A stretch of DNA of 64,000 bases, taken from positions 310,001 through 374,000 of the forward strand of contig CAMFLR010000007.1 of the NCBI GenBank assembly GCA_945957605.1, read 5' to 3'. Of this stretch, positions 1 through 64,000 are shown piece by piece (position 1 is the stretch's first letter; each line of letters begins with the position of its first letter). Under the pieces are notes generated by a model. It searched no databases. It saw only the letters and a program-made list of their open reading frames with translations, and was not told the DNA's origin. This DNA comes from an uncultured Isosphaeraceae bacterium. GTDB taxonomy: Bacteria > Planctomycetota > Planctomycetia > Isosphaerales > Isosphaeraceae. The position numbers and the translations under genes are program-made.

Positions 1-3000
1 GACGCTGGATACGCCTCGCGCGAATTTGCTCGCGAGCGGACTGCAGTGGTGCTTGGCATGGGTGGCGGCGCCGCACAGCTTGCGATGGGTTACGCGTTCC
101 GATCGTACCTGCCGATGCTCGAAACTGTGGCGCCGGAAGCGGGAGCCGAAGCACGCGAGAAGGCGGCGGAATACCTTCCCGAGTGGACTGAGGATTCGTT
201 TCCCGGCTTCCTTTTGAATGTCGCGGCGGGACGGATTGCCAATCGCTTTGATCTTGGGGGGGCGAATTACACGGTCGACGCCGCGTGCGGTTCCTCACTC
301 GCAGCAGCCTCGCTCGCGGTTCGTGAACTGGAAACCGGCACGGCCGACATGGTCATTCTTGGCGGTGCCGACACCGTTCAAAATCCACTCACGTATCTCG
401 CGTTTAGCAAGACGCACGCGTTTTCTCCTCGCGGACGATGCCGGCCTTTCGATGCATCGGCCGATGGAATCGTGATTAGCGAAGGTGTCGGTGTTGTTGT
501 GCTCAAACGTCTGGCTGATGCCGAACGCGACGGCGACCGAATTTATGCCGTGATCAAGGGGCTGGGAACGTCGAGCGATGGCCGAGCGCGTGGCCTGACT
601 GCGCCGAATCCTGAAGGCCAGACGCGGGCACTCGTCCGCGCGTACGAGAAGTCGGGCGTCGATCCCGCAACGCTCGGCTACATTGAGGCGCATGGTACCG
701 GAACGGCCGTGGGCGATGTCGTCGAAATCAACGCCCTTTCTCAGTTGCTCTCCCATGCCGGCGCGGAGCCCGCAGGTTGTGCAGTGGGATCAGTCAAGTC
801 GATGATCGGTCACACCAAGTGCGCAGCAGGCCTGGCCGGGTTGATCAACGCATCGCTCGCATTGCATCATCGCACCTTGCCGCCGACCATCGGCGTCGAC
901 GAATTGAATCCAAAGATCGACCTCGTGAATGGCCCGCTCCGCGTGAGCACTCAGCCGCGCCCTTGGTTCCACAGTGAGACGGAACATCCGCGAAGAGCAG
1001 GGGTGAGTGCCTTCGGCTTCGGTGGCACGAACTTTCATGCAGTGCTCGAGTCGTATGAGCATAATCTCGCACCTGCGACTGCCCCCGTTTCCGAATGGCC
1101 TGCGGAACTGTTGCTCTGGCGCGCTGAAACTCCGGGAGAAATCGGATCAGCAATCGACGGGCTATTGCACGCGATCGAATCCGGGGCGACTCCTCGATTG
1201 CGCGACCTGGCGCGAACTCTTGCCAGCAAATTCGAAGCGACGACGACTGCGTCTTACGCGACGCTTGCAATCGTCGCCGCGTCGCTCGAAGATCTTGTCG
1301 AAAAATGCAAGCGCGTACGGACGACGATTGATTCCGGGGAGCGCGAACTGAATGATCCCAAGGGAGTTTACTTCGCTGCGAGCCGGCATTTTTCGGCAGA
1401 GGACGTAGCGTTTGTCTTCCCCGGACAGGGCTCGCAATCGCTCGACATGCTCGCGGATCTCGCTCTTGTGTTTCCTGAATTGCGGGAAAGTTTCGAGCAG
1501 TTTGACCGCACGTTGATCGGTATTGGGCGAAGTGCGATTACGCCCAAAATCTTCCCGAGCACAACGCTTGGCCATCCGGCGCGTGAGGCCGCGCGCCTAG
1601 CACTCATGGCTACGGACGTTGCTCAACCAGCAATTGGAGCGGCGTCAGTTGGCCTCTTGAAGTTGCTGGCCCGTCTAGGAATAAAGCCGGCCGCCGTGGC
1701 CGGGCACAGCTATGGTGAGTTGGTGGCATTGCACGCGTCTGCCAATCTTTCAGTCGAAGCACTCGCCGAACTGTCTGAAGCACGCGGGCGATTCATGAAC
1801 GAGGCGGCTGGCACGAATTCCGGTTCGATGTCGGCCCTAGCTGCTTCCGCGGACGTTGTAAAAGAACTCATTGATGACAATCATTCGGTTGTCATCGCGA
1901 ATCATAATGGCCCGCGTCAGACGGTGATTTCGGGCGATCGTGATGCAGTCACGCAGGTTGTCGAGCGAGCCCGTTCTCAGGGTATTCGCACCTTCGACTT
2001 ACCTACCGCCCGTGCCTTTCATTCGCCCGCGGTTGTCTTTGCCTCGGCGCCGTTCCGCGAACTCGCAGAGCAGAGATTGCGCGACGGGGCAAGAATCCCG
2101 GTCTATGCGAACGTCGATGCGAGTGTTCATGTCGATGATGCCGGCGAGATTGCGGATCGTTTGGGGCGACACATCGCGTCGCCGGTGCGCTTTGAAGAGA
2201 TGATCCATGCGATGCGTAAGGACGGCAGCAAGCTGTTCATCGAGGTTGGGCCCGGACGCATTCTGACCCCATTGATTCAATCGATCGTCGGTGAAACGGA
2301 TTCGCTGGTAGTCGCGTGCGACGCTCCTGGCCGCGCGGGAATTCCTACGCTGCTGCAACTTCTCGGTCGACTCGTGGCGGCGGGGCTAAAGTTTCGCCCC
2401 ACGGAGTTGTTCGAAGGTCGCGAGGCCAGGCTGCTCGATCTCGCGAAATTGCCGGCCGGTGACGGTTCGCCTGCGCTTCCGCCGTCGACGTGGATGGTCA
2501 ACGGTTCGCGTGTCCGGCCGATCAATGGTCCGGAGCCGAAACGGCTCGACCTGGGACGCGTCGTGCCAAACGGGAATACCAACCACAAACTCGAGAAATC
2601 GATCGAACGCAACGGTAAGAACGGCGATCATTCGACGCTGTTGGCGGGACGACGTAATGGTTCGATGCCGACACAGCCGATGAACAAAGATAAACATTCT
2701 AGCAATGGAACTCATTCCGTGGGCGAATCGACAAACGGCCATCACTCCGCCCCCCGCATCGACTTTGGGTCAACGGATTCGACGCCCACCATGGATCACA
2801 CCACTCCGACGTCCAACGGACACGCAAAGGCACGGAATGGCCTGGATAACTTGTCGACTTCCGACGACGCGCGTGTGATGGAAGCGTTCCAGGAAACAAT
2901 GCGGAATTTCCTCGAGGTGCAGCAGGCCACGATGGCCGCTTACCTCAATCGCGGCGCGAGCGCGCCATCAATCGCGCCGCCAACGTTTGCGCCTACTGCT

Positions 3001-5100
3001 GCTGCTGCTGCTGCTGCTGCGCCGACGCCAAAGCCTGAATCTGCCGCATCGGCTCGCCCCGTCGTTCGTCCGTCCACGCCTCCGCCAACTGTGGCGAAAC
3101 CCGCGGCCCTACCGGAAAAACCAGCGGTTGCGAAACCTACGAAAGAACAAGCGATTGCGCCGCCGATACCTTCGCCTTCGGCAACGAAGAAGGCGACCGT
3201 GGTCGATCGGTTGCTCGAGATCGTCCGCGATCGCACCGGTTACCCGGCCGAAATGCTCAAGTTGGACCTCGATCTCGAAGCCGATCTTGGTATCGATTCG
3301 ATCAAACGGGTCGAAATTCTTGGAACGTTGCGCGAGACCGTCGATGGTCTGGAAGCCGTGACCGATTCGTCTCTCATGGACGGATTGACACGTGCAAAAA
3401 CGCTAGGCGAAATCATTACGCGGGTCGAAGCGGTGCTTGCCAAGACTTCGCCGCGGAAGGCAGTCGATATTGAAAAAAAAGAGTCGACCGTCCCATCGAA
3501 CGCTAGCAGCATCCAACGACTGCGAGTCGAACCTGTAAACGCTCCTCTGGGCAAAGACTGCACAGGATTGCTGCCGGGCGGAACGGTTGTAATCACGGAT
3601 GATGGTCGTGGAGTCGCCTCAGCAGTTGCAGACTTGTTCCTGCAACGCGATCATCGCGTCGCCCTGATTCAACCGAGCTCGACGGAATTGGGATCGCCGA
3701 CTGCCGTCGAAGCCACGCTCGCCGCGATTCGAACAAAGGGGCCGATTGCTGGTCTGGTTCATGCCTTGCCGTTGCGAAACGCGGCTGCGGCCGGACTCGA
3801 TCCGTCGAAGTGGCACGATCGCCTGCGTGACGAGCTACAAGGATTGTTTCATCTCGCCCGCGCCACGGCAGAAGACCTTGAAGCGGCAAGCCATGCGGGT
3901 GGTTCGTGTCTCATTGCTGCAACTGCGCTCGGGGGCAAACTTGGCTCGGCAGGGATGAACGATCACGCGTTCGCTGGACATGGCGGTGTCGCCGGCTTGG
4001 TAAAAACACTTGCACGTGAGTGGCCGAGCATTCGGACGCGCATTGTCGATACTGATATAAGCCTGCCAATGAGTGAGATTGCGAAGCAACTTGTTACCGA
4101 AGCATTGACCGACGATGGCTGGCCCGAGGTTGGATACGCGAACGGGAAGCGACTGCGCCTGGCGACAGTGCCAGCGGCGCTACAATCGCACGAGCCAGGC
4201 TTTGAACTCAGGCCGGGAGATCCCGTCCTGGTTACGGGCGGCGCACGGGGAATTACTGCGGCCGTTTCGTTAGCACTCGCGAAGAAGTGGCGGCCGACAC
4301 TCCTGTTACTTGGGTCCAGCCCCGCGCCGCGCGATACTGAAGATCCAATCACCGCGAGCTTGACGTCGGCTACGGAACTCAAAGCTGCTCTTCACGGACG
4401 GTTGCGCAGGAACCAGAGCGAGGTCGGCCCGGCCGATGTCGAGCGTGCTTATCGGGCGTTGCGTAACGAACGTTCGATTCGCGAAACGCTTCGCGGTATT
4501 CGCGACGCGGGAGCGACGGTGGAATACGCATCGGCCGACGTTCGCTCACTCGATGCCTTGTCGCCAGTTCTGTCAAACTGGCGCAAGCGGTATGGCAATC
4601 CTGTGGGATTGGTTCACGGCGCGGGGGTGATCCACGACAAGCTGCTTCGCGACAAAACACCCGAATCGTTCGATCGCGTATTTGGCACGAAGCTCGATGG
4701 TGCGCTCAATCTCGCGCGTCTGCTCGAAGCCGACACTTTGAAGTTCACCGCGCTCTTTTCTTCGATCGCTGGGCGTTTTGGCAACAAGGGGCAAACCGAC
4801 TACGCGGCTGCGAATGAGACGCTCAACAAACTTGGCCTCTGGCTTGATACGCGTTGGAAAGGCCGCGTGGTTTCGTTCATCTGGGGGCCGTGGTCGGGCG
4901 TTGGGATGGTTTCGGAACTCGAAGGTCATCTGGGACGTCGAGGCCTCGGCATGATCACGCCGGACCAAGGTTGTGATGCTGTGATTCGCGAGTTGCAGTT
5001 TGGCCGGAAGGGCGAGGTCGAGGTTGTCATCGCGAGTGAACTTGGTTCGCTCGACGAGCCGTTACGCCCACGCTCGGCTGTGTCTGAGGTGGCGCGATGA
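1..5100 (+). CDS. PfaA/HglE-like lipid/polyketide synthase, KS-AT-ACP-KR (5' partial)
   Basis: This multidomain synthase condenses and reduces acyl chains on a carrier domain, as in polyunsaturated-fatty-acid or heterocyst-glycolipid synthases. The frame is open from base 1, so the N-terminus lies outside the window; residues here count from the first codon. The ketosynthase has its active-site Cys in VDAACGSS (codon 286-288), His in EAHGTGT and His in GHTKCAAG. The acyltransferase has FPGQGSQ and GHSYGE (Ser570). Asn/Gly-rich and Ala/Pro-rich linkers (including eight Ala in a row) lead to one carrier domain, DLGIDSIKRVEIL with Ser1100. The C-terminal ketoreductase has LVTGGARGI and a Ser/Tyr1601/Asn active site (GQTDYAAANE). 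PfaA proteins usually carry several carrier domains, whereas this one has one. The stop overlaps the next start as ATGA, indicating translational coupling. The domain calls are firm, but the product is unknown. Confidence 0.93.
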   Translation, partial: DAGYASREFARERTAVVLGMGGGAAQLAMGYAFRSYLPMLETVAPEAGAEAREKAAEYLPEWTEDSFPGFLLNVAAGRIANRFDLGGANYTVDAACGSSLAAASLAVRELETGTADMVILGGADTVQNPLTYLAFSKTHAFSPRGRCRPFDASADGIVISEGVGVVVLKRLADAERDGDRIYAVIKGLGTSSDGRARGLTAPNPEGQTRALVRAYEKSGVDPATLGYIEAHGTGTAVGDVVEINALSQLLSHAGAEPAGCAVGSVKSMIGHTKCAAGLAGLINASLALHHRTLPPTIGVDELNPKIDLVNGPLRVSTQPRPWFHSETEHPRRAGVSAFGFGGTNFHAVLESYEHNLAPATAPVSEWPAELLLWRAETPGEIGSAIDGLLHAIESGATPRLRDLARTLASKFEATTTASYATLAIVAASLEDLVEKCKRVRTTIDSGERELNDPKGVYFAASRHFSAEDVAFVFPGQGSQSLDMLADLALVFPELRESFEQFDRTLIGIGRSAITPKIFPSTTLGHPAREAARLALMATDVAQPAIGAASVGLLKLLARLGIKPAAVAGHSYGELVALHASANLSVEALAELSEARGRFMNEAAGTNSGSMSALAASADVVKELIDDNHSVVIANHNGPRQTVISGDRDAVTQVVERARSQGIRTFDLPTARAFHSPAVVFASAPFRELAEQRLRDGARIPVYANVDASVHVDDAGEIADRLGRHIASPVRFEEMIHAMRKDGSKLFIEVGPGRILTPLIQSIVGETDSLVVACDAPGRAGIPTLLQLLGRLVAAGLKFRPTELFEGREARLLDLAKLPAGDGSPALPPSTWMVNGSRVRPINGPEPKRLDLGRVVPNGNTNHKLEKSIERNGKNGDHSTLLAGRRNGSMPTQPMNKDKHSSNGTHSVGESTNGHHSAPRIDFGSTDSTPTMDHTTPTSNGHAKARNGLDNLSTSDDARVMEAFQETMRNFLEVQQATMAAYLNRGASAPSIAPPTFAPTAAAAAAAAPTPKPESAASARPVVRPSTPPPTVAKPAALPEKPAVAKPTKEQAIAPPIPSPSATKKATVVDRLLEIVRDRTGYPAEMLKLDLDLEADLGIDSIKRVEILGTLRETVDGLEAVTDSSLMDGLTRAKTLGEIITRVEAVLAKTSPRKAVDIEKKESTVPSNASSIQRLRVEPVNAPLGKDCTGLLPGGTVVITDDGRGVASAVADLFLQRDHRVALIQPSSTELGSPTAVEATLAAIRTKGPIAGLVHALPLRNAAAAGLDPSKWHDRLRDELQGLFHLARATAEDLEAASHAGGSCLIAATALGGKLGSAGMNDHAFAGHGGVAGLVKTLAREWPSIRTRIVDTDISLPMSEIAKQLVTEALTDDGWPEVGYANGKRLRLATVPAALQSHEPGFELRPGDPVLVTGGARGITAAVSLALAKKWRPTLLLLGSSPAPRDTEDPITASLTSATELKAALHGRLRRNQSEVGPADVERAYRALRNERSIRETLRGIRDAGATVEYASADVRSLDALSPVLSNWRKRYGNPVGLVHGAGVIHDKLLRDKTPESFDRVFGTKLDGALNLARLLEADTLKFTALFSSIAGRFGNKGQTDYAAANETLNKLGLWLDTRWKGRVVSFIWGPWSGVGMVSELEGHLGRRGLGMITPDQGCDAVIRELQFGRKGEVEVVIASELGSLDEPLRPRSAVSEVAR

Positions 5101-8100
5101 ACCGACGTGGGAGGCCGCTTGACCTCGCGATCGTCGGCATGGCTTGCCGGTTTCCGGGCGCAGACAATTTGCAAGCGTTCTGGCGCAATGTGCAGGATGG
5201 TTCGGTACACATCGGGGAAGTGCCTGCCGATCGCTGGAACGCGGATCACTTTTTCGCGCCGGAATCACGCTCACCTGGTCGCGTGAGTGGCCGTGTTGGA
5301 GGCTATCTCGACTCGCCGATCGCCTTCGATGCGGCGTCGTTCGGTGTCATGCCGTTGACAGTTGAAGGCGGCGAGCCCGAGCAGTTTTTGATCCTTGATA
5401 CAGCACGCGAAGCGCTCAAGGACGCCGGGCTGGGAAACGGTGTGCCGGATGGTCGGCGAGTGGAAGTGATCGTTGGGCGTGGGAATTACTTCAATCGCGG
5501 CAATCTCACGCGACTGCAACATGGCCGGATCATCGAGCAAACGGTGGCAATTCTTCAGTCGGTTCACCCCGAGTGGACGGAAGCCGATCTCGATGAAATT
5601 CGCGACGATCTTCGCTCGAAACTGCCGCCGTTCGAAGCAGCGACAATTCCGGGACAACTCACGAACGCTACAGCCGGCCGAGTGGCTGATCGGTTCAACT
5701 TTCGTGGCGCAAGCTACGTGATTGATGCCGCAAGTGCTTCGGCACTCGTCGCGCTTGAACATGCAGGGCGAGCGCTGGGCAGCGGTAGGGTTGATATGGT
5801 TGTCGTGGGCGCTGTTTATGTTCAGCCCGACGTCGATTTTCCGATGGTGTTTTCGCAACTTCGCGGGCTCTCGCAGTCTGGGCGTTCGCGTCCCTTTTGC
5901 GCCGACGCCGACGGGATGGTTCCGGGTGAAGGCGTGGGTGTGCTGATCATCAAACGCTTGCGCGATGCAGAACGCGACGGAGATCGTGTTTATGCCGTTG
6001 TAAAAGGTGTCGGCGTGGCGAGCGATGGACGCGGCCCGGGATTGGCCGCTCCTGATGCACGCGGACATCTTCGTGCGATGCGACGGGCCTATCGTGCCGC
6101 AGCAGTTGATCCGGGGAGCGTTGCGCTCTTCGAAGGGCATGGCATCGGTTTGCCGACGTCCGATCGTGCCGAGCTGAAGGCCCTGCGAAAGTTGCTCACT
6201 GGCGGTACATCGAAGAGATCGCGATACATCGGTGCAGTTTCGAGCCAAATTGGCCATGCGATGCCCGCAGCGGGAATGGCCGGGTTGATCAAAGCCGCGC
6301 TCGCCTTGCATCATCGAGTTATTCCGGTCAGCCTTGGGGCGTGCGAACCGGGCTCGATGCTAAAAGACCAGAGCGACTGGTTGGTGATGAACCCGCTCAC
6401 TCGTCCCTGGATCAACGGCGAATCAACTCCGCGGCGCGCCGGTGTCAACGCATTCGGATTCGCCGGCGTGAATGCGCATGCTGTGCTGGAAGAGCATTCG
6501 GCCAGTGCCGATGGTATGACAGCCGGCGCGATGCCGAACTGGCCAACGGAAGCAATTCTGCTCTCTGCTCCCGATCGAACTCAATTAATTGCGCGAATAA
6601 ATGAACTCGTAAATCAGCTTGAAAGAAACAGTCACCTTGGGCTCAAGGATGTCGCGTTTACACTAGCCAAGAAGCCAGAACAAGCGACACATCCAGCGAG
6701 GCTCGGCGTTCTCGCCGCATCGATTGAGGAACTTGTAACCAGGTTGCGGCAGGCAGTTACGCGTCTTGCGGATCCCAAATGCACGGCGATTCGAGACGGC
6801 CGCGGCATCTATTTCTGGGCTGAGCCGTTGGCTGCAACGGGAAAGGTCGCATTCCTGTTTCCTGGCGAAGGCTCGCCCTATCCGGGCATGCTCGCCGACC
6901 TTTGCCCGCATTTCCCCGAACTACGTGCCGTGCTCGACACATCCGATCAAATCGCGATGAATCACGGCGCACACATCCTGCCGAGCGAATTGCTGTATTC
7001 GTCGAATGATGGAGCTGTTACAGACGCGGCTGAAGCATCAAGCGTGGTCAATATGGTGCTTTCCTCGCAATGGGGACTGTACCAACTTCTAATGGGGCTT
7101 GGGTTGCGTCCCGGCGGAATCGTCGGCCATTCCAGCGGCGAATTCCTCGCGCTTGCGGCGGCGAATGTCATCGAGGTAAATGACGACTTCAAACAATCGC
7201 TCGGCGACCTTGGCGCGATCTTCGAAGCTGCGCAGCGGAATGCCACAGGCGAAGCTCAGCTTGTGGGAGTGGCTACCAGTCGAGAACGCGTCGAAGCTGT
7301 GATCAAGGAAACATTGTCAAAGGTTTCGATCGCGATTGACAATTGCCCGCATCAAGTCGTCATCGCCGGAACTGAGGACGCTCTTGCTCCTGCGCTTCAA
7401 GCCTTCAAGGATTCGGGGATAATCTTCGACCGCTTGCCGATGGCGCATGCGTATCACACGTCGAGTTTTGAATGCTTGATGCCGCCGGTTCGACAGTTCT
7501 TCCAAACATTGAACTTGAAATCGCCCGGAATACCGCTTTATTCGTGCTGCTCCGGACGGAGCATGCCGGCGGACGTTGAAGCGGTTCGCACGCTCGCGAT
7601 CGATCAGTGGACGTGTGCAGTCGAGTTTCGTCGTACGATCGAACAAATGCATGATGATGGATATCGTGTTTTTGTGGATGTCGGCGCCCGGGGTAATCTC
7701 GCCGGCTTTGTCGACGACACGCTGCGAGGCAAGGCAAATTTCGCGATTGGCGTGAATCTTCCACGGCGTTCCGGGCTGACGCAACTCAATCATGTTGTAG
7801 CCGCGTTATTTGCACACGGCGTGCACGTCGACGCGACGTTCCTTTTTGCTCGCCGATCGCCTCAGCTCATTGATCTCGCGGCGCCTCCTCCATTGCACAC
7901 TGCTGCGCAAACGATCGAGCTTGGTTTTCCCGAGATGAGTCTGTCACCTGGCCTCGTTTCTCGCCTCAATGCTCGGTCGGTGGTGGAAAACGCCCTTGAC
8001 CAAGATGAGGCTGATCTCGATGAGTCAGTTGTCGAGGAGGCCATGGTTCGCGCCGTGAACCATTCGAGCGTCGCCGAATGGAATGAAGGTCGCGCGAACC

Positions 8101-9986
8101 TCGTCGAGGCGTCTTCGTGGGATGGCGTATCGGAACCGGTCGAAAACCACGACGCCGAAGAAGAACAGTGGGTTAACGAAGACCTGAGCGATATCGATTC
8201 AAACGATCAATCTCAATTTGAAGACGACGAAATCGAGTTCCATTTCACTTCGCGCGATAAGCAAACTGATTCGGCGAATGGTGTTCATTTGCCATGGTCA
8301 GGGGAAGTCGAGCGGTTCGTTGCAGGGCATGAGGTTGAAGCGACGATTGTTCTCGACGCCGCGGGCGACCCTGTCGCCTCTCATCATACGTTTGGCGGCC
8401 GGCGAGTGAGCCACCGCGATCCCTCGAAATTAGGACTGCCGGTTCTGCCCTTTACGGTGATGGCAGAAATGCTCGCGCAGGTCGCCGCGCGATTGTGCCC
8501 ACGGATGCGCGTCATTGGCATGCGTGACGTGCGAGCCCGCAAATGGGTGCGATATGAGGATGAGCCGATTGATCTTCGTGTCGTGGCGCGGGCGCTCGAG
8601 GACCAGCCAGGTTGTATCTCCGCCGCGCTCTACAACATGGTTCGTGATGCGGCGAATCCTGCGGTGGAAGCGATTATTGTTTTCGATGTTGCCAGACCTG
8701 ACCCTGCGGAAGCAACTCTTCCTGAACTGGTCGATTCCCAAATTAGCCGCTTCACCGCGCGGTCGATGTACGAAGAGCAATGGTTGTTCCACGGTCCGCT
8801 GCTGCAAGCCGTAGCAGAAGTCGGCGAGGTTGCTGATGACGGCATTGATGGCGTACTTCGCGTCTTGCCGCGAACGGCGCTCTATCGTGATGCGAGTCTC
8901 GCGCAACCGTTGACTGACCCGATCGTGCTCGATGCTTTTACGCATTTGCTCGGCCTCTGGGGCATGGAGCGTCTTCCGGAAGGAGACGTCATCTTTCCGC
9001 TCAGGCTCGGCTCGCTCGAAATCTTTGGCGATGATCCGCTCGAAGGCGCTGATTGCCCGTGCCGAATTCGAGTCAAAAGCGTGACGCGCCAGCGCGTCAC
9101 TGTTGATGCGGAAGTGCTAAGGCCAGATGGTGGCGTATGGATGCGTCTGACCGACTGGGACGATTGGCGTTTCTACTGGCCCGGACGTTTTCGCGACGTC
9201 TTCCGCCAGCCTGACCGCGTGCTTGTTGGCGAGCCGCTTGCTGATGTCGATTCGAAACAGGGGATCGCGGTTTGGCTCGAACCGCCGGCCGATATGGCCA
9301 AGCCCGTCTGGCGCGATGTTCTTGAAGCGACGCAGCTTTCCGACGTCGAGCGCTCGGGATGTCTGCGACCCGAGGGGCATGATGGGCGCCGTACGCTTCG
9401 GCTTTGGGGGCGAATTGCGGCGAAGGAAGCGGTTCGGCGCGTTTGGCTGGCTGAGGGCTCGCCAGCGGTTTATCCCGCAGATCTTACAATTGAGCCCGAT
9501 GCACTCGGCAAGCCTCGGTTGACGGATGGGCCGATTACGGACGCCTGGAAGCCGGACGTGTCGATTGCGCATGTTGAAGGCGTCGCGGTCGCGATTGCAG
9601 CACGTCAATCAGGTTCGCGCGTTGGTATTGATATTGAGCCCATCGTTGAACGTTCGTCCTCATTTGAAACGCTTGCGTTTTCAGACGACGAGCGAAAGTT
9701 GCTTGATGACGTTTTGCACGACCTACGTGCAGAATGGATTGCGAGATTCTGGTGTGCAAAGGAGGCCGCGGCCAAGGCTGTTGGTGAAGGGTTGATCGGC
9801 GGTCCGAAGACGGTTGCGGTGGTTTCGGCCGATTGGCGCTCGGGAGTAGTGAATGTGGGGCCAGGGAGCGAGTTCGGCGAAGCGTGCAGCAAATCGCTTG
9901 CGGAATTGATTCGCGTTCAAACATGCAAGCGAGGCAACTTCGCCTGGGCCTGGGCTGTTCTTGAACAACGGGAACCGGTTCGATGA
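5097..9986 (+). CDS. Second synthase protein: pseudo-KS, AT, dehydratase-like and C-terminal phosphopantetheinyl transferase
   Basis: This is the partner of the upstream synthase. Residues 1-450 form a ketosynthase fold, but the nucleophile position reads IDAASASAL, with Ser213 in place of Cys. The His motifs (EGHGIG, QIGHAMPAAG) remain, which suggests a decarboxylating or chain-length-factor subunit rather than a condensing one. An acyltransferase follows, with FPGEGSPYPG and GHSSGE (Ser679). Residues about 960-1060 are a strongly acidic linker. Residues about 1070-1360 look like a double-hotdog dehydratase with H-H-T-F-G-G and a later LDAFTH. The C-terminus is a 4'-phosphopantetheinyl transferase (VGIDIE at 1509-1514, FWCAKEAAAKA with Glu1556), presumably the one that primes the Ser1100 carrier and the next small ACP. 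A fused PPTase also occurs in enediyne PKS; PUFA systems usually use a separate PfaE. The start overlaps the preceding stop and the stop overlaps the next start. Confidence 0.92.
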   Translation: MNRRGRPLDLAIVGMACRFPGADNLQAFWRNVQDGSVHIGEVPADRWNADHFFAPESRSPGRVSGRVGGYLDSPIAFDAASFGVMPLTVEGGEPEQFLILDTAREALKDAGLGNGVPDGRRVEVIVGRGNYFNRGNLTRLQHGRIIEQTVAILQSVHPEWTEADLDEIRDDLRSKLPPFEAATIPGQLTNATAGRVADRFNFRGASYVIDAASASALVALEHAGRALGSGRVDMVVVGAVYVQPDVDFPMVFSQLRGLSQSGRSRPFCADADGMVPGEGVGVLIIKRLRDAERDGDRVYAVVKGVGVASDGRGPGLAAPDARGHLRAMRRAYRAAAVDPGSVALFEGHGIGLPTSDRAELKALRKLLTGGTSKRSRYIGAVSSQIGHAMPAAGMAGLIKAALALHHRVIPVSLGACEPGSMLKDQSDWLVMNPLTRPWINGESTPRRAGVNAFGFAGVNAHAVLEEHSASADGMTAGAMPNWPTEAILLSAPDRTQLIARINELVNQLERNSHLGLKDVAFTLAKKPEQATHPARLGVLAASIEELVTRLRQAVTRLADPKCTAIRDGRGIYFWAEPLAATGKVAFLFPGEGSPYPGMLADLCPHFPELRAVLDTSDQIAMNHGAHILPSELLYSSNDGAVTDAAEASSVVNMVLSSQWGLYQLLMGLGLRPGGIVGHSSGEFLALAAANVIEVNDDFKQSLGDLGAIFEAAQRNATGEAQLVGVATSRERVEAVIKETLSKVSIAIDNCPHQVVIAGTEDALAPALQAFKDSGIIFDRLPMAHAYHTSSFECLMPPVRQFFQTLNLKSPGIPLYSCCSGRSMPADVEAVRTLAIDQWTCAVEFRRTIEQMHDDGYRVFVDVGARGNLAGFVDDTLRGKANFAIGVNLPRRSGLTQLNHVVAALFAHGVHVDATFLFARRSPQLIDLAAPPPLHTAAQTIELGFPEMSLSPGLVSRLNARSVVENALDQDEADLDESVVEEAMVRAVNHSSVAEWNEGRANLVEASSWDGVSEPVENHDAEEEQWVNEDLSDIDSNDQSQFEDDEIEFHFTSRDKQTDSANGVHLPWSGEVERFVAGHEVEATIVLDAAGDPVASHHTFGGRRVSHRDPSKLGLPVLPFTVMAEMLAQVAARLCPRMRVIGMRDVRARKWVRYEDEPIDLRVVARALEDQPGCISAALYNMVRDAANPAVEAIIVFDVARPDPAEATLPELVDSQISRFTARSMYEEQWLFHGPLLQAVAEVGEVADDGIDGVLRVLPRTALYRDASLAQPLTDPIVLDAFTHLLGLWGMERLPEGDVIFPLRLGSLEIFGDDPLEGADCPCRIRVKSVTRQRVTVDAEVLRPDGGVWMRLTDWDDWRFYWPGRFRDVFRQPDRVLVGEPLADVDSKQGIAVWLEPPADMAKPVWRDVLEATQLSDVERSGCLRPEGHDGRRTLRLWGRIAAKEAVRRVWLAEGSPAVYPADLTIEPDALGKPRLTDGPITDAWKPDVSIAHVEGVAVAIAARQSGSRVGIDIEPIVERSSSFETLAFSDDERKLLDDVLHDLRAEWIARFWCAKEAAAKAVGEGLIGGPKTVAVVSADWRSGVVNVGPGSEFGEACSKSLAELIRVQTCKRGNFAWAWAVLEQREPVR

Positions 9987-10297
9987 TGTCAAACGATTCA
10001 CGACATGCCGAGATTCTCGCGGAAGTCGCCGGCTTGATGGCGAATTTCCACGGGAGAGAATATCTTGGTGATATCGACGAGAATACACGTTTCTTTGCTG
10101 ATCTGGGGCTGGCGTCGATCGATGCGGTCGTGCTCGGTGAGACCTTGCAGGCCCACTACGGCCAGCCATTGCCGTTTGGCGACCTGATGGCGGAACTCGG
10201 CCGGCGCGAGGATCGCGATCTTACGATGGGCGAACTCGTCGAATTCCTCGCCAAACACCTTGAATCTCGCTCCGAGGGAACGTCATGCCGAAGTTGA
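9983..10297 (+). CDS. Stand-alone acyl carrier protein
   Basis: This 104-residue protein has acyl-carrier character. The phosphopantetheine site reads DLGLASIDAV, with the modifiable Ser in place and the usual hydrophobic residues around it, although the canonical Asp before Ser is replaced by Ala. An acidic N-terminal helix (about residues 8-25) and a C-terminal GELVEFLAKHL helix complete the four-helix pattern. It overlaps the upstream synthase by ATGA and the downstream hydrolase by 13 bases, so the three are co-translated. It probably carries an intermediate to or from the large synthases and is probably primed by the PPTase domain just upstream. A second ATG at 9986 could be the start instead. 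Confidence 0.85.
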   Translation: MMSNDSRHAEILAEVAGLMANFHGREYLGDIDENTRFFADLGLASIDAVVLGETLQAHYGQPLPFGDLMAELGRREDRDLTMGELVEFLAKHLESRSEGTSCRS

Positions 10298-11115
10298 ATG
10301 CACGAGGCATGTCGTTCCACATCCAGCAGGCGGGCGAGGGGTCCGACGTTATCCTTATTCACGGGGTGACGGGCGACCTTTCGGTATGGTTTTTGTCGAA
10401 AGCGATTCAGGAGCTTGGGACAACCCATCGCGCCACAGCCTATGATCTCCGAGGACACGGCTATAGTGATGTGCCGCCCGATGGGTATACCTCGGGCGAT
10501 CATGCGCAGGATCTGCTCGCGATCATGGACGAAATCGGTGCGCCGAAGGCGAAGATTGTTGGGCACAGTTTTGGTGCTGTCATTGCAGCGCATGCGGCTG
10601 CGATCGCACCTGAACGAATCACGGCCGTCGTCTTCTCTGATCCCTATTTTCCAGCACTTCGGCATCTGGAAGATGCAAGCAAGTGGGGGCACTGGAAGGC
10701 TTTTCGCCTCGAAGCCGAGGCGGCAGGTGTCACGCTTTCCGACGAGCACTGGTACGACCTCGATAAGTTCTTCGATCAGGTCAATCACCTGAACGATGAG
10801 CGGATGCTCAAGTTTCGCCAGGCCGTCGGTTTGCCGGCCATGACTCGCCTGCTTCGACTTGGTAAAACGACCTGTGGTGCGGATACCAAGGCCGTCGCTG
10901 GTCTGACTACCGAATTGATCGAGTCGATCAAAGCCCCATCGCTCGCCATTTACGGCGCAGCCTCGCCCTTCCTGGCGACTGCGGATTTCCTTTCCGAGCG
11001 GTTGCCGAACTGTCGCACGGTTACGATTCCGAACGCACGTCATCGCGCGCCCGAAGAGAATCCCGAGGCGTTCGTGCACGCCGTGAAAACCTTTATCGAG
11101 TCGGTCGATGCCTGA
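10285..11115 (+). CDS. Alpha/beta-hydrolase (possible thioesterase of the lipid cluster)
   Basis: This 276-residue alpha/beta-hydrolase has an oxyanion-region HGVTGD motif near residue 28, the nucleophile elbow GHSFGA (Ser near residue 95), and a C-terminal His in NARHRAPEE that completes the triad. It has no signal peptide, so it should be cytoplasmic. Its start lies inside the ACP gene and its stop overlaps the following SDR gene by 8 bases, which places it in the synthase operon. By position the likely job is hydrolytic release or transfer of the acyl product from a carrier protein. A generic esterase or epoxide-hydrolase activity cannot be excluded from sequence. Confidence 0.88.
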   Translation: MPKLNARGMSFHIQQAGEGSDVILIHGVTGDLSVWFLSKAIQELGTTHRATAYDLRGHGYSDVPPDGYTSGDHAQDLLAIMDEIGAPKAKIVGHSFGAVIAAHAAAIAPERITAVVFSDPYFPALRHLEDASKWGHWKAFRLEAEAAGVTLSDEHWYDLDKFFDQVNHLNDERMLKFRQAVGLPAMTRLLRLGKTTCGADTKAVAGLTTELIESIKAPSLAIYGAASPFLATADFLSERLPNCRTVTIPNARHRAPEENPEAFVHAVKTFIESVDA

Positions 11116-11896
11116 TCCCGCGTCTCAAACTCTCATTCTCACTGGCGCTGCAAACGGCATTGGCCGCGCGAGTGCGCTTGCGCTCGCTAAACGCGGATAT
11201 CGACTTGGCTTGATCGACCGCGACGTCGATCGGTTGGCGCAAACCGAGCGAGATTGTTCGGCGGTTGGCGCGACGGTTACTATGCAGGTGGCTGATGTCA
11301 CCGATCTTGCCGCAATTCGCCATGCGGTCGGGGCGATCGAGGAAAAGCTTGGGCCGATTGATATGGTTTTTGGCGGTGCGGGGATTGGTGGTCTCACGCT
11401 GGTGAATCATCTCGATCCTGGTGCGCTCAAGGCGATGCTCGATGTGAACGTGGTCGGCGTTGCCAATCTCATCGACGCTGTCTTGCCGGGTATGTTTGCG
11501 CGTAAGCGTGGGCATATTTTTGGCGTATCGAGCGTGGCGGGGTTCCGCGGTCTGCCGTGGATGGCGGCGTACTGTGCATCCAAATCGGCGCTAACCGCAT
11601 ATCTCGAAGGCTTGCGTCCCGCGTTGAAACTACGTGGTGTGCGCGTGACGACAATCTGCCCGGGGTTTGTGCGTACGGCGATCACGGCCGATACGCCATT
11701 CAAGAATCCGATAAAAATGCTCGAACCAGAGCAGGCGGCGCAGTACATCGTTCGCGCGATCGAGCGTAAGCCGCGCGACTTCGTTTTTCCGTTCAGTACG
11801 AAGGTGGGGATGTCGTTCCTCAAGGGCTTACCGACGCCCATTTTCGACTGGATGATGGACCGCGCTGGTCCAACTGCATTGAATGTCGATTTCTGA
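11108..11896 (+). CDS. Short-chain dehydrogenase/reductase
   Basis: This 262-residue classical SDR has the N-terminal cofactor motif TGAANGIG (T-G-x3-G-x-G), an internal GGAGIGG, catalytic Ser in GVSSVAG, and YCASK (Y-x3-K). PGFVRT is the usual substrate-loop start. NAD(P)-dependent reduction of a keto group or oxidation of an alcohol on the lipid product is the natural inference from its place between the hydrolase and the methyltransferases. It overlaps the hydrolase gene by 8 bases. The C-terminal stretch (KVGMSFLKGLPTPIFDWM) is hydrophobic and may associate with membrane, as in SDRs acting on long-chain lipids. Confidence 0.9.
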   Translation: MPDPASQTLILTGAANGIGRASALALAKRGYRLGLIDRDVDRLAQTERDCSAVGATVTMQVADVTDLAAIRHAVGAIEEKLGPIDMVFGGAGIGGLTLVNHLDPGALKAMLDVNVVGVANLIDAVLPGMFARKRGHIFGVSSVAGFRGLPWMAAYCASKSALTAYLEGLRPALKLRGVRVTTICPGFVRTAITADTPFKNPIKMLEPEQAAQYIVRAIERKPRDFVFPFSTKVGMSFLKGLPTPIFDWMMDRAGPTALNVDF

Positions 11897-11930
11897 ATCC
11901 AAACCCCGATTTCCTCGGTAAATCACTCGC

Positions 11931-12695
11931 ATGTCCGACTCCGCAAACTCCATGACAACATCAATGGCCCAAGCGACGATGGAGTTGCGCGCTTCGGGTA
12001 TTGAACGCGATGGAATCGTCGACGCGATTGGAGTGCTCGAGGGGCGTAATCGCATTGGCGCGGCGTTTTATGATGGACCGAGCTGGCCGAAGTTTCGACC
12101 GTGGGAACGCATGTTTCTGGCGCTCCAAGGTGGCGAACAACGGGCGCGTTCCCAGATATTGAAGCATCTTCCCGCCGGCAACCAATTGCGCGTTCTCGAA
12201 GTCGGTATTGGCGACGGTGATAACTTGCCATTTCTGCCAGCGAGTTGGGAAATTCACGGCGTCGATTTTGCGCGCACGCGGCTCGAGAATTCGTTTCGCC
12301 GATTTCCCTCGCTCAACGGTCGATTAGCATGGGCGCAGGCTGAAGAACTGCCCTACGAAGACGGTTCGTTCGACGCGGCCTACTGCATTGGCGGATTCAA
12401 TTTCTTCGGCGATCACGCACAAGCGATTCGCGAAATGAGACGCGTCACTCGCCCCGGCGGCACAATTGTCGTTGCTGATGAAGTAACGTGGCTGCACCGC
12501 TGTGGTTTGGGGCATCTTATCGGCATTCCAGCCATTGATGCGGTTTGGCTGCGATGGCTAGGACTCGACCGCGAATTCATCAAGATGGTCTTTGAGACAC
12601 GTCTCAATATCAAGCAATTCGTTGCTGAAAACTGGCGCGAGGCGAAGTGCACGCGAATCTGGGGCGGACTCGGTTACTGCCTCGTGGAATCCTGA
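11931..12695 (+). CDS. SAM-dependent class I methyltransferase (first of a tandem pair)
   Basis: This 254-residue protein has a class I methyltransferase core: EVGIGDGDNL as the SAM-binding loop (about residues 90-99), an acidic residue ending strand 2 (HGVDFARTR), and RVTRPGGTIVVADE in the region of strands 4-5, as in UbiE/COQ5-like enzymes. It is clearly paralogous to the next gene; the shared signature FYDGPSWPKFRPWE lies just before the core. It has no zinc-binding cysteines at its N-terminus, unlike its neighbour, although a vestigial RDGIVDAIGVLEG segment can still be aligned. It lies 34 bases after the SDR gene in the same operon. Methylation of a headgroup or chain of the cluster product is inferred. 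Confidence 0.88.
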   Translation: MSDSANSMTTSMAQATMELRASGIERDGIVDAIGVLEGRNRIGAAFYDGPSWPKFRPWERMFLALQGGEQRARSQILKHLPAGNQLRVLEVGIGDGDNLPFLPASWEIHGVDFARTRLENSFRRFPSLNGRLAWAQAEELPYEDGSFDAAYCIGGFNFFGDHAQAIREMRRVTRPGGTIVVADEVTWLHRCGLGHLIGIPAIDAVWLRWLGLDREFIKMVFETRLNIKQFVAENWREAKCTRIWGGLGYCLVES

Positions 12696-12713
12696 ACGGG
12701 AGGGCTGCGGCTC

Positions 12714-13559
12714 ATGGCATCGGTTACAACCACGTCGAAGTCGGGCACGGCCCGCGAAGACCTTTGGCGCTGCGTTCGCTGCGGCAGCGATGCAAATCCA
12801 GGCGCGGATGATTCCGTGGTTTGCGGCGCTTGCGGCGCGGTCTATCCCACGCGCGATGGTGTACTCGTCGTTCGCGATGAAATCACCGGAAACAACGAAG
12901 TCGCCCGCAAATTCTACGATGGCCCGACCTGGCCCAAATTCCGCTTCTGGGAATGGCTCACGTTCATCACCAATGGTGGCGAGCGGCGGTCGCGCAACAA
13001 GGTGCTGAAGCACTTGCCAAAGGGCGAGAACCTCAACTTGCTCGACGTCGCGGTGGGCGACGGTGTGTATCTTCCTTGGTTGCCGCAGAGTTGGTCGGTC
13101 GTCGGGATTGACGTTTCGCGGGTCCAACTCGAATCGTGCAAGCCGAGGATTCAAGGGCGAGACGTGCGGCTTGTTCATGGTGAGGCGGAAGATCTTCCGT
13201 TTCGCGACGGGACCTTCGACGCGTGTTTGAGTATTGGCGCATTCAATTATTTCAATGACCCTGAGAAGTCGCTACGGGAAATGGCGAGAACCGTCAAGCC
13301 TGGCGGGACGATCGTGATTTCGGACGAGGTTCCCAACTTGACGGACCGCGCAGTGTTTCACAAAATTGGCCTCGCTTCGCTCGATCGCTGGCTCATTCAC
13401 CAGGTGACAAAACACCTGGGTGATGAGTTCAACGCGATGGTTGAACGGTACAAAAACCTCGATATTGCAGCGATTGGCAAGCGTGTACTCGATGACTGCG
13501 AGTACCGCAAGATCTGGCAAGGTGTAGGCTATGTGCTCGTGGGGAAGGTTCCGGGTTAA
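12714..13559 (+). CDS. SAM-dependent methyltransferase with N-terminal zinc ribbon (second of the pair)
   Basis: This 281-residue paralogue of the preceding gene starts with a zinc-ribbon/Trm112-like segment, CVRCG...CGACGAVYPTRDGV (about residues 19-45), a module common at the front of SAM methyltransferases. The linker carries FYDGPTWPKFRFWE. The core has DVAVGDGVYL as the SAM loop, GIDVSR at strand 2, and TVKPGGTIVISDE. A possible ribosome site, GGGAGGG, lies 12 bases before the ATG. The two genes are 18 bases apart and probably act on the same class of substrate, or together as a heterodimer. Confidence 0.88.
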   Translation: MASVTTTSKSGTAREDLWRCVRCGSDANPGADDSVVCGACGAVYPTRDGVLVVRDEITGNNEVARKFYDGPTWPKFRFWEWLTFITNGGERRSRNKVLKHLPKGENLNLLDVAVGDGVYLPWLPQSWSVVGIDVSRVQLESCKPRIQGRDVRLVHGEAEDLPFRDGTFDACLSIGAFNYFNDPEKSLREMARTVKPGGTIVISDEVPNLTDRAVFHKIGLASLDRWLIHQVTKHLGDEFNAMVERYKNLDIAAIGKRVLDDCEYRKIWQGVGYVLVGKVPG

Positions 13560-13591
13560 TCGCCTACGCGACATTCCGTCGAGTTGATTTC

Positions 13592-14710
13592 ATGGGCTTT
13601 CTCGTCTTCATCACGCGCAACTTGCTCGGTCGGCCCGCGCGGACGATGCTCACCGTGCTGGGGCTCGGCGTGGGTATCTCCGCGGTGATCCTGCTCATTG
13701 GCGTGTCGTGGGGATTTGAACGGTCGATGTCGGCCATTTACTCCTCGCGCGGAATCGACATCATCGTCGTTCGCGCAGGAGTGAGCGACCAGCTTTCGAG
13801 CAACCTCGACGCCGGCATGATCGATCAACTGCGCACGGTGCCAGACGTGGTCGAGGTTGCGCCGTCGCTGATGGATGCCGTCTCGTTTGAAGAAGCAAAT
13901 CTTACGAGCGTGCTGGCGAACGGCTGGGAGCCTGGGGGGCTGCTCATTCGCAATTTGCGAATGATCGAAGGGAGGCCGCTCGAAAAGGGCGACACACGCG
14001 CGGTGATGCTCGGGCGCGTGCTCGCGCTCAATCTCAAGAAAAGCGTCAGTGATGAATTGGTGATCGCCGGCGAGAAGTTCAAGGTGATCGGCATTTTTGA
14101 AAGCGATAGCCTTTTTGAAAGCGGCGGCTTGATCATTCCGCTTGCCGAACTTCAGCACATGATGGGGCGTGAAGGGAAGGTGACGGGGTTCGTTATTATC
14201 ACCAAGCCCGAGGTCGATCCGCATACCGTTGGCAAGGCGGTTGAAGCGAAGATCAGCGGCGTTGCCGCGATTCCATCGCAGAACTACGTGCAGAACAATG
14301 TGCAAATCAAGCTTTCTCGCGCGATGGCGGGAGCGACCATTGGCGTTGCTTTGATGCTCGGGTCGATTGGTTTGCTCAACACAATGGCGATGGCTGTCAC
14401 TGAGCGAACCGGGGAAATTGGCCTGCTGCGGGCGCTTGGTTGGAAACGGAAACGCATTATCGTGCTGCTGATGGGCGAGGCCGCGACACTCGGCATTCTC
14501 GGGGTGATGGTCGGCGCACTCATGTCGTGGATCGGGATGCGCGGAATCATGCTTTCGCCGACTTCGCGTGGATTCATCGATCCGAAATTACCGCCGTCCG
14601 CGTTCCTTGTGGGCCTGGCGATGGGAATTGGACTCAGCGTGCTAGGCGGTCTGTATCCGGCAATTCGCGCATCGCGGTTAGAACCGACCGAGGCGCTTCG
14701 CCATGACTGA
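13592..14710 (+). CDS. FtsX/MacB-type ABC transporter permease (DevC-like)
   Basis: This 372-residue protein has the layout of MacB/LolCE/DevC permeases. One N-terminal membrane helix (about residues 18-45, MLTVLGLGVGISAVILLIG) is followed by a periplasmic MacB-PCD-like domain (about 45-240) and an FtsX block of three C-terminal helices (about 245-370) containing ERTGEIGLLRALGWKR, the coupling-helix sequence of this family. It ends in ASRLEPTEALRHD, which is typical of the family. Its stop overlaps the ATPase gene by 8 bases. Such pairs extract lipids, lipoproteins or lipophilic products from the inner membrane and need a periplasmic adaptor; none is encoded nearby. Export of the cluster product is an inference. 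Confidence 0.9.
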   Translation: MGFLVFITRNLLGRPARTMLTVLGLGVGISAVILLIGVSWGFERSMSAIYSSRGIDIIVVRAGVSDQLSSNLDAGMIDQLRTVPDVVEVAPSLMDAVSFEEANLTSVLANGWEPGGLLIRNLRMIEGRPLEKGDTRAVMLGRVLALNLKKSVSDELVIAGEKFKVIGIFESDSLFESGGLIIPLAELQHMMGREGKVTGFVIITKPEVDPHTVGKAVEAKISGVAAIPSQNYVQNNVQIKLSRAMAGATIGVALMLGSIGLLNTMAMAVTERTGEIGLLRALGWKRKRIIVLLMGEAATLGILGVMVGALMSWIGMRGIMLSPTSRGFIDPKLPPSAFLVGLAMGIGLSVLGGLYPAIRASRLEPTEALRHD

Positions 14711-15383
14711 TCCGGGGACATCAACGCCCACTCTGCTGCGTGGCGAATCGCTGGTGAAGACGTATCCCGATGGCGATGTGCGTGCCCTTCGGGGCGTCAC
14801 GCTCGAGATTTCCGAAGGGGAATTCGTGGCCATCACAGGTCCATCGGGCTGCGGCAAAAGCACGTTGCTGCATCTGATGGGTGGTTTGGATCGGCCCACA
14901 TCGGGTGAAATTGCGTTTCGTGGTGAGTCGCTGAATCGGCTTGATGTCGATCGTTTTCGCGCGCAGCATCTTGGATTCGTATTTCAATCGTTCTATCTGA
15001 TCCCCACGTTAACGGCATCGCAAAATGTGCAGGTGCCGATGTTTGAAGCATCGTGGCCGCGTACGGAACGCAACCATCGCGCAATGCGAATTCTTGAGGA
15101 AGTTGGCCTGGCGCATCGGGCCAATCACTTACCGAAACGTTTGTCTGTTGGCGAGCGCCAACGCGTGGCGATTGCTCGGGCCCTTGCCAATGAGCCAATC
15201 CTGCTGCTTGCCGATGAACCCACTGGAAACCTCGATTCGACCACGCAGCGTGAGGTTCTCGATCTGCTCGCCCGGATTCGTACTGAGCGCCGGTTAACGA
15301 TGATGATCGTCACCCATAGTGGCGAAGTCGCAGCCGCTGCCGATCGCGAGATACGATTGAAAGACGGTTTGATTGTTCAATAA
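14703..15383 (+). CDS. ABC transporter ATP-binding protein (LolD/MacB/DevA type)
   Basis: This 226-residue single ATPase domain has Walker A GPSGCGKST, a Q-loop around LGFVFQSFYLIPTLT, signature LSVGERQRVAIARAL (Val-Gly replaces the usual Ser-Gly-Gly), and Walker B with D-loop LLLADEPTGNLDS. The VFQ-x-F-x-LIPTLT sequence and the length match the LolD/MacB/DevA subfamily, which works with FtsX-type permeases such as the gene just upstream. This is the last gene of the operon. Twelve bases separate it from the stop of the convergent lipoprotein gene, and I see no clear intrinsic terminator there. Confidence 0.93.
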   Translation: MTDPGTSTPTLLRGESLVKTYPDGDVRALRGVTLEISEGEFVAITGPSGCGKSTLLHLMGGLDRPTSGEIAFRGESLNRLDVDRFRAQHLGFVFQSFYLIPTLTASQNVQVPMFEASWPRTERNHRAMRILEEVGLAHRANHLPKRLSVGERQRVAIARALANEPILLLADEPTGNLDSTTQREVLDLLARIRTERRLTMMIVTHSGEVAAAADREIRLKDGLIVQ

Positions 15384-15395
15384 CAGTTAATGTAA

Positions 15396-16670
15396 TTACC
15401 GGCCGATTGGAAGCGTGAGCACGGGGCCGCCAGGATTCTGGCGGGCAAAGTCGAGCCGGCTGAGTTGCAACATCAGGCTGAATGTGCTTTTGCTCGCCTG
15501 GTCGCGATCGTCGACGTAATACCAGTAGTCGCGGTATCTGATGGCAACATACGCGTGGGCAGGCGGGCGATGCCCCTGGCATACGTGAACTGCAAAGAGT
15601 CCATCGGTGATGATGCGATCATCAAAAACGCTGCCATCAGGACGGCGCGGGAGCTGCACGAGCCCGGCGGCGAGATGTTCGCCAGGAACTTCAACGCCGT
15701 TTGCGAGATAGTAGTACGCCTGTGCGGTTGATCTGAGATTGAGTTGAAACACAGAGCCAGGGCTAATCGACGGGCTGCGAATCGGGTCGGGTACAACGCC
15801 GGGCGCAGCGATGATCTCGTATCGGGGTAGGCCGGGAACGACGTTGAGGAGCGATTGCACCTCCGCGGTCTCGGGGCGCTCGATCGCCGTGGGGTTCATG
15901 TCGACGATGAGCTTTCGCGTCTTCCGTACAAGCGACCAGCCCTTGCCGTCATCGCTGGGGCGATATTCCATCCCGCTCTTGGCAGCGTCTACGCCTGCGG
16001 ACGCGCTCACACTGGCTTCGGGAAAGGGACCCCCGACGACATCATAACGATCTTCAGCGCGAACAACGCCGAACTGCTCATCCTGCATGCGCTGCAAGAT
16101 GTCGATGGCGCGGCGGAATCGCTCGAAGTCGGGAAGAATGTCGCGCTGGGGGCCGCTTGCCACGGCTGCATTGGGGACGCCATTGAGCCGCTCGACCCAG
16201 AGACGAAAGACCGTCGATACGGGCCAGCCGGTTTGTGCAAGAAAGACGAGAGTTTCGGCGGAGATTGGAGTGAGGAATTGCCGAACGGCATCGCCGCTAT
16301 CGGAAGGGGTTAGCGTGAGTGTCGGCCGATTGGCGCCGCTCACATTCGCGCCAGGGAGAAGCGATGTAAACGTTCGAAAAGTGCTGCCAGCAGGATTAGG
16401 CGCTTCGAAGAAAGGTTGGATTTCGGCGCCGGCGTTTAGCTCGTACTGGGCAGCGATCGACGAAAGGTGGAGATGAACCGGCGCTTCGTTGTAGCGAAGG
16501 TGAACGATGTTGCGGAGAAACTGTTCCTCGTCAACTCTTCGCACAGCATCTTGATAACGCCCGTGCGATCGTTCGAGCGCTCTGGGCCCAAACGCGCAAC
16601 CGCCGAACGCGAGCAGCATTGTGCACGCGAAAACGGTGATCCGCACGTGAAAGCCCGGCGGCTGGAACAC
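15396..16670 (-). CDS. Conserved hypothetical outer-membrane lipoprotein
   Basis: This is a 424-residue protein with a lipoprotein-type N-terminus: a hydrophobic run RITVFACTMLLAFGGCAFG whose Cys would be the lipidated residue. The start used is GTG at 16670; an equally good GTG at 16646 would give a shorter signal. The sequence LRNIVHLRYNEAPVHLHL and the C-terminal YRDYWYYVDDRDQASKSTF resemble a widespread family of uncharacterised bacterial lipoproteins. I recognise no catalytic motif. It lies 135 bases downstream of the TolC-like gene on the same strand, so it may be an accessory of that channel. The DNA is convergent with the ABC/synthase operon. Confidence 0.75.
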   Translation of the reverse strand: MFQPPGFHVRITVFACTMLLAFGGCAFGPRALERSHGRYQDAVRRVDEEQFLRNIVHLRYNEAPVHLHLSSIAAQYELNAGAEIQPFFEAPNPAGSTFRTFTSLLPGANVSGANRPTLTLTPSDSGDAVRQFLTPISAETLVFLAQTGWPVSTVFRLWVERLNGVPNAAVASGPQRDILPDFERFRRAIDILQRMQDEQFGVVRAEDRYDVVGGPFPEASVSASAGVDAAKSGMEYRPSDDGKGWSLVRKTRKLIVDMNPTAIERPETAEVQSLLNVVPGLPRYEIIAAPGVVPDPIRSPSISPGSVFQLNLRSTAQAYYYLANGVEVPGEHLAAGLVQLPRRPDGSVFDDRIITDGLFAVHVCQGHRPPAHAYVAIRYRDYWYYVDDRDQASKSTFSLMLQLSRLDFARQNPGGPVLTLPIGR

Positions 16671-16805
16671 GGCAAAACCTGTCGATCGACGCCTCCACTC
16701 TGCTCGGACCGAGGCGGAGGAGACCGCGGCGCAGACATGATCGGCATCGCGAGCGGTTCGTCAAGCTGGATTTGCGAATCCGGGGGGTCTGTGACGCGGC
16801 TTAAA

Positions 16806-18119
16806 TCAATCTGCGCCAATTGCTTCGAGCAGTTTCGCATGCGCGACGCGCAGATTCGCCTCGGCGTGAAGCTGTTCGAGCTGCGCCTTCGCGGTTGCAA
16901 CCTTTGCGGCCTGAACCGTTTCGGGCGTTTTGGCGGTTCCTTCGGCATCGTGGCGGGCTTGAACCATCGAATTGGCCAGGCCGAATGCCTCATCTGCTTG
17001 CTCGTAAGCGAGATATGTCTGGCGAGCCGTCAGCACGGCCTTGTCGATGATGACCTGAATGTTCTTATGTGCCAATGCAACCTGGAACTGGCGCTGGTGC
17101 TTCGTGTGCCGACGCTTACCCCAGTCGATGAACGTGTAAGAAGCAGACACGCCAAGAGCCCCAAAGTTTGGCTGAATAATGGGAATTGACGTCTGGTTGA
17201 AGTACGACCCGAAAACGTTGACGTCCGGCAGATATTCCGAACGCGCAACCTGAAGCCCTGCACTTGCTTTATGCGAGCCAGCGACCGCTTCACGCACCTG
17301 TGGATTGCAGACCAGGGCGTAGCTGGCGGCCTCGTCGGCCGAGTGGACGGGCGGCGCGAGCGGCATTGGTTCGTCGAGCTCGACGACAGTTCCCGCCGGC
17401 AGTCCAATGAGGCTATTGAACTGCTCTGCGATGTCGCCCGATTGGCCGTGAACCTGATTAAGCGCTTGACGGGCTTCGATCGCCGCGATGCGGATGTCGG
17501 GAACGGGATTTGTACGTGCAAGTTCTTCAGCGAAAGAGACTTGAAGCCGGAGTGCGTTTTCTACGCGCTGGGTGCCGTACAGTCCATAAAAGGCCTGAGC
17601 CACGCCGGAAAGCAGTTCTCGTGTCCCCTTTGCGAGTTGGGCTTGCGCGATTTCTTCGTCGGCCCGCGCGATTTTCACCGCAGCGTTCACGGCAATGAGC
17701 TTCGTGATCGGCTGGGCCAGAGTGATCGCGGCGAACTCGCTGTCCTGATTAATCGCGTTTACCGCGAATGTCCGACTGCCCGGCGGCAAGACTCCAAGGC
17801 GACCTGTTTTAATTGTATTCACAGAACCAAGGTTGGAATTGAAGTGGAGATACGTCAGATTTCCAAGGAGTTTTGGAAGATAGTCGGTTCGGGCGGCTAA
17901 GGTTACCTCGCGCTTCTCACTGATATTCAACTTGCCAAGCTCAAGTTCCTTGTTCGTCGCAAGTGCACGCTGCTTCGCCTCTTGTAACGTCAGGCGCATT
18001 CCGCCGGACGGTCGGAGAGACGTTGCCGGTAATGGTGTAAGGGCATCCTGCGCAAGCGCTTGCGTAGAACCAGCAAAGAGAACGGCGATTACGTAGCCCC
18101 AGCGGTATGCCGACGGCAT
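16806..18119 (-). CDS. TolC-family outer-membrane efflux channel
   Basis: This 437-residue outer-membrane factor should form the trimeric channel of a tripartite exporter. ATG 18119 is chosen over an in-frame start further upstream because AGGAGGAGG precedes it and it opens a clean signal peptide ending near ALAQD. The body shows the two-repeat helical layout of TolC: LTLQEAKQRALATNKELELG near residue 45, repeated coiled-coil segments, and an internal repeat from EAASYALVCNPQVREAVAGS. SYTFIDWGKRR matches the conserved second-barrel region. It faces the ABC operon and is the natural outer-membrane partner for that permease/ATPase, but no adaptor protein (HlyD/DevB type) is seen. Confidence 0.88.
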   Translation of the reverse strand: MPSAYRWGYVIAVLFAGSTQALAQDALTPLPATSLRPSGGMRLTLQEAKQRALATNKELELGKLNISEKREVTLAARTDYLPKLLGNLTYLHFNSNLGSVNTIKTGRLGVLPPGSRTFAVNAINQDSEFAAITLAQPITKLIAVNAAVKIARADEEIAQAQLAKGTRELLSGVAQAFYGLYGTQRVENALRLQVSFAEELARTNPVPDIRIAAIEARQALNQVHGQSGDIAEQFNSLIGLPAGTVVELDEPMPLAPPVHSADEAASYALVCNPQVREAVAGSHKASAGLQVARSEYLPDVNVFGSYFNQTSIPIIQPNFGALGVSASYTFIDWGKRRHTKHQRQFQVALAHKNIQVIIDKAVLTARQTYLAYEQADEAFGLANSMVQARHDAEGTAKTPETVQAAKVATAKAQLEQLHAEANLRVAHAKLLEAIGAD

Positions 18120-18421
18120 AATTCCCTCCTCCTGAGGCCAGCCATTCGCTGAATGGCTTCCGCAAATTCCCAAATCACGCGAACTGCCCATCCTGGGACA
18201 CTTGTTCTGGTTTATCGGCGGATTTGGGGGTATTTGGGGAGAAAAAGTAAGATTGGGTTCTTATGTAGAATACTAAAGACATGATTTGACACTGAAGTTA
18301 GCCCATCGACTCGTGAGCGGGCGAGGACTTCCCGTTCGTTTGATGACCGAGTACAAAGGAAAGTGCAACAATTGCTCTTCTTTTCGACCCAAGTTCGATG
18401 GGCGAGAATCCGAACTCCGTG
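18120..18421. promoter_or_regulatory. Divergent intergenic region between the TolC-like and DUF1549/DUF1553 genes
   Basis: These roughly 300 bases separate two divergently transcribed genes and must hold both promoters. The central part (18230-18300) is visibly richer in A and T than the flanks. I cannot assign -35/-10 boxes with confidence and see no inverted repeat or small gene here. The only clear element is the AGGAGGAGG ribosome site of the TolC-like gene at its left edge. Confidence 0.4.
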
Positions 18422-20995
18422 ATGCGAGCGAATCTGATGGGGTTGGCAAAAGTCCGCTGCGGCTTGGCGTTTGCCGCGTTTGTTTGGGGATTTTTTGCGG
18501 TACCATCAAATCTGAGCGCGGCCGAACAGCCGCTCGATTTTAATCGCGATATCCGGCCGATCCTCTCGGAGAACTGCTTCTACTGCCACGGCCAGGATGC
18601 GAACAAACGCCAGGCCGACCTTCGGCTCGACGTGCGTGACGCGGCAATCACCGCCGAAGCCATCGTTCCGAAAGATGCCAAGGCGAGCGAGTTGATCGCA
18701 CGGATCAATTCCAGCGACATGAAAATGCTCATGCCACCATCGAAATCGAATCGGCGGCTGAGTGCTGAGCAAAAGAAGATGCTCGAACGCTGGATTTCTG
18801 AAGGCGCGGCGTACGAGCCGCACTGGGCGTTTGTGACGCCAAAGCGACCGGCTGAACCGGCGATAAAACGAGCCGACTGGCCGAAGAATGCGGTTGATCG
18901 TTTTGTACTCGCGAAGCTTGAGGCGGTCGGATTGGCTCCGTCTCCCGAGGCCGATCGAGTCACACTGATCAAGCGGCTGAGTGCTGACCTTATCGGTCTG
19001 CCGCCAACACCGGCAGAGGTTGATGCATTCGTGGCCGATCGCGATCCACACGCATATGAAAAGTTGGTCGATCGTCTACTCGCGAGCCCGCACTACGGCG
19101 AACGTATGGCCTTGCCATGGCTCGACGCGGCGCGCTACGCAGATAGCAATGGATTCCAGCAAGACGGCGATACCTGGCAATGGATCTGGCGCGACTGGTT
19201 GGTGAAGGCGCTCAATTCCGACATGAAATTCGATCAGCTAACAATTCGTCTGCTGGCTGGCGACTTGCTGCCGAACGCGACGATCGAAGACAAAACTGCC
19301 AGCGGATTCAATCGCAATCATTTGTTGAATGGAGAGGGCGGTGCGATTGCTGAAGAGCAACGGTTTGTGAATCTGTTTGACCGCATGGACACCACCGCGA
19401 CGACATGGCTTGGCCTGACGATGGCGTGTGCTCAGTGTCACGATCATAAATATGATCCGATTACGCAGAAAGACTATTACAGCCTTCTTGATGGGTTCAA
19501 CCACGTTCCTGAAAGCGGAACGCCGCAGTTTTTTTCGTCGCGCATTCGGGTTGGTTCGCCCTTTATCGAGTTACCGGACGAGCAGAACAAGAAGACGATT
19601 GCCGAACTTGAAGCGAAACTAAAAGCTGCCGAGGCGGAAGGGAAATTCGCGTCGGACGCTGCGTTCGCAGGTTGGCGCGAGGGGATTTTCGCCGACAAGA
19701 AACCTGCCGACGGCAAAGGACTGCCTGACGAGTTGAGCACACTCCTTCGCAAGCCCGAGGGAGAGCGTAAAGACGACGAAAAGAAGAAGATCGACAGCGG
19801 GTTGCGCAAGCATTTTGATGATAAGGTTCGCCCTGCGCTCGAAAGCAAAGTCTCTGCTTTGAGTGCTTATGCGAATATCAAACGGCAGCTTGATGGTTAT
19901 CGCGGCGATCAAATCCCTCGCGTGATGATCATGAGCGATTCGCAATCGCGGCAAACGGCGATACTGACGCGTGGTGAGTATTTGAAACCGTCGACAAAGG
20001 TGTCGTTCGCAACGCCGGCGTTTCTGCCGCCGATGCCCAAGGACGTACCCAAAAATCGACTTGGGCTGGCTCAGTGGCTGGTCGCTGCCGAGCATCCGCT
20101 GACGGCGCGCGTTCAGGTGAACCGGATGTGGCAACATTTCATGGGCGCGGGAATCGTGAAGACGTCCGAGGATTTCGGCGTACAGAGTGAATATCCGACG
20201 CATCGAGAATTGCTCGACTGGCTTGCGGTTGAATTTCGCGAGCACGGCTGGAGCACCAAGGCGATGCATCGCCTCATTGTGACGAGTGCGACGTATCGGC
20301 AATCGAGCAAGGTTTCGCCCGAGTTGCGCTCGCGCGACCAGGAAAACCGGCTCCATGCTCGAGGCCCGCGGTTCCGTATGCCGTCGTTGATTCTTCGAGA
20401 CTGGGCACTTGCGGCATCGGGAATGCTCGACTCGAGGATTGGCGGTCGACCGGTGTATCCCTATCAGCCGGATGCGATCTGGGAAGCGCTGGCCATCACG
20501 AAGGAACGGGATTTTACCTATCCGGCGTCGTCGGGAACTGATCTTTATCGCCGCAGCCTTTACACATTCTGGCGCAGGACGGTTGGGCCGGCGAATATGT
20601 TTGATTCGTCGAATCGCCAGACGTGCCGAGTGCGCGTGAATGCGACGAGCACGCCACTTCACGCTTTGACGACGCTCAACGATCCTACCTGGGTTGAGGC
20701 CGCTCGCTCGCTCGCACAAAACGCGATGAAGGCGTCGCCTATCGTTGACGAGCGGCTGAGCTTCGCATTTCGCAGAGTTCTTTGCCGCAAACCAGCCGAC
20801 GTTGACATGAAGATTCTTCGCCGTGCTTATGACAAACAGCTGGCGATTTATACGAAAGACAGCGCTGCGGCGAAGTCGCTGTTGGGTGTTGGCGAATCAA
20901 AACGCGACGTGTCGCTCAACCCGGTCGAGCACGCCGCAATCACTGCCGTTTGCCTCGCCGTGCTCAATCTCGACGAAGCGCTGACACGCGAATAA
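18422..20995 (+). CDS. Planctomycete cytochrome-c/DUF1549/DUF1553 protein
   Basis: This 857-residue exported protein belongs to a family hugely expanded in Planctomycetes. ATG 18422 opens a signal peptide (hydrophobic about residues 12-30, cleavage near SAAEQ). A planctomycete cytochrome-c domain follows with one haem motif, CFYCH (Cys52, Cys55, His56). DUF1549 comes next and contains a second CxxCH, CAQCHDHKYDP (Cys336-His340). The C-terminal half is DUF1553 (VQVNRMWQHFMGAGIVKTSEDFG, TPLHALTTLND). The DUF1501 gene 13 bases downstream is the usual partner. The molecular function of these pairs is not established; roles in degradation of complex carbon have been proposed for the family. Confidence 0.92.
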   Translation: MRANLMGLAKVRCGLAFAAFVWGFFAVPSNLSAAEQPLDFNRDIRPILSENCFYCHGQDANKRQADLRLDVRDAAITAEAIVPKDAKASELIARINSSDMKMLMPPSKSNRRLSAEQKKMLERWISEGAAYEPHWAFVTPKRPAEPAIKRADWPKNAVDRFVLAKLEAVGLAPSPEADRVTLIKRLSADLIGLPPTPAEVDAFVADRDPHAYEKLVDRLLASPHYGERMALPWLDAARYADSNGFQQDGDTWQWIWRDWLVKALNSDMKFDQLTIRLLAGDLLPNATIEDKTASGFNRNHLLNGEGGAIAEEQRFVNLFDRMDTTATTWLGLTMACAQCHDHKYDPITQKDYYSLLDGFNHVPESGTPQFFSSRIRVGSPFIELPDEQNKKTIAELEAKLKAAEAEGKFASDAAFAGWREGIFADKKPADGKGLPDELSTLLRKPEGERKDDEKKKIDSGLRKHFDDKVRPALESKVSALSAYANIKRQLDGYRGDQIPRVMIMSDSQSRQTAILTRGEYLKPSTKVSFATPAFLPPMPKDVPKNRLGLAQWLVAAEHPLTARVQVNRMWQHFMGAGIVKTSEDFGVQSEYPTHRELLDWLAVEFREHGWSTKAMHRLIVTSATYRQSSKVSPELRSRDQENRLHARGPRFRMPSLILRDWALAASGMLDSRIGGRPVYPYQPDAIWEALAITKERDFTYPASSGTDLYRRSLYTFWRRTVGPANMFDSSNRQTCRVRVNATSTPLHALTTLNDPTWVEAARSLAQNAMKASPIVDERLSFAFRRVLCRKPADVDMKILRRAYDKQLAIYTKDSAAAKSLLGVGESKRDVSLNPVEHAAITAVCLAVLNLDEALTRE

Positions 20996-21008
20996 AAGGC
21001 TCAATCTC

Positions 21009-22454
21009 ATGAATGACCTCTTTCAGCAGAATGCCATTCGCGTGAATCGGCGTCGATTTTTTGGCTCTGCCGCGAGCGGAATCGGTGCGGCAGCGCTTGC
21101 GAGTTTGCTGGGGCAAGATCAAGCTCGAGCAGGTGAATCTGCATTGCAGGGCTTGCCGCATTTTGCGCCCAAGGCGAAACGCGTTGTGGTGTTGTGGCAG
21201 GGGGGTGGGCCGTCGCACGTCGACCTGTTTGATCCCAAGCCGGTGATGCGCGAAAAGGCCGGGAAGGATATTCCCGATAGCGTACGCGGGACGACGCGGC
21301 TGTCGACGATGTCGAGCGGTTATGGCAAGTGGCCGACGTTGCCGTCGATCAAGCCGTTCAAGAAGTACGGAAAATCCGGGCTTGAATTGAGCGAAATGCT
21401 GCCGAATATCGGCTCGCTTGCCGACGACATTTGCGTTGTGCGATCGATGTATACCGAAGCGGTGAATCACGCGCCCGGCGTGACTTTTTTCATGACGGGT
21501 GCACAGGTTCCGGGGCGGCCCAGCATGGGCGCGTGGCTATCTTATGGCCTGGGGAGTGAGAGTGACAATTTGCCGACGTTCGTGGTGATGACGTCGAGCG
21601 ATAAAGGCAAAACGTGCGGTCAGTTGTTCTTCGACTATTACTGGGGCGCAGGCTTTTTGCCGAGCCGGTTCCAGGGCGTGCGATTCCGCAACACGGGAGA
21701 CCTGGTGCCCTACCTGGCGAATCCGCCGGGAGTGAGTCGCGAGGCGCGCCGGGCGATGCTCGACGATTTGTCGGCGCTCAATGCCGCACATCTTGCGGAG
21801 TACGGTGATCCAGAAATCGACACTCGCATTTCTCAATATGAAATGGCCTTTCGGATGCAAACCAGCGTTCCGGATCTGGTCGATTTCTCGAAGGAGTCAA
21901 AGGCGACAATCGAACGCTACGGTCCCGATGCGCTTCAGCACGGCACGTTTGCGAACAATTGCCTGATCGCCCGTCGTTTGCTCGAACGAGGGGTGCGATT
22001 CGTACAGCTCATGCACTCGGGCTGGGATCAGCACGGCAATCTTTTCACGCAGCTTGAAGAGCAATGTAAGGACACCGACGCACCATCGGCCGCGCTTGTG
22101 CGCGACTTGAAGGAGCGTGGAATGCTCGACGACACGCTGGTGATCTGGGGCGGCGAGTTCGGCCGCACGCCGTTTGGGCAGGGGGATCCAGCGAAGCCCA
22201 CCGGCCGCGACCATTTTGGCAAGGCATACAGTTGGTGGATGGCTGGTGGTGGCGTGAAAGGTGGAAAGGTTCACGGCGCGACCGACGATTTTGCGTGGAA
22301 TATCACCGCCGATCCGGTGCACGTTCACGATATGCAGGCGACGATTTTGAATCTGTGCGGCATCGATCACACGCGTCTGACGTATCGCTACCAGGGGCGG
22401 CAATATCGCCTGACCGACGTGCATGGCAATGTTGTGAAGGGAATTCTTGCCTGA
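21009..22454 (+). CDS. DUF1501 protein with Tat-type signal
   Basis: This 481-residue protein of the DUF1501 family belongs to the alkaline-phosphatase/sulfatase-like fold group. The N-terminus carries a twin-arginine signal (NRRRFFGSAASGIGAAALA, about residues 13-31). Further signatures are VVLWQGGGPSHVDLFDPKP (about 60-80), VIWGGEFGRTPFGQGD and GRDHFGKAYSWWMAGGGVKGG (about 380-415), and a final IDHTRLTYRYQGRQYRLTDV. It forms an operon with the DUF1549/DUF1553 gene 13 bases upstream, the standard arrangement in Planctomycetes. The enzymatic activity is unknown. Confidence 0.92.
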   Translation: MNDLFQQNAIRVNRRRFFGSAASGIGAAALASLLGQDQARAGESALQGLPHFAPKAKRVVVLWQGGGPSHVDLFDPKPVMREKAGKDIPDSVRGTTRLSTMSSGYGKWPTLPSIKPFKKYGKSGLELSEMLPNIGSLADDICVVRSMYTEAVNHAPGVTFFMTGAQVPGRPSMGAWLSYGLGSESDNLPTFVVMTSSDKGKTCGQLFFDYYWGAGFLPSRFQGVRFRNTGDLVPYLANPPGVSREARRAMLDDLSALNAAHLAEYGDPEIDTRISQYEMAFRMQTSVPDLVDFSKESKATIERYGPDALQHGTFANNCLIARRLLERGVRFVQLMHSGWDQHGNLFTQLEEQCKDTDAPSAALVRDLKERGMLDDTLVIWGGEFGRTPFGQGDPAKPTGRDHFGKAYSWWMAGGGVKGGKVHGATDDFAWNITADPVHVHDMQATILNLCGIDHTRLTYRYQGRQYRLTDVHGNVVKGILA

Positions 22455-22464
22455 CCGCGGTGGG

Positions 22465-23937
22465 TTAGATCAATCCAGAAATCGGCGATCCGTTGTAAAT
22501 CTGGAACGGACGATCAAGGTCGTCGTGCCACTCGGCGAGGTCAGGAATTCCAAGCGCTTTGTAAATCGTCGCGGCCATATTTTCGGGCCGTTGAGGGTTC
22601 GAAGCAGGATATGCGCCGAGCTTGTCTGATGAGCCAATCACCGTGCCGCCTCGCACTCCGCCACCGGCGAACCAGACGCTCTGGACGGCACCCCAGTGGT
22701 CGCGGCCTGGCTTGGTGAACGAATCCTTCAACGTCGAAAGTTTGGGAGTGCGGCCGAATTCACCTGCCATGACGATCAGTGTGCTATCGAGCAGGCCGAG
22801 TGATTTGAGGTCGTCGAGCAAGGCACAAAGGGCGCGGTCGGTTGGCGGGAAGAGCTTGTCCTTGAGGCGAGGGAAGATGTCGCCGTGGGTGTCCCACGTT
22901 TCGTTGTTGCCGAGGTTGACCTGAACCAGGTTCACGCCGGCTTCGACGAGCCGGAGCGCCATCAGCAGCGACCAGCCGAAGCTATTTCGACCGTATCGTT
23001 CCTGCGTCTTGGCGTCGGCATTAGTCACATCAAACGCAGCGCGAATCTTGGGCGAAGCGAGCAGTGAAATCGCCGATTGACGATGCCGGTCGAATCGCTC
23101 GGATGTCGCGAGTTGTTCGAGGTCGGCGCGTTGGCGGTCGAGCTCGTGGAGCATCGCATTGCGCTGATTGATCCGGTTCAGGCTAAGACCAGGCGGCAAG
23201 GTGAGACTAGGGCAGCGGTAGACGCGGTCGTCAGCACTTTCCGGCGGTTTATTGGCGAGATTGGGGAATGTGTATTCGGGATAGGCGCCGCGCCACATCG
23301 GATTGCCATACGGCGAAGCTTCGATAAAAAACGGATCGCGTTTCGCGCCCATCTGACCGCCGAATGCGCCAGGAATCGTACCGCCGGACCAGTGGACGAG
23401 TCGCTCGGGAAGCACGATCGCCGGTGGCAAGTTATTCGAACGCGGCGGCACAGCTTCGCCAATGATGGAACTGATCGACGGCCAGTCGCTTGATCGCGGC
23501 TGGCGGTCGCCGCGAAATCCGGGGTTCGTCACACTTCGGCCTGTGAGCATGTAGTAATGGCCGAGCGTGTGATCATTCGTCGGATGAGTGAGCGAGCGAA
23601 CCACGGACCAAAGATCGCTGCGCGTGGCGAGGCCCGGCAAGTGTTCGCAGACGTCGAGACCAGGCGTGCGCGTGGCAATTGGGCGAAACTCGCCGCGAAT
23701 TCCGTCGGGCGCATTGGGTTTCAGGTCAAAACTTTCGTGCTGCGAAAGTCCGCCCGAAAGAAAGATATAAATACAGGATTTCGCCGTGCCGCCTGATCGC
23801 TTGGTGCCGGTTGTCGCTGCCTGAAGTGCACCGAGATGGTTCATCCCCAGACCGAGCAATCCCACCGCACCGGCCTGAACGGCGGTGCGTCGCGAGAAAA
23901 CGGGGTGGGGCAGGTGATTCGGGATCGGTCGGGGCAT
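22465..23937 (-). CDS. DUF1501 protein, second paralogue, convergent to the first
   Basis: This 490-residue DUF1501 protein is on the opposite strand, ten bases beyond the stop of the previous gene. The N-terminus SRRTAVQAGAVGLLGLGMNH is a Tat-like signal. Family signatures include IYIFLSGGLSQHESFDLKP, VMAGEFGRTPKLST and GRDHWGAVQSVWFAGGGVRGG. It differs from its neighbour in the first motif (SGGLSQHE rather than GGGPSHVD), so it belongs to another subgroup and is not a recent duplicate. No DUF1549/DUF1553 partner lies next to it on its own strand, which is unusual for the family. Confidence 0.9.
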   Translation of the reverse strand: MPRPIPNHLPHPVFSRRTAVQAGAVGLLGLGMNHLGALQAATTGTKRSGGTAKSCIYIFLSGGLSQHESFDLKPNAPDGIRGEFRPIATRTPGLDVCEHLPGLATRSDLWSVVRSLTHPTNDHTLGHYYMLTGRSVTNPGFRGDRQPRSSDWPSISSIIGEAVPPRSNNLPPAIVLPERLVHWSGGTIPGAFGGQMGAKRDPFFIEASPYGNPMWRGAYPEYTFPNLANKPPESADDRVYRCPSLTLPPGLSLNRINQRNAMLHELDRQRADLEQLATSERFDRHRQSAISLLASPKIRAAFDVTNADAKTQERYGRNSFGWSLLMALRLVEAGVNLVQVNLGNNETWDTHGDIFPRLKDKLFPPTDRALCALLDDLKSLGLLDSTLIVMAGEFGRTPKLSTLKDSFTKPGRDHWGAVQSVWFAGGGVRGGTVIGSSDKLGAYPASNPQRPENMAATIYKALGIPDLAEWHDDLDRPFQIYNGSPISGLI

Positions 23938-24339
23938 GACGATCGTCCCTCAAACGGCAGCGGAGGCTATTCGGGAATGTTGAACATTCGCCGGATAATT
24001 CTACGTAGCAGTTTACGCGATGCGAAACTCGCTTGCAAATCTCATATCGGCTATCGCAGCGGCGCGACATAACTCGTTACGGCAACATTACAAAGAACCA
24101 TGGCAGTTTGCCAGGGAGCAGTTAAGGCTTAGCGCAGTGAGTCGTGCTTTCGGACGAGTCGGAGCCACGATGCGGAATTCGCGAGTCTCCGACCGTCACG
24201 TGGAAAACGCATGGATGGCAACCTGATCGTCGCGAGCTAGAGATGCGATACGCCGACCGACCGGGCAATCTCACGCTTCGGCCGATCGGCGTTTTTGGAG
24301 GAAGCACGAGCGTACCAGAGGGTATCACTCGTTCCAAAA
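23938..24339. other. Intergenic region, nothing identified
   Basis: These 402 bases lie between the start of the DUF1501 gene and the stop of the repeat-protein gene. Short open frames are present, but none has a family-like sequence or a convincing ribosome site. I see no tRNA and no strong hairpin followed by a T-run. It must include the promoter of the minus-strand DUF1501 gene just right of 23937. Confidence 0.4.
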
Positions 24340-25593
24340 TTACTGCGGACCCACTGTACCGCTATAGGGCGTCATCGTGCCGTCTGATCCAGTCAGGTAG
24401 TTCGCGCCACCGTAACTAATCACGTAGCCCGCCGCCGTACCTGCATATTCGGCGGGAATCTGATAGCGCTGGGCTCCAGCCTGTTGAGTTTGTGTGTCAG
24501 TCGGTGCCGCGTTGCTGTTCGAGGCGGTCATGGTGCCATCGCCGTTGATTTGGTAGTTCGAGCCGCCGTAGTTGATCACACTTCCTGCGCCATACGCCTC
24601 GTACCCGGCCGGCACCTGGTAACGCTGGCCGCCGCTGGCTGGCTGCGAGTTATTTTGAGCCGTGTTATTTGTGGCGACGGTCATGGTGTTATTGTCACCA
24701 ATGACGTAGTTCACGCCTCCATAGTTGATCACAGCACCGGTCGCATATCCCTGGTATTCGGCGGGAATCTGGTACGCCTGGCTGTTTGAAGGCTGAGATG
24801 TGGGCTGGGAGTTTCCAGTCGCAGCGCCGGAGTACGCGACCATCGTCCCGTCGCCACCAATCATGTAATTGGCACCGCCGTAGGCGATGACCGATCCCGG
24901 TGCCGAATTCGCGTAGCCGGCGGGGATTTGGTAGCGCTGAAACGTTTGAAATGCGAAAGGTTGGTAACCCGGCTGATTATTTTGGAAGCCCTGCTGGGGA
25001 TTGTTGAAGCTGGTGAATGGCTGAGAGGCGTTGGGATTCACTCCAACGGCGACATCAGGCAGGGTTTGAAAGCCTTGCGGATTGTTGAAGCCCGTCATTG
25101 GCTGCGACACGTTAGGATTTACACCAGGAGACGGCGCGAACCTGGGAACCGAGTTCTGCTGTTGAAATCCTGGTTGCTGCACATACTGAGGAGGAAAGAA
25201 CCCGTTCTGTTGGAACCCGCCACCGAAGTTCGGCTGCTGGAACTGAGCCGGATTGAAGCCACCCATCGCCCCTTGTGGTACTCGGTTTTGCGGCTGAAAT
25301 CCCGGTGACATCTGAGATATCTGGGTATTCGCGTTTCCTGTTGGACCAGTCAAGCCGAAACCTGGTCCACCTGAATTCACCTGTGGGTGCTGTTGCGGAT
25401 GTTGCTGCGGATGCTGTGGATATTGTGGGTGCTGGTACTGAGGATGTTGAGGCGCCTGTGGGTGCTGGTACTGAGGATGCTGGGGGGCCTGTACGCGCTG
25501 TTGCGGGTGTTGAGCGTACTGGGCGTTCACCGCAGCATGATTGGCGAACAAAATCGCCACACTGGTCAGACTGTACTTGGTGAAACGGATCAT
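24340..25593 (-). CDS. Secreted HPQ-rich protein with four C-terminal YQIPA-YGGANY repeats
   Basis: I do not recognise this 417-residue protein as a named family. A signal peptide (residues 1 to about 24, ending VNAQYA) is followed by a low-complexity His/Pro/Gln region (about 25-70, units such as PQHPQYQHPQ), then an Asn/Gln/Gly/Phe-rich region (about 70-220). The C-terminal half has four tandem repeats of roughly 45-50 residues with consensus YQ[IV]PAxY, a [ST/G]-rich turn, VIxYGGxNY, and GxxTM. The composition suggests a secreted, partly disordered surface or matrix protein with small beta-rich modules. It starts 60 bases after the WD40-caspase gene stops, on the same strand, so the two may be co-transcribed. 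The ribosome site is weak (GGAGAGC). Confidence 0.8.
   Translation of the reverse strand: MIRFTKYSLTSVAILFANHAAVNAQYAQHPQQRVQAPQHPQYQHPQAPQHPQYQHPQYPQHPQQHPQQHPQVNSGGPGFGLTGPTGNANTQISQMSPGFQPQNRVPQGAMGGFNPAQFQQPNFGGGFQQNGFFPPQYVQQPGFQQQNSVPRFAPSPGVNPNVSQPMTGFNNPQGFQTLPDVAVGVNPNASQPFTSFNNPQQGFQNNQPGYQPFAFQTFQRYQIPAGYANSAPGSVIAYGGANYMIGGDGTMVAYSGAATGNSQPTSQPSNSQAYQIPAEYQGYATGAVINYGGVNYVIGDNNTMTVATNNTAQNNSQPASGGQRYQVPAGYEAYGAGSVINYGGSNYQINGDGTMTASNSNAAPTDTQTQQAGAQRYQIPAEYAGTAAGYVISYGGANYLTGSDGTMTPYSGTVGPQ
24346..24936 (-). repeat. Four tandem coding repeats, about 135-170 bases each
   Basis: Read on the minus strand, the four copies begin at RYQIPAGYANSAPGS, AYQIPAEYQGYATGA, RYQVPAGYEAYGAGS and RYQIPAEYAGTAAGY. 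Each is followed by VIxYGGxNY and then GDGTM or a variant. Spacers between copies are Gln/Ser/Asn/Thr-rich and vary in length. The copies have diverged in DNA sequence, so the array is old rather than a recent slippage product. Confidence 0.85.
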
Positions 25594-25653
25594 TGGTGAT
25601 AGCTCTCCAACTGGCTCGGGACACCGTAAAATGGTGTGAGGGGGAACGAGGGA

Positions 25654-28600
25654 CTAGCGATTCGGATTCTCCGTGCCGCGCGTTGCTGGGGCCGGCGCAG
25701 CAGGTGGTTTCGTGAATGAGAAGAAGTCGAAATTCTCGATCGTCGAGGGGCGGCCGACGACGGTATGCTGCTGATTATGTGTAAGATCCGCGACTCGCCG
25801 CCCTAGCGGAAACACGAGTTCATCAATCGAAAGCAGTCCATCTGCCGGCGGAAGATCCTTGGAAGGATCGGCAAAGATCTCGAGGATTGCTTCGGTAAAG
25901 ATCCCATGTCGGAGCTGAGGGTCTTCAATACTCGATTCGCGGGGCTTGCACGCGCCAAACATGATGGCTCCAACCTCATCTGACACAAGCTCTCGCAAAC
26001 TCTCCGCTGAATGTTTCTTTCCGCCTTCGATTCCGCCTGCATGACAAGTATCAAGGAAAACCAAAGTGTGACGGCTTTTCAGATTTTCCGCCAGAGAAAT
26101 CAGCTCTCGATCCGAAATCGCGGTGTTCGATAGACGATCGGCGTCAAGCTCGTGAGACGCGATGAAGTATCCCTTCGACGGCTCTCCCATACCGTGCGCA
26201 GCCACAAAGAGAACCGCGACATCTTGTGGTGAAACGTTAGCGCCTAACCAGTCGAAACCACTGCGGATACCGGCGAGACTGGCTTCTTCGTTTACGATGA
26301 CCTTGGTTTTGACATCGCTGTAAAGCTTGCCGGATTGCGTCGTCCAGGCGACCGCGAAAGATGCTGCGTCAAGATGGGCAAAGTCGAGGTTGAACTTGGC
26401 GTTTTGGTACTTGGAAATGCCGACGGCCAAAACGTAAACCTTGGGCTTGTCGTCGAGGTCGGCATCTGCGTCCTCGCGAATCACGATGACTTGCCTGGGT
26501 TCGCTACTCGACTTCGAAGCCAAGTCGTTGGCGACGATCGAAATCGCATTACGACGCGCGTTCAGAGGGACGTCGATCTCGATGTGGCGCTGAAGATCGG
26601 TGTCGCCCTGGCGAGGATTGACGGTTTTTCCGGTGACTGAACGGCCATTAACGAGAACCTTGATATCACCAATGGGGAAGCCGTTCATGGACGTCACATC
26701 GGCGATGATCTTCACGGTTTCGTTATCCGTTCGAATCTGACCGAGTGGTTGCGTGATGACAACGCGTGGTGGTTCGATCTTCTTGAAATCGTCGGGATTA
26801 CGCAGGTCGAGGGGAGGAGGCGCATCCGGACGATCGTGATTGGCTGAGATCACGGCCTTTTTCGCGTCGCCCATCTCAATGATCTTGTCTATTACGTCCG
26901 GTCGGAAGAACTGTTTCCGAAATTGATGTGCACTGTAAAAAAGCGCCGACTTTGCCCGTCCCCGGTTTACATGCCAACCGATGAGACGGTCGCCCCCTGG
27001 TGATGCGTCGTAGTAACCGCTCGGCGTCCACAGAACCCACTCGTCTCCCGCGACGAACAAGTTCAACATGGGGATGACGAAGTCTCCGCCGCGACTCAGC
27101 TCGAGCGTGACATCAAAAGGCATTCCTTCGCGTGTCAGATTCACCTTGGCACGTTGACCAGGACGGAAATCACGTTTGCCAGCCAGCAGGCCATCGTATA
27201 TCGATCCGATGCTCTTTCCATCCAATCCTACGAAAATATCACCCAGGCGAATTCCTGCACGCTCAGAGTTGCCGCCGGGTTTCAGATAGTTGATACGGCC
27301 ATTGCCATAGCTGTCGAAGTCTGGCCAGCCAAGGTCGTCGACCGTGTTGAGATTCCAGAGTTTTAGCGTTCGATCGGATGATCCCGAAACAAGCGTTTTG
27401 CCATCGGGAGATTCGCCGAAAGCATAAATCGCACCGGTATGTCCGACGAATCGCCGTCCTCGCAGCGTGTCGGTTGGATCGAGCCCAAAGAGCGCGTTGT
27501 CGTTACAACCGATCATCAACAGGTTTTGAATTCCGGTTCCTTTTCCAGTGAGGTAGCCAACGCGCTGCGGAATGACTCCAGGTGACAGCGCGTAGGACCC
27601 TTCGGGCTGATTATCGCGATTGGAAACAAACGTATAAGCTTTATCATCATTCAGTGTGATCTGGACTTGCCGACTCTGCTCGTGGAGGGATGGTGTGGCG
27701 TGGAGTGTGGGAATCGTTTTGGAAAACGTGCGTTTGTGTAGGTCGAAGACGGTATCGGGCTCGCCGAATTCGTTGAACTTCCAACGATCGGGTCCAAAGG
27801 GCTTCGTGCCATATGCGATGCGTGCCCCTGTTGTATCAAAGGCGGCACTGAATACCGGGCTGCCTTTACCCTCGAGGCGAATCCTACGCTTGCCGGTCGC
27901 GGCTTCCCAGAGATCAATATTGCCCAGATCATCGGCACTCGCGACCAGCGACGCATCCGGAGACAGAGCTACTGCGGATGGGAGGTCGTCGTGACGGTGA
28001 TAGGCGCGTAATTGCCGGCCCGAAAGAGTCCACAAGGTGACGGTGTAGACGCTGTTGCCATCAACGCGGCCAATGCTGCTAAAAATCGCCATATCTTCGC
28101 GCGTGGGATCTTTAGAGCGGACGAAGCGATTGATGATTCTTCGACCGCCGCTGGGAGACTGATCTTCAATGCGACCGAGTAACGCGCCCAGTCCGGAAGC
28201 GGCGGTGTATGCGGTATTCAACTCGGCCGCTGGCGCCAGGCGATCGCGCTGCTCACCATTCAGAAATGCAAGTTCCGAGGCATGGGGAGCAGAAAAGGCA
28301 TGAAATCCTGTTGCATCGTAAATGACAAATAAAGGAATCGCCGTGGGAAAGCCCAGGTATGCGAATTGCGGCGTCCACTGCAGTTGGCCAATCTTCGTCC
28401 CTGTCGGCCAGTTCCAAAAAATGAGCGTTCCATCGACGCCTTGAGTAACCAGAAAGCGCCCATCGGGTGAAAACGCAAGATTGGCAACGCCACCGCTACC
28501 ATGTCCGGGCAGGAGCATCTGTACTTCGGATGGGTCATCCGTGCGATAGACACGCACCGCGCCGGCATCCGTGAAATCTTGCACGCCTACAACGAGTGAT

Positions 28601-28953
28601 TTCCCATCGGGCGAGAATCTGACAACCATGCACTGTCCATTGCCGGCGTCGTCATCATAACCTCGTAGAGTTGCTCGAAGGTTCCCGGTCGCAACATCCC
28701 AGAGCCTCACCACCTTATCGCTGCCTGCGCCGGCGACGATGTCACCTGCTGGGCTGAAATCCACGCTATTAACGCGAGTCGTGAAACCTTGGGTATCGAT
28801 CACAAGGTTTGGCGCGGTGCCGGGTTTTTCATTCGCCAGCGATTGACCGCGCGAGAGTTGAGGAAACATAAGGTTTACTAGCAAAACCAGACTCAGGACG
28901 ATCGCGGGATTCAAACGTTGCGATCGCCTAAAGAACGGGGCAATAAATCGCAT
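25654..28953 (-). CDS. Exported WD40-PDZ-caspase (peptidase C14) protein
   Basis: This 1099-residue protein has a signal peptide or anchor at residues 15-36 (VLSLVLLVNLMF), so it should face the periplasm or outside. WD40 repeats occupy about 45-560, with clear units such as VNSVDFSPAGD...VVRLWD, LAFSPDGRFLVTQGVDGTLIFW and VSGSSDRTLKLWNL. A PDZ-like segment follows (GNSERAGIRLGDIFVGLDGK, about 570-600). The C-terminal third is a caspase-like domain with His920 in VAAHGMG and Cys970 in FLDTCHAGG, the intact catalytic dyad of metacaspase/peptidase C14 proteins. WD40-caspase fusions are frequent in multicellular-like bacteria and planctomycetes; their substrates are unknown. It is followed by the repeat-protein gene. 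Confidence 0.92.
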   Translation of the reverse strand: MRFIAPFFRRSQRLNPAIVLSLVLLVNLMFPQLSRGQSLANEKPGTAPNLVIDTQGFTTRVNSVDFSPAGDIVAGAGSDKVVRLWDVATGNLRATLRGYDDDAGNGQCMVVRFSPDGKSLVVGVQDFTDAGAVRVYRTDDPSEVQMLLPGHGSGGVANLAFSPDGRFLVTQGVDGTLIFWNWPTGTKIGQLQWTPQFAYLGFPTAIPLFVIYDATGFHAFSAPHASELAFLNGEQRDRLAPAAELNTAYTAASGLGALLGRIEDQSPSGGRRIINRFVRSKDPTREDMAIFSSIGRVDGNSVYTVTLWTLSGRQLRAYHRHDDLPSAVALSPDASLVASADDLGNIDLWEAATGKRRIRLEGKGSPVFSAAFDTTGARIAYGTKPFGPDRWKFNEFGEPDTVFDLHKRTFSKTIPTLHATPSLHEQSRQVQITLNDDKAYTFVSNRDNQPEGSYALSPGVIPQRVGYLTGKGTGIQNLLMIGCNDNALFGLDPTDTLRGRRFVGHTGAIYAFGESPDGKTLVSGSSDRTLKLWNLNTVDDLGWPDFDSYGNGRINYLKPGGNSERAGIRLGDIFVGLDGKSIGSIYDGLLAGKRDFRPGQRAKVNLTREGMPFDVTLELSRGGDFVIPMLNLFVAGDEWVLWTPSGYYDASPGGDRLIGWHVNRGRAKSALFYSAHQFRKQFFRPDVIDKIIEMGDAKKAVISANHDRPDAPPPLDLRNPDDFKKIEPPRVVITQPLGQIRTDNETVKIIADVTSMNGFPIGDIKVLVNGRSVTGKTVNPRQGDTDLQRHIEIDVPLNARRNAISIVANDLASKSSSEPRQVIVIREDADADLDDKPKVYVLAVGISKYQNAKFNLDFAHLDAASFAVAWTTQSGKLYSDVKTKVIVNEEASLAGIRSGFDWLGANVSPQDVAVLFVAAHGMGEPSKGYFIASHELDADRLSNTAISDRELISLAENLKSRHTLVFLDTCHAGGIEGGKKHSAESLRELVSDEVGAIMFGACKPRESSIEDPQLRHGIFTEAILEIFADPSKDLPPADGLLSIDELVFPLGRRVADLTHNQQHTVVGRPSTIENFDFFSFTKPPAAPAPATRGTENPNR

Positions 28954-29466
28954 ATTTCGTACTCTTGTTAAGAATCTCAGACAAGGCGTTTGGACAAACC
29001 AGGCAGGCCGAACCTAACGAGCGCTTTGATTTGCGCCGCTGTCGTTCCAAGACGAATATGCGATCTGCCGTAAAACTCGCGAGATCGGCTTTCTCCGGAC
29101 AACAAGCGTGCGCCTGAGGCAGCGCGATCAATCGAAAGTCTGTGCGTTTTGCCAAGGTTGACGAAAGCCTAATACTAACACAACATCGACGCCAACAATC
29201 CAAACTCGGCCAGATTTCTCTCAATTACTCAGTTGCTTCACAGAGGTTGCACCCGTGTCTTCGTCTTCAAGGAATGATCTCATTCACACCCTCAATCTCT
29301 GACGAATCCTATGGCGCATGCGGTCAGTTTTAAAATGGTTGATATAATGTATAGATAATAACACATGAAATCGTGCGTGCAAACAAAACAGCGTGCCAGT
29401 AGGGCACGCTGGTGGGCTTTTTCGATCCGTAAGCAATAGGACCGACCTGATCAGACTTCAATATGC
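28954..29466. other. Intergenic region between the caspase gene and the ketosynthase gene
   Basis: These 513 bases contain the promoter side of the WD40-caspase gene and, at the right end, the hairpin listed separately. The stretch 29330-29390 is AT-rich and contains TATAAT at 29343-29348 on the + strand. No open frame in the region looks like a real protein. Confidence 0.4.
29390..29422. terminator. Probable intrinsic terminator, usable in both directions
   Basis: The stem AGCGTGCC (29390-29397) pairs with GGCACGCT (29403-29410) around a five-base loop. On the minus strand it is followed by TGTTTTGTTTG and lies 57 bases beyond the ketosynthase stop, so it can end that operon. On the + strand the stem is followed by GGTGGGCTTTTTC, so it could also stop transcription from the left. 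Confidence 0.6.
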
Positions 29467-30765
29467 TTACCCAGGAAAGCGTCGCATAACGAGCGTCGTG
29501 TTTTGACCACCGAAGCCAAAGCTGTTCGACATCGCGACATCAATGGTGCGGCTTCTTGCCGTGTGTGGCACATAGTCGAGATCGCAGTCGTCGTCTGGAT
29601 GGTCGAGATTGACCGTAGGCGGCACAACGCCGTCGCGCATTGCGAGAAGGCAGGCGATCGTCTCCACTACACCTCCGGCGGCAATCAGATGCCCCGTCAT
29701 GCTTTTTGTGCTCGAGATCGGTATGCCAAACGCTCGGTCGCCGAGCGCTCGTTTGATCGCCAGCGTCTCGACCGAATCGTTAACCTTGGTGCTCGTGCCA
29801 TGAGCATTCACATAGTCGACGTCTTCGGCGTTAATGCCGGCGTCCGCGAGTGCTAGTCGCATCGACGAAATCGCGCCCCGGCCTTCGTCGTGACAGTCGG
29901 TGAGACGAAATGCGTCAGCCGTTGAAGCCTGGCCAGCGATCTCGCCGTAAATGTTTGCCTTTCGCTTTCGCGCGTGTTCGTACGACTCGAGGACAATCAT
30001 GCCGCCACCTTCGCCGATGACGAATCCGTCGCGGTCGCGGTCGAATGGCCGGCTGGCTCGATGCGGCTCGTCGTTCCGTGTTGACATCGCCGTGAGGAGG
30101 ATAAAACCCGTGAGACCGAGCGGATGAATCATGCTGTGCACACCTCCGGCAAGTATCACGTCGGCGTCTCCGTTGCGAATCAACTCTGTGGCCTCGCCGA
30201 TTGCCTGGGCGCTGGCTGAACAGGCCGTTTGACATGAGAGATTCGGCCCCTTGGCGCCGAAGGCAGTGGCGACGTGCGCGGATGGGGTTCCGGGTTCTTG
30301 CTCGGATTCAACGAGCGGATCGAGCAGGGCGGTCCCCAATTCCGTGAACCTTTGAGTTGCGACCTTGGTTCCGTCCCACGAGCGGTGAACGAGGTGGGCA
30401 AACCGATGGAAATCGGTCTGCCCTTCGCCTGCTCCCAGGTAGACTCCGAATCTGTTCCGATCGATCTCGCCGTCTTCAAATAGCCCAGAATCTTTGATTG
30501 CCTGGGCTGCTACGGCGAGTGCGATCTTCGTGTTTCGGCCATGATTTTCCCAGCGAGCGGCGTCTTTGCCGAGATGATCCCAGAGGTTGAACCCCTTCAA
30601 CTCCGCGGCAATTCGCGTCGCGAACGATCTCGCGTCAAACAGTGTGACCGGGCCGACACCGACCCGTCCTTCGCGAAGCGACTCCCAGGTCGACTCGACA
30701 TCGAGTCCCACCGGCGTTGCGACACCCATGCCCGTAACAACCACTCGCCTATCATTTGATCGCAT
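29467..30765 (-). CDS. FabF-like beta-ketoacyl synthase (KAS II family)
   Basis: This 432-residue stand-alone ketosynthase has the condensing triad: Cys182 in QTACSASAQAIG, His in NAHGTSTKVND, and His in STKSMTGHLIAAGG. The opening RRVVVTGMGVATPVG and closing SNSFGFGGQNTTLVM are standard for FabF. A ribosome site GGGAGAAG precedes the ATG. It is the last gene of a minus-strand unit with a MarR regulator and a QueG-like/SCP2 protein, 77 bases after the latter. No acyl carrier protein or reductase accompanies it, so it may be a dedicated enzyme of a small lipid pathway rather than the housekeeping FabF. Confidence 0.92.
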   Translation of the reverse strand: MRSNDRRVVVTGMGVATPVGLDVESTWESLREGRVGVGPVTLFDARSFATRIAAELKGFNLWDHLGKDAARWENHGRNTKIALAVAAQAIKDSGLFEDGEIDRNRFGVYLGAGEGQTDFHRFAHLVHRSWDGTKVATQRFTELGTALLDPLVESEQEPGTPSAHVATAFGAKGPNLSCQTACSASAQAIGEATELIRNGDADVILAGGVHSMIHPLGLTGFILLTAMSTRNDEPHRASRPFDRDRDGFVIGEGGGMIVLESYEHARKRKANIYGEIAGQASTADAFRLTDCHDEGRGAISSMRLALADAGINAEDVDYVNAHGTSTKVNDSVETLAIKRALGDRAFGIPISSTKSMTGHLIAAGGVVETIACLLAMRDGVVPPTVNLDHPDDDCDLDYVPHTARSRTIDVAMSNSFGFGGQNTTLVMRRFPG

Positions 30766-30842
30766 ATAACTTCTCCCAACTGGAATGGTGTCGTTCTTGT
30801 CCGAGCAACACCTGGAGCAAAAAGCGTCGAGCTAAGTGCGGC

Positions 30843-32174
30843 TCAGCTCGGAAAGCATTTGCCGAATGCGATGAGCAACCGAGGCGATCCCTTGAGCCGG
30901 ATCTTTCTGCGGATCAACGCCCAGATGAGATTGCGTTCCTTCGCCAGAAAACCGAGCCACGTCTGGCTATCGGCAACGATCTGCAGATTCGCAGTGTCGA
31001 CATGCCCTGGTTCGACTCGGATAGTTTTGTCCCGGATGATGACGGTTGCCTCGGTGGTTTCCTCTCCGGTGAATGCGAAGTGATATGTTGCTTCGATTCC
31101 TTCGGAAGCATGCCGCTGAAAGGCGTGGGGCAGGGCACCCAGAAAAGTGTGGACCGACCTGAGCCGTCGACCCCCACCAATGCGCCTGACTCTTTTGTGA
31201 GGGAATCGCTTTCCGACATACAACTCGGCGTCAGAGCCCGGGATCACGTAAATTGGCTCGACTTTTTCTTGCAACGGGTTCACAACCTCGTTGAGAAAAC
31301 CCTTTCGGTCGGCCAGGAAAGGGCCTATGACGTCGTCGCCCGCAGGGCAGGCCGCCATGCAGTAAGCTGCCTTGTAATTCGCCTCGAAGCTGAGGCTTTG
31401 CCACATCGAGACGGTTTCCGCATCGTCGACACGACTACGGTAGTCTCGTGCGTTCTTGCTATCGGCGACCTGTTCCACCCAGTCGGTGAATCCGCCCATG
31501 AATTCACGGTAGTTGTGAGTGAGGCAGGCGGTGAAATCGAAATGGCCATCGAGCGCGATGGCTCCTACGGGACACGCCGCCACGCAGAGCTTGCATTCCA
31601 GGCACGGATTGAAGTCGATCGGTCGCGATTGATCGCTGATCTCGGCGTCGATCAGGATCGTTGCCAGAAGGATGAAGTTGCCGAACTTGGGATGAATAAC
31701 ATTGCGATGGATACCGATCTGTCCCAGGCCGGCCGCGACGGCGATGGGCTTGTGCGACACAACCCAGATCTTGCCCGGGAAACGGTCAACCTCCATGGGA
31801 AAGCCCATCGAAGGATTGACCGCGCGCATTCCTTCAGCCTCTAGCACCGAGACGATCTTGCTTGCGACCTCGTTGGTATGGTCGCCGGCGTGGTGGAATT
31901 CCAGGTTGGCAACAGATCGCGCTGGGCTGCGAATCGGCTCGCGATTCATCCGGCAAACGATGCTGATCAGACTCTTGGTCCAGGGATAGAGCCCAATTAT
32001 TTCGGCTCGTTGATCGTCGACCTCATGCCGGTCGATCGCGACGAAGCCAACGTCATCCGCCCCTGCGTCCAAGCAGATTTGTCGTAAACGTTCGACGTCG
32101 ATTTCCTGCGGGCGTAGGTGAGATCCAGTCTTCCGGAAACGGATCACGCTGGGATGGTCATCGAGCTTGGTCAT
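30843..32174 (-). CDS. QueG-like 4Fe-4S protein fused to an SCP2 sterol-carrier domain
   Basis: This 443-residue protein resembles epoxyqueuosine reductase and reductive dehalogenases in its ferredoxin part: CLECKLCVAACPVG (Cys191, 194, 197, 201) and a second cluster around YCMAACPAGDD (Cys272, Cys276). The upstream part has KPIAVAAGLGQIGIHRNVIHP, as in QueG-type proteins. Residues about 340-443 form an SCP2-like lipid-binding domain (TVIIRDKTIRVEPG, followed by a hydrophobic helix and a final KLKIKG-like RKIRLKGSP). ATG 32174 is chosen because AAAGGAG lies upstream; the open frame continues further, through the palindrome, without coding character. The fusion suggests redox chemistry on a hydrophobic substrate. 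It is unlikely to be the queuosine enzyme itself. Confidence 0.88.
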   Translation of the reverse strand: MTKLDDHPSVIRFRKTGSHLRPQEIDVERLRQICLDAGADDVGFVAIDRHEVDDQRAEIIGLYPWTKSLISIVCRMNREPIRSPARSVANLEFHHAGDHTNEVASKIVSVLEAEGMRAVNPSMGFPMEVDRFPGKIWVVSHKPIAVAAGLGQIGIHRNVIHPKFGNFILLATILIDAEISDQSRPIDFNPCLECKLCVAACPVGAIALDGHFDFTACLTHNYREFMGGFTDWVEQVADSKNARDYRSRVDDAETVSMWQSLSFEANYKAAYCMAACPAGDDVIGPFLADRKGFLNEVVNPLQEKVEPIYVIPGSDAELYVGKRFPHKRVRRIGGGRRLRSVHTFLGALPHAFQRHASEGIEATYHFAFTGEETTEATVIIRDKTIRVEPGHVDTANLQIVADSQTWLGFLAKERNLIWALIRRKIRLKGSPRLLIAFGKCFPS

Positions 32175-32256
32175 CGTCTTGTCTTCTCCTTTCCTGGCAC
32201 TGTCGAGGTTCGTGAGCGAGGTTAACGCGTCACTTCGATCCAAGGTTCCAACGAGG

Positions 32257-32316
32257 GCGGCTTTTCTTAGGGCCAATTCGTTGTATATACAACGAATTGG
32301 CCCTAAGAAAAGCCGC
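32257..32316. repeat. 60-bp perfect palindrome with a MarR-type operator at its centre
   Basis: The 30 bases 32257-32286 are the exact reverse complement of 32287-32316, with no loop. The centre reads CGTTGTATATACAACG and matches the sequence in the marR promoter at 32799-32812 at 13 of 14 positions. The palindrome ends directly at the marR stop codon and lies between marR and the QueG-like gene. It can act as an operator for the downstream genes. As RNA, the same sequence would form a 30-bp hairpin with only a minimal loop. Confidence 0.9.
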
Positions 32317-32778
32317 TCAAGATCCAGCGGCGTCTTCCTTCCAGAGCCGATCTGCAACCTGTCCAAGCGCGGCAATCGCCTCGGTTCCTAACATCGCCTC
32401 GACTCGCCCCTGGGCGTGCCGCCAGGCGGGGACAACGGCTTCCAGAAGGGCCTGTCCTTCAGCAGAGATCCGCAACGGTCGGGCTCGCTTGTCGCTTGAT
32501 TCATCAACTTCTAGCCAGCCGTTTCGCCTCATCAACTCGACGTCCCGGCTCAAGGTTGACTTGTCCATCCTGAGAAAGCGGCAGAGATCTCCTGGCCTGG
32601 CCGGCCCCATTCGAGACACGCCAACGAGGATGTTGAGTTGGCCAACCCTCAGCCCGTGAGGCCGTAGAGCCTCATCGTAGACCGCTGTGATGGCCCGGTT
32701 GAGTATCCGCATCCGTACTCCCAGGCACTCACGCGCGATCATTTCCGCGGCCGACGTGTTGTCCTTCTTTCTCGCCAT
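32317..32778 (-). CDS. MarR-family transcriptional regulator
   Basis: This 153-residue protein has the winged-helix fold of MarR. The recognition-helix region is PGDLCRFLRMDKSTLSRDVELMRRNGWL (about residues 62-89), followed by the wing EVDESSDKRARPLRISAEG. Flanking N- and C-terminal helices supply dimerisation. It is the first gene of the unit with the QueG-like and ketosynthase genes. A GTTGTATATGCAAC site overlaps its own promoter and a near-identical site sits in the palindrome at its 3' end, so repression of itself and of the downstream genes, released by a small ligand, is likely. Confidence 0.92.
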   Translation of the reverse strand: MARKKDNTSAAEMIARECLGVRMRILNRAITAVYDEALRPHGLRVGQLNILVGVSRMGPARPGDLCRFLRMDKSTLSRDVELMRRNGWLEVDESSDKRARPLRISAEGQALLEAVVPAWRHAQGRVEAMLGTEAIAALGQVADRLWKEDAAGS

Positions 32779-32798
32779 CGCCTTGTACCCTCACTGTA

Positions 32799-32827
32799 GT
32801 TGTATATGCAACAACGAAGAAAGTCAA
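32799..32827 (-). promoter_or_regulatory. marR promoter with overlapping MarR operator
   Basis: On the minus strand, TTGACT (32827-32822) is a good -35 box. About 16-17 bases later comes ATACAA, a weak -10 lying inside the inverted repeat GTTGCATATACAAC (32812-32799). The start codon follows at 32778. The same 14-base core recurs at the centre of the 60-bp palindrome with one change. Overlap of operator and -10 is what an autorepressor would need. Confidence 0.65.
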
Positions 32828-32907
32828 TCGAGCTGTCGAGGTTGGGGTGGAAAAAGTGATGAGAGCAATTTGGAACGACTGGACTGATTGAACACCCAAT
32901 TCGCTGC

Positions 32908-34164
32908 CTACGAGTCAACAAATCCCAATCCATGCGATTGAGGCAATCGTCGACGATTCCACGCGAGCGCGAAAACGGCAAGTGCCACTATTGGACACAG
33001 GCCGGTGAAGATTAATGCGTTGCGATACGAGCCAGTTTGATCGACCCAGCGGCCGATTTGCCGTTGCATCGGAGCCACCGTGATCCAGGCGATGAATGCC
33101 AGCGCACCGATCACTTTACCCTGGTGTCTTGTCGAGAGTTCTTGCGAGAGCGAGTAATAAATCGGAAACAGGCCAAGCACGCCCGCGCCGAGCAATAGTA
33201 AAACGGTAGGCAAAACGGCAGGTACGGGAAGGAATGGAATCAGGGCACCGAGAGCGGTCAGCAAGCTGCAGCCGAGGAATGTCAGGACGCGTGCCTGATG
33301 CAACGAGTTTCCGGACTTCACGAGGCGTCTAATCGCCCAGCCCGCACCAAGACACCCGATATCGGTGGCAACGTAATAAGCTGATGTGAAGTAATTGACA
33401 AACGCGGCTGAGTAGCCGTATCGCTCCCTGAGCATTTTGGGCATCCACGCGCGGTAGAAGTGCCAGCAGAGGTTGATCGCGACGACCATGACCACCAGAA
33501 CGACAAAACGCCGGAAGAATTGAGACGAATCAGCAGTTGTTTCGGCACGATTTTGCTTGTCTGTTTCCGCCGGCTGATTCGCAAGATCATTGGGCCGAAC
33601 CATGATGAACCAGGCAGCAATCCAAACGAGCCCAAGCGCACCGATCGCCTGAAATGGACCTCGCCATGCGCCCGTGGCGCTGGAATTCATGAGTTGTACA
33701 ATCAACGGCGTGATGATCGCGCCTAACGATGCGCCGCTCTGGATCAGGCTATTGCCCAGTGTGCGATCGTCGCGAGTTAGGAGTCGGCGCGAGGCGTCCA
33801 GCGCGCACGGCCACTGACCTGCCTCGAAGAATCCAAGCAGTGTGCGACAGACAAGCAACTCGTTATATCCGCGCGCAAATCCCGTGGCGAAGCCGGCGAC
33901 CGACCAACCGAATAGAACGGAAGGATAGAGCCAGCGCAGGCTGACGCGGTCGGCAATCGCACCAATCACGAGGCCACCAACCGCAAACGCGATCCCAAAC
34001 GATTCTTCGAGCCGGCCGTAATCTTCATTCGACAGCGTGAACTCGTTGCAAACCGCCGTCGCCGACTGCGAAAGAGTCTGGCGATCCATGTAGTTGAGCG
34101 TGGTCGCCAGAAGCAGCAGTCCGCAAATCGTCCAGCGCCAGGAGGATTCGCTCGGGCGGATCAT
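32908..34164 (-). CDS. MFS transporter, anion:cation symporter-like
   Basis: This 418-residue integral membrane protein has the MFS layout of about twelve helices. The first helix with NYMDRQTLSQS and the loop GAIADRVSLRWLYP resemble the ACS (hexuronate/phthalate-type) branch, which moves organic anions. The internal loop (about residues 185-210, ETDKQNRAETTADSSQ) separates the two halves. ATG 34164 gives a four-base ATGA overlap with the creatininase gene; a TTG nine bases upstream is a less likely start. Coupling to an amidohydrolase suggests import of its substrate. I cannot name the substrate. Confidence 0.88.
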   Translation of the reverse strand: MIRPSESSWRWTICGLLLLATTLNYMDRQTLSQSATAVCNEFTLSNEDYGRLEESFGIAFAVGGLVIGAIADRVSLRWLYPSVLFGWSVAGFATGFARGYNELLVCRTLLGFFEAGQWPCALDASRRLLTRDDRTLGNSLIQSGASLGAIITPLIVQLMNSSATGAWRGPFQAIGALGLVWIAAWFIMVRPNDLANQPAETDKQNRAETTADSSQFFRRFVVLVVMVVAINLCWHFYRAWMPKMLRERYGYSAAFVNYFTSAYYVATDIGCLGAGWAIRRLVKSGNSLHQARVLTFLGCSLLTALGALIPFLPVPAVLPTVLLLLGAGVLGLFPIYYSLSQELSTRHQGKVIGALAFIAWITVAPMQRQIGRWVDQTGSYRNALIFTGLCPIVALAVFALAWNRRRLPQSHGLGFVDS

Positions 34165-34919
34165 CCGTCCCAACTCCGGCCGTCCCAGGCGATCATCCGA
34201 TCGAGCAAGGCTGACACATCGTCGCTAAACAATTTAAAAATCAATTCGCCCTTCTCGGCAGTTGCGAGCTGAGGGTTGCCGATGTGTCCGGGTTCGCTGC
34301 GATCCTTGGTGATCCAGCCTCGATTCGCCGGTTCGAATCCCTTGCCGAATGGAACTTCAGCGACCTGTCTGTGGTTGTGCACGAGACGCGGGTCGAGGCG
34401 AAGAATCATCGACGTTTCCCACTCGCACGCGTGGCCCATCTCGGTCTGCGAGAGGTCTGTATTCTTTTCATTTGGCTTGCTGCCGAGTGTCCAGTATGTT
34501 GCGCCAAGCAGGAGCAAATCGTTCCGCGTCCGGTGACGCTGGCGAGTTTCGAACACGACCTGGTTAATCGGCACTATGTTGCCGCCGTGGCCGTTGAGCA
34601 GGAGTAACCGCTTGAATCCGTGAGCGATGAAGTTTTCCAGAAACCCGGCGAGCATGTCGAGGTAGACGCGTGGGGGCGCGGAAAGGGTTCCTGGGAAGTC
34701 GAGATGATGGTCGGAGTTGCCGAGCCATTGCAGCGGGGCGAAGAGCGCAGTGTCGGTATATCGCGCGGAAACTCTGCGAACGACCTCGCCGAGGAGCAGG
34801 CTGTCGGTAAAGAGCGGCATGTGCTTACCGTGCTGCTCGAGCGCGGCGACGGGGAAGACGACCGGCGTGTCGGGCGACAGGCGGCTCACGGCTTCCCAGG
34901 TCATTTCATAAAGCAGCAT
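34161..34919 (-). CDS. Creatininase-family amidohydrolase
   Basis: This 252-residue metal-dependent amidohydrolase belongs to the creatininase/MftE/ArfB group. Motifs include ALEQHGKHMPLFTDS (metal ligands Glu28, His30 and Asp39), NSDHHLDFPGTLS, LNGHGGNIVPIN (about residues 109-120) and EMGHACEWETS, where Glu supplies a further ligand. The start is ATG 34919. The open frame continues upstream, but that part lies opposite the sigma-factor gene and has no family resemblance. It is coupled by ATGA to the MFS gene. Members open cyclic amides such as creatinine or act on formamides and peptides; the exact substrate is unknown. Confidence 0.9.
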   Translation of the reverse strand: MLLYEMTWEAVSRLSPDTPVVFPVAALEQHGKHMPLFTDSLLLGEVVRRVSARYTDTALFAPLQWLGNSDHHLDFPGTLSAPPRVYLDMLAGFLENFIAHGFKRLLLLNGHGGNIVPINQVVFETRQRHRTRNDLLLLGATYWTLGSKPNEKNTDLSQTEMGHACEWETSMILRLDPRLVHNHRQVAEVPFGKGFEPANRGWITKDRSEPGHIGNPQLATAEKGELIFKLFSDDVSALLDRMIAWDGRSWDG

Positions 34920-35114
34920 CGCGGCGGGGCTCCTGACGAGAGAACGAGGGTGGTACGCCAGAATAGCTTGCTTCGTGGCTCGGTGCCAGTCTCGGTGTGG
35001 GTCGGCTTTTTGTGCGACGGGGAAAGTTTTCAGGATTTGGAAGAAAAGTGTATGAGACGATATTTGAGCGGGTAATAAAGATGTAGACGCAACGAGTTCG
35101 AGTGCAGGTGCGGC

Positions 35115-36746
35115 ATGGATCAGTGCAGCGGATTGAGCCAGGCAGGACGCGAAATCGAATCCCTGCTGGAAGTTGGCGCGATCGGCCATTTGACTGACGG
35201 GCAATTGCTCGACCGCTTCATTGCGCGCCGGGAGGAGACAGTGTTTCGGGCGATCTTGATGCGCCATGGCGCGATGGTCTGGGGCGTCTGCCGCCGGATT
35301 CTCGGCAATCATCATGACGCCGAAGACGCATTTCAGGCGACGTGCCTCGTTCTGGCTCGCAAGGCGGCCTCGGTATTTCCTCGCGAAAAACTGGGGCCGT
35401 GGCTGCACGGTGTTGCGACGCGGACGGCGATTAAGGCGCGGCAAAATCGGAGCAAACGCGAGAGCAGCGAATTGGTTGAGGAATGCGAATCGGCGGTGAC
35501 GGATGAGAATGCGTTTGCGGATTTGCGTGCTGCACTCGATCGCGCACTGAATCGATTGCCCGAGAAATATCGCGTGCCGATTGTGCTTTGCGAACTCGAA
35601 GGGAAGTCGCACAGGGAGGCAGCGGAAACTCTTGGCTGGCCGATTGGAACCGTTTCGGGGCGGCTTTCTCGCGGTAAATCATTGCTGGCGGATCGGCTTA
35701 CGCGATCGGGTGTGACGCTGTCGGTGGGATCGTTGGCGGCGGTGTTGAGCTCGGATGCAAGGGCATCGATGCCATCACGTTTGATCGAAGCGACGGTTCA
35801 CGCGGGATGTTTCGTATTGTCCGCTGCTGATGAGGCGGGAGTCGTGACGGGAACGGTATTAGGTCTGACCGAGGAGGTGACGAGGGCCATGATGGTGACG
35901 AAACTCAAAATGCTAGTCGCAACGGTCGGAACCGGATTGGTTCTGGTTGTTGGCGGTGTTGGTGTGGTGAGATCGGTCCGATCTCAAGAGCCGGCCGAAG
36001 TGAAAAAAACGCAGGCTGGACTCGAAGTTACGAGGGAAGTCCAGCAGAAGCAGGTGGGAAAAACAGTCGAGGTTAGACAGCCTGAGGCATTCTTCAGGAG
36101 CCAAGTTGGCAAAGGCCAGTCCACGGATCCGTTCGGCCATCCTGATTTGTCAGCGTCGGGAAGGGGTTTCTCACCGCCGACGAAGACTCGCAGGACGTTC
36201 GGAGGTGGGCCGGACGAACCGCTATACACGCAAGAAGGATATTTGGTATTCGTCACTCCGCCAAAGAAGGATTCATTCACGGTCTTTAATATAATGACTG
36301 GAACCAGTTCAACAATCGAAATTCCTAAAGAATATGGCCCAGCTCACGATATTGGCTGGTGGAAGACGGGAGAGATTCTCGTGTTGGCGGTTAGTGCTCC
36401 GAAGGTGACGCGGCTGGATGTGTTCAGCTTCGCAAGGAGCAAATGGTATAGCCAGGACCTGAAAACACCTGCGACCACGCGGCCTGAGCCGACCGTTGCG
36501 AATAACATGGTTGCTTACCGTCTGGGGCGTACGATTTACGCTTTCAGTTCGCAATCGCAGAAATGGGCAACGCTCGATCTTCCGGAAGATTTAAAAGGTG
36601 ACCTCACGGTTACAGACAATGGGGTTACCTTCGAGGGCGGCGGCTATATTTACTCGTTCACTCCGTGGACGGAAAAGTTCAAGGAAACAGACCTGCGCAA
36701 AGTGATCAAAGAGGCAATCGAAGCCGAAAAGAAGGCTAAGAAATAA
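35115..36746 (+). CDS. ECF sigma factor with transmembrane helix and C-terminal beta-rich domain
   Basis: Residues 1 to about 205 are an ECF sigma factor. Region 2 contains RRILGNHHDAEDAFQATCLVLARKA, and region 4 contains LPEKYRVPIVLCELEGKSHREAA followed by GWPIGTVSGRLSRGK. After a linker comes one hydrophobic helix (about 264-288, MLVATVGTGLVLVVGGVGVV). A charged stretch and about 230 further residues follow, with repeated beta-strand patterns (YLVFVTPPKKDSFTVFNI, VAYRLGRTIYAFSSQSQKW) that suggest a propeller-like sensor outside the cytoplasmic membrane. Sigma factors with long C-terminal extensions are known in planctomycetes. A sensor fused to its sigma factor would remove the need for a separate anti-sigma protein; how the sigma part would be released is not visible here. 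Confidence 0.88.
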   Translation: MDQCSGLSQAGREIESLLEVGAIGHLTDGQLLDRFIARREETVFRAILMRHGAMVWGVCRRILGNHHDAEDAFQATCLVLARKAASVFPREKLGPWLHGVATRTAIKARQNRSKRESSELVEECESAVTDENAFADLRAALDRALNRLPEKYRVPIVLCELEGKSHREAAETLGWPIGTVSGRLSRGKSLLADRLTRSGVTLSVGSLAAVLSSDARASMPSRLIEATVHAGCFVLSAADEAGVVTGTVLGLTEEVTRAMMVTKLKMLVATVGTGLVLVVGGVGVVRSVRSQEPAEVKKTQAGLEVTREVQQKQVGKTVEVRQPEAFFRSQVGKGQSTDPFGHPDLSASGRGFSPPTKTRRTFGGGPDEPLYTQEGYLVFVTPPKKDSFTVFNIMTGTSSTIEIPKEYGPAHDIGWWKTGEILVLAVSAPKVTRLDVFSFARSKWYSQDLKTPATTRPEPTVANNMVAYRLGRTIYAFSSQSQKWATLDLPEDLKGDLTVTDNGVTFEGGGYIYSFTPWTEKFKETDLRKVIKEAIEAEKKAKK

Positions 36747-36749
36747 ACG

Positions 36750-38174
36750 TCAAGACAACAGTTGGGGAACGAGCTTGGCTCCCGTGACTTCCGCGTCGGT
36801 CAGGCTCGTCTCGCGGCCATCGTAAGGGAGTGTGAGCTTGCGATGGTCGAGGCCGAGCGAGTGCAAAAGCGTTGCATGCAGGTCGTGAACGGTGACGACG
36901 TCTTGCACCGAGGCATAACCAAAATCGTCGGTTGCCCCGTGGGTGTAGCCGCGTTTGAAGCCGCCCCCGGCGATCCAGAGTGAGAATGCGTGACGGTTAT
37001 GATCGCGGCCGTCGGTTCCTTGACTGATCGGCAGACGGCCGAATTCACCGGCCCAGATCACGATTGTCGAATCGAGCAGGCCGCGCTGTTTGAGGTCTTT
37101 CACCAGAGCGGCGCTAGGTTGATCGGTCGTGGCACACAGCCCTTTAAGGCTCTCGGCATTCTTGCTGTGCGTGTCCCAGGGCTGGCCTTTCATATAAAGT
37201 TGTACGAAGCGAACGCCGCTTTCGATGAGTCGACGCGCCAGCAAACACCGCTGGCCATACTCCGCACATCCGGGGTCGTCGAGTCCGTAGAGTGTGCGGG
37301 TGGCCTTTGATTCCTTGGAGATATCGAGCACGTCGGGAACCGTCATTTGCATGCGAGCAGCGGTTTCGAAATTGTTCAGTCTCGCTTCCAACTCGGTATT
37401 GCCCGGATGCCGCGCGAGGTGGTTCTTGTTGAGCGTCGCAATCCAATCGAGCTGTTTGCGCCGGGCTTCGGCAGTTACACCGGCCGGCGTTTTGATGTCG
37501 AGCACCGGTGTTTTACCGGGACGAAAGGGTGTCGCTTGATAAACGGCGGGCATCCAACCGGCGGACCAGTTTCGCTCGCCATCGACCGGCAATCCGCCGG
37601 GATCCGTGAGCACCACATAGCTCGGGAGATTCGCGTTCTCGCTGCCGAGGCCGTAGACGACCCACGAGCCCCAGACTGGCATACCCGCGAGGAATCGCCC
37701 GGTGTGGATGAGCCGGAGCGCCGATTCGTGGTCGACCGACTCGGTCGACATCGAGCGAATCATCGTGATGTCGTCGACGATTCCTGCCGTATGAGGTAGG
37801 AGTTCACAAAGCTCGATGCCCGACTGGCCGTGCTTTTTGAACTTGAACGGACTGCCGAGCACGTTGCCTTTTTGCTTGTCGAAATGAACTTCGAGGTTGC
37901 CGCCGGGATAGGGCTTGCCGCTGTGCTTTTGAAGCGCCGGCTTGGGATCGAACAGGTCCATTTGGCTCGGTCCGCCGTGCTGGAAGAGGCAGATGACGGA
38001 CTTGGCCTTACCAGTTTTGGTCCGAAATTCTGGGAGTTCGCTACCCTGAGCGGAAGACATCATAGAGGCGAGCGCCAGACTGCCGATTCCCCCCGCGTAA
38101 CGCGAAAGAAATGCGCGACGGGAAATCGCGGCCCGGTATGCTTCGTGAAGTTCGTTCATCGTATGCGCTCGCAT
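36750..38174 (-). CDS. DUF1501 protein (partner of the downstream-coordinate DUF1553 gene)
   Basis: This 474-residue DUF1501 protein has an N-terminal SRRAFLSRYAGGIGSLALASM signal of Tat type. It carries VICLFQHGGPSQMDLFDPKPAL (about residues 60-80), VIWAGEFGRLPISQGTDGRDHN and AFSLWIAGGGFKRGYTHGATDD. It begins six bases after the stop of the DUF1549/DUF1553 gene on the same strand, the usual two-gene unit. ATG 38174 is the annotated start, with an in-frame ATG at 38159 as an alternative. It is convergent with the sigma-factor gene, three bases away. Confidence 0.92.
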   Translation of the reverse strand: MRAHTMNELHEAYRAAISRRAFLSRYAGGIGSLALASMMSSAQGSELPEFRTKTGKAKSVICLFQHGGPSQMDLFDPKPALQKHSGKPYPGGNLEVHFDKQKGNVLGSPFKFKKHGQSGIELCELLPHTAGIVDDITMIRSMSTESVDHESALRLIHTGRFLAGMPVWGSWVVYGLGSENANLPSYVVLTDPGGLPVDGERNWSAGWMPAVYQATPFRPGKTPVLDIKTPAGVTAEARRKQLDWIATLNKNHLARHPGNTELEARLNNFETAARMQMTVPDVLDISKESKATRTLYGLDDPGCAEYGQRCLLARRLIESGVRFVQLYMKGQPWDTHSKNAESLKGLCATTDQPSAALVKDLKQRGLLDSTIVIWAGEFGRLPISQGTDGRDHNRHAFSLWIAGGGFKRGYTHGATDDFGYASVQDVVTVHDLHATLLHSLGLDHRKLTLPYDGRETSLTDAEVTGAKLVPQLLS

Positions 38175-38180
38175 CCGGGG

Positions 38181-41100
38181 TTAGTCGACATACAAGAACT
38201 CGTTGCTCACAAGCAGGGCATGGCAATAATCGGCCCAGGCTTTTTTGCGCGTGTCGGGCTGTTTGCCGTACTCGTTCGTTTGAGCGTTCAAGAATTTGTT
38301 CGCGCCGGTAACTTCCTGCGCAGAGGGCTCGCGTCCAAAAGCGAGTTGGAACGATCGCACAATTCGCTTGGCTTCGTCGGGCCGATCGCGTTCGAGACGC
38401 GAGGCGAAGGAAATTGCGCGAGCGTGGACGAAGCCGGAATTGAGCAGCGCAAGCGATTGAAGCGGCATCGCTGTGCGCGGTCGCCGCAAGGAATTGAAGA
38501 CGATGGACGGCGTGTCGAACACCTGAAGCAAGCTGATCACCTGAGTGCGTCTGCTGCGCAAATAGATTGATCGGCGATGCCCGCCCGGTTGAGATTCGCC
38601 GACGATCACCGCGCCGTCTGCGGCCGTCTGAAACGGAATGCTTGCGCCGTACATCGTGGTGTCGAGGTCGCCGCTGACGGCAAGCATGGCATCGCGAATT
38701 GATTCGGCATCGAGACGTGTCGCGGAGAAATCGGCGCGGCGAAATGCGATCGATTCCAGGATGAGCCGATGCAGATGCTTCATGCTCCAACCCGATTCGA
38801 CGAACTCTGCCGCGAGCCATTCCAGAAGTTCAGGATGAGTCGGCGGTGCACCGCTCAGGCCCAGGTTTTCGGGCGTCGTCACGATTCCTGAACCGAAGTA
38901 GGCCTGCCAAACGCGATTGACTTGCACGCGAGCCATAAGCGCGGCGGCTCTATTGTTGCGATCGGTGATCCAGTTGGCGAAGGCGAGACGTCGGCCTGTC
39001 GTTCGGGCGTTGGCGATCGTCTTTTGCTTCGTGAAGGTGATCGGCGCGTCGGCCAGCACGGAGAGTGGCGAAGCAGACATCACGTCGGTCGGCTTGGCGT
39101 AGTTTCCGCGTGCGAGGAGATGCGTTTCTGGCGGAGTGGAGGTAACGTCGGTGGCCCAGGAGATTTTTCCTGGAGGGTTGTTACGCAACTCCTTGAGTTG
39201 TTTCTCGACGGCGTCGAGCGACTTTCGACGCTCACCATATTCCTTCTCGAATTTCGCGAGTCGATCGTGAGACGTCGGCAATTTTGAAGCGAATCGCTCG
39301 ACGCGAACATTGTCGACGATGAATCCTCGTTCGGCATGATATTCGAAACCGAACGCACCGATGGGCAAGTCGGCCTCGGACAGCTCGATTGAGCCCGCGT
39401 CGATCGCGCCATCGACAAGATGTTCGAGCCGGAATCGGCCTTTTCCGGCATTCACAATGCGGACACCGTAATTCTTGCCCTTTGTGTAGCCGGACTGCCC
39501 GATCGCGCCCTTGGAAACGGAGTCCCTTCCAGGGTAATCGAGATGCACCTGCGTGGCGGCAGAGGGATTGCCGTCAATTAATATGTTTCCGCCTGCAATC
39601 TTTCCGCTGTCGTCGAAATCATGCGCGGCGATGAAGTAGCCGATTCGTTCTGCCGACGCGGCTCCTGCCTTCGATTTCGTGGCGACGAGGTCGAACGTGA
39701 CCTGAAGCGCTTCGCCTTCTTTTTCGGGTGTCCAATCGAACGACTGCCGCGTGACGAGCCAGCTATCGAGCGTCTTGCCAGCGAGAATGGCTAGGCGGCC
39801 CTTGTCGATTTTGGCCGCTGGCGGCGAGTCTGAATCGATTGCGACGGGTGGCTTGCCGCCGGGCGCGTCGTCTCCAGGGGCGGTGTTCGTCCAGTTTGCG
39901 CTGAGCGATGACGCGGAATTGAAGTCGTCGGCAAACAGAACCTCGCCCTGTAGGCGATTCGCGCGATGCCACTCGGCAACTTCGGTCTTTTTCGCTTTTA
40001 CGTTTGCTTCGAGGGTGGCGACTTCCTTATCCCAGGCTTCTTTTTCGCCGGCCAGCGGCGCGAGCACGAAGCGGGCATTTGGCTTGATCCAAAGCTTGTC
40101 GTCGGCTGCGGGGAAGACGGGATAAAGAATCGCCTGGAACCGGTAGTAATCTTCGTGAGTGATCGGCTCGAACTTATGTGCGTGACACTTGGCGCATTGA
40201 ATTGTTAGACCGAGAAGTGAAGACGCGATAATTTGCTGGCTTGATTCGAGGGCAGTGTAGCGGTCGACGCGCACCTCGTCAGGATTGCCGTCGCTCTCGC
40301 CCGAACCGTCCTGTCCGTTGCGAAGAAAGTGCGTCGCGATAAGGCGGTCGAGCACTTCGGGCGTGACTGGTTGGTCGGGCGTGAAGCCACCCATTTCGTC
40401 GCCTGCGAGTTGCTCGCGAATGAAGCGATCGAACGGGCGATCTTCGTTGAGTGATTTGATCACGTAATCGCGATAACGATAAGCGAGCGGCCGTTCTGAG
40501 TCAGCATTGAAGTAGCCGTTTGAGTCGGCGTAACCGGCGGCGTCGAGCCAAAGCTTGCCCCAACGCTCGCCGTATCGCGGGCTGGCCAGGTAGCGATCGA
40601 TCATGCGGCCGTAAGCGCCAGGGCGATCGTCTTTGACGAAGACGTCGATTTCGTCGGGAGTTGGCGGCAGGCCGGTAAGTGACAGTGACACGCGTCGAAT
40701 AAGCCTAGGCCGCGGGGCTTCAACGAAGTCGGACGGTTCAGGCTTGGCAGTTCGCAGTCGGAAGAAATAGTCGACAGCACGCTCTTTTGCGAGATTGCTC
40801 GGAAGAGCAGGGCGGCTGAGCTTTCGAAACGCCCAGTGGTCGGCTGCGTTCGACTCACCTGAGCCTCCCGTTAAACCGCTGGCACCGGATTCGATCCACC
40901 GTTTGATGCGCTCCTTTTCAGAGGCGTTCAACGGATGCTTGGGCGGCATCTCGTCGGTGCTTACGCGTTCCCAGAGCAGGCTATTTTCGACGTCGTGCGG
41001 TTGGAGCAAAGCGCCGTTTTTGCCACCCTTCGCCGCGGCTGAAGCCAGGCTAAGATTCAAGCCGCCTTCTGCCTTTGCGGGGCCGTGGCACTTAACGCAC

Positions 41101-41216
41101 TTTTCCTTGAAGAGCGGGGCGATATCGGCCTGAAATTGTGGTGGGCCGTCGGCAAGGGCGTTTGGTGCGATCCAAAACGCAAGCAGCGCGATGCACAGCA
41201 CAGAAGTTCGCCGCAT
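38181..41216 (-). CDS. Cytochrome-c/DUF1549/DUF1553 protein with inserted LamG-like domain
   Basis: This 1011-residue exported protein starts with a signal peptide (residues 1 to about 22, NALADG). A haem motif CVKCH (Cys40, Cys43, His44) is followed by DUF1549 with a second motif, CAKCHAHKFEP, and a C-terminal DUF1553 (VQVNRVWQAYFGSGIVTTPENLG, MPLQSLALLNSGFV). It is about 150 residues longer than the paralogue at 18422. The difference is an insert (about residues 425-650, from LFADDFNSASSLSANW to FIVDNVRVERF) with the beta-sandwich pattern of LamG/concanavalin domains, which often bind carbohydrate. Forms an operon with the DUF1501 gene. Confidence 0.92.
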   Translation of the reverse strand: MRRTSVLCIALLAFWIAPNALADGPPQFQADIAPLFKEKCVKCHGPAKAEGGLNLSLASAAAKGGKNGALLQPHDVENSLLWERVSTDEMPPKHPLNASEKERIKRWIESGASGLTGGSGESNAADHWAFRKLSRPALPSNLAKERAVDYFFRLRTAKPEPSDFVEAPRPRLIRRVSLSLTGLPPTPDEIDVFVKDDRPGAYGRMIDRYLASPRYGERWGKLWLDAAGYADSNGYFNADSERPLAYRYRDYVIKSLNEDRPFDRFIREQLAGDEMGGFTPDQPVTPEVLDRLIATHFLRNGQDGSGESDGNPDEVRVDRYTALESSQQIIASSLLGLTIQCAKCHAHKFEPITHEDYYRFQAILYPVFPAADDKLWIKPNARFVLAPLAGEKEAWDKEVATLEANVKAKKTEVAEWHRANRLQGEVLFADDFNSASSLSANWTNTAPGDDAPGGKPPVAIDSDSPPAAKIDKGRLAILAGKTLDSWLVTRQSFDWTPEKEGEALQVTFDLVATKSKAGAASAERIGYFIAAHDFDDSGKIAGGNILIDGNPSAATQVHLDYPGRDSVSKGAIGQSGYTKGKNYGVRIVNAGKGRFRLEHLVDGAIDAGSIELSEADLPIGAFGFEYHAERGFIVDNVRVERFASKLPTSHDRLAKFEKEYGERRKSLDAVEKQLKELRNNPPGKISWATDVTSTPPETHLLARGNYAKPTDVMSASPLSVLADAPITFTKQKTIANARTTGRRLAFANWITDRNNRAAALMARVQVNRVWQAYFGSGIVTTPENLGLSGAPPTHPELLEWLAAEFVESGWSMKHLHRLILESIAFRRADFSATRLDAESIRDAMLAVSGDLDTTMYGASIPFQTAADGAVIVGESQPGGHRRSIYLRSRRTQVISLLQVFDTPSIVFNSLRRPRTAMPLQSLALLNSGFVHARAISFASRLERDRPDEAKRIVRSFQLAFGREPSAQEVTGANKFLNAQTNEYGKQPDTRKKAWADYCHALLVSNEFLYVD

Positions 41217-41403
41217 CAGTCGTAACCCTCGACCCTGATCAGTCTTGCCCGGCGTTAAACATCGATTTTACACGTTTTCAATCAGGTCGCCAGCGTCATG
41301 GCTTGTTCGGGAATTTCCAACGAGTTGTCACAAACGAGAGCGCCACCTTCGTCAGGTCTTGTGGAAACACAATTTGGGAACAAACCTGATGAGGGGACCT
41401 CAG

Positions 41404-42744
41404 ATGGCGGACTATACGGAAACCTCGACACTGGAAGTAGATGCGCGAATCGTTGGCGGTGGCATTGCGGGCCTTGCGGCCGCGGCTGTGCTGTCTCGCG
41501 CAGGGTATTCGGTTATCGTGCACGAGCGGTCGCGAACTCTCGGCGGGCGCGGCGCGACGACCGAACTCGACGGCGTGAAATTCAACCTCGGCGCTCACGC
41601 GCTTTATGCAAGCGGGCACGGATCGGGATTGTTCGAACGGCTAGGAATCCGGCTGGCTGGCTCCGCGCCTAGTCCTGGCGAAGCGAAGCTGCAACTCGGA
41701 AATCGGCTGTATCCCATGCCCACCGGGCTCAAAACGTTGCTGGCAACGGGGGCGTTCAGCCTTCGCGAAAAACTCTGGCTGTTCAAATTCACGCTCGGAT
41801 TGCAGAAGCTCGACACGGCAAAGTTGAATAACACAACAGTCGCCGATTGGCTCCGCGCGCTTCCGGGATCGGGACGTCTGGCGCTGTACCTCCGAACGCT
41901 GATTCGTCTTACCACTTATGCGGATGCTCCCGACGTTGCGTCTGCTGGCGATTCACTCGCGCAGGTGCAGCTTGGATCTCGAGGTGGCGTCTATTATCTC
42001 GATGACGGCTGGGAATCGATTGTGAATGCGCTTCGCGGTGTTGCCATCGAAGCTGGAGCTCGGATTCAGACGCAATCGGCGGTCAAGTCGGTGAGTGTCG
42101 GCGAGGATGGGGCGCGGGTCGCGTTCGCCGATGAATCATCGGCCTGCGCGAAGGCGATCATACTTGCTGTGCCGCCCGATAAAGCGGTCGAATTGCTGGG
42201 CGATCTTGCGGAGCCTTCGCTCGCCCGTGGAGTCGCTTCGCTCGTGCCGGCGCGGACCGCCTGTCTCGACATCGCCCTCAAGGGATTGCCGCAACCGGAT
42301 TGCAGGTTTGCACTGGGGCTTGATGCACCGTTGTATTATTCGGTTCATTCCGCGGCCGCCAAGCTTGGACCCGAAGGCGTTCACGTGATTCACCTCATGA
42401 GGTCGCTCCGGACTGGCGAATATCTCGACGCGCATGCTGTGGAAGCTGAGATGGAAGTGATGCTCGATCGCGTGTTGCCGGGATGGCGCGATCATGTGTA
42501 TACGCGACGTTACTTGCCATCGATGGTGTCGAATTCCGCTGTCCCGCTTGCCAGCAACGGTGGATTGGCAGGCCGTCCGGCGGTGAACTCTTTGGGAGAT
42601 TTGCCGATCTATCTTGCCGGTGACTGGGTTGGCTCAGAGGGGATGTTGCTCGACGCGGCGACTGCCAGCGGCGAAAATGCAGCGAAGCAAACGATCGCCC
42701 GGCTCGGCCGTCCCGCGCGGAGTGCTGTTCATGGAGTCGCCTGA
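41404..42744 (+). CDS. FAD-dependent amine-oxidase/phytoene-desaturase-like oxidoreductase
   Basis: This 446-residue flavoprotein has the dinucleotide-binding motif GGGIAGLAAAAVLSRAG followed by VIVHERSRTLGGRG, the pattern of the amine oxidase/desaturase superfamily. The C-terminal FAD contact is LAGDWVGSEGMLLDAATASG. ATG 41404 is preferred over upstream in-frame starts because GAGGGGA precedes it. The last 14 bases overlap the start of the ECF41-type sigma gene, so the two are co-expressed. The substrate is unknown. ECF41 sigma factors typically sit beside an oxidoreductase, epimerase or carboxymuconolactone decarboxylase that they control, and this gene fits the oxidoreductase slot. Confidence 0.88.
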   Translation: MADYTETSTLEVDARIVGGGIAGLAAAAVLSRAGYSVIVHERSRTLGGRGATTELDGVKFNLGAHALYASGHGSGLFERLGIRLAGSAPSPGEAKLQLGNRLYPMPTGLKTLLATGAFSLREKLWLFKFTLGLQKLDTAKLNNTTVADWLRALPGSGRLALYLRTLIRLTTYADAPDVASAGDSLAQVQLGSRGGVYYLDDGWESIVNALRGVAIEAGARIQTQSAVKSVSVGEDGARVAFADESSACAKAIILAVPPDKAVELLGDLAEPSLARGVASLVPARTACLDIALKGLPQPDCRFALGLDAPLYYSVHSAAAKLGPEGVHVIHLMRSLRTGEYLDAHAVEAEMEVMLDRVLPGWRDHVYTRRYLPSMVSNSAVPLASNGGLAGRPAVNSLGDLPIYLAGDWVGSEGMLLDAATASGENAAKQTIARLGRPARSAVHGVA

Positions 42745-43606
42745 ATCAGTCTTTGAATCGCATCGCGCCGAGCTTACTCGCATCGCTTACCGAATGCTCG
42801 GGTCGGTCGCGGATGCGGAAGACATCGTCCAGGATGCGTATTTGCGGTGGTCGAACCGGGGGGACGAAGACGTCGTTTCCCCGCGAGCCTTCTTGCGGAC
42901 AATTGTGACGCGGCTTTGTCTCGATGAAATTCGTGCTGCGAAGAGTCGGCGTATGGATTACACGGGACCCTGGCTGCCGGAACCGATCGTGAGTTCGCGT
43001 GACGATCGGCTTGAACTGGCGGAATCGGTCTCGTTCGCGCTTCTGGTTTTGCTCGAGAATCTTTCTGCCGAAGAGCGTGCCGCGTATTTGCTCAAACGGA
43101 TGTTTGACTGCGAATACGCCGAGATTGCCCGCACGCTCGACATGAGCGAAGGTGCCTGCAGGCAGTTGGTTAGCCGCGCAGAAAAGCGGTTGCGAGCGCG
43201 AAATCCGAGATTTGCCGCTAACTCAGCGACAGCCGAGAAGCTCGCCGATCGGTTCCTTCATGCTGGTGCGACGGGCGATCTGGAGTCGCTGCTCGGCGTT
43301 CTGACCGACGAGGCGGTGCTCATCTCGGATGGCGGCGGCAAAAGGCTGGCCGCGCGCGCTCCAATTTATGGCGCAGAGCGGATTGCGCGGTTCCTCATGG
43401 GCATTGCTGGCAAGGCACCGGCGAATCAGTCGATTGTTCCGGTGCAGGTCAACGAAAGCCCCGGTTTTTTGGTGTACTGGGGCTCGGAATTGCACAGCGC
43501 GATCACCTTCGATTTCGATGGTGACCGCATCTGTTCGGTTTACTTCGTGGTCAATCCCGACAAGCTTGGGCACATTGCGCAGCAGGCGAAGAACGCCACG
43601 GTTTGA
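42731..43606 (+). CDS. ECF41-type (SigJ-like) RNA polymerase sigma factor
   Basis: This 291-residue sigma factor has region 2 (RIAYRMLGSVADAEDIVQDAYLRW), region 4 (ERAAYLLKRMFDCEYAEIARTLDMSEGACRQLVSRAEKRL) and a C-terminal SnoaL/NTF2-like domain (about residues 170-291). The hallmarks of ECF41 are all present: WLPEP in the linker (residues near 80), DGGGK in the C-terminal domain, and NPDKL near the end. In studied members this extension modulates the sigma factor in cis, without an anti-sigma protein. It starts inside the oxidoreductase gene, which is the expected target neighbour. ATG 42731 follows no strong ribosome site, consistent with coupling. Confidence 0.93.
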   Translation: MESPESVFESHRAELTRIAYRMLGSVADAEDIVQDAYLRWSNRGDEDVVSPRAFLRTIVTRLCLDEIRAAKSRRMDYTGPWLPEPIVSSRDDRLELAESVSFALLVLLENLSAEERAAYLLKRMFDCEYAEIARTLDMSEGACRQLVSRAEKRLRARNPRFAANSATAEKLADRFLHAGATGDLESLLGVLTDEAVLISDGGGKRLAARAPIYGAERIARFLMGIAGKAPANQSIVPVQVNESPGFLVYWGSELHSAITFDFDGDRICSVYFVVNPDKLGHIAQQAKNATV

Positions 43607-43654
43607 AATCGTGAGCGCGGGACGGGAATGATTCGTCTCGCGCTCACGAATTTC
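43605..43654. terminator. Bidirectional terminator hairpin between convergent genes
   Basis: The left arm 43605-43624 and right arm 43634-43654 form a stem of about 20 base pairs with one bulged base and one G-U pair around a nine-base loop. It starts at the sigma gene's stop codon and ends two bases before the DUF1559 stop, so it can end both convergent transcripts. The stem ends in AAAT/ATTT, giving short T-rich tails on each side. Confidence 0.7.
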
Positions 43655-43656
43655 AA

Positions 43657-44685
43657 TCAATATGCGTCGGAGCTGATCACCTCGTTACCGTTCGGCGTAC
43701 TGACGCCGAGCCAGGTTGTGGGATTGATCGTGTTCTTGAAGAACTTCACGCTACCGTCGCACATCACGGCGTTCACGCCGCCGGCGTGCCAGCTTCGCGC
43801 ACCCAGGTAAACTACCGGGTACTGGGCACCTGGGGGAGTAATCGACGAACCATTGCACGGCGGACTCTGCTGTGAGCAACCGCCATTGCCCATCATGTCG
43901 GGATAGGTGCTGTTGGGTGTCAAAATGCCATTAAACGAAGTGCCTGGGCCCCACCACGTGTAACCGCGCAAGTCATTATCGTCCGCGGGGTTTGCGATGC
44001 GGGCTTCCGACGCCATCAGCGTGTTGCTTGTGCCGTCGGTAATCGTCGAGATTTTCGCGGGGGGGAGCGTGGCGAAGCCGACCGCGTAACCGGTGTCGTC
44101 GATGAACGGGGAGCCCATGTCGGTGAAGGGCGCGGCGCCGCTGAAACGAACTTGCACGGCCGGATTCGAGGGCAGGGGGATGGTGTACGCCCCGGTTTGC
44201 GCCTGGTCGGTGTTGCCGTAGTTCACGACATAGTTGTGATAACGCGTTTGGTTGCCGGCGCGAGCCCTGCCCGCGCTAGGGTCGGTCGGACACATGAACG
44301 TTTTCACTTGAGAATAGGCGACGGTTGTGTTCGCTGCACCAGCGTAGCGCATGTAACCGTCGGCTGCGCCGCCGCTGGGGTTGTTACTACCGTAGAAGTT
44401 GTAGGAATTGGCGAGTGCCGTTCCTTCCATGAAGGGAAGGACGAACACACACCAGGTACCCCAGCAACAGCCTTTTTCGCCCGGCGGGAACGAGCCGTTG
44501 GAACTCTCGTAGTTGTGCACGGCGAGGCCAATTTGCTTGAGATTGTTGACGCACTGGGCGCGTCGAGCCGCTTCACGCGCGGCCTGGACTGCAGGGAGGA
44601 GCAGGGCAATCAGCACGGCGATGATGGCGATTACCACGAGCAGTTCGATGAGCGTGAAGGCCGACCTCAGACGAGTTCGCGACAT
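43657..44685 (-). CDS. DUF1559 pseudopilin-like protein
   Basis: This 342-residue protein has a type IV prepilin/type II pseudopilin N-terminus: [20 protein letters not shown] after a short basic leader, cleaved before Phe, followed by [30 protein letters not shown]. The body is the DUF1559 (SBP_bac_10) domain, and the C-terminus has the H-x9-DG motif, HAGGVNAVMCDG, then GNEVISSDAY. Planctomycetes carry dozens of these. They are thought to be exported, possibly as structural or adhesive surface proteins, but the function is not established. It is closely similar in layout to the copy at 51610. It has its own promoter region to the right. Confidence 0.93.
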   Translation of the reverse strand: MSRTRLRSAFTLIELLVVIAIIAVLIALLLPAVQAAREAARRAQCVNNLKQIGLAVHNYESSNGSFPPGEKGCCWGTWCVFVLPFMEGTALANSYNFYGSNNPSGGAADGYMRYAGAANTTVAYSQVKTFMCPTDPSAGRARAGNQTRYHNYVVNYGNTDQAQTGAYTIPLPSNPAVQVRFSGAAPFTDMGSPFIDDTGYAVGFATLPPAKISTITDGTSNTLMASEARIANPADDNDLRGYTWWGPGTSFNGILTPNSTYPDMMGNGGCSQQSPPCNGSSITPPGAQYPVVYLGARSWHAGGVNAVMCDGSVKFFKNTINPTTWLGVSTPNGNEVISSDAY

Positions 44686-45677
44686 GGAGCTTTCCTCCAG
44701 GGAACGAGAGGGGACTGTGGAACACTACTTGCGCGCGACACCGAATTGAGAGTCAATCAGCGGCGAGTTAAATACGCAGTCCTCCGACGGGATAACGGAG
44801 CATATATGGCGTACGCGGGAAGACGCTGCCAGTGCTCAAGGCGCAAGGGCGCACATCGTTCGAGACAGGGACGCCCTTGCCAGGCTCGCTGCCGATTGAG
44901 GCATTCAGGGAGAGGATACTACGAATGGACCGGTCCGAGAGGACCGTGGGACACGGAGAGCTGTGACCTGAAGGATGATAGTAGTCAAGAAGTTCGCACA
45001 TCACAAGTCTCTTCGGCAAAAAGTTTGCAAATCTGTCGTTCGCGCAAAAATGCCTGTTTTTTGAGCAATTTTGCTGCAAGCCAATAAGCAAGCCGAACTT
45101 TTTTGCCATGTCGTTGACAGTTCTATACAAAAAAACTCGACGTAAACGTATTCCTTAAGAATGAAATTCTCCTATTCTTTTGAGATTGTCGGATATGATG
45201 TGAGTCGATCCTTTGTGGTCATCGCTGCCATTCAAGTTTGGCCAAATCGCGGGCTGTAGTTTCTTTTCGGGCTGGATCTTCGAAGAAGATTACTATTCGA
45301 TTAAAATTGCTGGCGCGAGTTGCAGAGGCGGCTTTTTTTGGAATACTCGGTTCGAACGTGCAGGTTGCCCAAAGAGGCTGCACGCAGGAAACGGGAGCGA
45401 TTCCGCGCCAGACGATTGTCAGGGCGAAATTGGGCGACCAAGGCAGGTATGTTCCCTCGCGAATTTGCTGGGGAGCGAAGCGGCGGACCAACGCCCAGGG
45501 AGAATGCGGCGGTTCGCATGCGAATGGCCGGATATGAGACGCCAAATTGTGCCGTGAACAGAGACGAGGGCAGGGGGTGTCAAGATCGCGGCGGTACGTT
45601 ACGATAATGGCGCACCTGGATGAGCTCGTCCGGGGCTGCTCTCAGGCTTTGGGTCGTCGGGAGGGAGCCGCTCAGCG
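44686..45677. other. Long intergenic region, nothing identified
   Basis: Almost 1 kb separates the divergent DUF1559 and DAC-like genes. It contains overlapping short open frames on both strands (for example between 45213 and 45557), but none has a recognisable family, good start or planctomycete-like codon pattern. A stretch rich in A and T (45105-45200) is a plausible promoter location. I see no tRNA or strong terminator. Confidence 0.35.
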
Positions 45678-47084
45678 ATGATTGATGAGGTAGATGTCTT
45701 TCAAGCTCGTGGGCAAACTCCTTCGCGCATTCTTGGGCTTTATCAGACGTTTTTTCGCCGTTATGTCGAGCATTTCTTTCCGGACGCCGTTCTCGAGGCC
45801 GCCGGCGATCGCAGCATTCTTAGCCCTGAGCCCAACACGCGGAAAACGTATTACCGGGTGATCGAAGACCCGGCAGGCGTTGGGGTTGAGATCGACTGGT
45901 TCGGTACGCGCTACTCGCTGCAACCCAGCAGCCCCGCGCCTTTTTTGCCGGCCGAGAGAAAACTGATCGACCTGATCCTCAATTTGCTCGACATGCGGTA
46001 TCGCTCGATGTTCGAACTCGAAACATCGCAGCTCACCGACATGTTTCACTTCGCAATCGAGGACATGATCGTCACCGATTTCCTCGACGCCCCTTTTCCC
46101 CACCGAATTCCTGCCGCAATCGAGGCGCTTCGAGTCGCTGCGCTCTCGACGTACGAAAATCGCCGGGTGTCCACGGGCGCGCTGCTGCTCGGTACGCCGC
46201 ACGATCCGGCATCTCCCCTCCGCCCGACTCTCGCCGGCGCTCCGCGTTACAACGTGCGGTTGACGGCGATCAAGGGGTTCCATCGACTTTGCGACGGCGT
46301 AAAGACGGTCTACCTGGTCGATAATCAGGGCGACTTGATTCGCGCGATCGACATTCACCGCTGGGCTGAGCGAACACAAGGGAGCGAACCGCTCGCGACG
46401 CCTTGTCCGCGGCCATACCACGGTCACGCCCTGGCGACCAGGAACGGCCGCCACATCTGTCTTGTGCTCACACCGTCGCAGGAAATCAAGATTTTCTCCC
46501 ACGGATCGCTCGCGTTTTCGTTCAGCGACGCCCGCTGGCGGATGCTCGACATTCCAACGAAGTTCGAAGGCTGGTGCACGGCGGTCGGTCCAACTGTCGC
46601 TCCCGAAATGGCTCGGGTGATCTTCCAGGCCGCGCTCAACCTGAGCGAAGCACGCAGGGGCGCCCTCTTCGTCGTCACGCGAGACGCGGTGAACTCGCTC
46701 TCGCAACTGATCGCGCCAGCCGACCGAATCGTCGATGAGATTGCCGAAGACGATCCCCACGATCCCGACAACCTTTCACCGCGCGTGGCAAAACGGTCGC
46801 TGCATCATTTGGTGCGCAATCAGACGCTGCTGGATTTGGACGCGACGGTCATCGAGTCGCTTGCGTGCATCGATGGGGCGGTTGTCGTCGATCGCCAAGG
46901 TCGCTTGCTGACGTTTGGGGCGATATTGCGGATTGCCCCCGAAGTGTTGCGCGTGGCGCGAGCGGTTGAAGGAGCGCGAACTTTGGCGGCGCTTGCGGCT
47001 TCGTTCCATGGTCCGACTTTGAAGATCAGCGAGGACGGGAAGATCACAATGTTCTTGGGTGGTAGGCGCGTTTGGGATCTGTAA
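45678..47084 (+). CDS. Protein with C-terminal degenerate diadenylate-cyclase-like (DisA_N) domain
   Basis: This 468-residue soluble protein has an uncharacterised N-terminal half (about residues 1-250; VEIDWFGTRYSLQP, FEDMFHFAIEDMIV-like segments). The C-terminal half follows the diadenylate-cyclase fold: GALFVVTRD (strand 1), a helix LLDLDATVIESLACI, the intact substrate motif IDGAVVVDRQGRLLTFGAIL (Asp399-Gly-Ala401), and EGARTLAALAAS where cyclases have L-G-T-R-H-R-A-A. Only the first Arg (Arg434) of the RHR motif remains, followed by Thr-Leu. KISEDGKITMF replaces the usual SEE-x-G strand. Loss of RHR makes cyclase activity unlikely and a nucleotide-sensing role more plausible. The gene is monocistronic. 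Confidence 0.78.
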   Translation: MIDEVDVFQARGQTPSRILGLYQTFFRRYVEHFFPDAVLEAAGDRSILSPEPNTRKTYYRVIEDPAGVGVEIDWFGTRYSLQPSSPAPFLPAERKLIDLILNLLDMRYRSMFELETSQLTDMFHFAIEDMIVTDFLDAPFPHRIPAAIEALRVAALSTYENRRVSTGALLLGTPHDPASPLRPTLAGAPRYNVRLTAIKGFHRLCDGVKTVYLVDNQGDLIRAIDIHRWAERTQGSEPLATPCPRPYHGHALATRNGRHICLVLTPSQEIKIFSHGSLAFSFSDARWRMLDIPTKFEGWCTAVGPTVAPEMARVIFQAALNLSEARRGALFVVTRDAVNSLSQLIAPADRIVDEIAEDDPHDPDNLSPRVAKRSLHHLVRNQTLLDLDATVIESLACIDGAVVVDRQGRLLTFGAILRIAPEVLRVARAVEGARTLAALAASFHGPTLKISEDGKITMFLGGRRVWDL

Positions 47085-47259
47085 GGCTTAAAAACGTTTA
47101 AAAAAAGACAACATCTGGACCGCGACGGGGCGTTCCTTCGCGCGAAATTCAAAAAAATCGCGCCTCGATACAAGAAAACGCTCCAGCTCTCATAACTCCC
47201 TTATAGAGAGCTGGTCGACGCCAACCCGGACCAGGCTCAAACGCACTTGTTTAGGGAAC

Positions 47260-47323
47260 GCTCCTCTTCTTGCCGAGAGGAGCACGCGTGAGGCTGGGTG
47301 GCCTGTGCGGGTTGCCCAGCCTC
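47260..47323. terminator. Two successive hairpins between convergent genes
   Basis: GCTCCTCT (47260-47267) pairs with AGAGGAGC (47276-47283). GAGGCTGGG (47290-47298) pairs with CCCAGCCTC (47315-47323), which is followed by CGTATTTTAA. The pair lies between the end of the DAC-like gene and the end of the histidine-kinase gene and probably terminates one or both. Neither has a long perfect T-run. Confidence 0.5.
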
Positions 47324-47329
47324 CGTATT

Positions 47330-50300
47330 TTAACGCGTCTGAAGCATGCTCAGAAGCGCCGTGAGTGATTTGTAATCGACCGGTTTGACCAGGTGGTGGT
47401 CGAAGCCGGCGAGGAGCGACGATGCTCGATCTTCTTCACGGCCATATCCCGAGCAGGCGATCAGAAGCATATTCGGGGTGACGGCGGTTGCGCGTAGCTC
47501 GCGGGCGAGTTCGTAACCGTCCATCCCAGGCAAGCCGATGTCGAGAATCGCGACGTCGAACGGTAACTTGCGCGCTGCTTCGAGCGCGGAAGTCGCCTCG
47601 CTCGCTGGGACGACTGCATGCCCTGCGCGAGTGAGTAACAGCTTCATACCGAGGAGAATGTCGGGCGAGTCCTCGACGACGAGGATTTGAAGCGGGCGCT
47701 TCGGTATTTGGGAAGACGCTGGCTGTGTGGGTTTCTGGTCAATTGTATCTTGGGGAATGGGCAACCAAACGGAGAAGACGCTGCCTTTCCCTAATCCATC
47801 GCTCGACGCCTCGACGCGACCGCCGTGCATGATGGCCAATCGCTGCGCGACCGCGAGACCAACACCGAGGCCGCCGGGCGTGCGGTCGAGCGAAGTATCG
47901 ATCTGCGTGAAAAGGTCGAAGATTCCGCCGATTTTTTCGGGCGCAATGCCAATGCCCGAATCCTTGACGCGGAACACAGCGCGCGAACCTTCGACACCCA
48001 TCGACACGAGAATCTCACCTTGCAGATTCGAGTACTTGGTCGCGTTTGTGAGGATATTGATCAACACTTGTTCCATTCGCGTGGGATCGGCATCGACCAT
48101 TAAGGGCGTCGTTTCCAGGTCGACCACAAGCTTCTGAAGCCGTGAGGCGATGACCGGTCGCACGTTGCTCAGCGCGCGCTGGGCAATCGCGACGAAATCT
48201 GCTCGTTCAGGCTTGAGCCGGATCTTGCCATGCGCGATTCGCGCAACGTCGAGCAAGTCGTCGGAGAGCCGAGTAAGGTTGCGCATCTGGCGATTGGCGG
48301 CTTCATAGGCCCATTCGATATCAGCCGGTTCGGCCTCGGGCATTCGCAGAACTTGAAGCGCATTCGAAACGCCGGCCAGGGGATTGCGCAGCTCGTGGGC
48401 CAGCATCGCCAGAAACTCGTCCTTATGGCGATCGGCTTCCTGAAGCTTGCGTTCAACCGCCTTACGCTCGGTGATATCGAGCGCTGCACCCGTTATGCCA
48501 ATGACTTTTCCCGCAGCATTTCGCGATGGTTCGATAAACATTTCAAAATGATATTCAGAACCTTCGATCGTATGGCAAACCTCCGTACGAATACCAACGC
48601 CCGACTCCATCACGCGGCGCTTCAGCTCGGCACGCTGATCGGTGAGCGCGCGGTCGGGATAGACTTCGTAGTCTGTCTTGCCAATGAATCTTTCAGGCGG
48701 GAGACCGAGCGGCGGATTGTCGATCCACGTATATCGTAGGTCGAGGTCCTGGTTGAAGACGGCGAGCCTTGCGGTTTTTACCGCGGTCTTGAGTCGCTCG
48801 GTCGTCAGGATTAACTCGTATTCAGCCTTCTTCCGCTCAGTGATGTCGCGAACGGCAAAAAGCCCTCGAAGCGGCGTTCGTGCCCCTTCGCTGTCGGACG
48901 CAAAGAAGACCTGGTACCTCACGGCGACCCAACGTGCGTCGCTTTCCGGTCGATTGAGACGAATCTCGAGTGCGCACTGACCATCGCCCGCCGGGTCAAC
49001 GCTGCTTGACTTCTGCGTAAGAAAATGCTCGCGATCGTCGGCGTGCCAGAGTTCGACCAAGGCGCCTCGAGTAATCGTGACGCTTTCCGGCGGCAAGCCG
49101 AGAATCAACGCTGCCTCGCCGGGAAGGTGAACGAGGTCGGTCCGATAATCGATCTCGCCGATGGCGACTCCGGCGACCTCCGTGCCAATGCGCAGGCGCT
49201 CTTCGTTGCGGCGAATCTGTTCTTGCGCTTGCTTCGAAGCGGAAATGTCGACCGAGACGCCGAAAAGCCGCGGGCGTGAACCGACGTCAGCGTGCGACCG
49301 GCCGCGAACCTCGAGCCAGATTTCCTTACCATTATCGGGGCGGATTAAACGCGCTTCGATACGGAAGTCTCGGCCCGTTTCGATCGCGGCGGTAACCGCC
49401 TCGCTCATCCGCGCACGGTCATCGTGGTGAATGTGTTCAAGGCCAAGGTCGTTGGGATTGAGCGTGAAGCCGAGAACATCTGCACAATTGTCGCTCGCGG
49501 CCATCGAACCGCTTGCAACGCCCCATTCCCAGACCACCATACGCGCCGATGAAACGGCCAGCGCGAGCCGATCCTGGGCGGCTTGGTAGGCAGATTCACG
49601 CTCTTTTTGTTCGGTGATATCGCGTACGGCATAAAGGCCGCGTGTCGGCCGCATTTCGCCGTCGGGCGTTTTTTCGAAGAAGACTCGTTGGCGAATTGCT
49701 AGCCATCGAAGCTGGCCGTCGAGTCGAATGATTCGGACCTCGAGCGAGAGTTCGCCGCTTCCCGCTGGGTCGAGAGTCTCGTTCAACGCGCGCAGCATTG
49801 CTTCGCGATCTTCAGGATGGTACAGCTCGCGGATTTGCTCGCGAGGGACGACCATCTCGCGCGGTTCGTATCCGAAGAGCGCGGCCGATTCGGGCGAGAG
49901 ATGGACTTCGTTTGTGAGGTAGTCAACCTCGGAGATCGTGACGCCGGCGATCCCCGTTCCAAGTCGGAGTCTTTCCTCATTCCGCTTGAGAAGCTCGATA
50001 CTTCGCTTCGAGTCGCTAATGTCAACAGCGACTCCGCATAGCCTCGGTGCCATTCCGGGTCGCAGATGCACGCGACCGCGAATCTCACACCAATCAGTTA
50101 TTTCGCTGTCAACGCGTCTGATGCGCAACTGGTGGCAAAAGTCGCCCCCTAGCTCGATCGCTCGTTGAACTGCGACACGAAATCCAGGGACATCATCCGC
50201 ATGAATTCGGCTCCACACGTGGTCGATCGTCGAACGCTGTTCGCCCACGACGTTGCGATCATTGTCTTGTGTGAAAAAGAATGAATTTGTTTGTCGGTCA

Positions 50301-50833
50301 GACTCCCAGACCGCCATCCGAGACGCCTGAAGCGCCATCGTGAGGCGTTCTTCATTCTCCTTGATCTTTACTTCTGCTTCTTTACGTTCGGTTATGTCGA
50401 CGACGACACCACGCGACACCACCGGACGCAACTTTCCCGTAGCCGGATCGGTATCAAATTCAGTATGCCCGCGTGCCATGACCCAGCGCACAGTTCCATC
50501 TTTCTGAATGACCCGATGCTCGATATCGAACTTTCCCTTCCCATTCGGGTCGAGCGATCGAGTCGCCGCTTCGTAAACGAGAGGCAAATCGTCAGGATGA
50601 GTCGATGCCGGTAAGGACTCTGGCGTTAAATTCACGCCTGGCGCGATGCCGAGGATCGTCGACAGTTGCGGCGAAGCATCGAACGTGTTGCGGATGTGAT
50701 CGGCCTCGTATGTTCCAAATCCCGCCGCCTCGACCGCGCTTCGCCAGCGCTCGGGGCCAGGACGGGATGCCTGACCTTCGCCGATCGGGCGATTCGGTGC
50801 GTCGGATCTTGGTTTAGCTTGGGATTCCGACAT
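47330..50833 (-). CDS. Hybrid sensor histidine kinase, six PAS domains, HisKA, HATPase and receiver
   Basis: This 1167-residue kinase has no membrane helices, so it senses inside the cell. Six PAS/PAC units are followed by HisKA (His813 in AHELRNPLAG), an HATPase (NILTNATKYS, DSGIGIAPEKIG, GLGVGLAVAQR) and a receiver with phospho-acceptor Asp1098 in AILDIGLPGMDGYE. PAS 2-3 and PAS 4-5 form a duplicated pair. The last PAS lies just before the helix leading to the His box. ATG 50833 is used because the open frame upstream has no coding character. There is no adjacent response regulator, so phosphate may go through an Hpt protein elsewhere. Cofactor-binding residues in the PAS units are not obvious. 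Confidence 0.93.
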   Translation of the reverse strand: MSESQAKPRSDAPNRPIGEGQASRPGPERWRSAVEAAGFGTYEADHIRNTFDASPQLSTILGIAPGVNLTPESLPASTHPDDLPLVYEAATRSLDPNGKGKFDIEHRVIQKDGTVRWVMARGHTEFDTDPATGKLRPVVSRGVVVDITERKEAEVKIKENEERLTMALQASRMAVWESDRQTNSFFFTQDNDRNVVGEQRSTIDHVWSRIHADDVPGFRVAVQRAIELGGDFCHQLRIRRVDSEITDWCEIRGRVHLRPGMAPRLCGVAVDISDSKRSIELLKRNEERLRLGTGIAGVTISEVDYLTNEVHLSPESAALFGYEPREMVVPREQIRELYHPEDREAMLRALNETLDPAGSGELSLEVRIIRLDGQLRWLAIRQRVFFEKTPDGEMRPTRGLYAVRDITEQKERESAYQAAQDRLALAVSSARMVVWEWGVASGSMAASDNCADVLGFTLNPNDLGLEHIHHDDRARMSEAVTAAIETGRDFRIEARLIRPDNGKEIWLEVRGRSHADVGSRPRLFGVSVDISASKQAQEQIRRNEERLRIGTEVAGVAIGEIDYRTDLVHLPGEAALILGLPPESVTITRGALVELWHADDREHFLTQKSSSVDPAGDGQCALEIRLNRPESDARWVAVRYQVFFASDSEGARTPLRGLFAVRDITERKKAEYELILTTERLKTAVKTARLAVFNQDLDLRYTWIDNPPLGLPPERFIGKTDYEVYPDRALTDQRAELKRRVMESGVGIRTEVCHTIEGSEYHFEMFIEPSRNAAGKVIGITGAALDITERKAVERKLQEADRHKDEFLAMLAHELRNPLAGVSNALQVLRMPEAEPADIEWAYEAANRQMRNLTRLSDDLLDVARIAHGKIRLKPERADFVAIAQRALSNVRPVIASRLQKLVVDLETTPLMVDADPTRMEQVLINILTNATKYSNLQGEILVSMGVEGSRAVFRVKDSGIGIAPEKIGGIFDLFTQIDTSLDRTPGGLGVGLAVAQRLAIMHGGRVEASSDGLGKGSVFSVWLPIPQDTIDQKPTQPASSQIPKRPLQILVVEDSPDILLGMKLLLTRAGHAVVPASEATSALEAARKLPFDVAILDIGLPGMDGYELARELRATAVTPNMLLIACSGYGREEDRASSLLAGFDHHLVKPVDYKSLTALLSMLQTR

Positions 50834-51609
50834 TATGCCATCACTCACATCGTGCCTTGATAAGCGTGCGCGTGCCGTGCAAATCGCAGTTCTTATTCGT
50901 TCGTACTTTATCGGAAGAGTGAGTTTGAAAAGTCTGGTCAAATGAATCAAGACCGTCGCGGATCATATACTTACGATTTTCGGTCAGAGCGATCTGAGAT
51001 CGCTGATTGCGTTGCAATCGATCATCAAACGAGTTCCAAACCCCCAACTCGACACTGAGAGTCCCGGTAAGATAGGCAGGGGGATTGGGAGCGGTCTTTG
51101 AGGCTGACCTTGTAGAAATGGTGATTGCAGAGTCGAAGCCGCAACGCGCGTACCGTCTTCACATTCCAAATTGAACAGGTGAAACGGCGAGACTGAACTG
51201 CCAAAAACGAACACCGCGCGGACCGCAGGTTTGCCGATGCGCCTTCGGTTGAACGACGGGGCCTTCAGCGTCAAACACTTACGGTAAGTCAAACCATTGA
51301 GGACTGCTTAAGAGACCGTGAGTCAGTAACATGAAAGCCTGTTCAAGAATACGAAGTTATTTGAGCCCAATTCCAAAACAGGTAGGCACTTTAATCGTAA
51401 GGGTGAGCAAGGAAGCAAACCGAGCCTGTACCAGGTCAGGCGGTTGGCCTCACAGCTTTGATGAATGCACGAATAGTCTCAAGTTTGTATTTGACTGCGT
51501 TCGACTGCTTCAATACACCTAAAGACATCGTGCTAGAGAATTCGTTGATCCTTCCAGTTTCAAGTTCCCCCTTGGGCACTGCGTCCACGAACGCTGAAAG
51601 GAGATCGTC
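50834..51609. other. Intergenic region, nothing identified
   Basis: These 776 bases separate the divergent histidine-kinase and DUF1559 genes. Short open frames occur on both strands, the longest on the minus strand (50984-51292, about 100 codons), but it resembles no family. The right edge carries AAAGGAG (51597-51603), the ribosome site of the DUF1559 gene. Confidence 0.35.
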
Positions 51610-52659
51610 TTGAAGCGCACTCATTCCTCGGGTTTCACACTGATCGAGCTGTTAGTGGTGATTGCGATCATCGCTGTGCTTATTGCACTGTTATTGCCGG
51701 CCGTGCAGGCCGCGCGTGAAGCGGCTCGACGCGCCCAGTGCGTCAACAATCTGAAACAGTTTGGCCTAGCAATCCACAATTATCAGCAAACCGCCAATGC
51801 CATCCCGCCGGGCGATCTGACCAACGCCTGGGCCGATTTTTCGTCCACAGTCATGCTTTTGCCGTTCATGGAGCAGTCGCAACTGTATAATGCAATTAAC
51901 TTTGCGACGGCGCTTGCACCCGCGAATCCCGGCTGTCCCCAGAACACGACGGCGCAGTACACCGCCGTCAATTTCATGAGCTGCCCATCTGATTCCGATC
52001 GCTTAACGTCAGTCACAAGTCACTCGAATTACGGCCCGAATTTCGGTGCCGATCCCAACATCTATACGGCAGCTTTATCGCTTTGGACCGGCCCCTTTGC
52101 AATGGTTTCCTATAACGTGATCGGTGGCGGCGGCGCTCCGGGTGGACCGTTCAAGGGCTCGGTTAATCTGAACAATATTACGGACGGCACGAGCAACACG
52201 GCTGGCTATTCCGAACGCGTCAAAGGCATCGGCAACCTCTTTGTTTCGCCGCAACCGCTCGACGGGATGAATCCAAGCTCGACGCTTTTCCAGGGACAGG
52301 CCGCCTGGGCAACGAATCCGCAGCTCTTCTATCAAAACTGCAAGGCGTTGAACGTCGTCACGGCAGCACGAGCTGCGATGGGACAGTTCCTCCCTGCCGG
52401 TAGCGTTTGGTACACGGGTCATCCAAGTTCGTCGGGCTACACCCACGTGATGCCGCCCAACACCATCTCCTGCGAGTTTGACACGCAAGGATTCCAGCCG
52501 AACGGTGCGATCACGGCATCGAGCCGCCACTCCGGCGGGGCGAACGTTTTGATGATGGACGGCACCGTGAGGTTTGTGAAGTCGAGCATCAGCCCGCAGA
52601 CATGGTGGGCCCTCGGCTCGATGTCCGGCAATGAAGTCATCTCGGCCGATTCTTACTAG
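51610..52659 (+). CDS. DUF1559 pseudopilin-like protein
   Basis: This 349-residue paralogue of the protein at 43657 starts at TTG 51610, supported by AAAGGAG six bases upstream and by the exact placement of the prepilin leader (MKRTHSSG, then [20 protein letters not shown]). The DUF1559 body ends in [12 protein letters not shown] (H-x9-DG) and [10 protein letters not shown]. The small lipoprotein gene 55 bases downstream is a common companion of DUF1559 genes in planctomycetes. An assembly role at the cell surface through a type II secretion-like pseudopilus is inferred from the leader. Confidence 0.93.
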
Positions 52660-52714
52660 TCGTGCGCTCGCAGTTTACCACCATAATTCAACCAGAAACG
52701 GTGCGAATCAACTC

Positions 52715-53089
52715 ATGAAACAAACTGCACGCGTACGCTGGATCGCGTTGGCCTCCCTGGGATTATTCGCAATCGCCGGCTGCGACGGCACTCCTCACGC
52801 GAGTTCGTCCACCGATTCGGCGACGGTCAAAGGCAAGGTCACGCGCAAAGGCAAACCGTTGGCCAAGATTCAGGTGATGTTCAACCCAGCGAACATCAAT
52901 CGGAAGTCGGCCCCTTCAGCAATCGCCACCGCCGACGCTGAAGGTCACTATCAGCTCACAACGCTCGTCGGCGAAAACGCTGTCTCGCTCGTGGGCGCAG
53001 AGGCCTCCAAGATCAACACGCTTAGCGGCTTCAACAAGGCGGTCAATTTGACATCTGGCGAGAATACCGTCGATCTTGCCGTGCCTTGA
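52715..53089 (+). CDS. Small lipoprotein with carboxypeptidase-regulatory-like fold
   Basis: This 124-residue protein has a lipoprotein signal (WIALASLGLFAIAGC, lipidated Cys near residue 23). The mature part (VKGKVTRKGKPLAKIQVMFNP, then ATADAEGHYQLTTLVG) matches the small beta-sandwich carboxypeptidase-regulatory-like/transthyretin-like lipoproteins that often follow DUF1559 genes. ATG 52715 sits right before the basic n-region, whereas the frame upstream has no coding character. Followed by a strong terminator, so it closes a two-gene unit. Its role is unknown. Confidence 0.85.
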   Translation: MKQTARVRWIALASLGLFAIAGCDGTPHASSSTDSATVKGKVTRKGKPLAKIQVMFNPANINRKSAPSAIATADAEGHYQLTTLVGENAVSLVGAEASKINTLSGFNKAVNLTSGENTVDLAVP

Positions 53090-53154
53090 TTCGCTGGTCC
53101 TCAATCGCGTCAGCAATCATCGCCGACGACGATTCGAACGCTGCGATAAAACGC

Positions 53155-53199
53155 TCTCCCAGCGAGAATCCTCCAATCTCGCTGGGAGATTCGCTTTTA
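53155..53199 (+). terminator. Intrinsic terminator after the lipoprotein gene
   Basis: The 13-base arm TCTCCCAGCGAGA (53155-53167) pairs perfectly with TCTCGCTGGGAGA (53177-53189) around a nine-base loop, followed by TTCGCTTTTA. It lies 65 bases beyond the lipoprotein stop. Confidence 0.8.
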
Positions 53200-53373
53200 T
53201 ATGGAATCATTCAAGTTAATCCCGATCGGGCGGTGGACACGTGCCGATCTGCTTCCCGGTTTTCAGATAACGAAACGACGATGAGTGATTTGCTCGATTG
53301 TTACTGCAAATCGGCTGCATTAGACTGAACGAGATTCGACATTCCTGCACTGGTCGACCAGGAGCCTAATGCC

Positions 53374-54039
53374 ATGTCGTCGCCACTCTCCCGCCGCGGT
53401 CGCCGCGAATTCTTGAAAACGGTCTCGCTGGGCACGCTCGCGTTTTCGACGGTCCAAGGCGCATTCGCCGAAGAATTGGTGAAAACACCTGCGCAAACTG
53501 AGGGGCCGTTTTACCCAGATAAGTTGCCGCTCGATACCGACAACGACCTGCTCATTATTACCGACAGCATCACCCCAGCCGTCGGCCAGGTGACGCACTT
53601 ATCAGGGCGTATTCTCGACGCGAAGGGAAACCCGCTTCGCAACGCGCTCGTCGAAATCTGGCAGGTTGACGGACGCGGAGCTTACCTACACTCCGGCACG
53701 AGCAACGCCGAAAAACGCGACCGCAACTTCCAGGGTTACGGCCGTTTCCTGACCGGTTCAACCGGCGAATATTACTTCCGAACCGTCAAACCAATCGCCT
53801 ATCCCGGGCGCACCCCGCACATTCACTTCAAGATCGGCGCGCAAGGTAAAAACCTGCTCACGACCCAATGCTATGTCAAAGGCGACCCCGGCAATCCCAA
53901 GGACGGTATCTGGCGCAGCATTAAAGATGAGAAGACCCGCGACTCTGTAACGATTGACTTCGCGGCGGTTCCGGACTCGAAAATCAACGCTCTCGCCGCT
54001 CAATTCAACATCGTTCTCGGCTTTACACCCGAGGCATGA
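53374..54039 (+). CDS. Intradiol ring-cleavage dioxygenase with Tat-type signal
   Basis: This 221-residue protein of the intradiol dioxygenase family includes catechol and protocatechuate dioxygenases. The N-terminus SRRGRREFLKTVSLGTLAF is a twin-arginine signal, and QTEGPFYP (about residue 43-50) is the family's N-terminal signature. The beta-sandwich core carries NALVEIWQVDGRGAY. Fe(III) ligands are visible in IAYPGRTPHIHFKI: Tyr, then the two His of H-I-H; the first Tyr ligand is probably in GAYLHSG. Exported members of this family are common in planctomycetes. Cleavage of aromatic vicinal diols outside the cytoplasm is inferred, but the substrate is unknown. It is monocistronic with its own terminator. 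Confidence 0.9.
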   Translation: MSSPLSRRGRREFLKTVSLGTLAFSTVQGAFAEELVKTPAQTEGPFYPDKLPLDTDNDLLIITDSITPAVGQVTHLSGRILDAKGNPLRNALVEIWQVDGRGAYLHSGTSNAEKRDRNFQGYGRFLTGSTGEYYFRTVKPIAYPGRTPHIHFKIGAQGKNLLTTQCYVKGDPGNPKDGIWRSIKDEKTRDSVTIDFAAVPDSKINALAAQFNIVLGFTPEA

Positions 54040-54048
54040 ATCGGGGCC

Positions 54049-54108
54049 GATCCACAACCGAGCCGCAAAGGTGCATTGACGCATGCGGCTCGGTTGTGGA
54101 TCTCTTTG
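54049..54108 (+). terminator. Intrinsic terminator of the dioxygenase gene
   Basis: A 19-base arm (54049-54067, GATCCACAACCGAGCCGCA) pairs perfectly with 54084-54102 around a 16-base loop, followed by TCTTTG. It begins nine bases after the stop codon. Confidence 0.8.
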
Positions 54109-54358
54109 CGCGTACATAGGGACTGCTCGTGCCAGAAGTGGCTCGAGATCGGGTGGCTCGTTGCAAGGTATGCGCTTGCGTCGCACTCTTGCGGTCTAGG
54201 CTCGGTTGCGTGAACTCAGCTCCGAGCCGCGAACCTGAAAACTTTGAATTGAGGAAGATGTGTAAATGGTGACTGGATGAACGTGTGAATCAGGTCTCCG
54301 CTCGATATTTGGCGATTCGCTCAACCGCCTTCAATTGGCAAATACAATATCATGCATG

Positions 54359-54661
54359 TTAGGCTTTGGCGGGTGAATGACCGCGAGCCCGGGTGATTCC
54401 GTTGTGAACGAGGACTGGGGGCTGAGATTTGCGGTGCGGCTTTTTGGGAGGATCGTTGCGCGGAATTTCGCGTCCAGTGAGCAAGAATTCGCGCACAGCG
54501 TCAAGATCGGCAACCGCGATTCCTTCTTTGAGCTGGGTTGGCATGACTTCGCAGGGCCTCAACAGGGTTCCATGTTGCTTTCGCAGGTAACTTTGGCGAA
54601 CGCCGCCCATATTGAGCAAACCGCAGGCCACACATCTCCGAATACGCAGCTTCTTGCCCAA
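54359..54661 (-). CDS. Hypothetical small protein with a CxxC motif (doubtful)
   Basis: This open frame of 100 codons lies between the dioxygenase terminator and miaA. It reads RRCVACGLLNMGGVRQSYL near the N-terminus and VADLDAVREFLLTGREIP in the middle, which look protein-like, and codon choice resembles the neighbours. The start is uncertain: TTG 54661, or an internal ATG (NMGGVRQ) further in. No ribosome site is clear, and I recognise no family. It could be a non-coding frame; the opposite strand is also open over part of this stretch. Confidence 0.35.
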   Translation of the reverse strand: MGKKLRIRRCVACGLLNMGGVRQSYLRKQHGTLLRPCEVMPTQLKEGIAVADLDAVREFLLTGREIPRNDPPKKPHRKSQPPVLVHNGITRARGHSPAKA

Positions 54662-54725
54662 AACGCGCCGAACGCAACAAAAATGTCGGATTGCCGCCCG
54701 CGATGTAGCGACATACCATCAAGCA

Positions 54726-55655
54726 ATGTCATCCAACCCGCTTCACCGTGCAATTTATCTCACCGGCGCCACGGCATCGGGCAAAAGTGCCGTAGGCGTG
54801 GCACTGGCTCGAATGCTGGACGCCGAAATCCTCGCGCTCGATTCCATGACTCTTTACCGCGGCATGGACATCGGAACGGCGAAGCCAACCGTTGCCGAAC
54901 GTGAGGGAGTGCCTCATCACCTGATCGACGTTCTTGATCCATGGGAGTCGGCAAGTGTTGCCGATTACCGCGCATTGGCCATCGAAAAGGTATTCGAAAT
55001 CGAGGGCAGGGGACATCGCGCGATCTTTGTCGGCGGCACACCGATGTACCTCAAAATCCTCCTTCGCGGGATCTTCGAAGGCCCCCCGGCCGACGCCGAA
55101 CTGCGCAATCGCCTGGAACTCCTCACAAACGAAACACTGCTCGATCGCCTTCACGCCTGCGATCCCAAAATCGCGGCACGACTTCATCTCAACGATCGCC
55201 GACGGCTAATTCGAGCGATCGAGGTATTCGAACTGACCGGCATCCCGCTTTCTCAACATCAACAAGAGCACGATCGTCCAGTCGTAGGCGTGCCGGTCTT
55301 CGCGCTTGAAAGGCCGCGCCCCGAGCTAAACGCGCGAATCAATACGCGCGTCGTAGCGATGTACGAGACCGGCCTCGTCGACGAAGTGCGACGACTCCAA
55401 TCTGCCCCTCAACCACTGAGTGACGTTGCCGCACAAGGGGTGGGATACAAGGAAACAATCGCTCATATCAATGGCGATATTTCCTTTGACCGAATGATCG
55501 AACTCGTGCAAACCCGCACCCGGCAGTTCGCAAAGCGTCAAGGCACTTGGTTTCGCGGCCTTACCGAAGTCAACCCCTTCGTGCTATCCGGCGATGAAAG
55601 CCCGCACCAAATCGCCAAAAGGCTTGCAACCGCTATCGACGATACAACCCGATGA
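54726..55655 (+). CDS. miaA: tRNA dimethylallyltransferase
   Basis: MiaA transfers a dimethylallyl group to A37 of tRNAs that read codons starting with U. This 309-residue protein has the P-loop GATASGKSAVG, the substrate motif LDSMTLYRGMDIGTAKPT, HHLIDVLDPWESASVADYR, GGTPMYLKILLRG, and the C-terminal QTRTRQFAKRQGTWFRG, all standard for MiaA. ATG 54726 places the P-loop at the usual distance from the N-terminus. The tRNA-Leu gene is 79 bases downstream with its own promoter. Confidence 0.96.
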   Translation: MSSNPLHRAIYLTGATASGKSAVGVALARMLDAEILALDSMTLYRGMDIGTAKPTVAEREGVPHHLIDVLDPWESASVADYRALAIEKVFEIEGRGHRAIFVGGTPMYLKILLRGIFEGPPADAELRNRLELLTNETLLDRLHACDPKIAARLHLNDRRRLIRAIEVFELTGIPLSQHQQEHDRPVVGVPVFALERPRPELNARINTRVVAMYETGLVDEVRRLQSAPQPLSDVAAQGVGYKETIAHINGDISFDRMIELVQTRTRQFAKRQGTWFRGLTEVNPFVLSGDESPHQIAKRLATAIDDTTR

Positions 55656-55692
55656 GCAACAGGGGCTTACAAACAATTCAACGATGCTGGGC

Positions 55693-55723
55693 TTGACGTG
55701 TCGGCCATCGATTATGGTATAGT
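55693..55723 (+). promoter_or_regulatory. Candidate promoter of the tRNA-Leu gene
   Basis: TTGACG (55693-55698) and TATAGT (55718-55723) are separated by 19 bases, and transcription would start a few bases before the mature tRNA 5' end at 55735. The spacing is slightly long, but both hexamers are close to consensus. Confidence 0.55.
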
Positions 55724-55734
55724 GCCTTCACCAC

Positions 55735-55820
55735 GCCGAAGTGGCGGAATTGGCAGACGCGCTAGGTTCAGGTCCTAGTGACCGTAACAGGTCGTGCAGG
55801 TTCAACTCCTGTCTTCGGCA
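55735..55820 (+). tRNA. tRNA-Leu (anticodon CAG)
   Basis: This is an 86-base type II tRNA. The acceptor GCCGAAG (55735-55741) pairs with CTTCGGC (55813-55819) and the discriminator base is A. The anticodon arm is CTAGG-TTCAGGT-CCTAG with anticodon CAG. A long variable arm (TGACCGTAACAGGTCGT region) and the T-arm GCAGGTTCAACTCCTGT follow. The A73 discriminator and long variable arm are right for leucine. The 3' CCA is not encoded. Confidence 0.96.
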
Positions 55821-55830
55821 TTTTAAAAAA

Positions 55831-55866
55831 GACACCTTCGGGGCCATCCCGAAGGTGTCTTTTTTT
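55831..55866 (+). terminator. Intrinsic terminator after tRNA-Leu
   Basis: GACACCTTCGGG (55831-55842) pairs perfectly with CCCGAAGGTGTC (55848-55859) around a five-base loop. A run of T follows, and a matching A-run precedes, so the hairpin can also work in reverse. It starts ten bases after the tRNA 3' end. Confidence 0.92.
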
Positions 55867-55869
55867 GTT

Positions 55870-56175
55870 TTCCATGAATCTGATCTTTTTGGAAAGGCTA
55901 AGAGACAAAACAACTTACGAAGTAAGTTGGATCATTCATCAAACGCGGTCTAGCGCGTGATTGGTAGCACAGGTTCCCACGATTGAGGACAATCGATCTC
56001 AGCCTACCGATGGCCCCGCACGCCGCCCAAAAACAATTGGGGGCACTTTTGGGGGCATATTGTGGATAGATTGCGCTAATTTAGGCCTTGCCAGGGCATA
56101 TCTGGAACGTCGCAGTGGCCGGTGTCGCGTGGCTTTTCTAATCCACGGACTTTGAAGTCTGTCCCACAATGAGAA
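55870..56175. other. Region between the tRNA terminator and the transposase remnant
   Basis: These 306 bases contain no convincing gene. It includes the near-repeat GGGGGCACTTTTGGGGGCAT (56040-56059), which looks like flanking or mobile-element-associated sequence, but I find no matching copy of the tRNA 3' end that would mark an attachment site. Confidence 0.35.
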
Positions 56176-56998
56176 TCACGCAGACTTCCCGTATGCAAAC
56201 TCGGCATCAGCTTCGTTGGGGTGCGGTCGGTGGAGCATCAACTGGATCATCGCCAGCTTGACGAACGATTCAGAGGACAAAGCGCTCTTTTCTCGGTCTT
56301 TGCTCAGGCGTCGACATCGACCCAGCCATGCAAACGTCCGCTCCACTGTCCAACGGATCGGTAGCTTCACCCAACCATCCAATCCCTTCGGACGTCTGAC
56401 GATCGAGAGATCCCATCGCGCATTGTCCTTCACCCACTGATGCAGTTTCATATTGTGGTACTTCTGATCGCCGTACATCGTGACCACCTACCCATCGGCT
56501 GGCCCCCAGTTTGCCGAACAGTTCTGCCGCCGCCGTAGCGTCGTCGATGCTGGCGGCAGTCACCAAAACGGCGAGCAGTAAGCCCATGCTGTCGACTACG
56601 ATATGGCGTTTTCGCCCATCGACGTTTTTGGCGTTGTCGCGGCCTCGCTCCTCGCCGCCAGATGTGGTATCGACTGACTGGCTGTCGACACTTGCAGAGG
56701 TGCGAGGATGGTAGGGCTTCTCGGCGGTTCGTGTTTTTCTGCGAAGCACGTCATGGATCGTGTCGAGCGTGCCGTTACTCCGCCAATCGTCGAAGTATCG
56801 CCATACCGTGCTTTTGGGTGGAAAATCGATCGGCAGATAACGCCACTGGCAGCCGGTTCGGAGGATGTAGAAGACAGCGCTGACGACATCTCGAAGGTGA
56901 GTCTTACGAGGTCATTCGCGGTTGGAAACTGGATGAAGCGGCTCGATCAAAGCCCACTGGGCATCGGTGACGTCGCTAGGGTAATGGTGCATGTGCAT
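56176..56998 (-). pseudogene. IS5-family transposase, decayed (premature stop and frameshift)
   Basis: Read from ATG 56998, the N-terminus (MHMHHYPSDVTDAQWALIEP) is a typical IS5-group transposase start. A TGA then interrupts the frame after NRE (about 56914-56912), exactly where related proteins have a Gly or other residue before RPRKTHLRDVV. The same frame continues past the stop (DVVSAVFYILRTGCQWRYLP, then ASVDSQSVDTTSGGEERG) to GKLGASRWV near 56490. There it must shift to the frame reading VTMYGDQKYHNMKLHQWV and WTVERTFAWLGRCRRLSKDR. All catalytic blocks can be recognised but cannot be made as one protein. I do not find convincing terminal inverted repeats or target duplication. Confidence 0.9.
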
Positions 56999-57373
56999 GC
57001 GAGATTTTACATGCGTAGATAGCATGAGGAGCGAAACTCTAACTCTGCTTGATCTGTGCTCTGCGGCACACGAGTCCCGTTGCCGCTTGGACGTTGTTTA
57101 CTTTCCTGTCAGGTTGATCGTCGCGATGGATATTTAATGGCGGCAACAGGTGTTGTCGCTTTCTCTGATTCTGTTTTCCTTGTTTCCGCGGTTGTTTATC
57201 GCCGTGCGTTCCGCACGCTGCCTGCGATCGCTCACGTGACGGATTAACCAAGTCGTCGCTGACCTGGCTCATTTCGACGTCATACCTCATCGCCGCCCGA
57301 TGGTCGCATCTGGCGTTGCTAGGATTTGGCGTTCCTGTTCCGGTTATCCTTTCATAAGTGGGAGCACCCTGGA
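56999..57373. other. Intergenic region between the transposase remnant and the PEP-CTERM gene
   Basis: These 375 bases have no recognisable gene. The left part (56999-57050) is probably the outer end of the insertion element; the right part must hold the promoter of the PEP-CTERM gene. Short open frames on both strands show no family resemblance. Confidence 0.35.
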
Positions 57374-58273
57374 ATGATGCGTTTTACGGATTTTCTTTCG
57401 CGATGCCGCGCAGGCCTGACTGCGATCGTCGTCTGGACAAGCGTTTCGGTGTTTATTGTTATCGCCGCGGGGGGCAACGCGCAAGCCGGCCCGGGACCGA
57501 TCGGAACGTACTACATCACTGACGTCTTCAACTACGCCACCGGAGGCGCCACACTCGACGCCATCCAAGGATCGTCAATTAACTACAATTCGGCCTACAC
57601 GGGAGTCGAAGGCCCTATTGCGGTTTTTGCCAGCCCGAACGTCGTGCGGACTACAGGTCAACAAGGCACGTACTATGGCGGTGAGTACACCGGCGTCGAT
57701 AGCCTGACAGTCACGAAAGACGGCACGACCCTTACGAGCAATTTCGCTTTCCAGCATTTCTTCTTCGACGGCACAACGAATGGCGTGAACAACTTTGCAG
57801 TTGAATTCGGCAACAGCGGGGCAGTTGTGAGCACCGACACCCAATGGGGCGGACCAGTCACAGTATTGTTTTACACCGGCGACGGCAGCGACTACGGCAT
57901 CACATACGACAAATGGAACAACTCATTGTGGATCCAGAGCTACGCGACAGGCGTTATCACCGATTACACGATGACGGGAACGATTCTGTCTTCGTTCGGC
58001 GACGCCGACGGCGGAGCAAAAACTGCGCTCGCGATGGATGTCGATCGTACGCTGTGGTTTGAATATTTTGGCACGGGCGTTATCGAGCATTACGACGTCA
58101 ACGGCAACTTCTTAGGCACCGCCAGCTACACTGGGCTCGGCTACGCCCACGGTGGCGAAATCGCCCAAGATTTCAACGGCCTCTCGACCCCCGAACCGAG
58201 CACAATGGTCGGCTTTGCGTCCGCCGGTTTGGTCACACTGGGTGCAGTCGCGCGACGTCGGCGGCGCGTGTGA
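57374..58273 (+). CDS. PEP-CTERM sorting-domain protein
   Basis: This is a 299-residue exported protein. ATG 57374 (or 57377) opens a signal peptide (hydrophobic about residues 14-32, cleavage near NAQAG). The mature part is Gly/Thr/Asn/Tyr-rich, with repeated beta-strand patterns such as ITYDKWNNSLWIQSYATGVI and WFEYFGTGVIEHYDVNG. The C-terminus is a PEP-CTERM signal: TPEPSTMVGFASAGLVTLGA followed by a basic ARRRRR tail, recognised by exosortase. It is probably anchored or released at the cell surface, often alongside exopolysaccharide. The two similar internal segments suggest a short duplication. Confidence 0.88.
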   Translation: MMRFTDFLSRCRAGLTAIVVWTSVSVFIVIAAGGNAQAGPGPIGTYYITDVFNYATGGATLDAIQGSSINYNSAYTGVEGPIAVFASPNVVRTTGQQGTYYGGEYTGVDSLTVTKDGTTLTSNFAFQHFFFDGTTNGVNNFAVEFGNSGAVVSTDTQWGGPVTVLFYTGDGSDYGITYDKWNNSLWIQSYATGVITDYTMTGTILSSFGDADGGAKTALAMDVDRTLWFEYFGTGVIEHYDVNGNFLGTASYTGLGYAHGGEIAQDFNGLSTPEPSTMVGFASAGLVTLGAVARRRRRV

Positions 58274-58279
58274 GCCAAT

Positions 58280-60790
58280 CTAGGGACCAGAAGGCGCGAG
58301 TAGATCGGCGATGGCACTTCTTGCCTTGGTCAGTTCCGCAAGGGCCGTGGGATCGTCACGCTGAATGTTGGCAATCTGTTCGAGAAGTGGAATCGCGGCA
58401 CGCCGTGCGTCGAGCGCTTGATCGCGGCGGCCGAGTTTCATGTGAACATCGGCCATGACGTGATAGGCATCGATCAGGCACGCCCGATAGATCGCGTTTT
58501 CGGGGTCGGCCGCCTGAGCCTTGTCGTAGAGTTTGACGGCCTCGGTGAGGGACTCCGCAGCGGCCGCGAAACGGCTGAGTTCTTGGAGCGTTTTGGCCCG
58601 TTCGTGAAGGGCGGCGGCCAGTTCTCTACCGTGACTGACTTCTTCGGGATTTGCAACGTAAATCTCACGCAGAGGCGCGATCGCGGCGTCGAAGTTTTGA
58701 AGCGACTCGTCGAGACGGCCGAGGTTGCGGAGGTTTATCGCCAGATTGAAGCGAGTGCGCGCCAGGTTGCGTTTGGCATAGGCATCGCCAGGGATCTCGG
58801 AAACTATGCCCTCGCGTAGTGCCAGGGCTTCGCGCAACACCGCGAGAAAAGGTTCGCCCGGCTCCATGAGCATGCTCATGTTATTGAGCGTCATTGCAAG
58901 ATCCGCTCGATAACCTCGATTCGCCGGATCGAGTCGAATCAAGGCGGCGCATTGTTCTCGGGCCTGACCATAGGCGGCCAGCGCCTCGGGCTTATTGCCG
59001 ACGAAGCTGTACGCGTTGGCGAGATTTCCGAATGCGTGACCGAGCAGGCGGCGCCAGAATGGGTCGTTCGGATCGGCTTCGATCAGCATGCGGTAGACCT
59101 CGCAGGCGCGGCGGTGCGCGGATATGGCTTCGACGCTACGACCAAGTTGCTGGAGCATGAAACCGATCTGGTCGTTGCATGTGCCTAGCTCGCGGAGTTG
59201 CTTGAGGTCGCCCGCTTGATCACGAACGTTCGCTTCGAGCAGCTCTCTCGCCTGCTCCAGGGCATCGAGAGCGTCTCGTTTGTCGCCGAGTACTGACGTG
59301 AGATAGCCGACTCTCAAAGCCGCTTCGGTCATATCGGCGCGGAGTCTCGGATCGTCTGCATGCTCTCGAAGAAATTCGCGGTAATATTTAAGAATCTCGC
59401 GACCGATTTCAGCGCGAACAGTTTCTAAGCCTGGCTTGTTCAGCAGACCGCCGGAAAAGAATTTGAAATAGAGCTTGTCGACGGCGTCGCGCGCTTGCCG
59501 ATAGTTCTGCTGGGCGTCGTCGCCGCGCTTCGCTGCGAGCGTCGCGTTTGCCTCGGCGCGCCGCCAGAAGACGGTGGATATGATCGATCCGCCCAGTAAG
59601 GCTGCTACGAACGCTACGGTGAGGGACGCGGCCAGCGGTTTGCGCCTGACGAGCCGCCAGAGCTTGGTCCCGAGACCGGTAGGGCGAGCGCGCACGGGCT
59701 CGCCGCGAAGATAGCGCCGCAGGTCGTCTGCCAGCTCGCGGGCCGATGCGTAGCGGCGATTCGGCTCCTTTGCCATCGCCTTCAAACACACGGTCTCAAG
59801 GTCACGTGGGACGAGATCGTTCAGTGAGCGTGGCGATCTGGGCTCGTCGTTGAGTATCTGATGGACGACCTGGTGAGGCACACCACGGTAGGGCACTTCG
59901 CCGGCAAGGCATTCGTAGAGAGTGACACCAAGCGCGTAGATGTCGGCAAGCGGGCCGGCGTCGCGATCTCCCCGAGCCTGTTCGGGACTGAGGTACGCAG
60001 GGGTACCGGCGATGACGCCGTCGCGGGTAAGGTCAGATACTTCCGCTGCGAGCCGAGCCAAGCCGAAATCCCCCACCTTGGCGCGACCGGTGACAGAGTC
60101 GAGCAGGATATTGTCCGGCTTGATGTCACGATGCACGAGATCTGCGGCGTGGGCCGCTGCGATCCCGTCTGCGGCCTGCGCGACGGTCTCGGCAGCCTCG
60201 CGCGGGCCGAGTCGACCGTGCATTCGGATTCGTGCGGCAAGGCTCAGCCCCGCCAGATGCTCCATCGCAAAATAGAGAACGGGATCGGCCAGGTCGGAGG
60301 TTGAATAGACACGGACAAGATGATCATGCTCGACCCGAGCCGCGGCGCGGACCTCCCGGGTGAAACGTTGCCGCACGCGCTCATCGTCCGCGTCGTGCCG
60401 GAGCACCTTCAACGCGACAGTGCGGCCAAGTGCTTGATCACGCGCGCGATAAACTACGCCCATGCCACCGCGACCGATTTCGGCTTCGATGTGATAAGGG
60501 CCCAGCGTGCCGAGGTCGCCCGTTCGCGCTGGCGGCCCCAGAAGCCGAAGCGAAGCGGCCACGCGCGACGACTGCAGACCTTGCTTCAACGCCCGACCAG
60601 CAATCGCGCTGGAGTGGGTCATCCCAACGGCAAGCCAATGGTCCAGCACCGGATCGTCGGTAAGTCGGTCGAGGATGTCGAGACAGGAGGAGCATGTCTC
60701 AATATGAACGCGGATCGATGACGCCGAGTCGGAAGGGAGCTCGCCCTGGAGGAAGTCCTGGAGCATCTCGGACGATGGGCAGGCGATCAT
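58280..60790 (-). CDS. Membrane Ser/Thr protein kinase with C-terminal TPR domain
   Basis: This 836-residue protein starts with a short zinc-finger/anti-sigma-like segment (HIETCSSCLDIL, about residues 29-40). The kinase domain (about 95-370) has IGRGGMGVVYRARD, the catalytic HRDIKPDN and DFGLARL, so it should be active. One membrane helix lies at about 395-420 (LAASLTVAFVAALLGGSI). The remaining 400 residues are TPR-like helical repeats (AISAHRRACEVYRMLIEADP, ALAAYGQAREQCAALIRLDP and others) outside the membrane. The ECF sigma gene lies 44 bases upstream on the same strand. ECF sigma/kinase pairs of this kind are a planctomycete hallmark. Confidence 0.93.
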   Translation of the reverse strand: MIACPSSEMLQDFLQGELPSDSASSIRVHIETCSSCLDILDRLTDDPVLDHWLAVGMTHSSAIAGRALKQGLQSSRVAASLRLLGPPARTGDLGTLGPYHIEAEIGRGGMGVVYRARDQALGRTVALKVLRHDADDERVRQRFTREVRAAARVEHDHLVRVYSTSDLADPVLYFAMEHLAGLSLAARIRMHGRLGPREAAETVAQAADGIAAAHAADLVHRDIKPDNILLDSVTGRAKVGDFGLARLAAEVSDLTRDGVIAGTPAYLSPEQARGDRDAGPLADIYALGVTLYECLAGEVPYRGVPHQVVHQILNDEPRSPRSLNDLVPRDLETVCLKAMAKEPNRRYASARELADDLRRYLRGEPVRARPTGLGTKLWRLVRRKPLAASLTVAFVAALLGGSIISTVFWRRAEANATLAAKRGDDAQQNYRQARDAVDKLYFKFFSGGLLNKPGLETVRAEIGREILKYYREFLREHADDPRLRADMTEAALRVGYLTSVLGDKRDALDALEQARELLEANVRDQAGDLKQLRELGTCNDQIGFMLQQLGRSVEAISAHRRACEVYRMLIEADPNDPFWRRLLGHAFGNLANAYSFVGNKPEALAAYGQAREQCAALIRLDPANRGYRADLAMTLNNMSMLMEPGEPFLAVLREALALREGIVSEIPGDAYAKRNLARTRFNLAINLRNLGRLDESLQNFDAAIAPLREIYVANPEEVSHGRELAAALHERAKTLQELSRFAAAAESLTEAVKLYDKAQAADPENAIYRACLIDAYHVMADVHMKLGRRDQALDARRAAIPLLEQIANIQRDDPTALAELTKARSAIADLLAPSGP

Positions 60791-60834
60791 GCCGAAGGGG
60801 TCCTTGAGATCGACGCTGAGCCGCCTAACCTCGC

Positions 60835-61434
60835 TCAGACTGGCGACATTGCTAGCGGCAAGTCATCCGCCAACGACAAGACTTCTTCTCGCAGTCGCCG
60901 GAGAATTCGCGACTTGGCCGCGTACACAGCGTCGATCGTCACTCCGAGCGTACGCGCAACTTCAGGTGCTGGAAGGCCGAGGCACCAAATCTGCTCGAAG
61001 GCACTCCAGGTCGATGCCTCGAAATCAACTCGTATGCGTACCAACGCGACTTCGAGGATGCGGGCGTGCAAGTTGGCCGACCATTCGGAATCCTCAACAG
61101 GTGCCGTGAGGAGGGCCGACACATCGTGACCAATCGTTGCGTACTCTCGGCCTTTCGACTCGTAGAACCGGGTGATCTTGTTTCTCGTCACGGTGCCAAG
61201 CCAGTCGCGAAACCGTCCACGACCAGGCTCGTACTCAAAGGAGCCGATAGACCGCGACACCTGCGTCAGGATCTCCTGAACGACGTCATCGGCGTCGGTT
61301 GGCTGAAGTCCCCGGTGGCGGCAGTAACTCCGGATGATTGGGCCGTAAATTTCCGTAAACTCGCACCAAGACGTCGAGTCCTGCGCATCTCGTATACGAA
61401 GCAACAGGCTTGGCTTTGTGGCGCGCGTGTCCAA
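60835..61434 (-). CDS. ECF sigma factor linked to Ser/Thr kinase
   Basis: This 199-residue sigma factor has region 2 (FTEIYGPIIRSYCRHRGLQPTDADDVVQEILTQV), GRGRFRDWLGTVTRNKI, and region 4 (LPAPEVARTLGVTIDAVYAAKSRILRRLREE). The start is not secure: TTG 61434 is the only initiator near the expected N-terminus, and there is no good ribosome site. It precedes the kinase-TPR gene by 44 bases, and a second kinase gene lies upstream on the same strand. No anti-sigma gene is present; the Cys/His segment at the start of the downstream kinase could play that part, and phosphorylation of the sigma factor by the kinase is another option. Confidence 0.88.
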   Translation of the reverse strand: MDTRATKPSLLLRIRDAQDSTSWCEFTEIYGPIIRSYCRHRGLQPTDADDVVQEILTQVSRSIGSFEYEPGRGRFRDWLGTVTRNKITRFYESKGREYATIGHDVSALLTAPVEDSEWSANLHARILEVALVRIRVDFEASTWSAFEQIWCLGLPAPEVARTLGVTIDAVYAAKSRILRRLREEVLSLADDLPLAMSPV

Positions 61435-61668
61435 TTTCGAGATGTCCCACTAATCTATATCCAAAAAAACGGGCGATCTGACTCGATTCTTTCAGATCCG
61501 TTAGATTTGATCAATCAGGAAGGTCTGTCTGAGCGAGAACGCCAAGTCAGTCTTCCCCGGACCGAAGCACCAAGTCTCTTATAGTACATCCCGAAAACTC
61601 GACTGCCGAGTAGAACGCTCAAGCTGTCCAGGAGTGCCCGCTGTTGGCGCGCGAGCGGAATCAGAGCG

Positions 61669-64000
61669 TTACTTTCCGCTCTCCGACTGAACGTGGCCTT
61701 GCTCGATTTTTCTCGCCAGAAGCGTCTCGGCGGCCGCGTCTTTTGTCCGACCAAGCCCGTTGAGAATGCTTGCTCGAATCCGATGACACTCCGCCAGGGT
61801 TTTCAGGCTGAAATTGTTCGTGGCGTCCTTCTTCAGAACAGAGTTCAAAATCGACATCGCCCGTTCCGTTCGATCGAGCGCCAAAGTGTGTTGTCCGACA
61901 GTAGAAAGCGGCTCGGCCGATCGCGCGAGCACGGTCGCCAGTTCGTTTTGGTATCTGGGATTCTGATCCCATTGTCGTGCGAGAGGTTCGAAGAAGGATA
62001 GGGCGCGATCGAACATTCGAACTGCTGACTCTGCGTCGTGCATCTTCAGATAGATTTCCGCTAGGCCCTCGGTCGACTTGCCGATGCCGTGGCGATAGGA
62101 AGGATTTCGAGGATCGCTCTCGGCGAGTGGCTCTAAGATGCTAATCGCACGCTTATGGAGCCGAAGACCTTCTTCGCAATTTCCGGTCGCCGTTTCCAGC
62201 ATGCTGAGATTACGGTGTGCCTCTGCCATGCGACTAAGCCCGCGTGGGGAATCGGGCTGCATGGCGACGATTTCGTCGAGGACATCGTGCGAATGGCGAC
62301 ATAAATCCAGCGCAGCCCTTAGGTTTTTCGCGTTTTGCTCGAGGCGCGACGTGAGGTTGAGCACTGTAACGAGAAAGTGCCGCGAGACGATGTCTGTCGG
62401 GTCCTCCGCTCGGAGTTGTTCGCAGAGTACGCCGGCCTGCGCCAACTCTTGCTTCACCGTTTCCGGATGCGCTCCTCCAAAGCCGCGTACCGTTGCGATG
62501 CGGACGAGGCAGTCGGCCAGGCTGCGACGAAAATCTGGCTGACGAGGTTGTGCTGCGGCGAGTTTGGTAAAGAGGTCGCGTGCGTTCCCGTAATAAGCAA
62601 TCGCTTCCTCTCGCGAGCCAAGTTGAGCGAGCAAAGACCCTGCTCGCAAGAAACTAGTTGCAAGTTCAGCCTGTAAATCCGGGCTATCGCCTCGTTCGCG
62701 GAGAAAGTCACGATGATAGTCAAGGGCAGCACGCAGCAGTTTTTCGCGGAGCATGATCAGTGAGGGTTCGTTGAGCAGCGTCTCCTCGCTGACGAGTGTG
62801 AAGTAGTCATCAACAGCTTTACGAGCGGCCTGAAAATTCCGCTCGGCGTCGACGTTCGCTTGACGAACGCGTACCGCCTGACGTTCAAGTCTGATGGCGA
62901 GAATCGACGAAATTGAACCGATAGCGGCGAGCAACACGAATACCGCGGCCACCAGCGCCGCCGGCAAGGGATTTCGCCGAGCCCAGCGGGTAGCGCGTTC
63001 GAGCAACCGCACACGCCGAGCACCAACAGGGCGATCTTCGAGGAAACAACTCAGGTCTCCCGCCAAGGCATCGGCAGTTTGATAACGATCTTCGGGCGCT
63101 TTCTCAATCGATTTCTGGATAACGGTCTCGAGATCGCGCGGAATCGACGCGTCAATCTGTCGTAGTGGCGTCGGCTCTACTTCCGCAACGTGCTTCAGAA
63201 GCTGCTGGCGGTCCGAAGCAGAGAAAGCCGGGCGCCGTGCCAGCATTTCGTAAAGCGTAATACCAAGTGAGTATATGTCGGATCGTGGGTCGCATTTGCC
63301 CGAGAATCGTTCGGGCGCCATGTAACGTACGGTTCCCACAACGTCGCCAGTTTCGGTCAGATCTTCATTGTCTACTGCCTTGGCAAGGCCGAAGTCCGCC
63401 ACCCACACATTGGCGCGCAGATCGAGCAAAAGATTGGAAGGCTTGACATCTCGATGCAAGATGCCTTGCTCGTGTGCGTAAGCCAGCGCCTCCGCAACCT
63501 GCACGCCAATCTCTGCAATATTGCGGGCGTAGAGACGATTCGAATCGCTTGAGCCCAGGAGCTTTGAAGATTGGCTGAACGAACTCGAAGTCTCGCAGGA
63601 ATTTACTCGCCGAGTTGCCCCGATCGCTGGGATGTCCTCTGCAAACGCTGAATCTGTGACTTCATCAACCAATTCGTTTACGCGTCGGTGGTGTGAGCGT
63701 TCCTGAAAAAGCGAACGTGCGATTTCGGTTCGTGCGACTTCTGATCGATCGGTGGAGAATTCGTGGCGCGTCGAGTCAAAAGCGTCTGTAAAACTGGGCC
63801 GTCGAAGTTCGTCGAAAACCTGATCGAGGCCGAGGCCCGAGATGAATTGCATTACGTAATAGTGCAATCCATTGTCTTCGCCCACTCCGAACACTGGCAC
63901 AATGTTCGTGTGGTGCAACCGCGCCGCTGCACGGGCTTCATGATGAAACCGCGCAAGTTGCTGGGGAACGAAGTGCGAGACAGACGCGAGAACCTTGAGT
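61669..64000 (-). CDS. Ser/Thr protein kinase with C-terminal TPR domain (5' partial)
   Basis: The frame remains open to base 64000, so the N-terminus is missing; the first visible sequence (LKVLASVSHFVPQQLARFHHEARAAARLHH) is kinase strand 3 to helix C. Catalytic motifs HRDVKPSNLLLD and DFGLAKAVD are intact. Between the hinge (YYVMQFISG) and helix E is an insert of about 110 hydrophilic, Ser/Arg/Glu-rich residues. A membrane helix (PLPAALVAAVFVLLAAIGSI) follows, then TPR-like repeats to the end. It lies on the same strand as the ECF sigma gene but 234 bases upstream of it, so co-transcription is possible. Confidence 0.92.
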   Translation of the reverse strand, partial: LKVLASVSHFVPQQLARFHHEARAAARLHHTNIVPVFGVGEDNGLHYYVMQFISGLGLDQVFDELRRPSFTDAFDSTRHEFSTDRSEVARTEIARSLFQERSHHRRVNELVDEVTDSAFAEDIPAIGATRRVNSCETSSSFSQSSKLLGSSDSNRLYARNIAEIGVQVAEALAYAHEQGILHRDVKPSNLLLDLRANVWVADFGLAKAVDNEDLTETGDVVGTVRYMAPERFSGKCDPRSDIYSLGITLYEMLARRPAFSASDRQQLLKHVAEVEPTPLRQIDASIPRDLETVIQKSIEKAPEDRYQTADALAGDLSCFLEDRPVGARRVRLLERATRWARRNPLPAALVAAVFVLLAAIGSISSILAIRLERQAVRVRQANVDAERNFQAARKAVDDYFTLVSEETLLNEPSLIMLREKLLRAALDYHRDFLRERGDSPDLQAELATSFLRAGSLLAQLGSREEAIAYYGNARDLFTKLAAAQPRQPDFRRSLADCLVRIATVRGFGGAHPETVKQELAQAGVLCEQLRAEDPTDIVSRHFLVTVLNLTSRLEQNAKNLRAALDLCRHSHDVLDEIVAMQPDSPRGLSRMAEAHRNLSMLETATGNCEEGLRLHKRAISILEPLAESDPRNPSYRHGIGKSTEGLAEIYLKMHDAESAVRMFDRALSFFEPLARQWDQNPRYQNELATVLARSAEPLSTVGQHTLALDRTERAMSILNSVLKKDATNNFSLKTLAECHRIRASILNGLGRTKDAAAETLLARKIEQGHVQSESGK

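Follow-up and report, generated by a model that had tools for sequence, protein, structure and literature searches.

A conserved putative MarR operator behind marR genes of Planctomycetia and its apparent growth into a perfect 60-bp palindrome in one genome

MosR is a redox regulator that controls an oxidoreductase, and its disulphide is formed by Cys10 and Cys12 of helix 1 (PMC5823404). The MarR-family gene SCO3205 of Streptomyces coelicolor possesses two pseudopalindromic operators, both of them located upstream of the gene (PMC3737563). With respect to long inverted repeats, template switching is a documented source of long perfect RNA stems (PMC8794818) and of quasipalindrome-associated mutations in E. 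coli (PMC7202029). The locus described here, which belongs to an uncultured Isosphaeraceae bacterium, can be compared with each of these systems. It lies in a window of 64,000 nucleotides (the whole stretch of DNA that was analysed), to which coordinates refer unless another sequence is named.

At positions 32257-32316 of the window there is a perfect, loop-free palindrome of 60 bp, to which no strand is assigned. As the preliminary description had claimed, its two arms (32257-32286 and 32287-32316, 30 nt each) are fully complementary (100%) and directly adjacent (0-nt spacer). The location that it had given, at the marR stop and ahead of a QueG-like gene, is also correct: the palindrome adjoins the stop codon (TCA at 32317-32319 on the plus strand, TGA on the minus strand) and is separated by 82 bases from the ATG of the QueG-like gene. 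When the entire 8.8-Mb genome was searched with this region, no other copy was obtained, which rules out a dispersed palindromic repeat of the REP-like type. In the 390,769-base contig, loop-free palindromes with arms of 5, 6, 7, 8 and 9 nt number 342, 76, 22, 9 and 2, respectively, and only one has 30-nt arms, the next longest being 18 bp. Since counts in this one contig drop about fourfold with each extra pair up to 18 bp, the 60-bp palindrome is not a product of chance. Elsewhere in the window, positions 55825-55865 hold a stem of 18 bp with a loop of 5 bases and A and T runs on its flanks, resembling an ordinary bidirectional terminator.

It had also been cautioned that the palindrome might be an assembly artefact. 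A fold-back chimera generated by assembly or sequencing is conceivable in a draft genome of 33 contigs, and most sequencing approaches have difficulty with long palindromes (PMC4057610). However, an artefact is unlikely because the palindrome is placed well inside a 391-kb contig and the order of marR and the QueG-like gene on its two flanks, both of unique sequence, is that of the relatives. Moreover, a fold-back would run on as the reverse complement instead of resuming the expected gene after 30 bp. Very little probability is therefore assigned to this explanation.

The centre of the palindrome (32280-32293, no strand) is occupied by GTTGTATATACAAC, the core of a putative MarR operator, called O2, that is conserved behind marR in relatives. 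A second putative MarR operator, O1 (GTTGTATATGCAAC; 32799-32812, no strand), is found in the marR promoter, where it covers the spacer and the -10 region downstream of the -35 hexamer TTGACT (32822-32827, minus strand); a -35 of the TTGAC type precedes O1 in most relatives. A recount confirmed that O1 and the O2 core are identical at 13/14 positions. In the 8.8-Mb genome GTTGYANNTRCAAC is matched only at O1 and O2, 519 bp apart around marR. However, chance alone would be expected to yield about two matches in so large a genome, and two per strand are found in the backwards control; therefore, the weight lies on the co-location of O1 and O2 and not on their count. The earlier proposal of a MarR operator at the centre of the palindrome is well supported by the sequences compared, since the site is kept behind marR in relatives and is paired with a promoter site, and O2 is probably bound by MarR.

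The conservation of both sites was assessed by comparing 39 copies of marR, taken from genomes of Planctomycetia, with MarR identities down to about 40%. An O2-like site was defined as a match of at least 10/12 to TTGTATATACAA located no more than 160 bp behind the marR stop. Such a site is present in 32/39 copies, while 0.12% of random windows of the contig contain one, and O1 is present in 37/39; the copies are relatives, so that these counts are not independent events. Thus, the regulator has a conserved palindromic site both in its own promoter and at the putative target. Among the copies in which the QueG-like gene comes next, 26/27 carry the O2-like site, the exception being L006 with 9/12. 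In genome G033 the marR copy that was found lies on another contig than the QueG-like gene L078 (G033:C238, upstream of 39701), and this gene is preceded by an O1-like site behind TTGACG and by an O2-like site some 23 bases ahead of the gene start, supporting that both sites belong to the control of the target. Judged by these comparisons, many planctomycetes seem to possess the short O2 site as a genuine regulatory feature.

The QueG-like gene (30843-32174, minus strand) is the probable target. It codes for a 443-aa Fe-S protein that is QueG-like or reductive-dehalogenase-like, and whose C-terminus shows a weak SCP2-like match just below the Pfam cut-off. The next gene (29467-30765, minus strand) codes for a FabF-like beta-ketoacyl synthase of 432 aa. 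The genes marR, QueG-like and FabF-like, all on the minus strand, probably constitute one operon. The QueG-like gene directly follows marR in 27/39 copies, and a FabF-like gene is downstream in two more. Beyond the FabF-like gene, positions 25654-28953 encode a 1099-aa protein; inspection by eye suggests WD40-like repeats and, towards the C-terminus, a caspase-like region. Two genomes that belong to a single genus carry a different inverted repeat upstream of marR, TGACAACTATATTGTCA, with arms of 16-17 bp and a loop of 3-5 bases (L013, 2065-2101; L015, 2061-2097).

The marR gene (32317-32778, minus strand) encodes a MosR-like protein of 153 aa with an N-terminal Cys18 that is invariant among relatives. 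The protein matches the MarR winged-helix domain PF12802 above the cut-off (E 2.8e-08), and its best solved relative is PDB 4fx0/4fx4 (E 1.4e-14), which we take to be MosR of Mycobacterium tuberculosis. The likeness extends to the N-terminal Cys, which is aligned to a MosR N-terminal Cys in the 26/26 marR proteins covering this position; a second Cys is present in 22/27. However, while MosR carries two helix-1 cysteines one residue apart, the Cys10/Cys12 pair, the MarR of the window has a single N-terminal Cys (ECL), and its putative target is the QueG-like Fe-S protein. With one of the two MosR cysteines present, oxidation sensing by this MarR is, on sequence grounds, no more than plausible.

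The two operators differ in their promoter context. A scan for -35 hexamers (at least 5/6 to TTGACA, 14-19 bp upstream of the site) detected one at 30/37 O1 sites but at 0/32 O2 sites of the same marR copies. Therefore, O1 is an ordinary promoter operator. Conserved in 32/39 copies and devoid of such a hexamer, O2 looks like an operator without its own sigma70 promoter, and it most likely sits in transcribed DNA. Taking transcription through O2 as presumed, this would be the situation of a roadblock, an operator placed within a transcribed region, and O2 would most simply serve as a second brake, set between marR and the target gene. MarR on O1, over the -10 region of the marR promoter, would block initiation, and MarR bound at O2 would most likely halt leaked transcripts before they reach the QueG-like gene. 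A literature search found no relevant paper on a MarR roadblock as precedent.

The main rival to the roadblock is that O2 could overlap a promoter of another type, missed by the -35 scan, so that MarR would repress two promoters, the second being an internal one for the QueG-like and FabF-like genes. The O2 core includes TATATA, a possible -10, and in most relatives it is near the start codon of the QueG-like gene; besides, the QueG-like gene of G033, apart from marR, has its own pair of sites. Against these points, the -35 hexamer so frequent at O1 is missing from every O2 site, and a consensus scan did not detect a promoter at O2, although the same scan misses the O1 promoter too. We consider an internal promoter rather unlikely.

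In contrast to the short site, the length of the palindrome is not conserved. In other copies the arms around O2 reach at most 9 bp when perfect and at most 12 with mismatches, 30-nt arms being found in the window only. Transcribed into RNA, the palindrome is predicted to give a stem of 28 bp closed by a loop of 4 nt, and the fold of a 171-nt region reaches -73.6 kcal/mol (z -7.1). Together with the perfection of the arms, which suggests youth or maintenance, this fold could indicate that the entire 60-bp palindrome is a functional element, either a DNA cruciform competing with MarR or an RNA hairpin attenuating or processing the transcript. However, the long arms occur in no relative, and in 18 other copies the RNA around O2 mostly folds about as well as expected at random (z 0.8 to -3.6), the long hairpin being absent from them. 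The stem lacks a U-tract, since it is followed by CCTCGTTGG, and the matches of a terminator scan inside the palindrome use only short internal pairings; an intrinsic terminator or attenuator was thus rejected. A function of the palindrome as a whole is quite improbable in our estimation.

The cruciform switch and the RNA attenuator that had been proposed from the length find no counterpart in the nearest relatives, with their short operator only, or in the mostly weak folds, and a conserved function of either kind is not supported; relatives of this sort are what the preliminary description had itself named as evidence against its proposal. The proposed binding of several MarR dimers is not borne out either, as no second operator-like site was found within the arms. 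With regard to known RNA families, only sub-threshold microRNA-precursor matches were obtained, as with any long perfect hairpin. A weak, terminator-like alternative fold can be drawn at 32299-32331, where GCCGC of the marR end can pair with GCGGC at the start of the marR-side arm before TTTTCTT; this fold was not seen in the L004 or L006 sequences. The extra arms are probably neutral.

The origin of the long arms was approached by comparing the flanks of the operator in the three nearest relatives whose sequences read past marR (L004, L006 and L007; 70-81% MarR identity). In the window, as in L004 and L007, 23 nt separate the marR stop from the operator; L006 has 22 nt there. The marR-side arm (32294-32316, minus strand; GCGGCTTTTCTTAGGGCCAATTC in operon sense) agrees with these flanks at 14/23 positions in L004, 14/22 in L006 and 10/23 in L007 (letter-shuffle p 0.0014, 0.0004 and 0.041, respectively), whereas the QueG-side arm (32257-32279, minus strand) remains at chance level (8/23, 9/23 and 6/23; p 0.16, 0.14 and 0.56). 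The flanks of the three relatives are not themselves palindromic. One arm thus shows homology to relatives, with modest statistics from three of them and uncorrected p values, and the other repeats it exactly in inverted orientation. The resemblance in sequence and in distance to the stop suggests that the marR-side arm is probably ancestral and the QueG-side arm the newer, inverted copy.

The palindrome is best explained, we infer, by template switching at the operator. During replication, a switch nucleated at the palindromic operator would have put an inverted copy of the 23-nt marR-side flank on the other side, so that an ordinary operator of about 14-20 bp became, in one step and in this genome only, a perfect palindrome of 60 bp. 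The length therefore looks like a one-off accident. A GCCGC microhomology is a hint of the return point of the switch, with CAACGAAGCCGC at the corresponding place in L006; this concerns one relative and is not claimed here. In the relative that comes next to L004 in closeness, L005 (G007:C244:1-450), marR is at a contig end and is cut just before the expected O2, leaving the arms unreadable. The marR locus is absent from the one other genome of the same genus that was examined.

These elements can be joined in a single account, which we regard as reasonably probable. A MarR protein, maybe sensing oxidation, would autoregulate a small operon composed of marR and the genes for the QueG-like Fe-S protein and the FabF-like synthase by means of two operators, O1 acting on the promoter and O2 as a roadblock, and O2 would have been enlarged once by template switching. 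More tentatively, and as a possibility rather than a probability, this could be a circuit of the whole class Planctomycetia, in which a Cys-containing MarR acts at O1 to repress its own promoter and, at a promoterless O2 lying between marR and the target, stops elongation, with palindromic operators seeding growth into long palindromes by template switching. If true, such a circuit would allow production of the regulator with its target still switched off. A conserved promoterless MarR operator behind marR, in a poorly studied bacterial class, would offer a simple means by which, inside one operon, repressor and target become uncoupled, and the short O2 site is a more lasting point than the length of the palindrome. 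The latter is probably a mutational curiosity, albeit a clear one: the operator seems to have served as the seed for an inverted duplication of itself.

The palindrome resembles the template-switch (quasipalindrome-correction) mutations described in PMC8794818 and PMC7202029 in having one arm of ancestral flank and an exact inverted copy, with a perfect stem gained in one step. It differs from them in that the event would have been nucleated at a protein-binding operator and in that the ancestral state is deduced from fairly distant relatives only. With SCO3205, the locus shares a MarR-family gene and two operators of the symmetric TT...AA type. However, while SCO3205 has both sites upstream of the gene, the second site of the planctomycete locus, without a visible promoter, is located behind marR and before the target.
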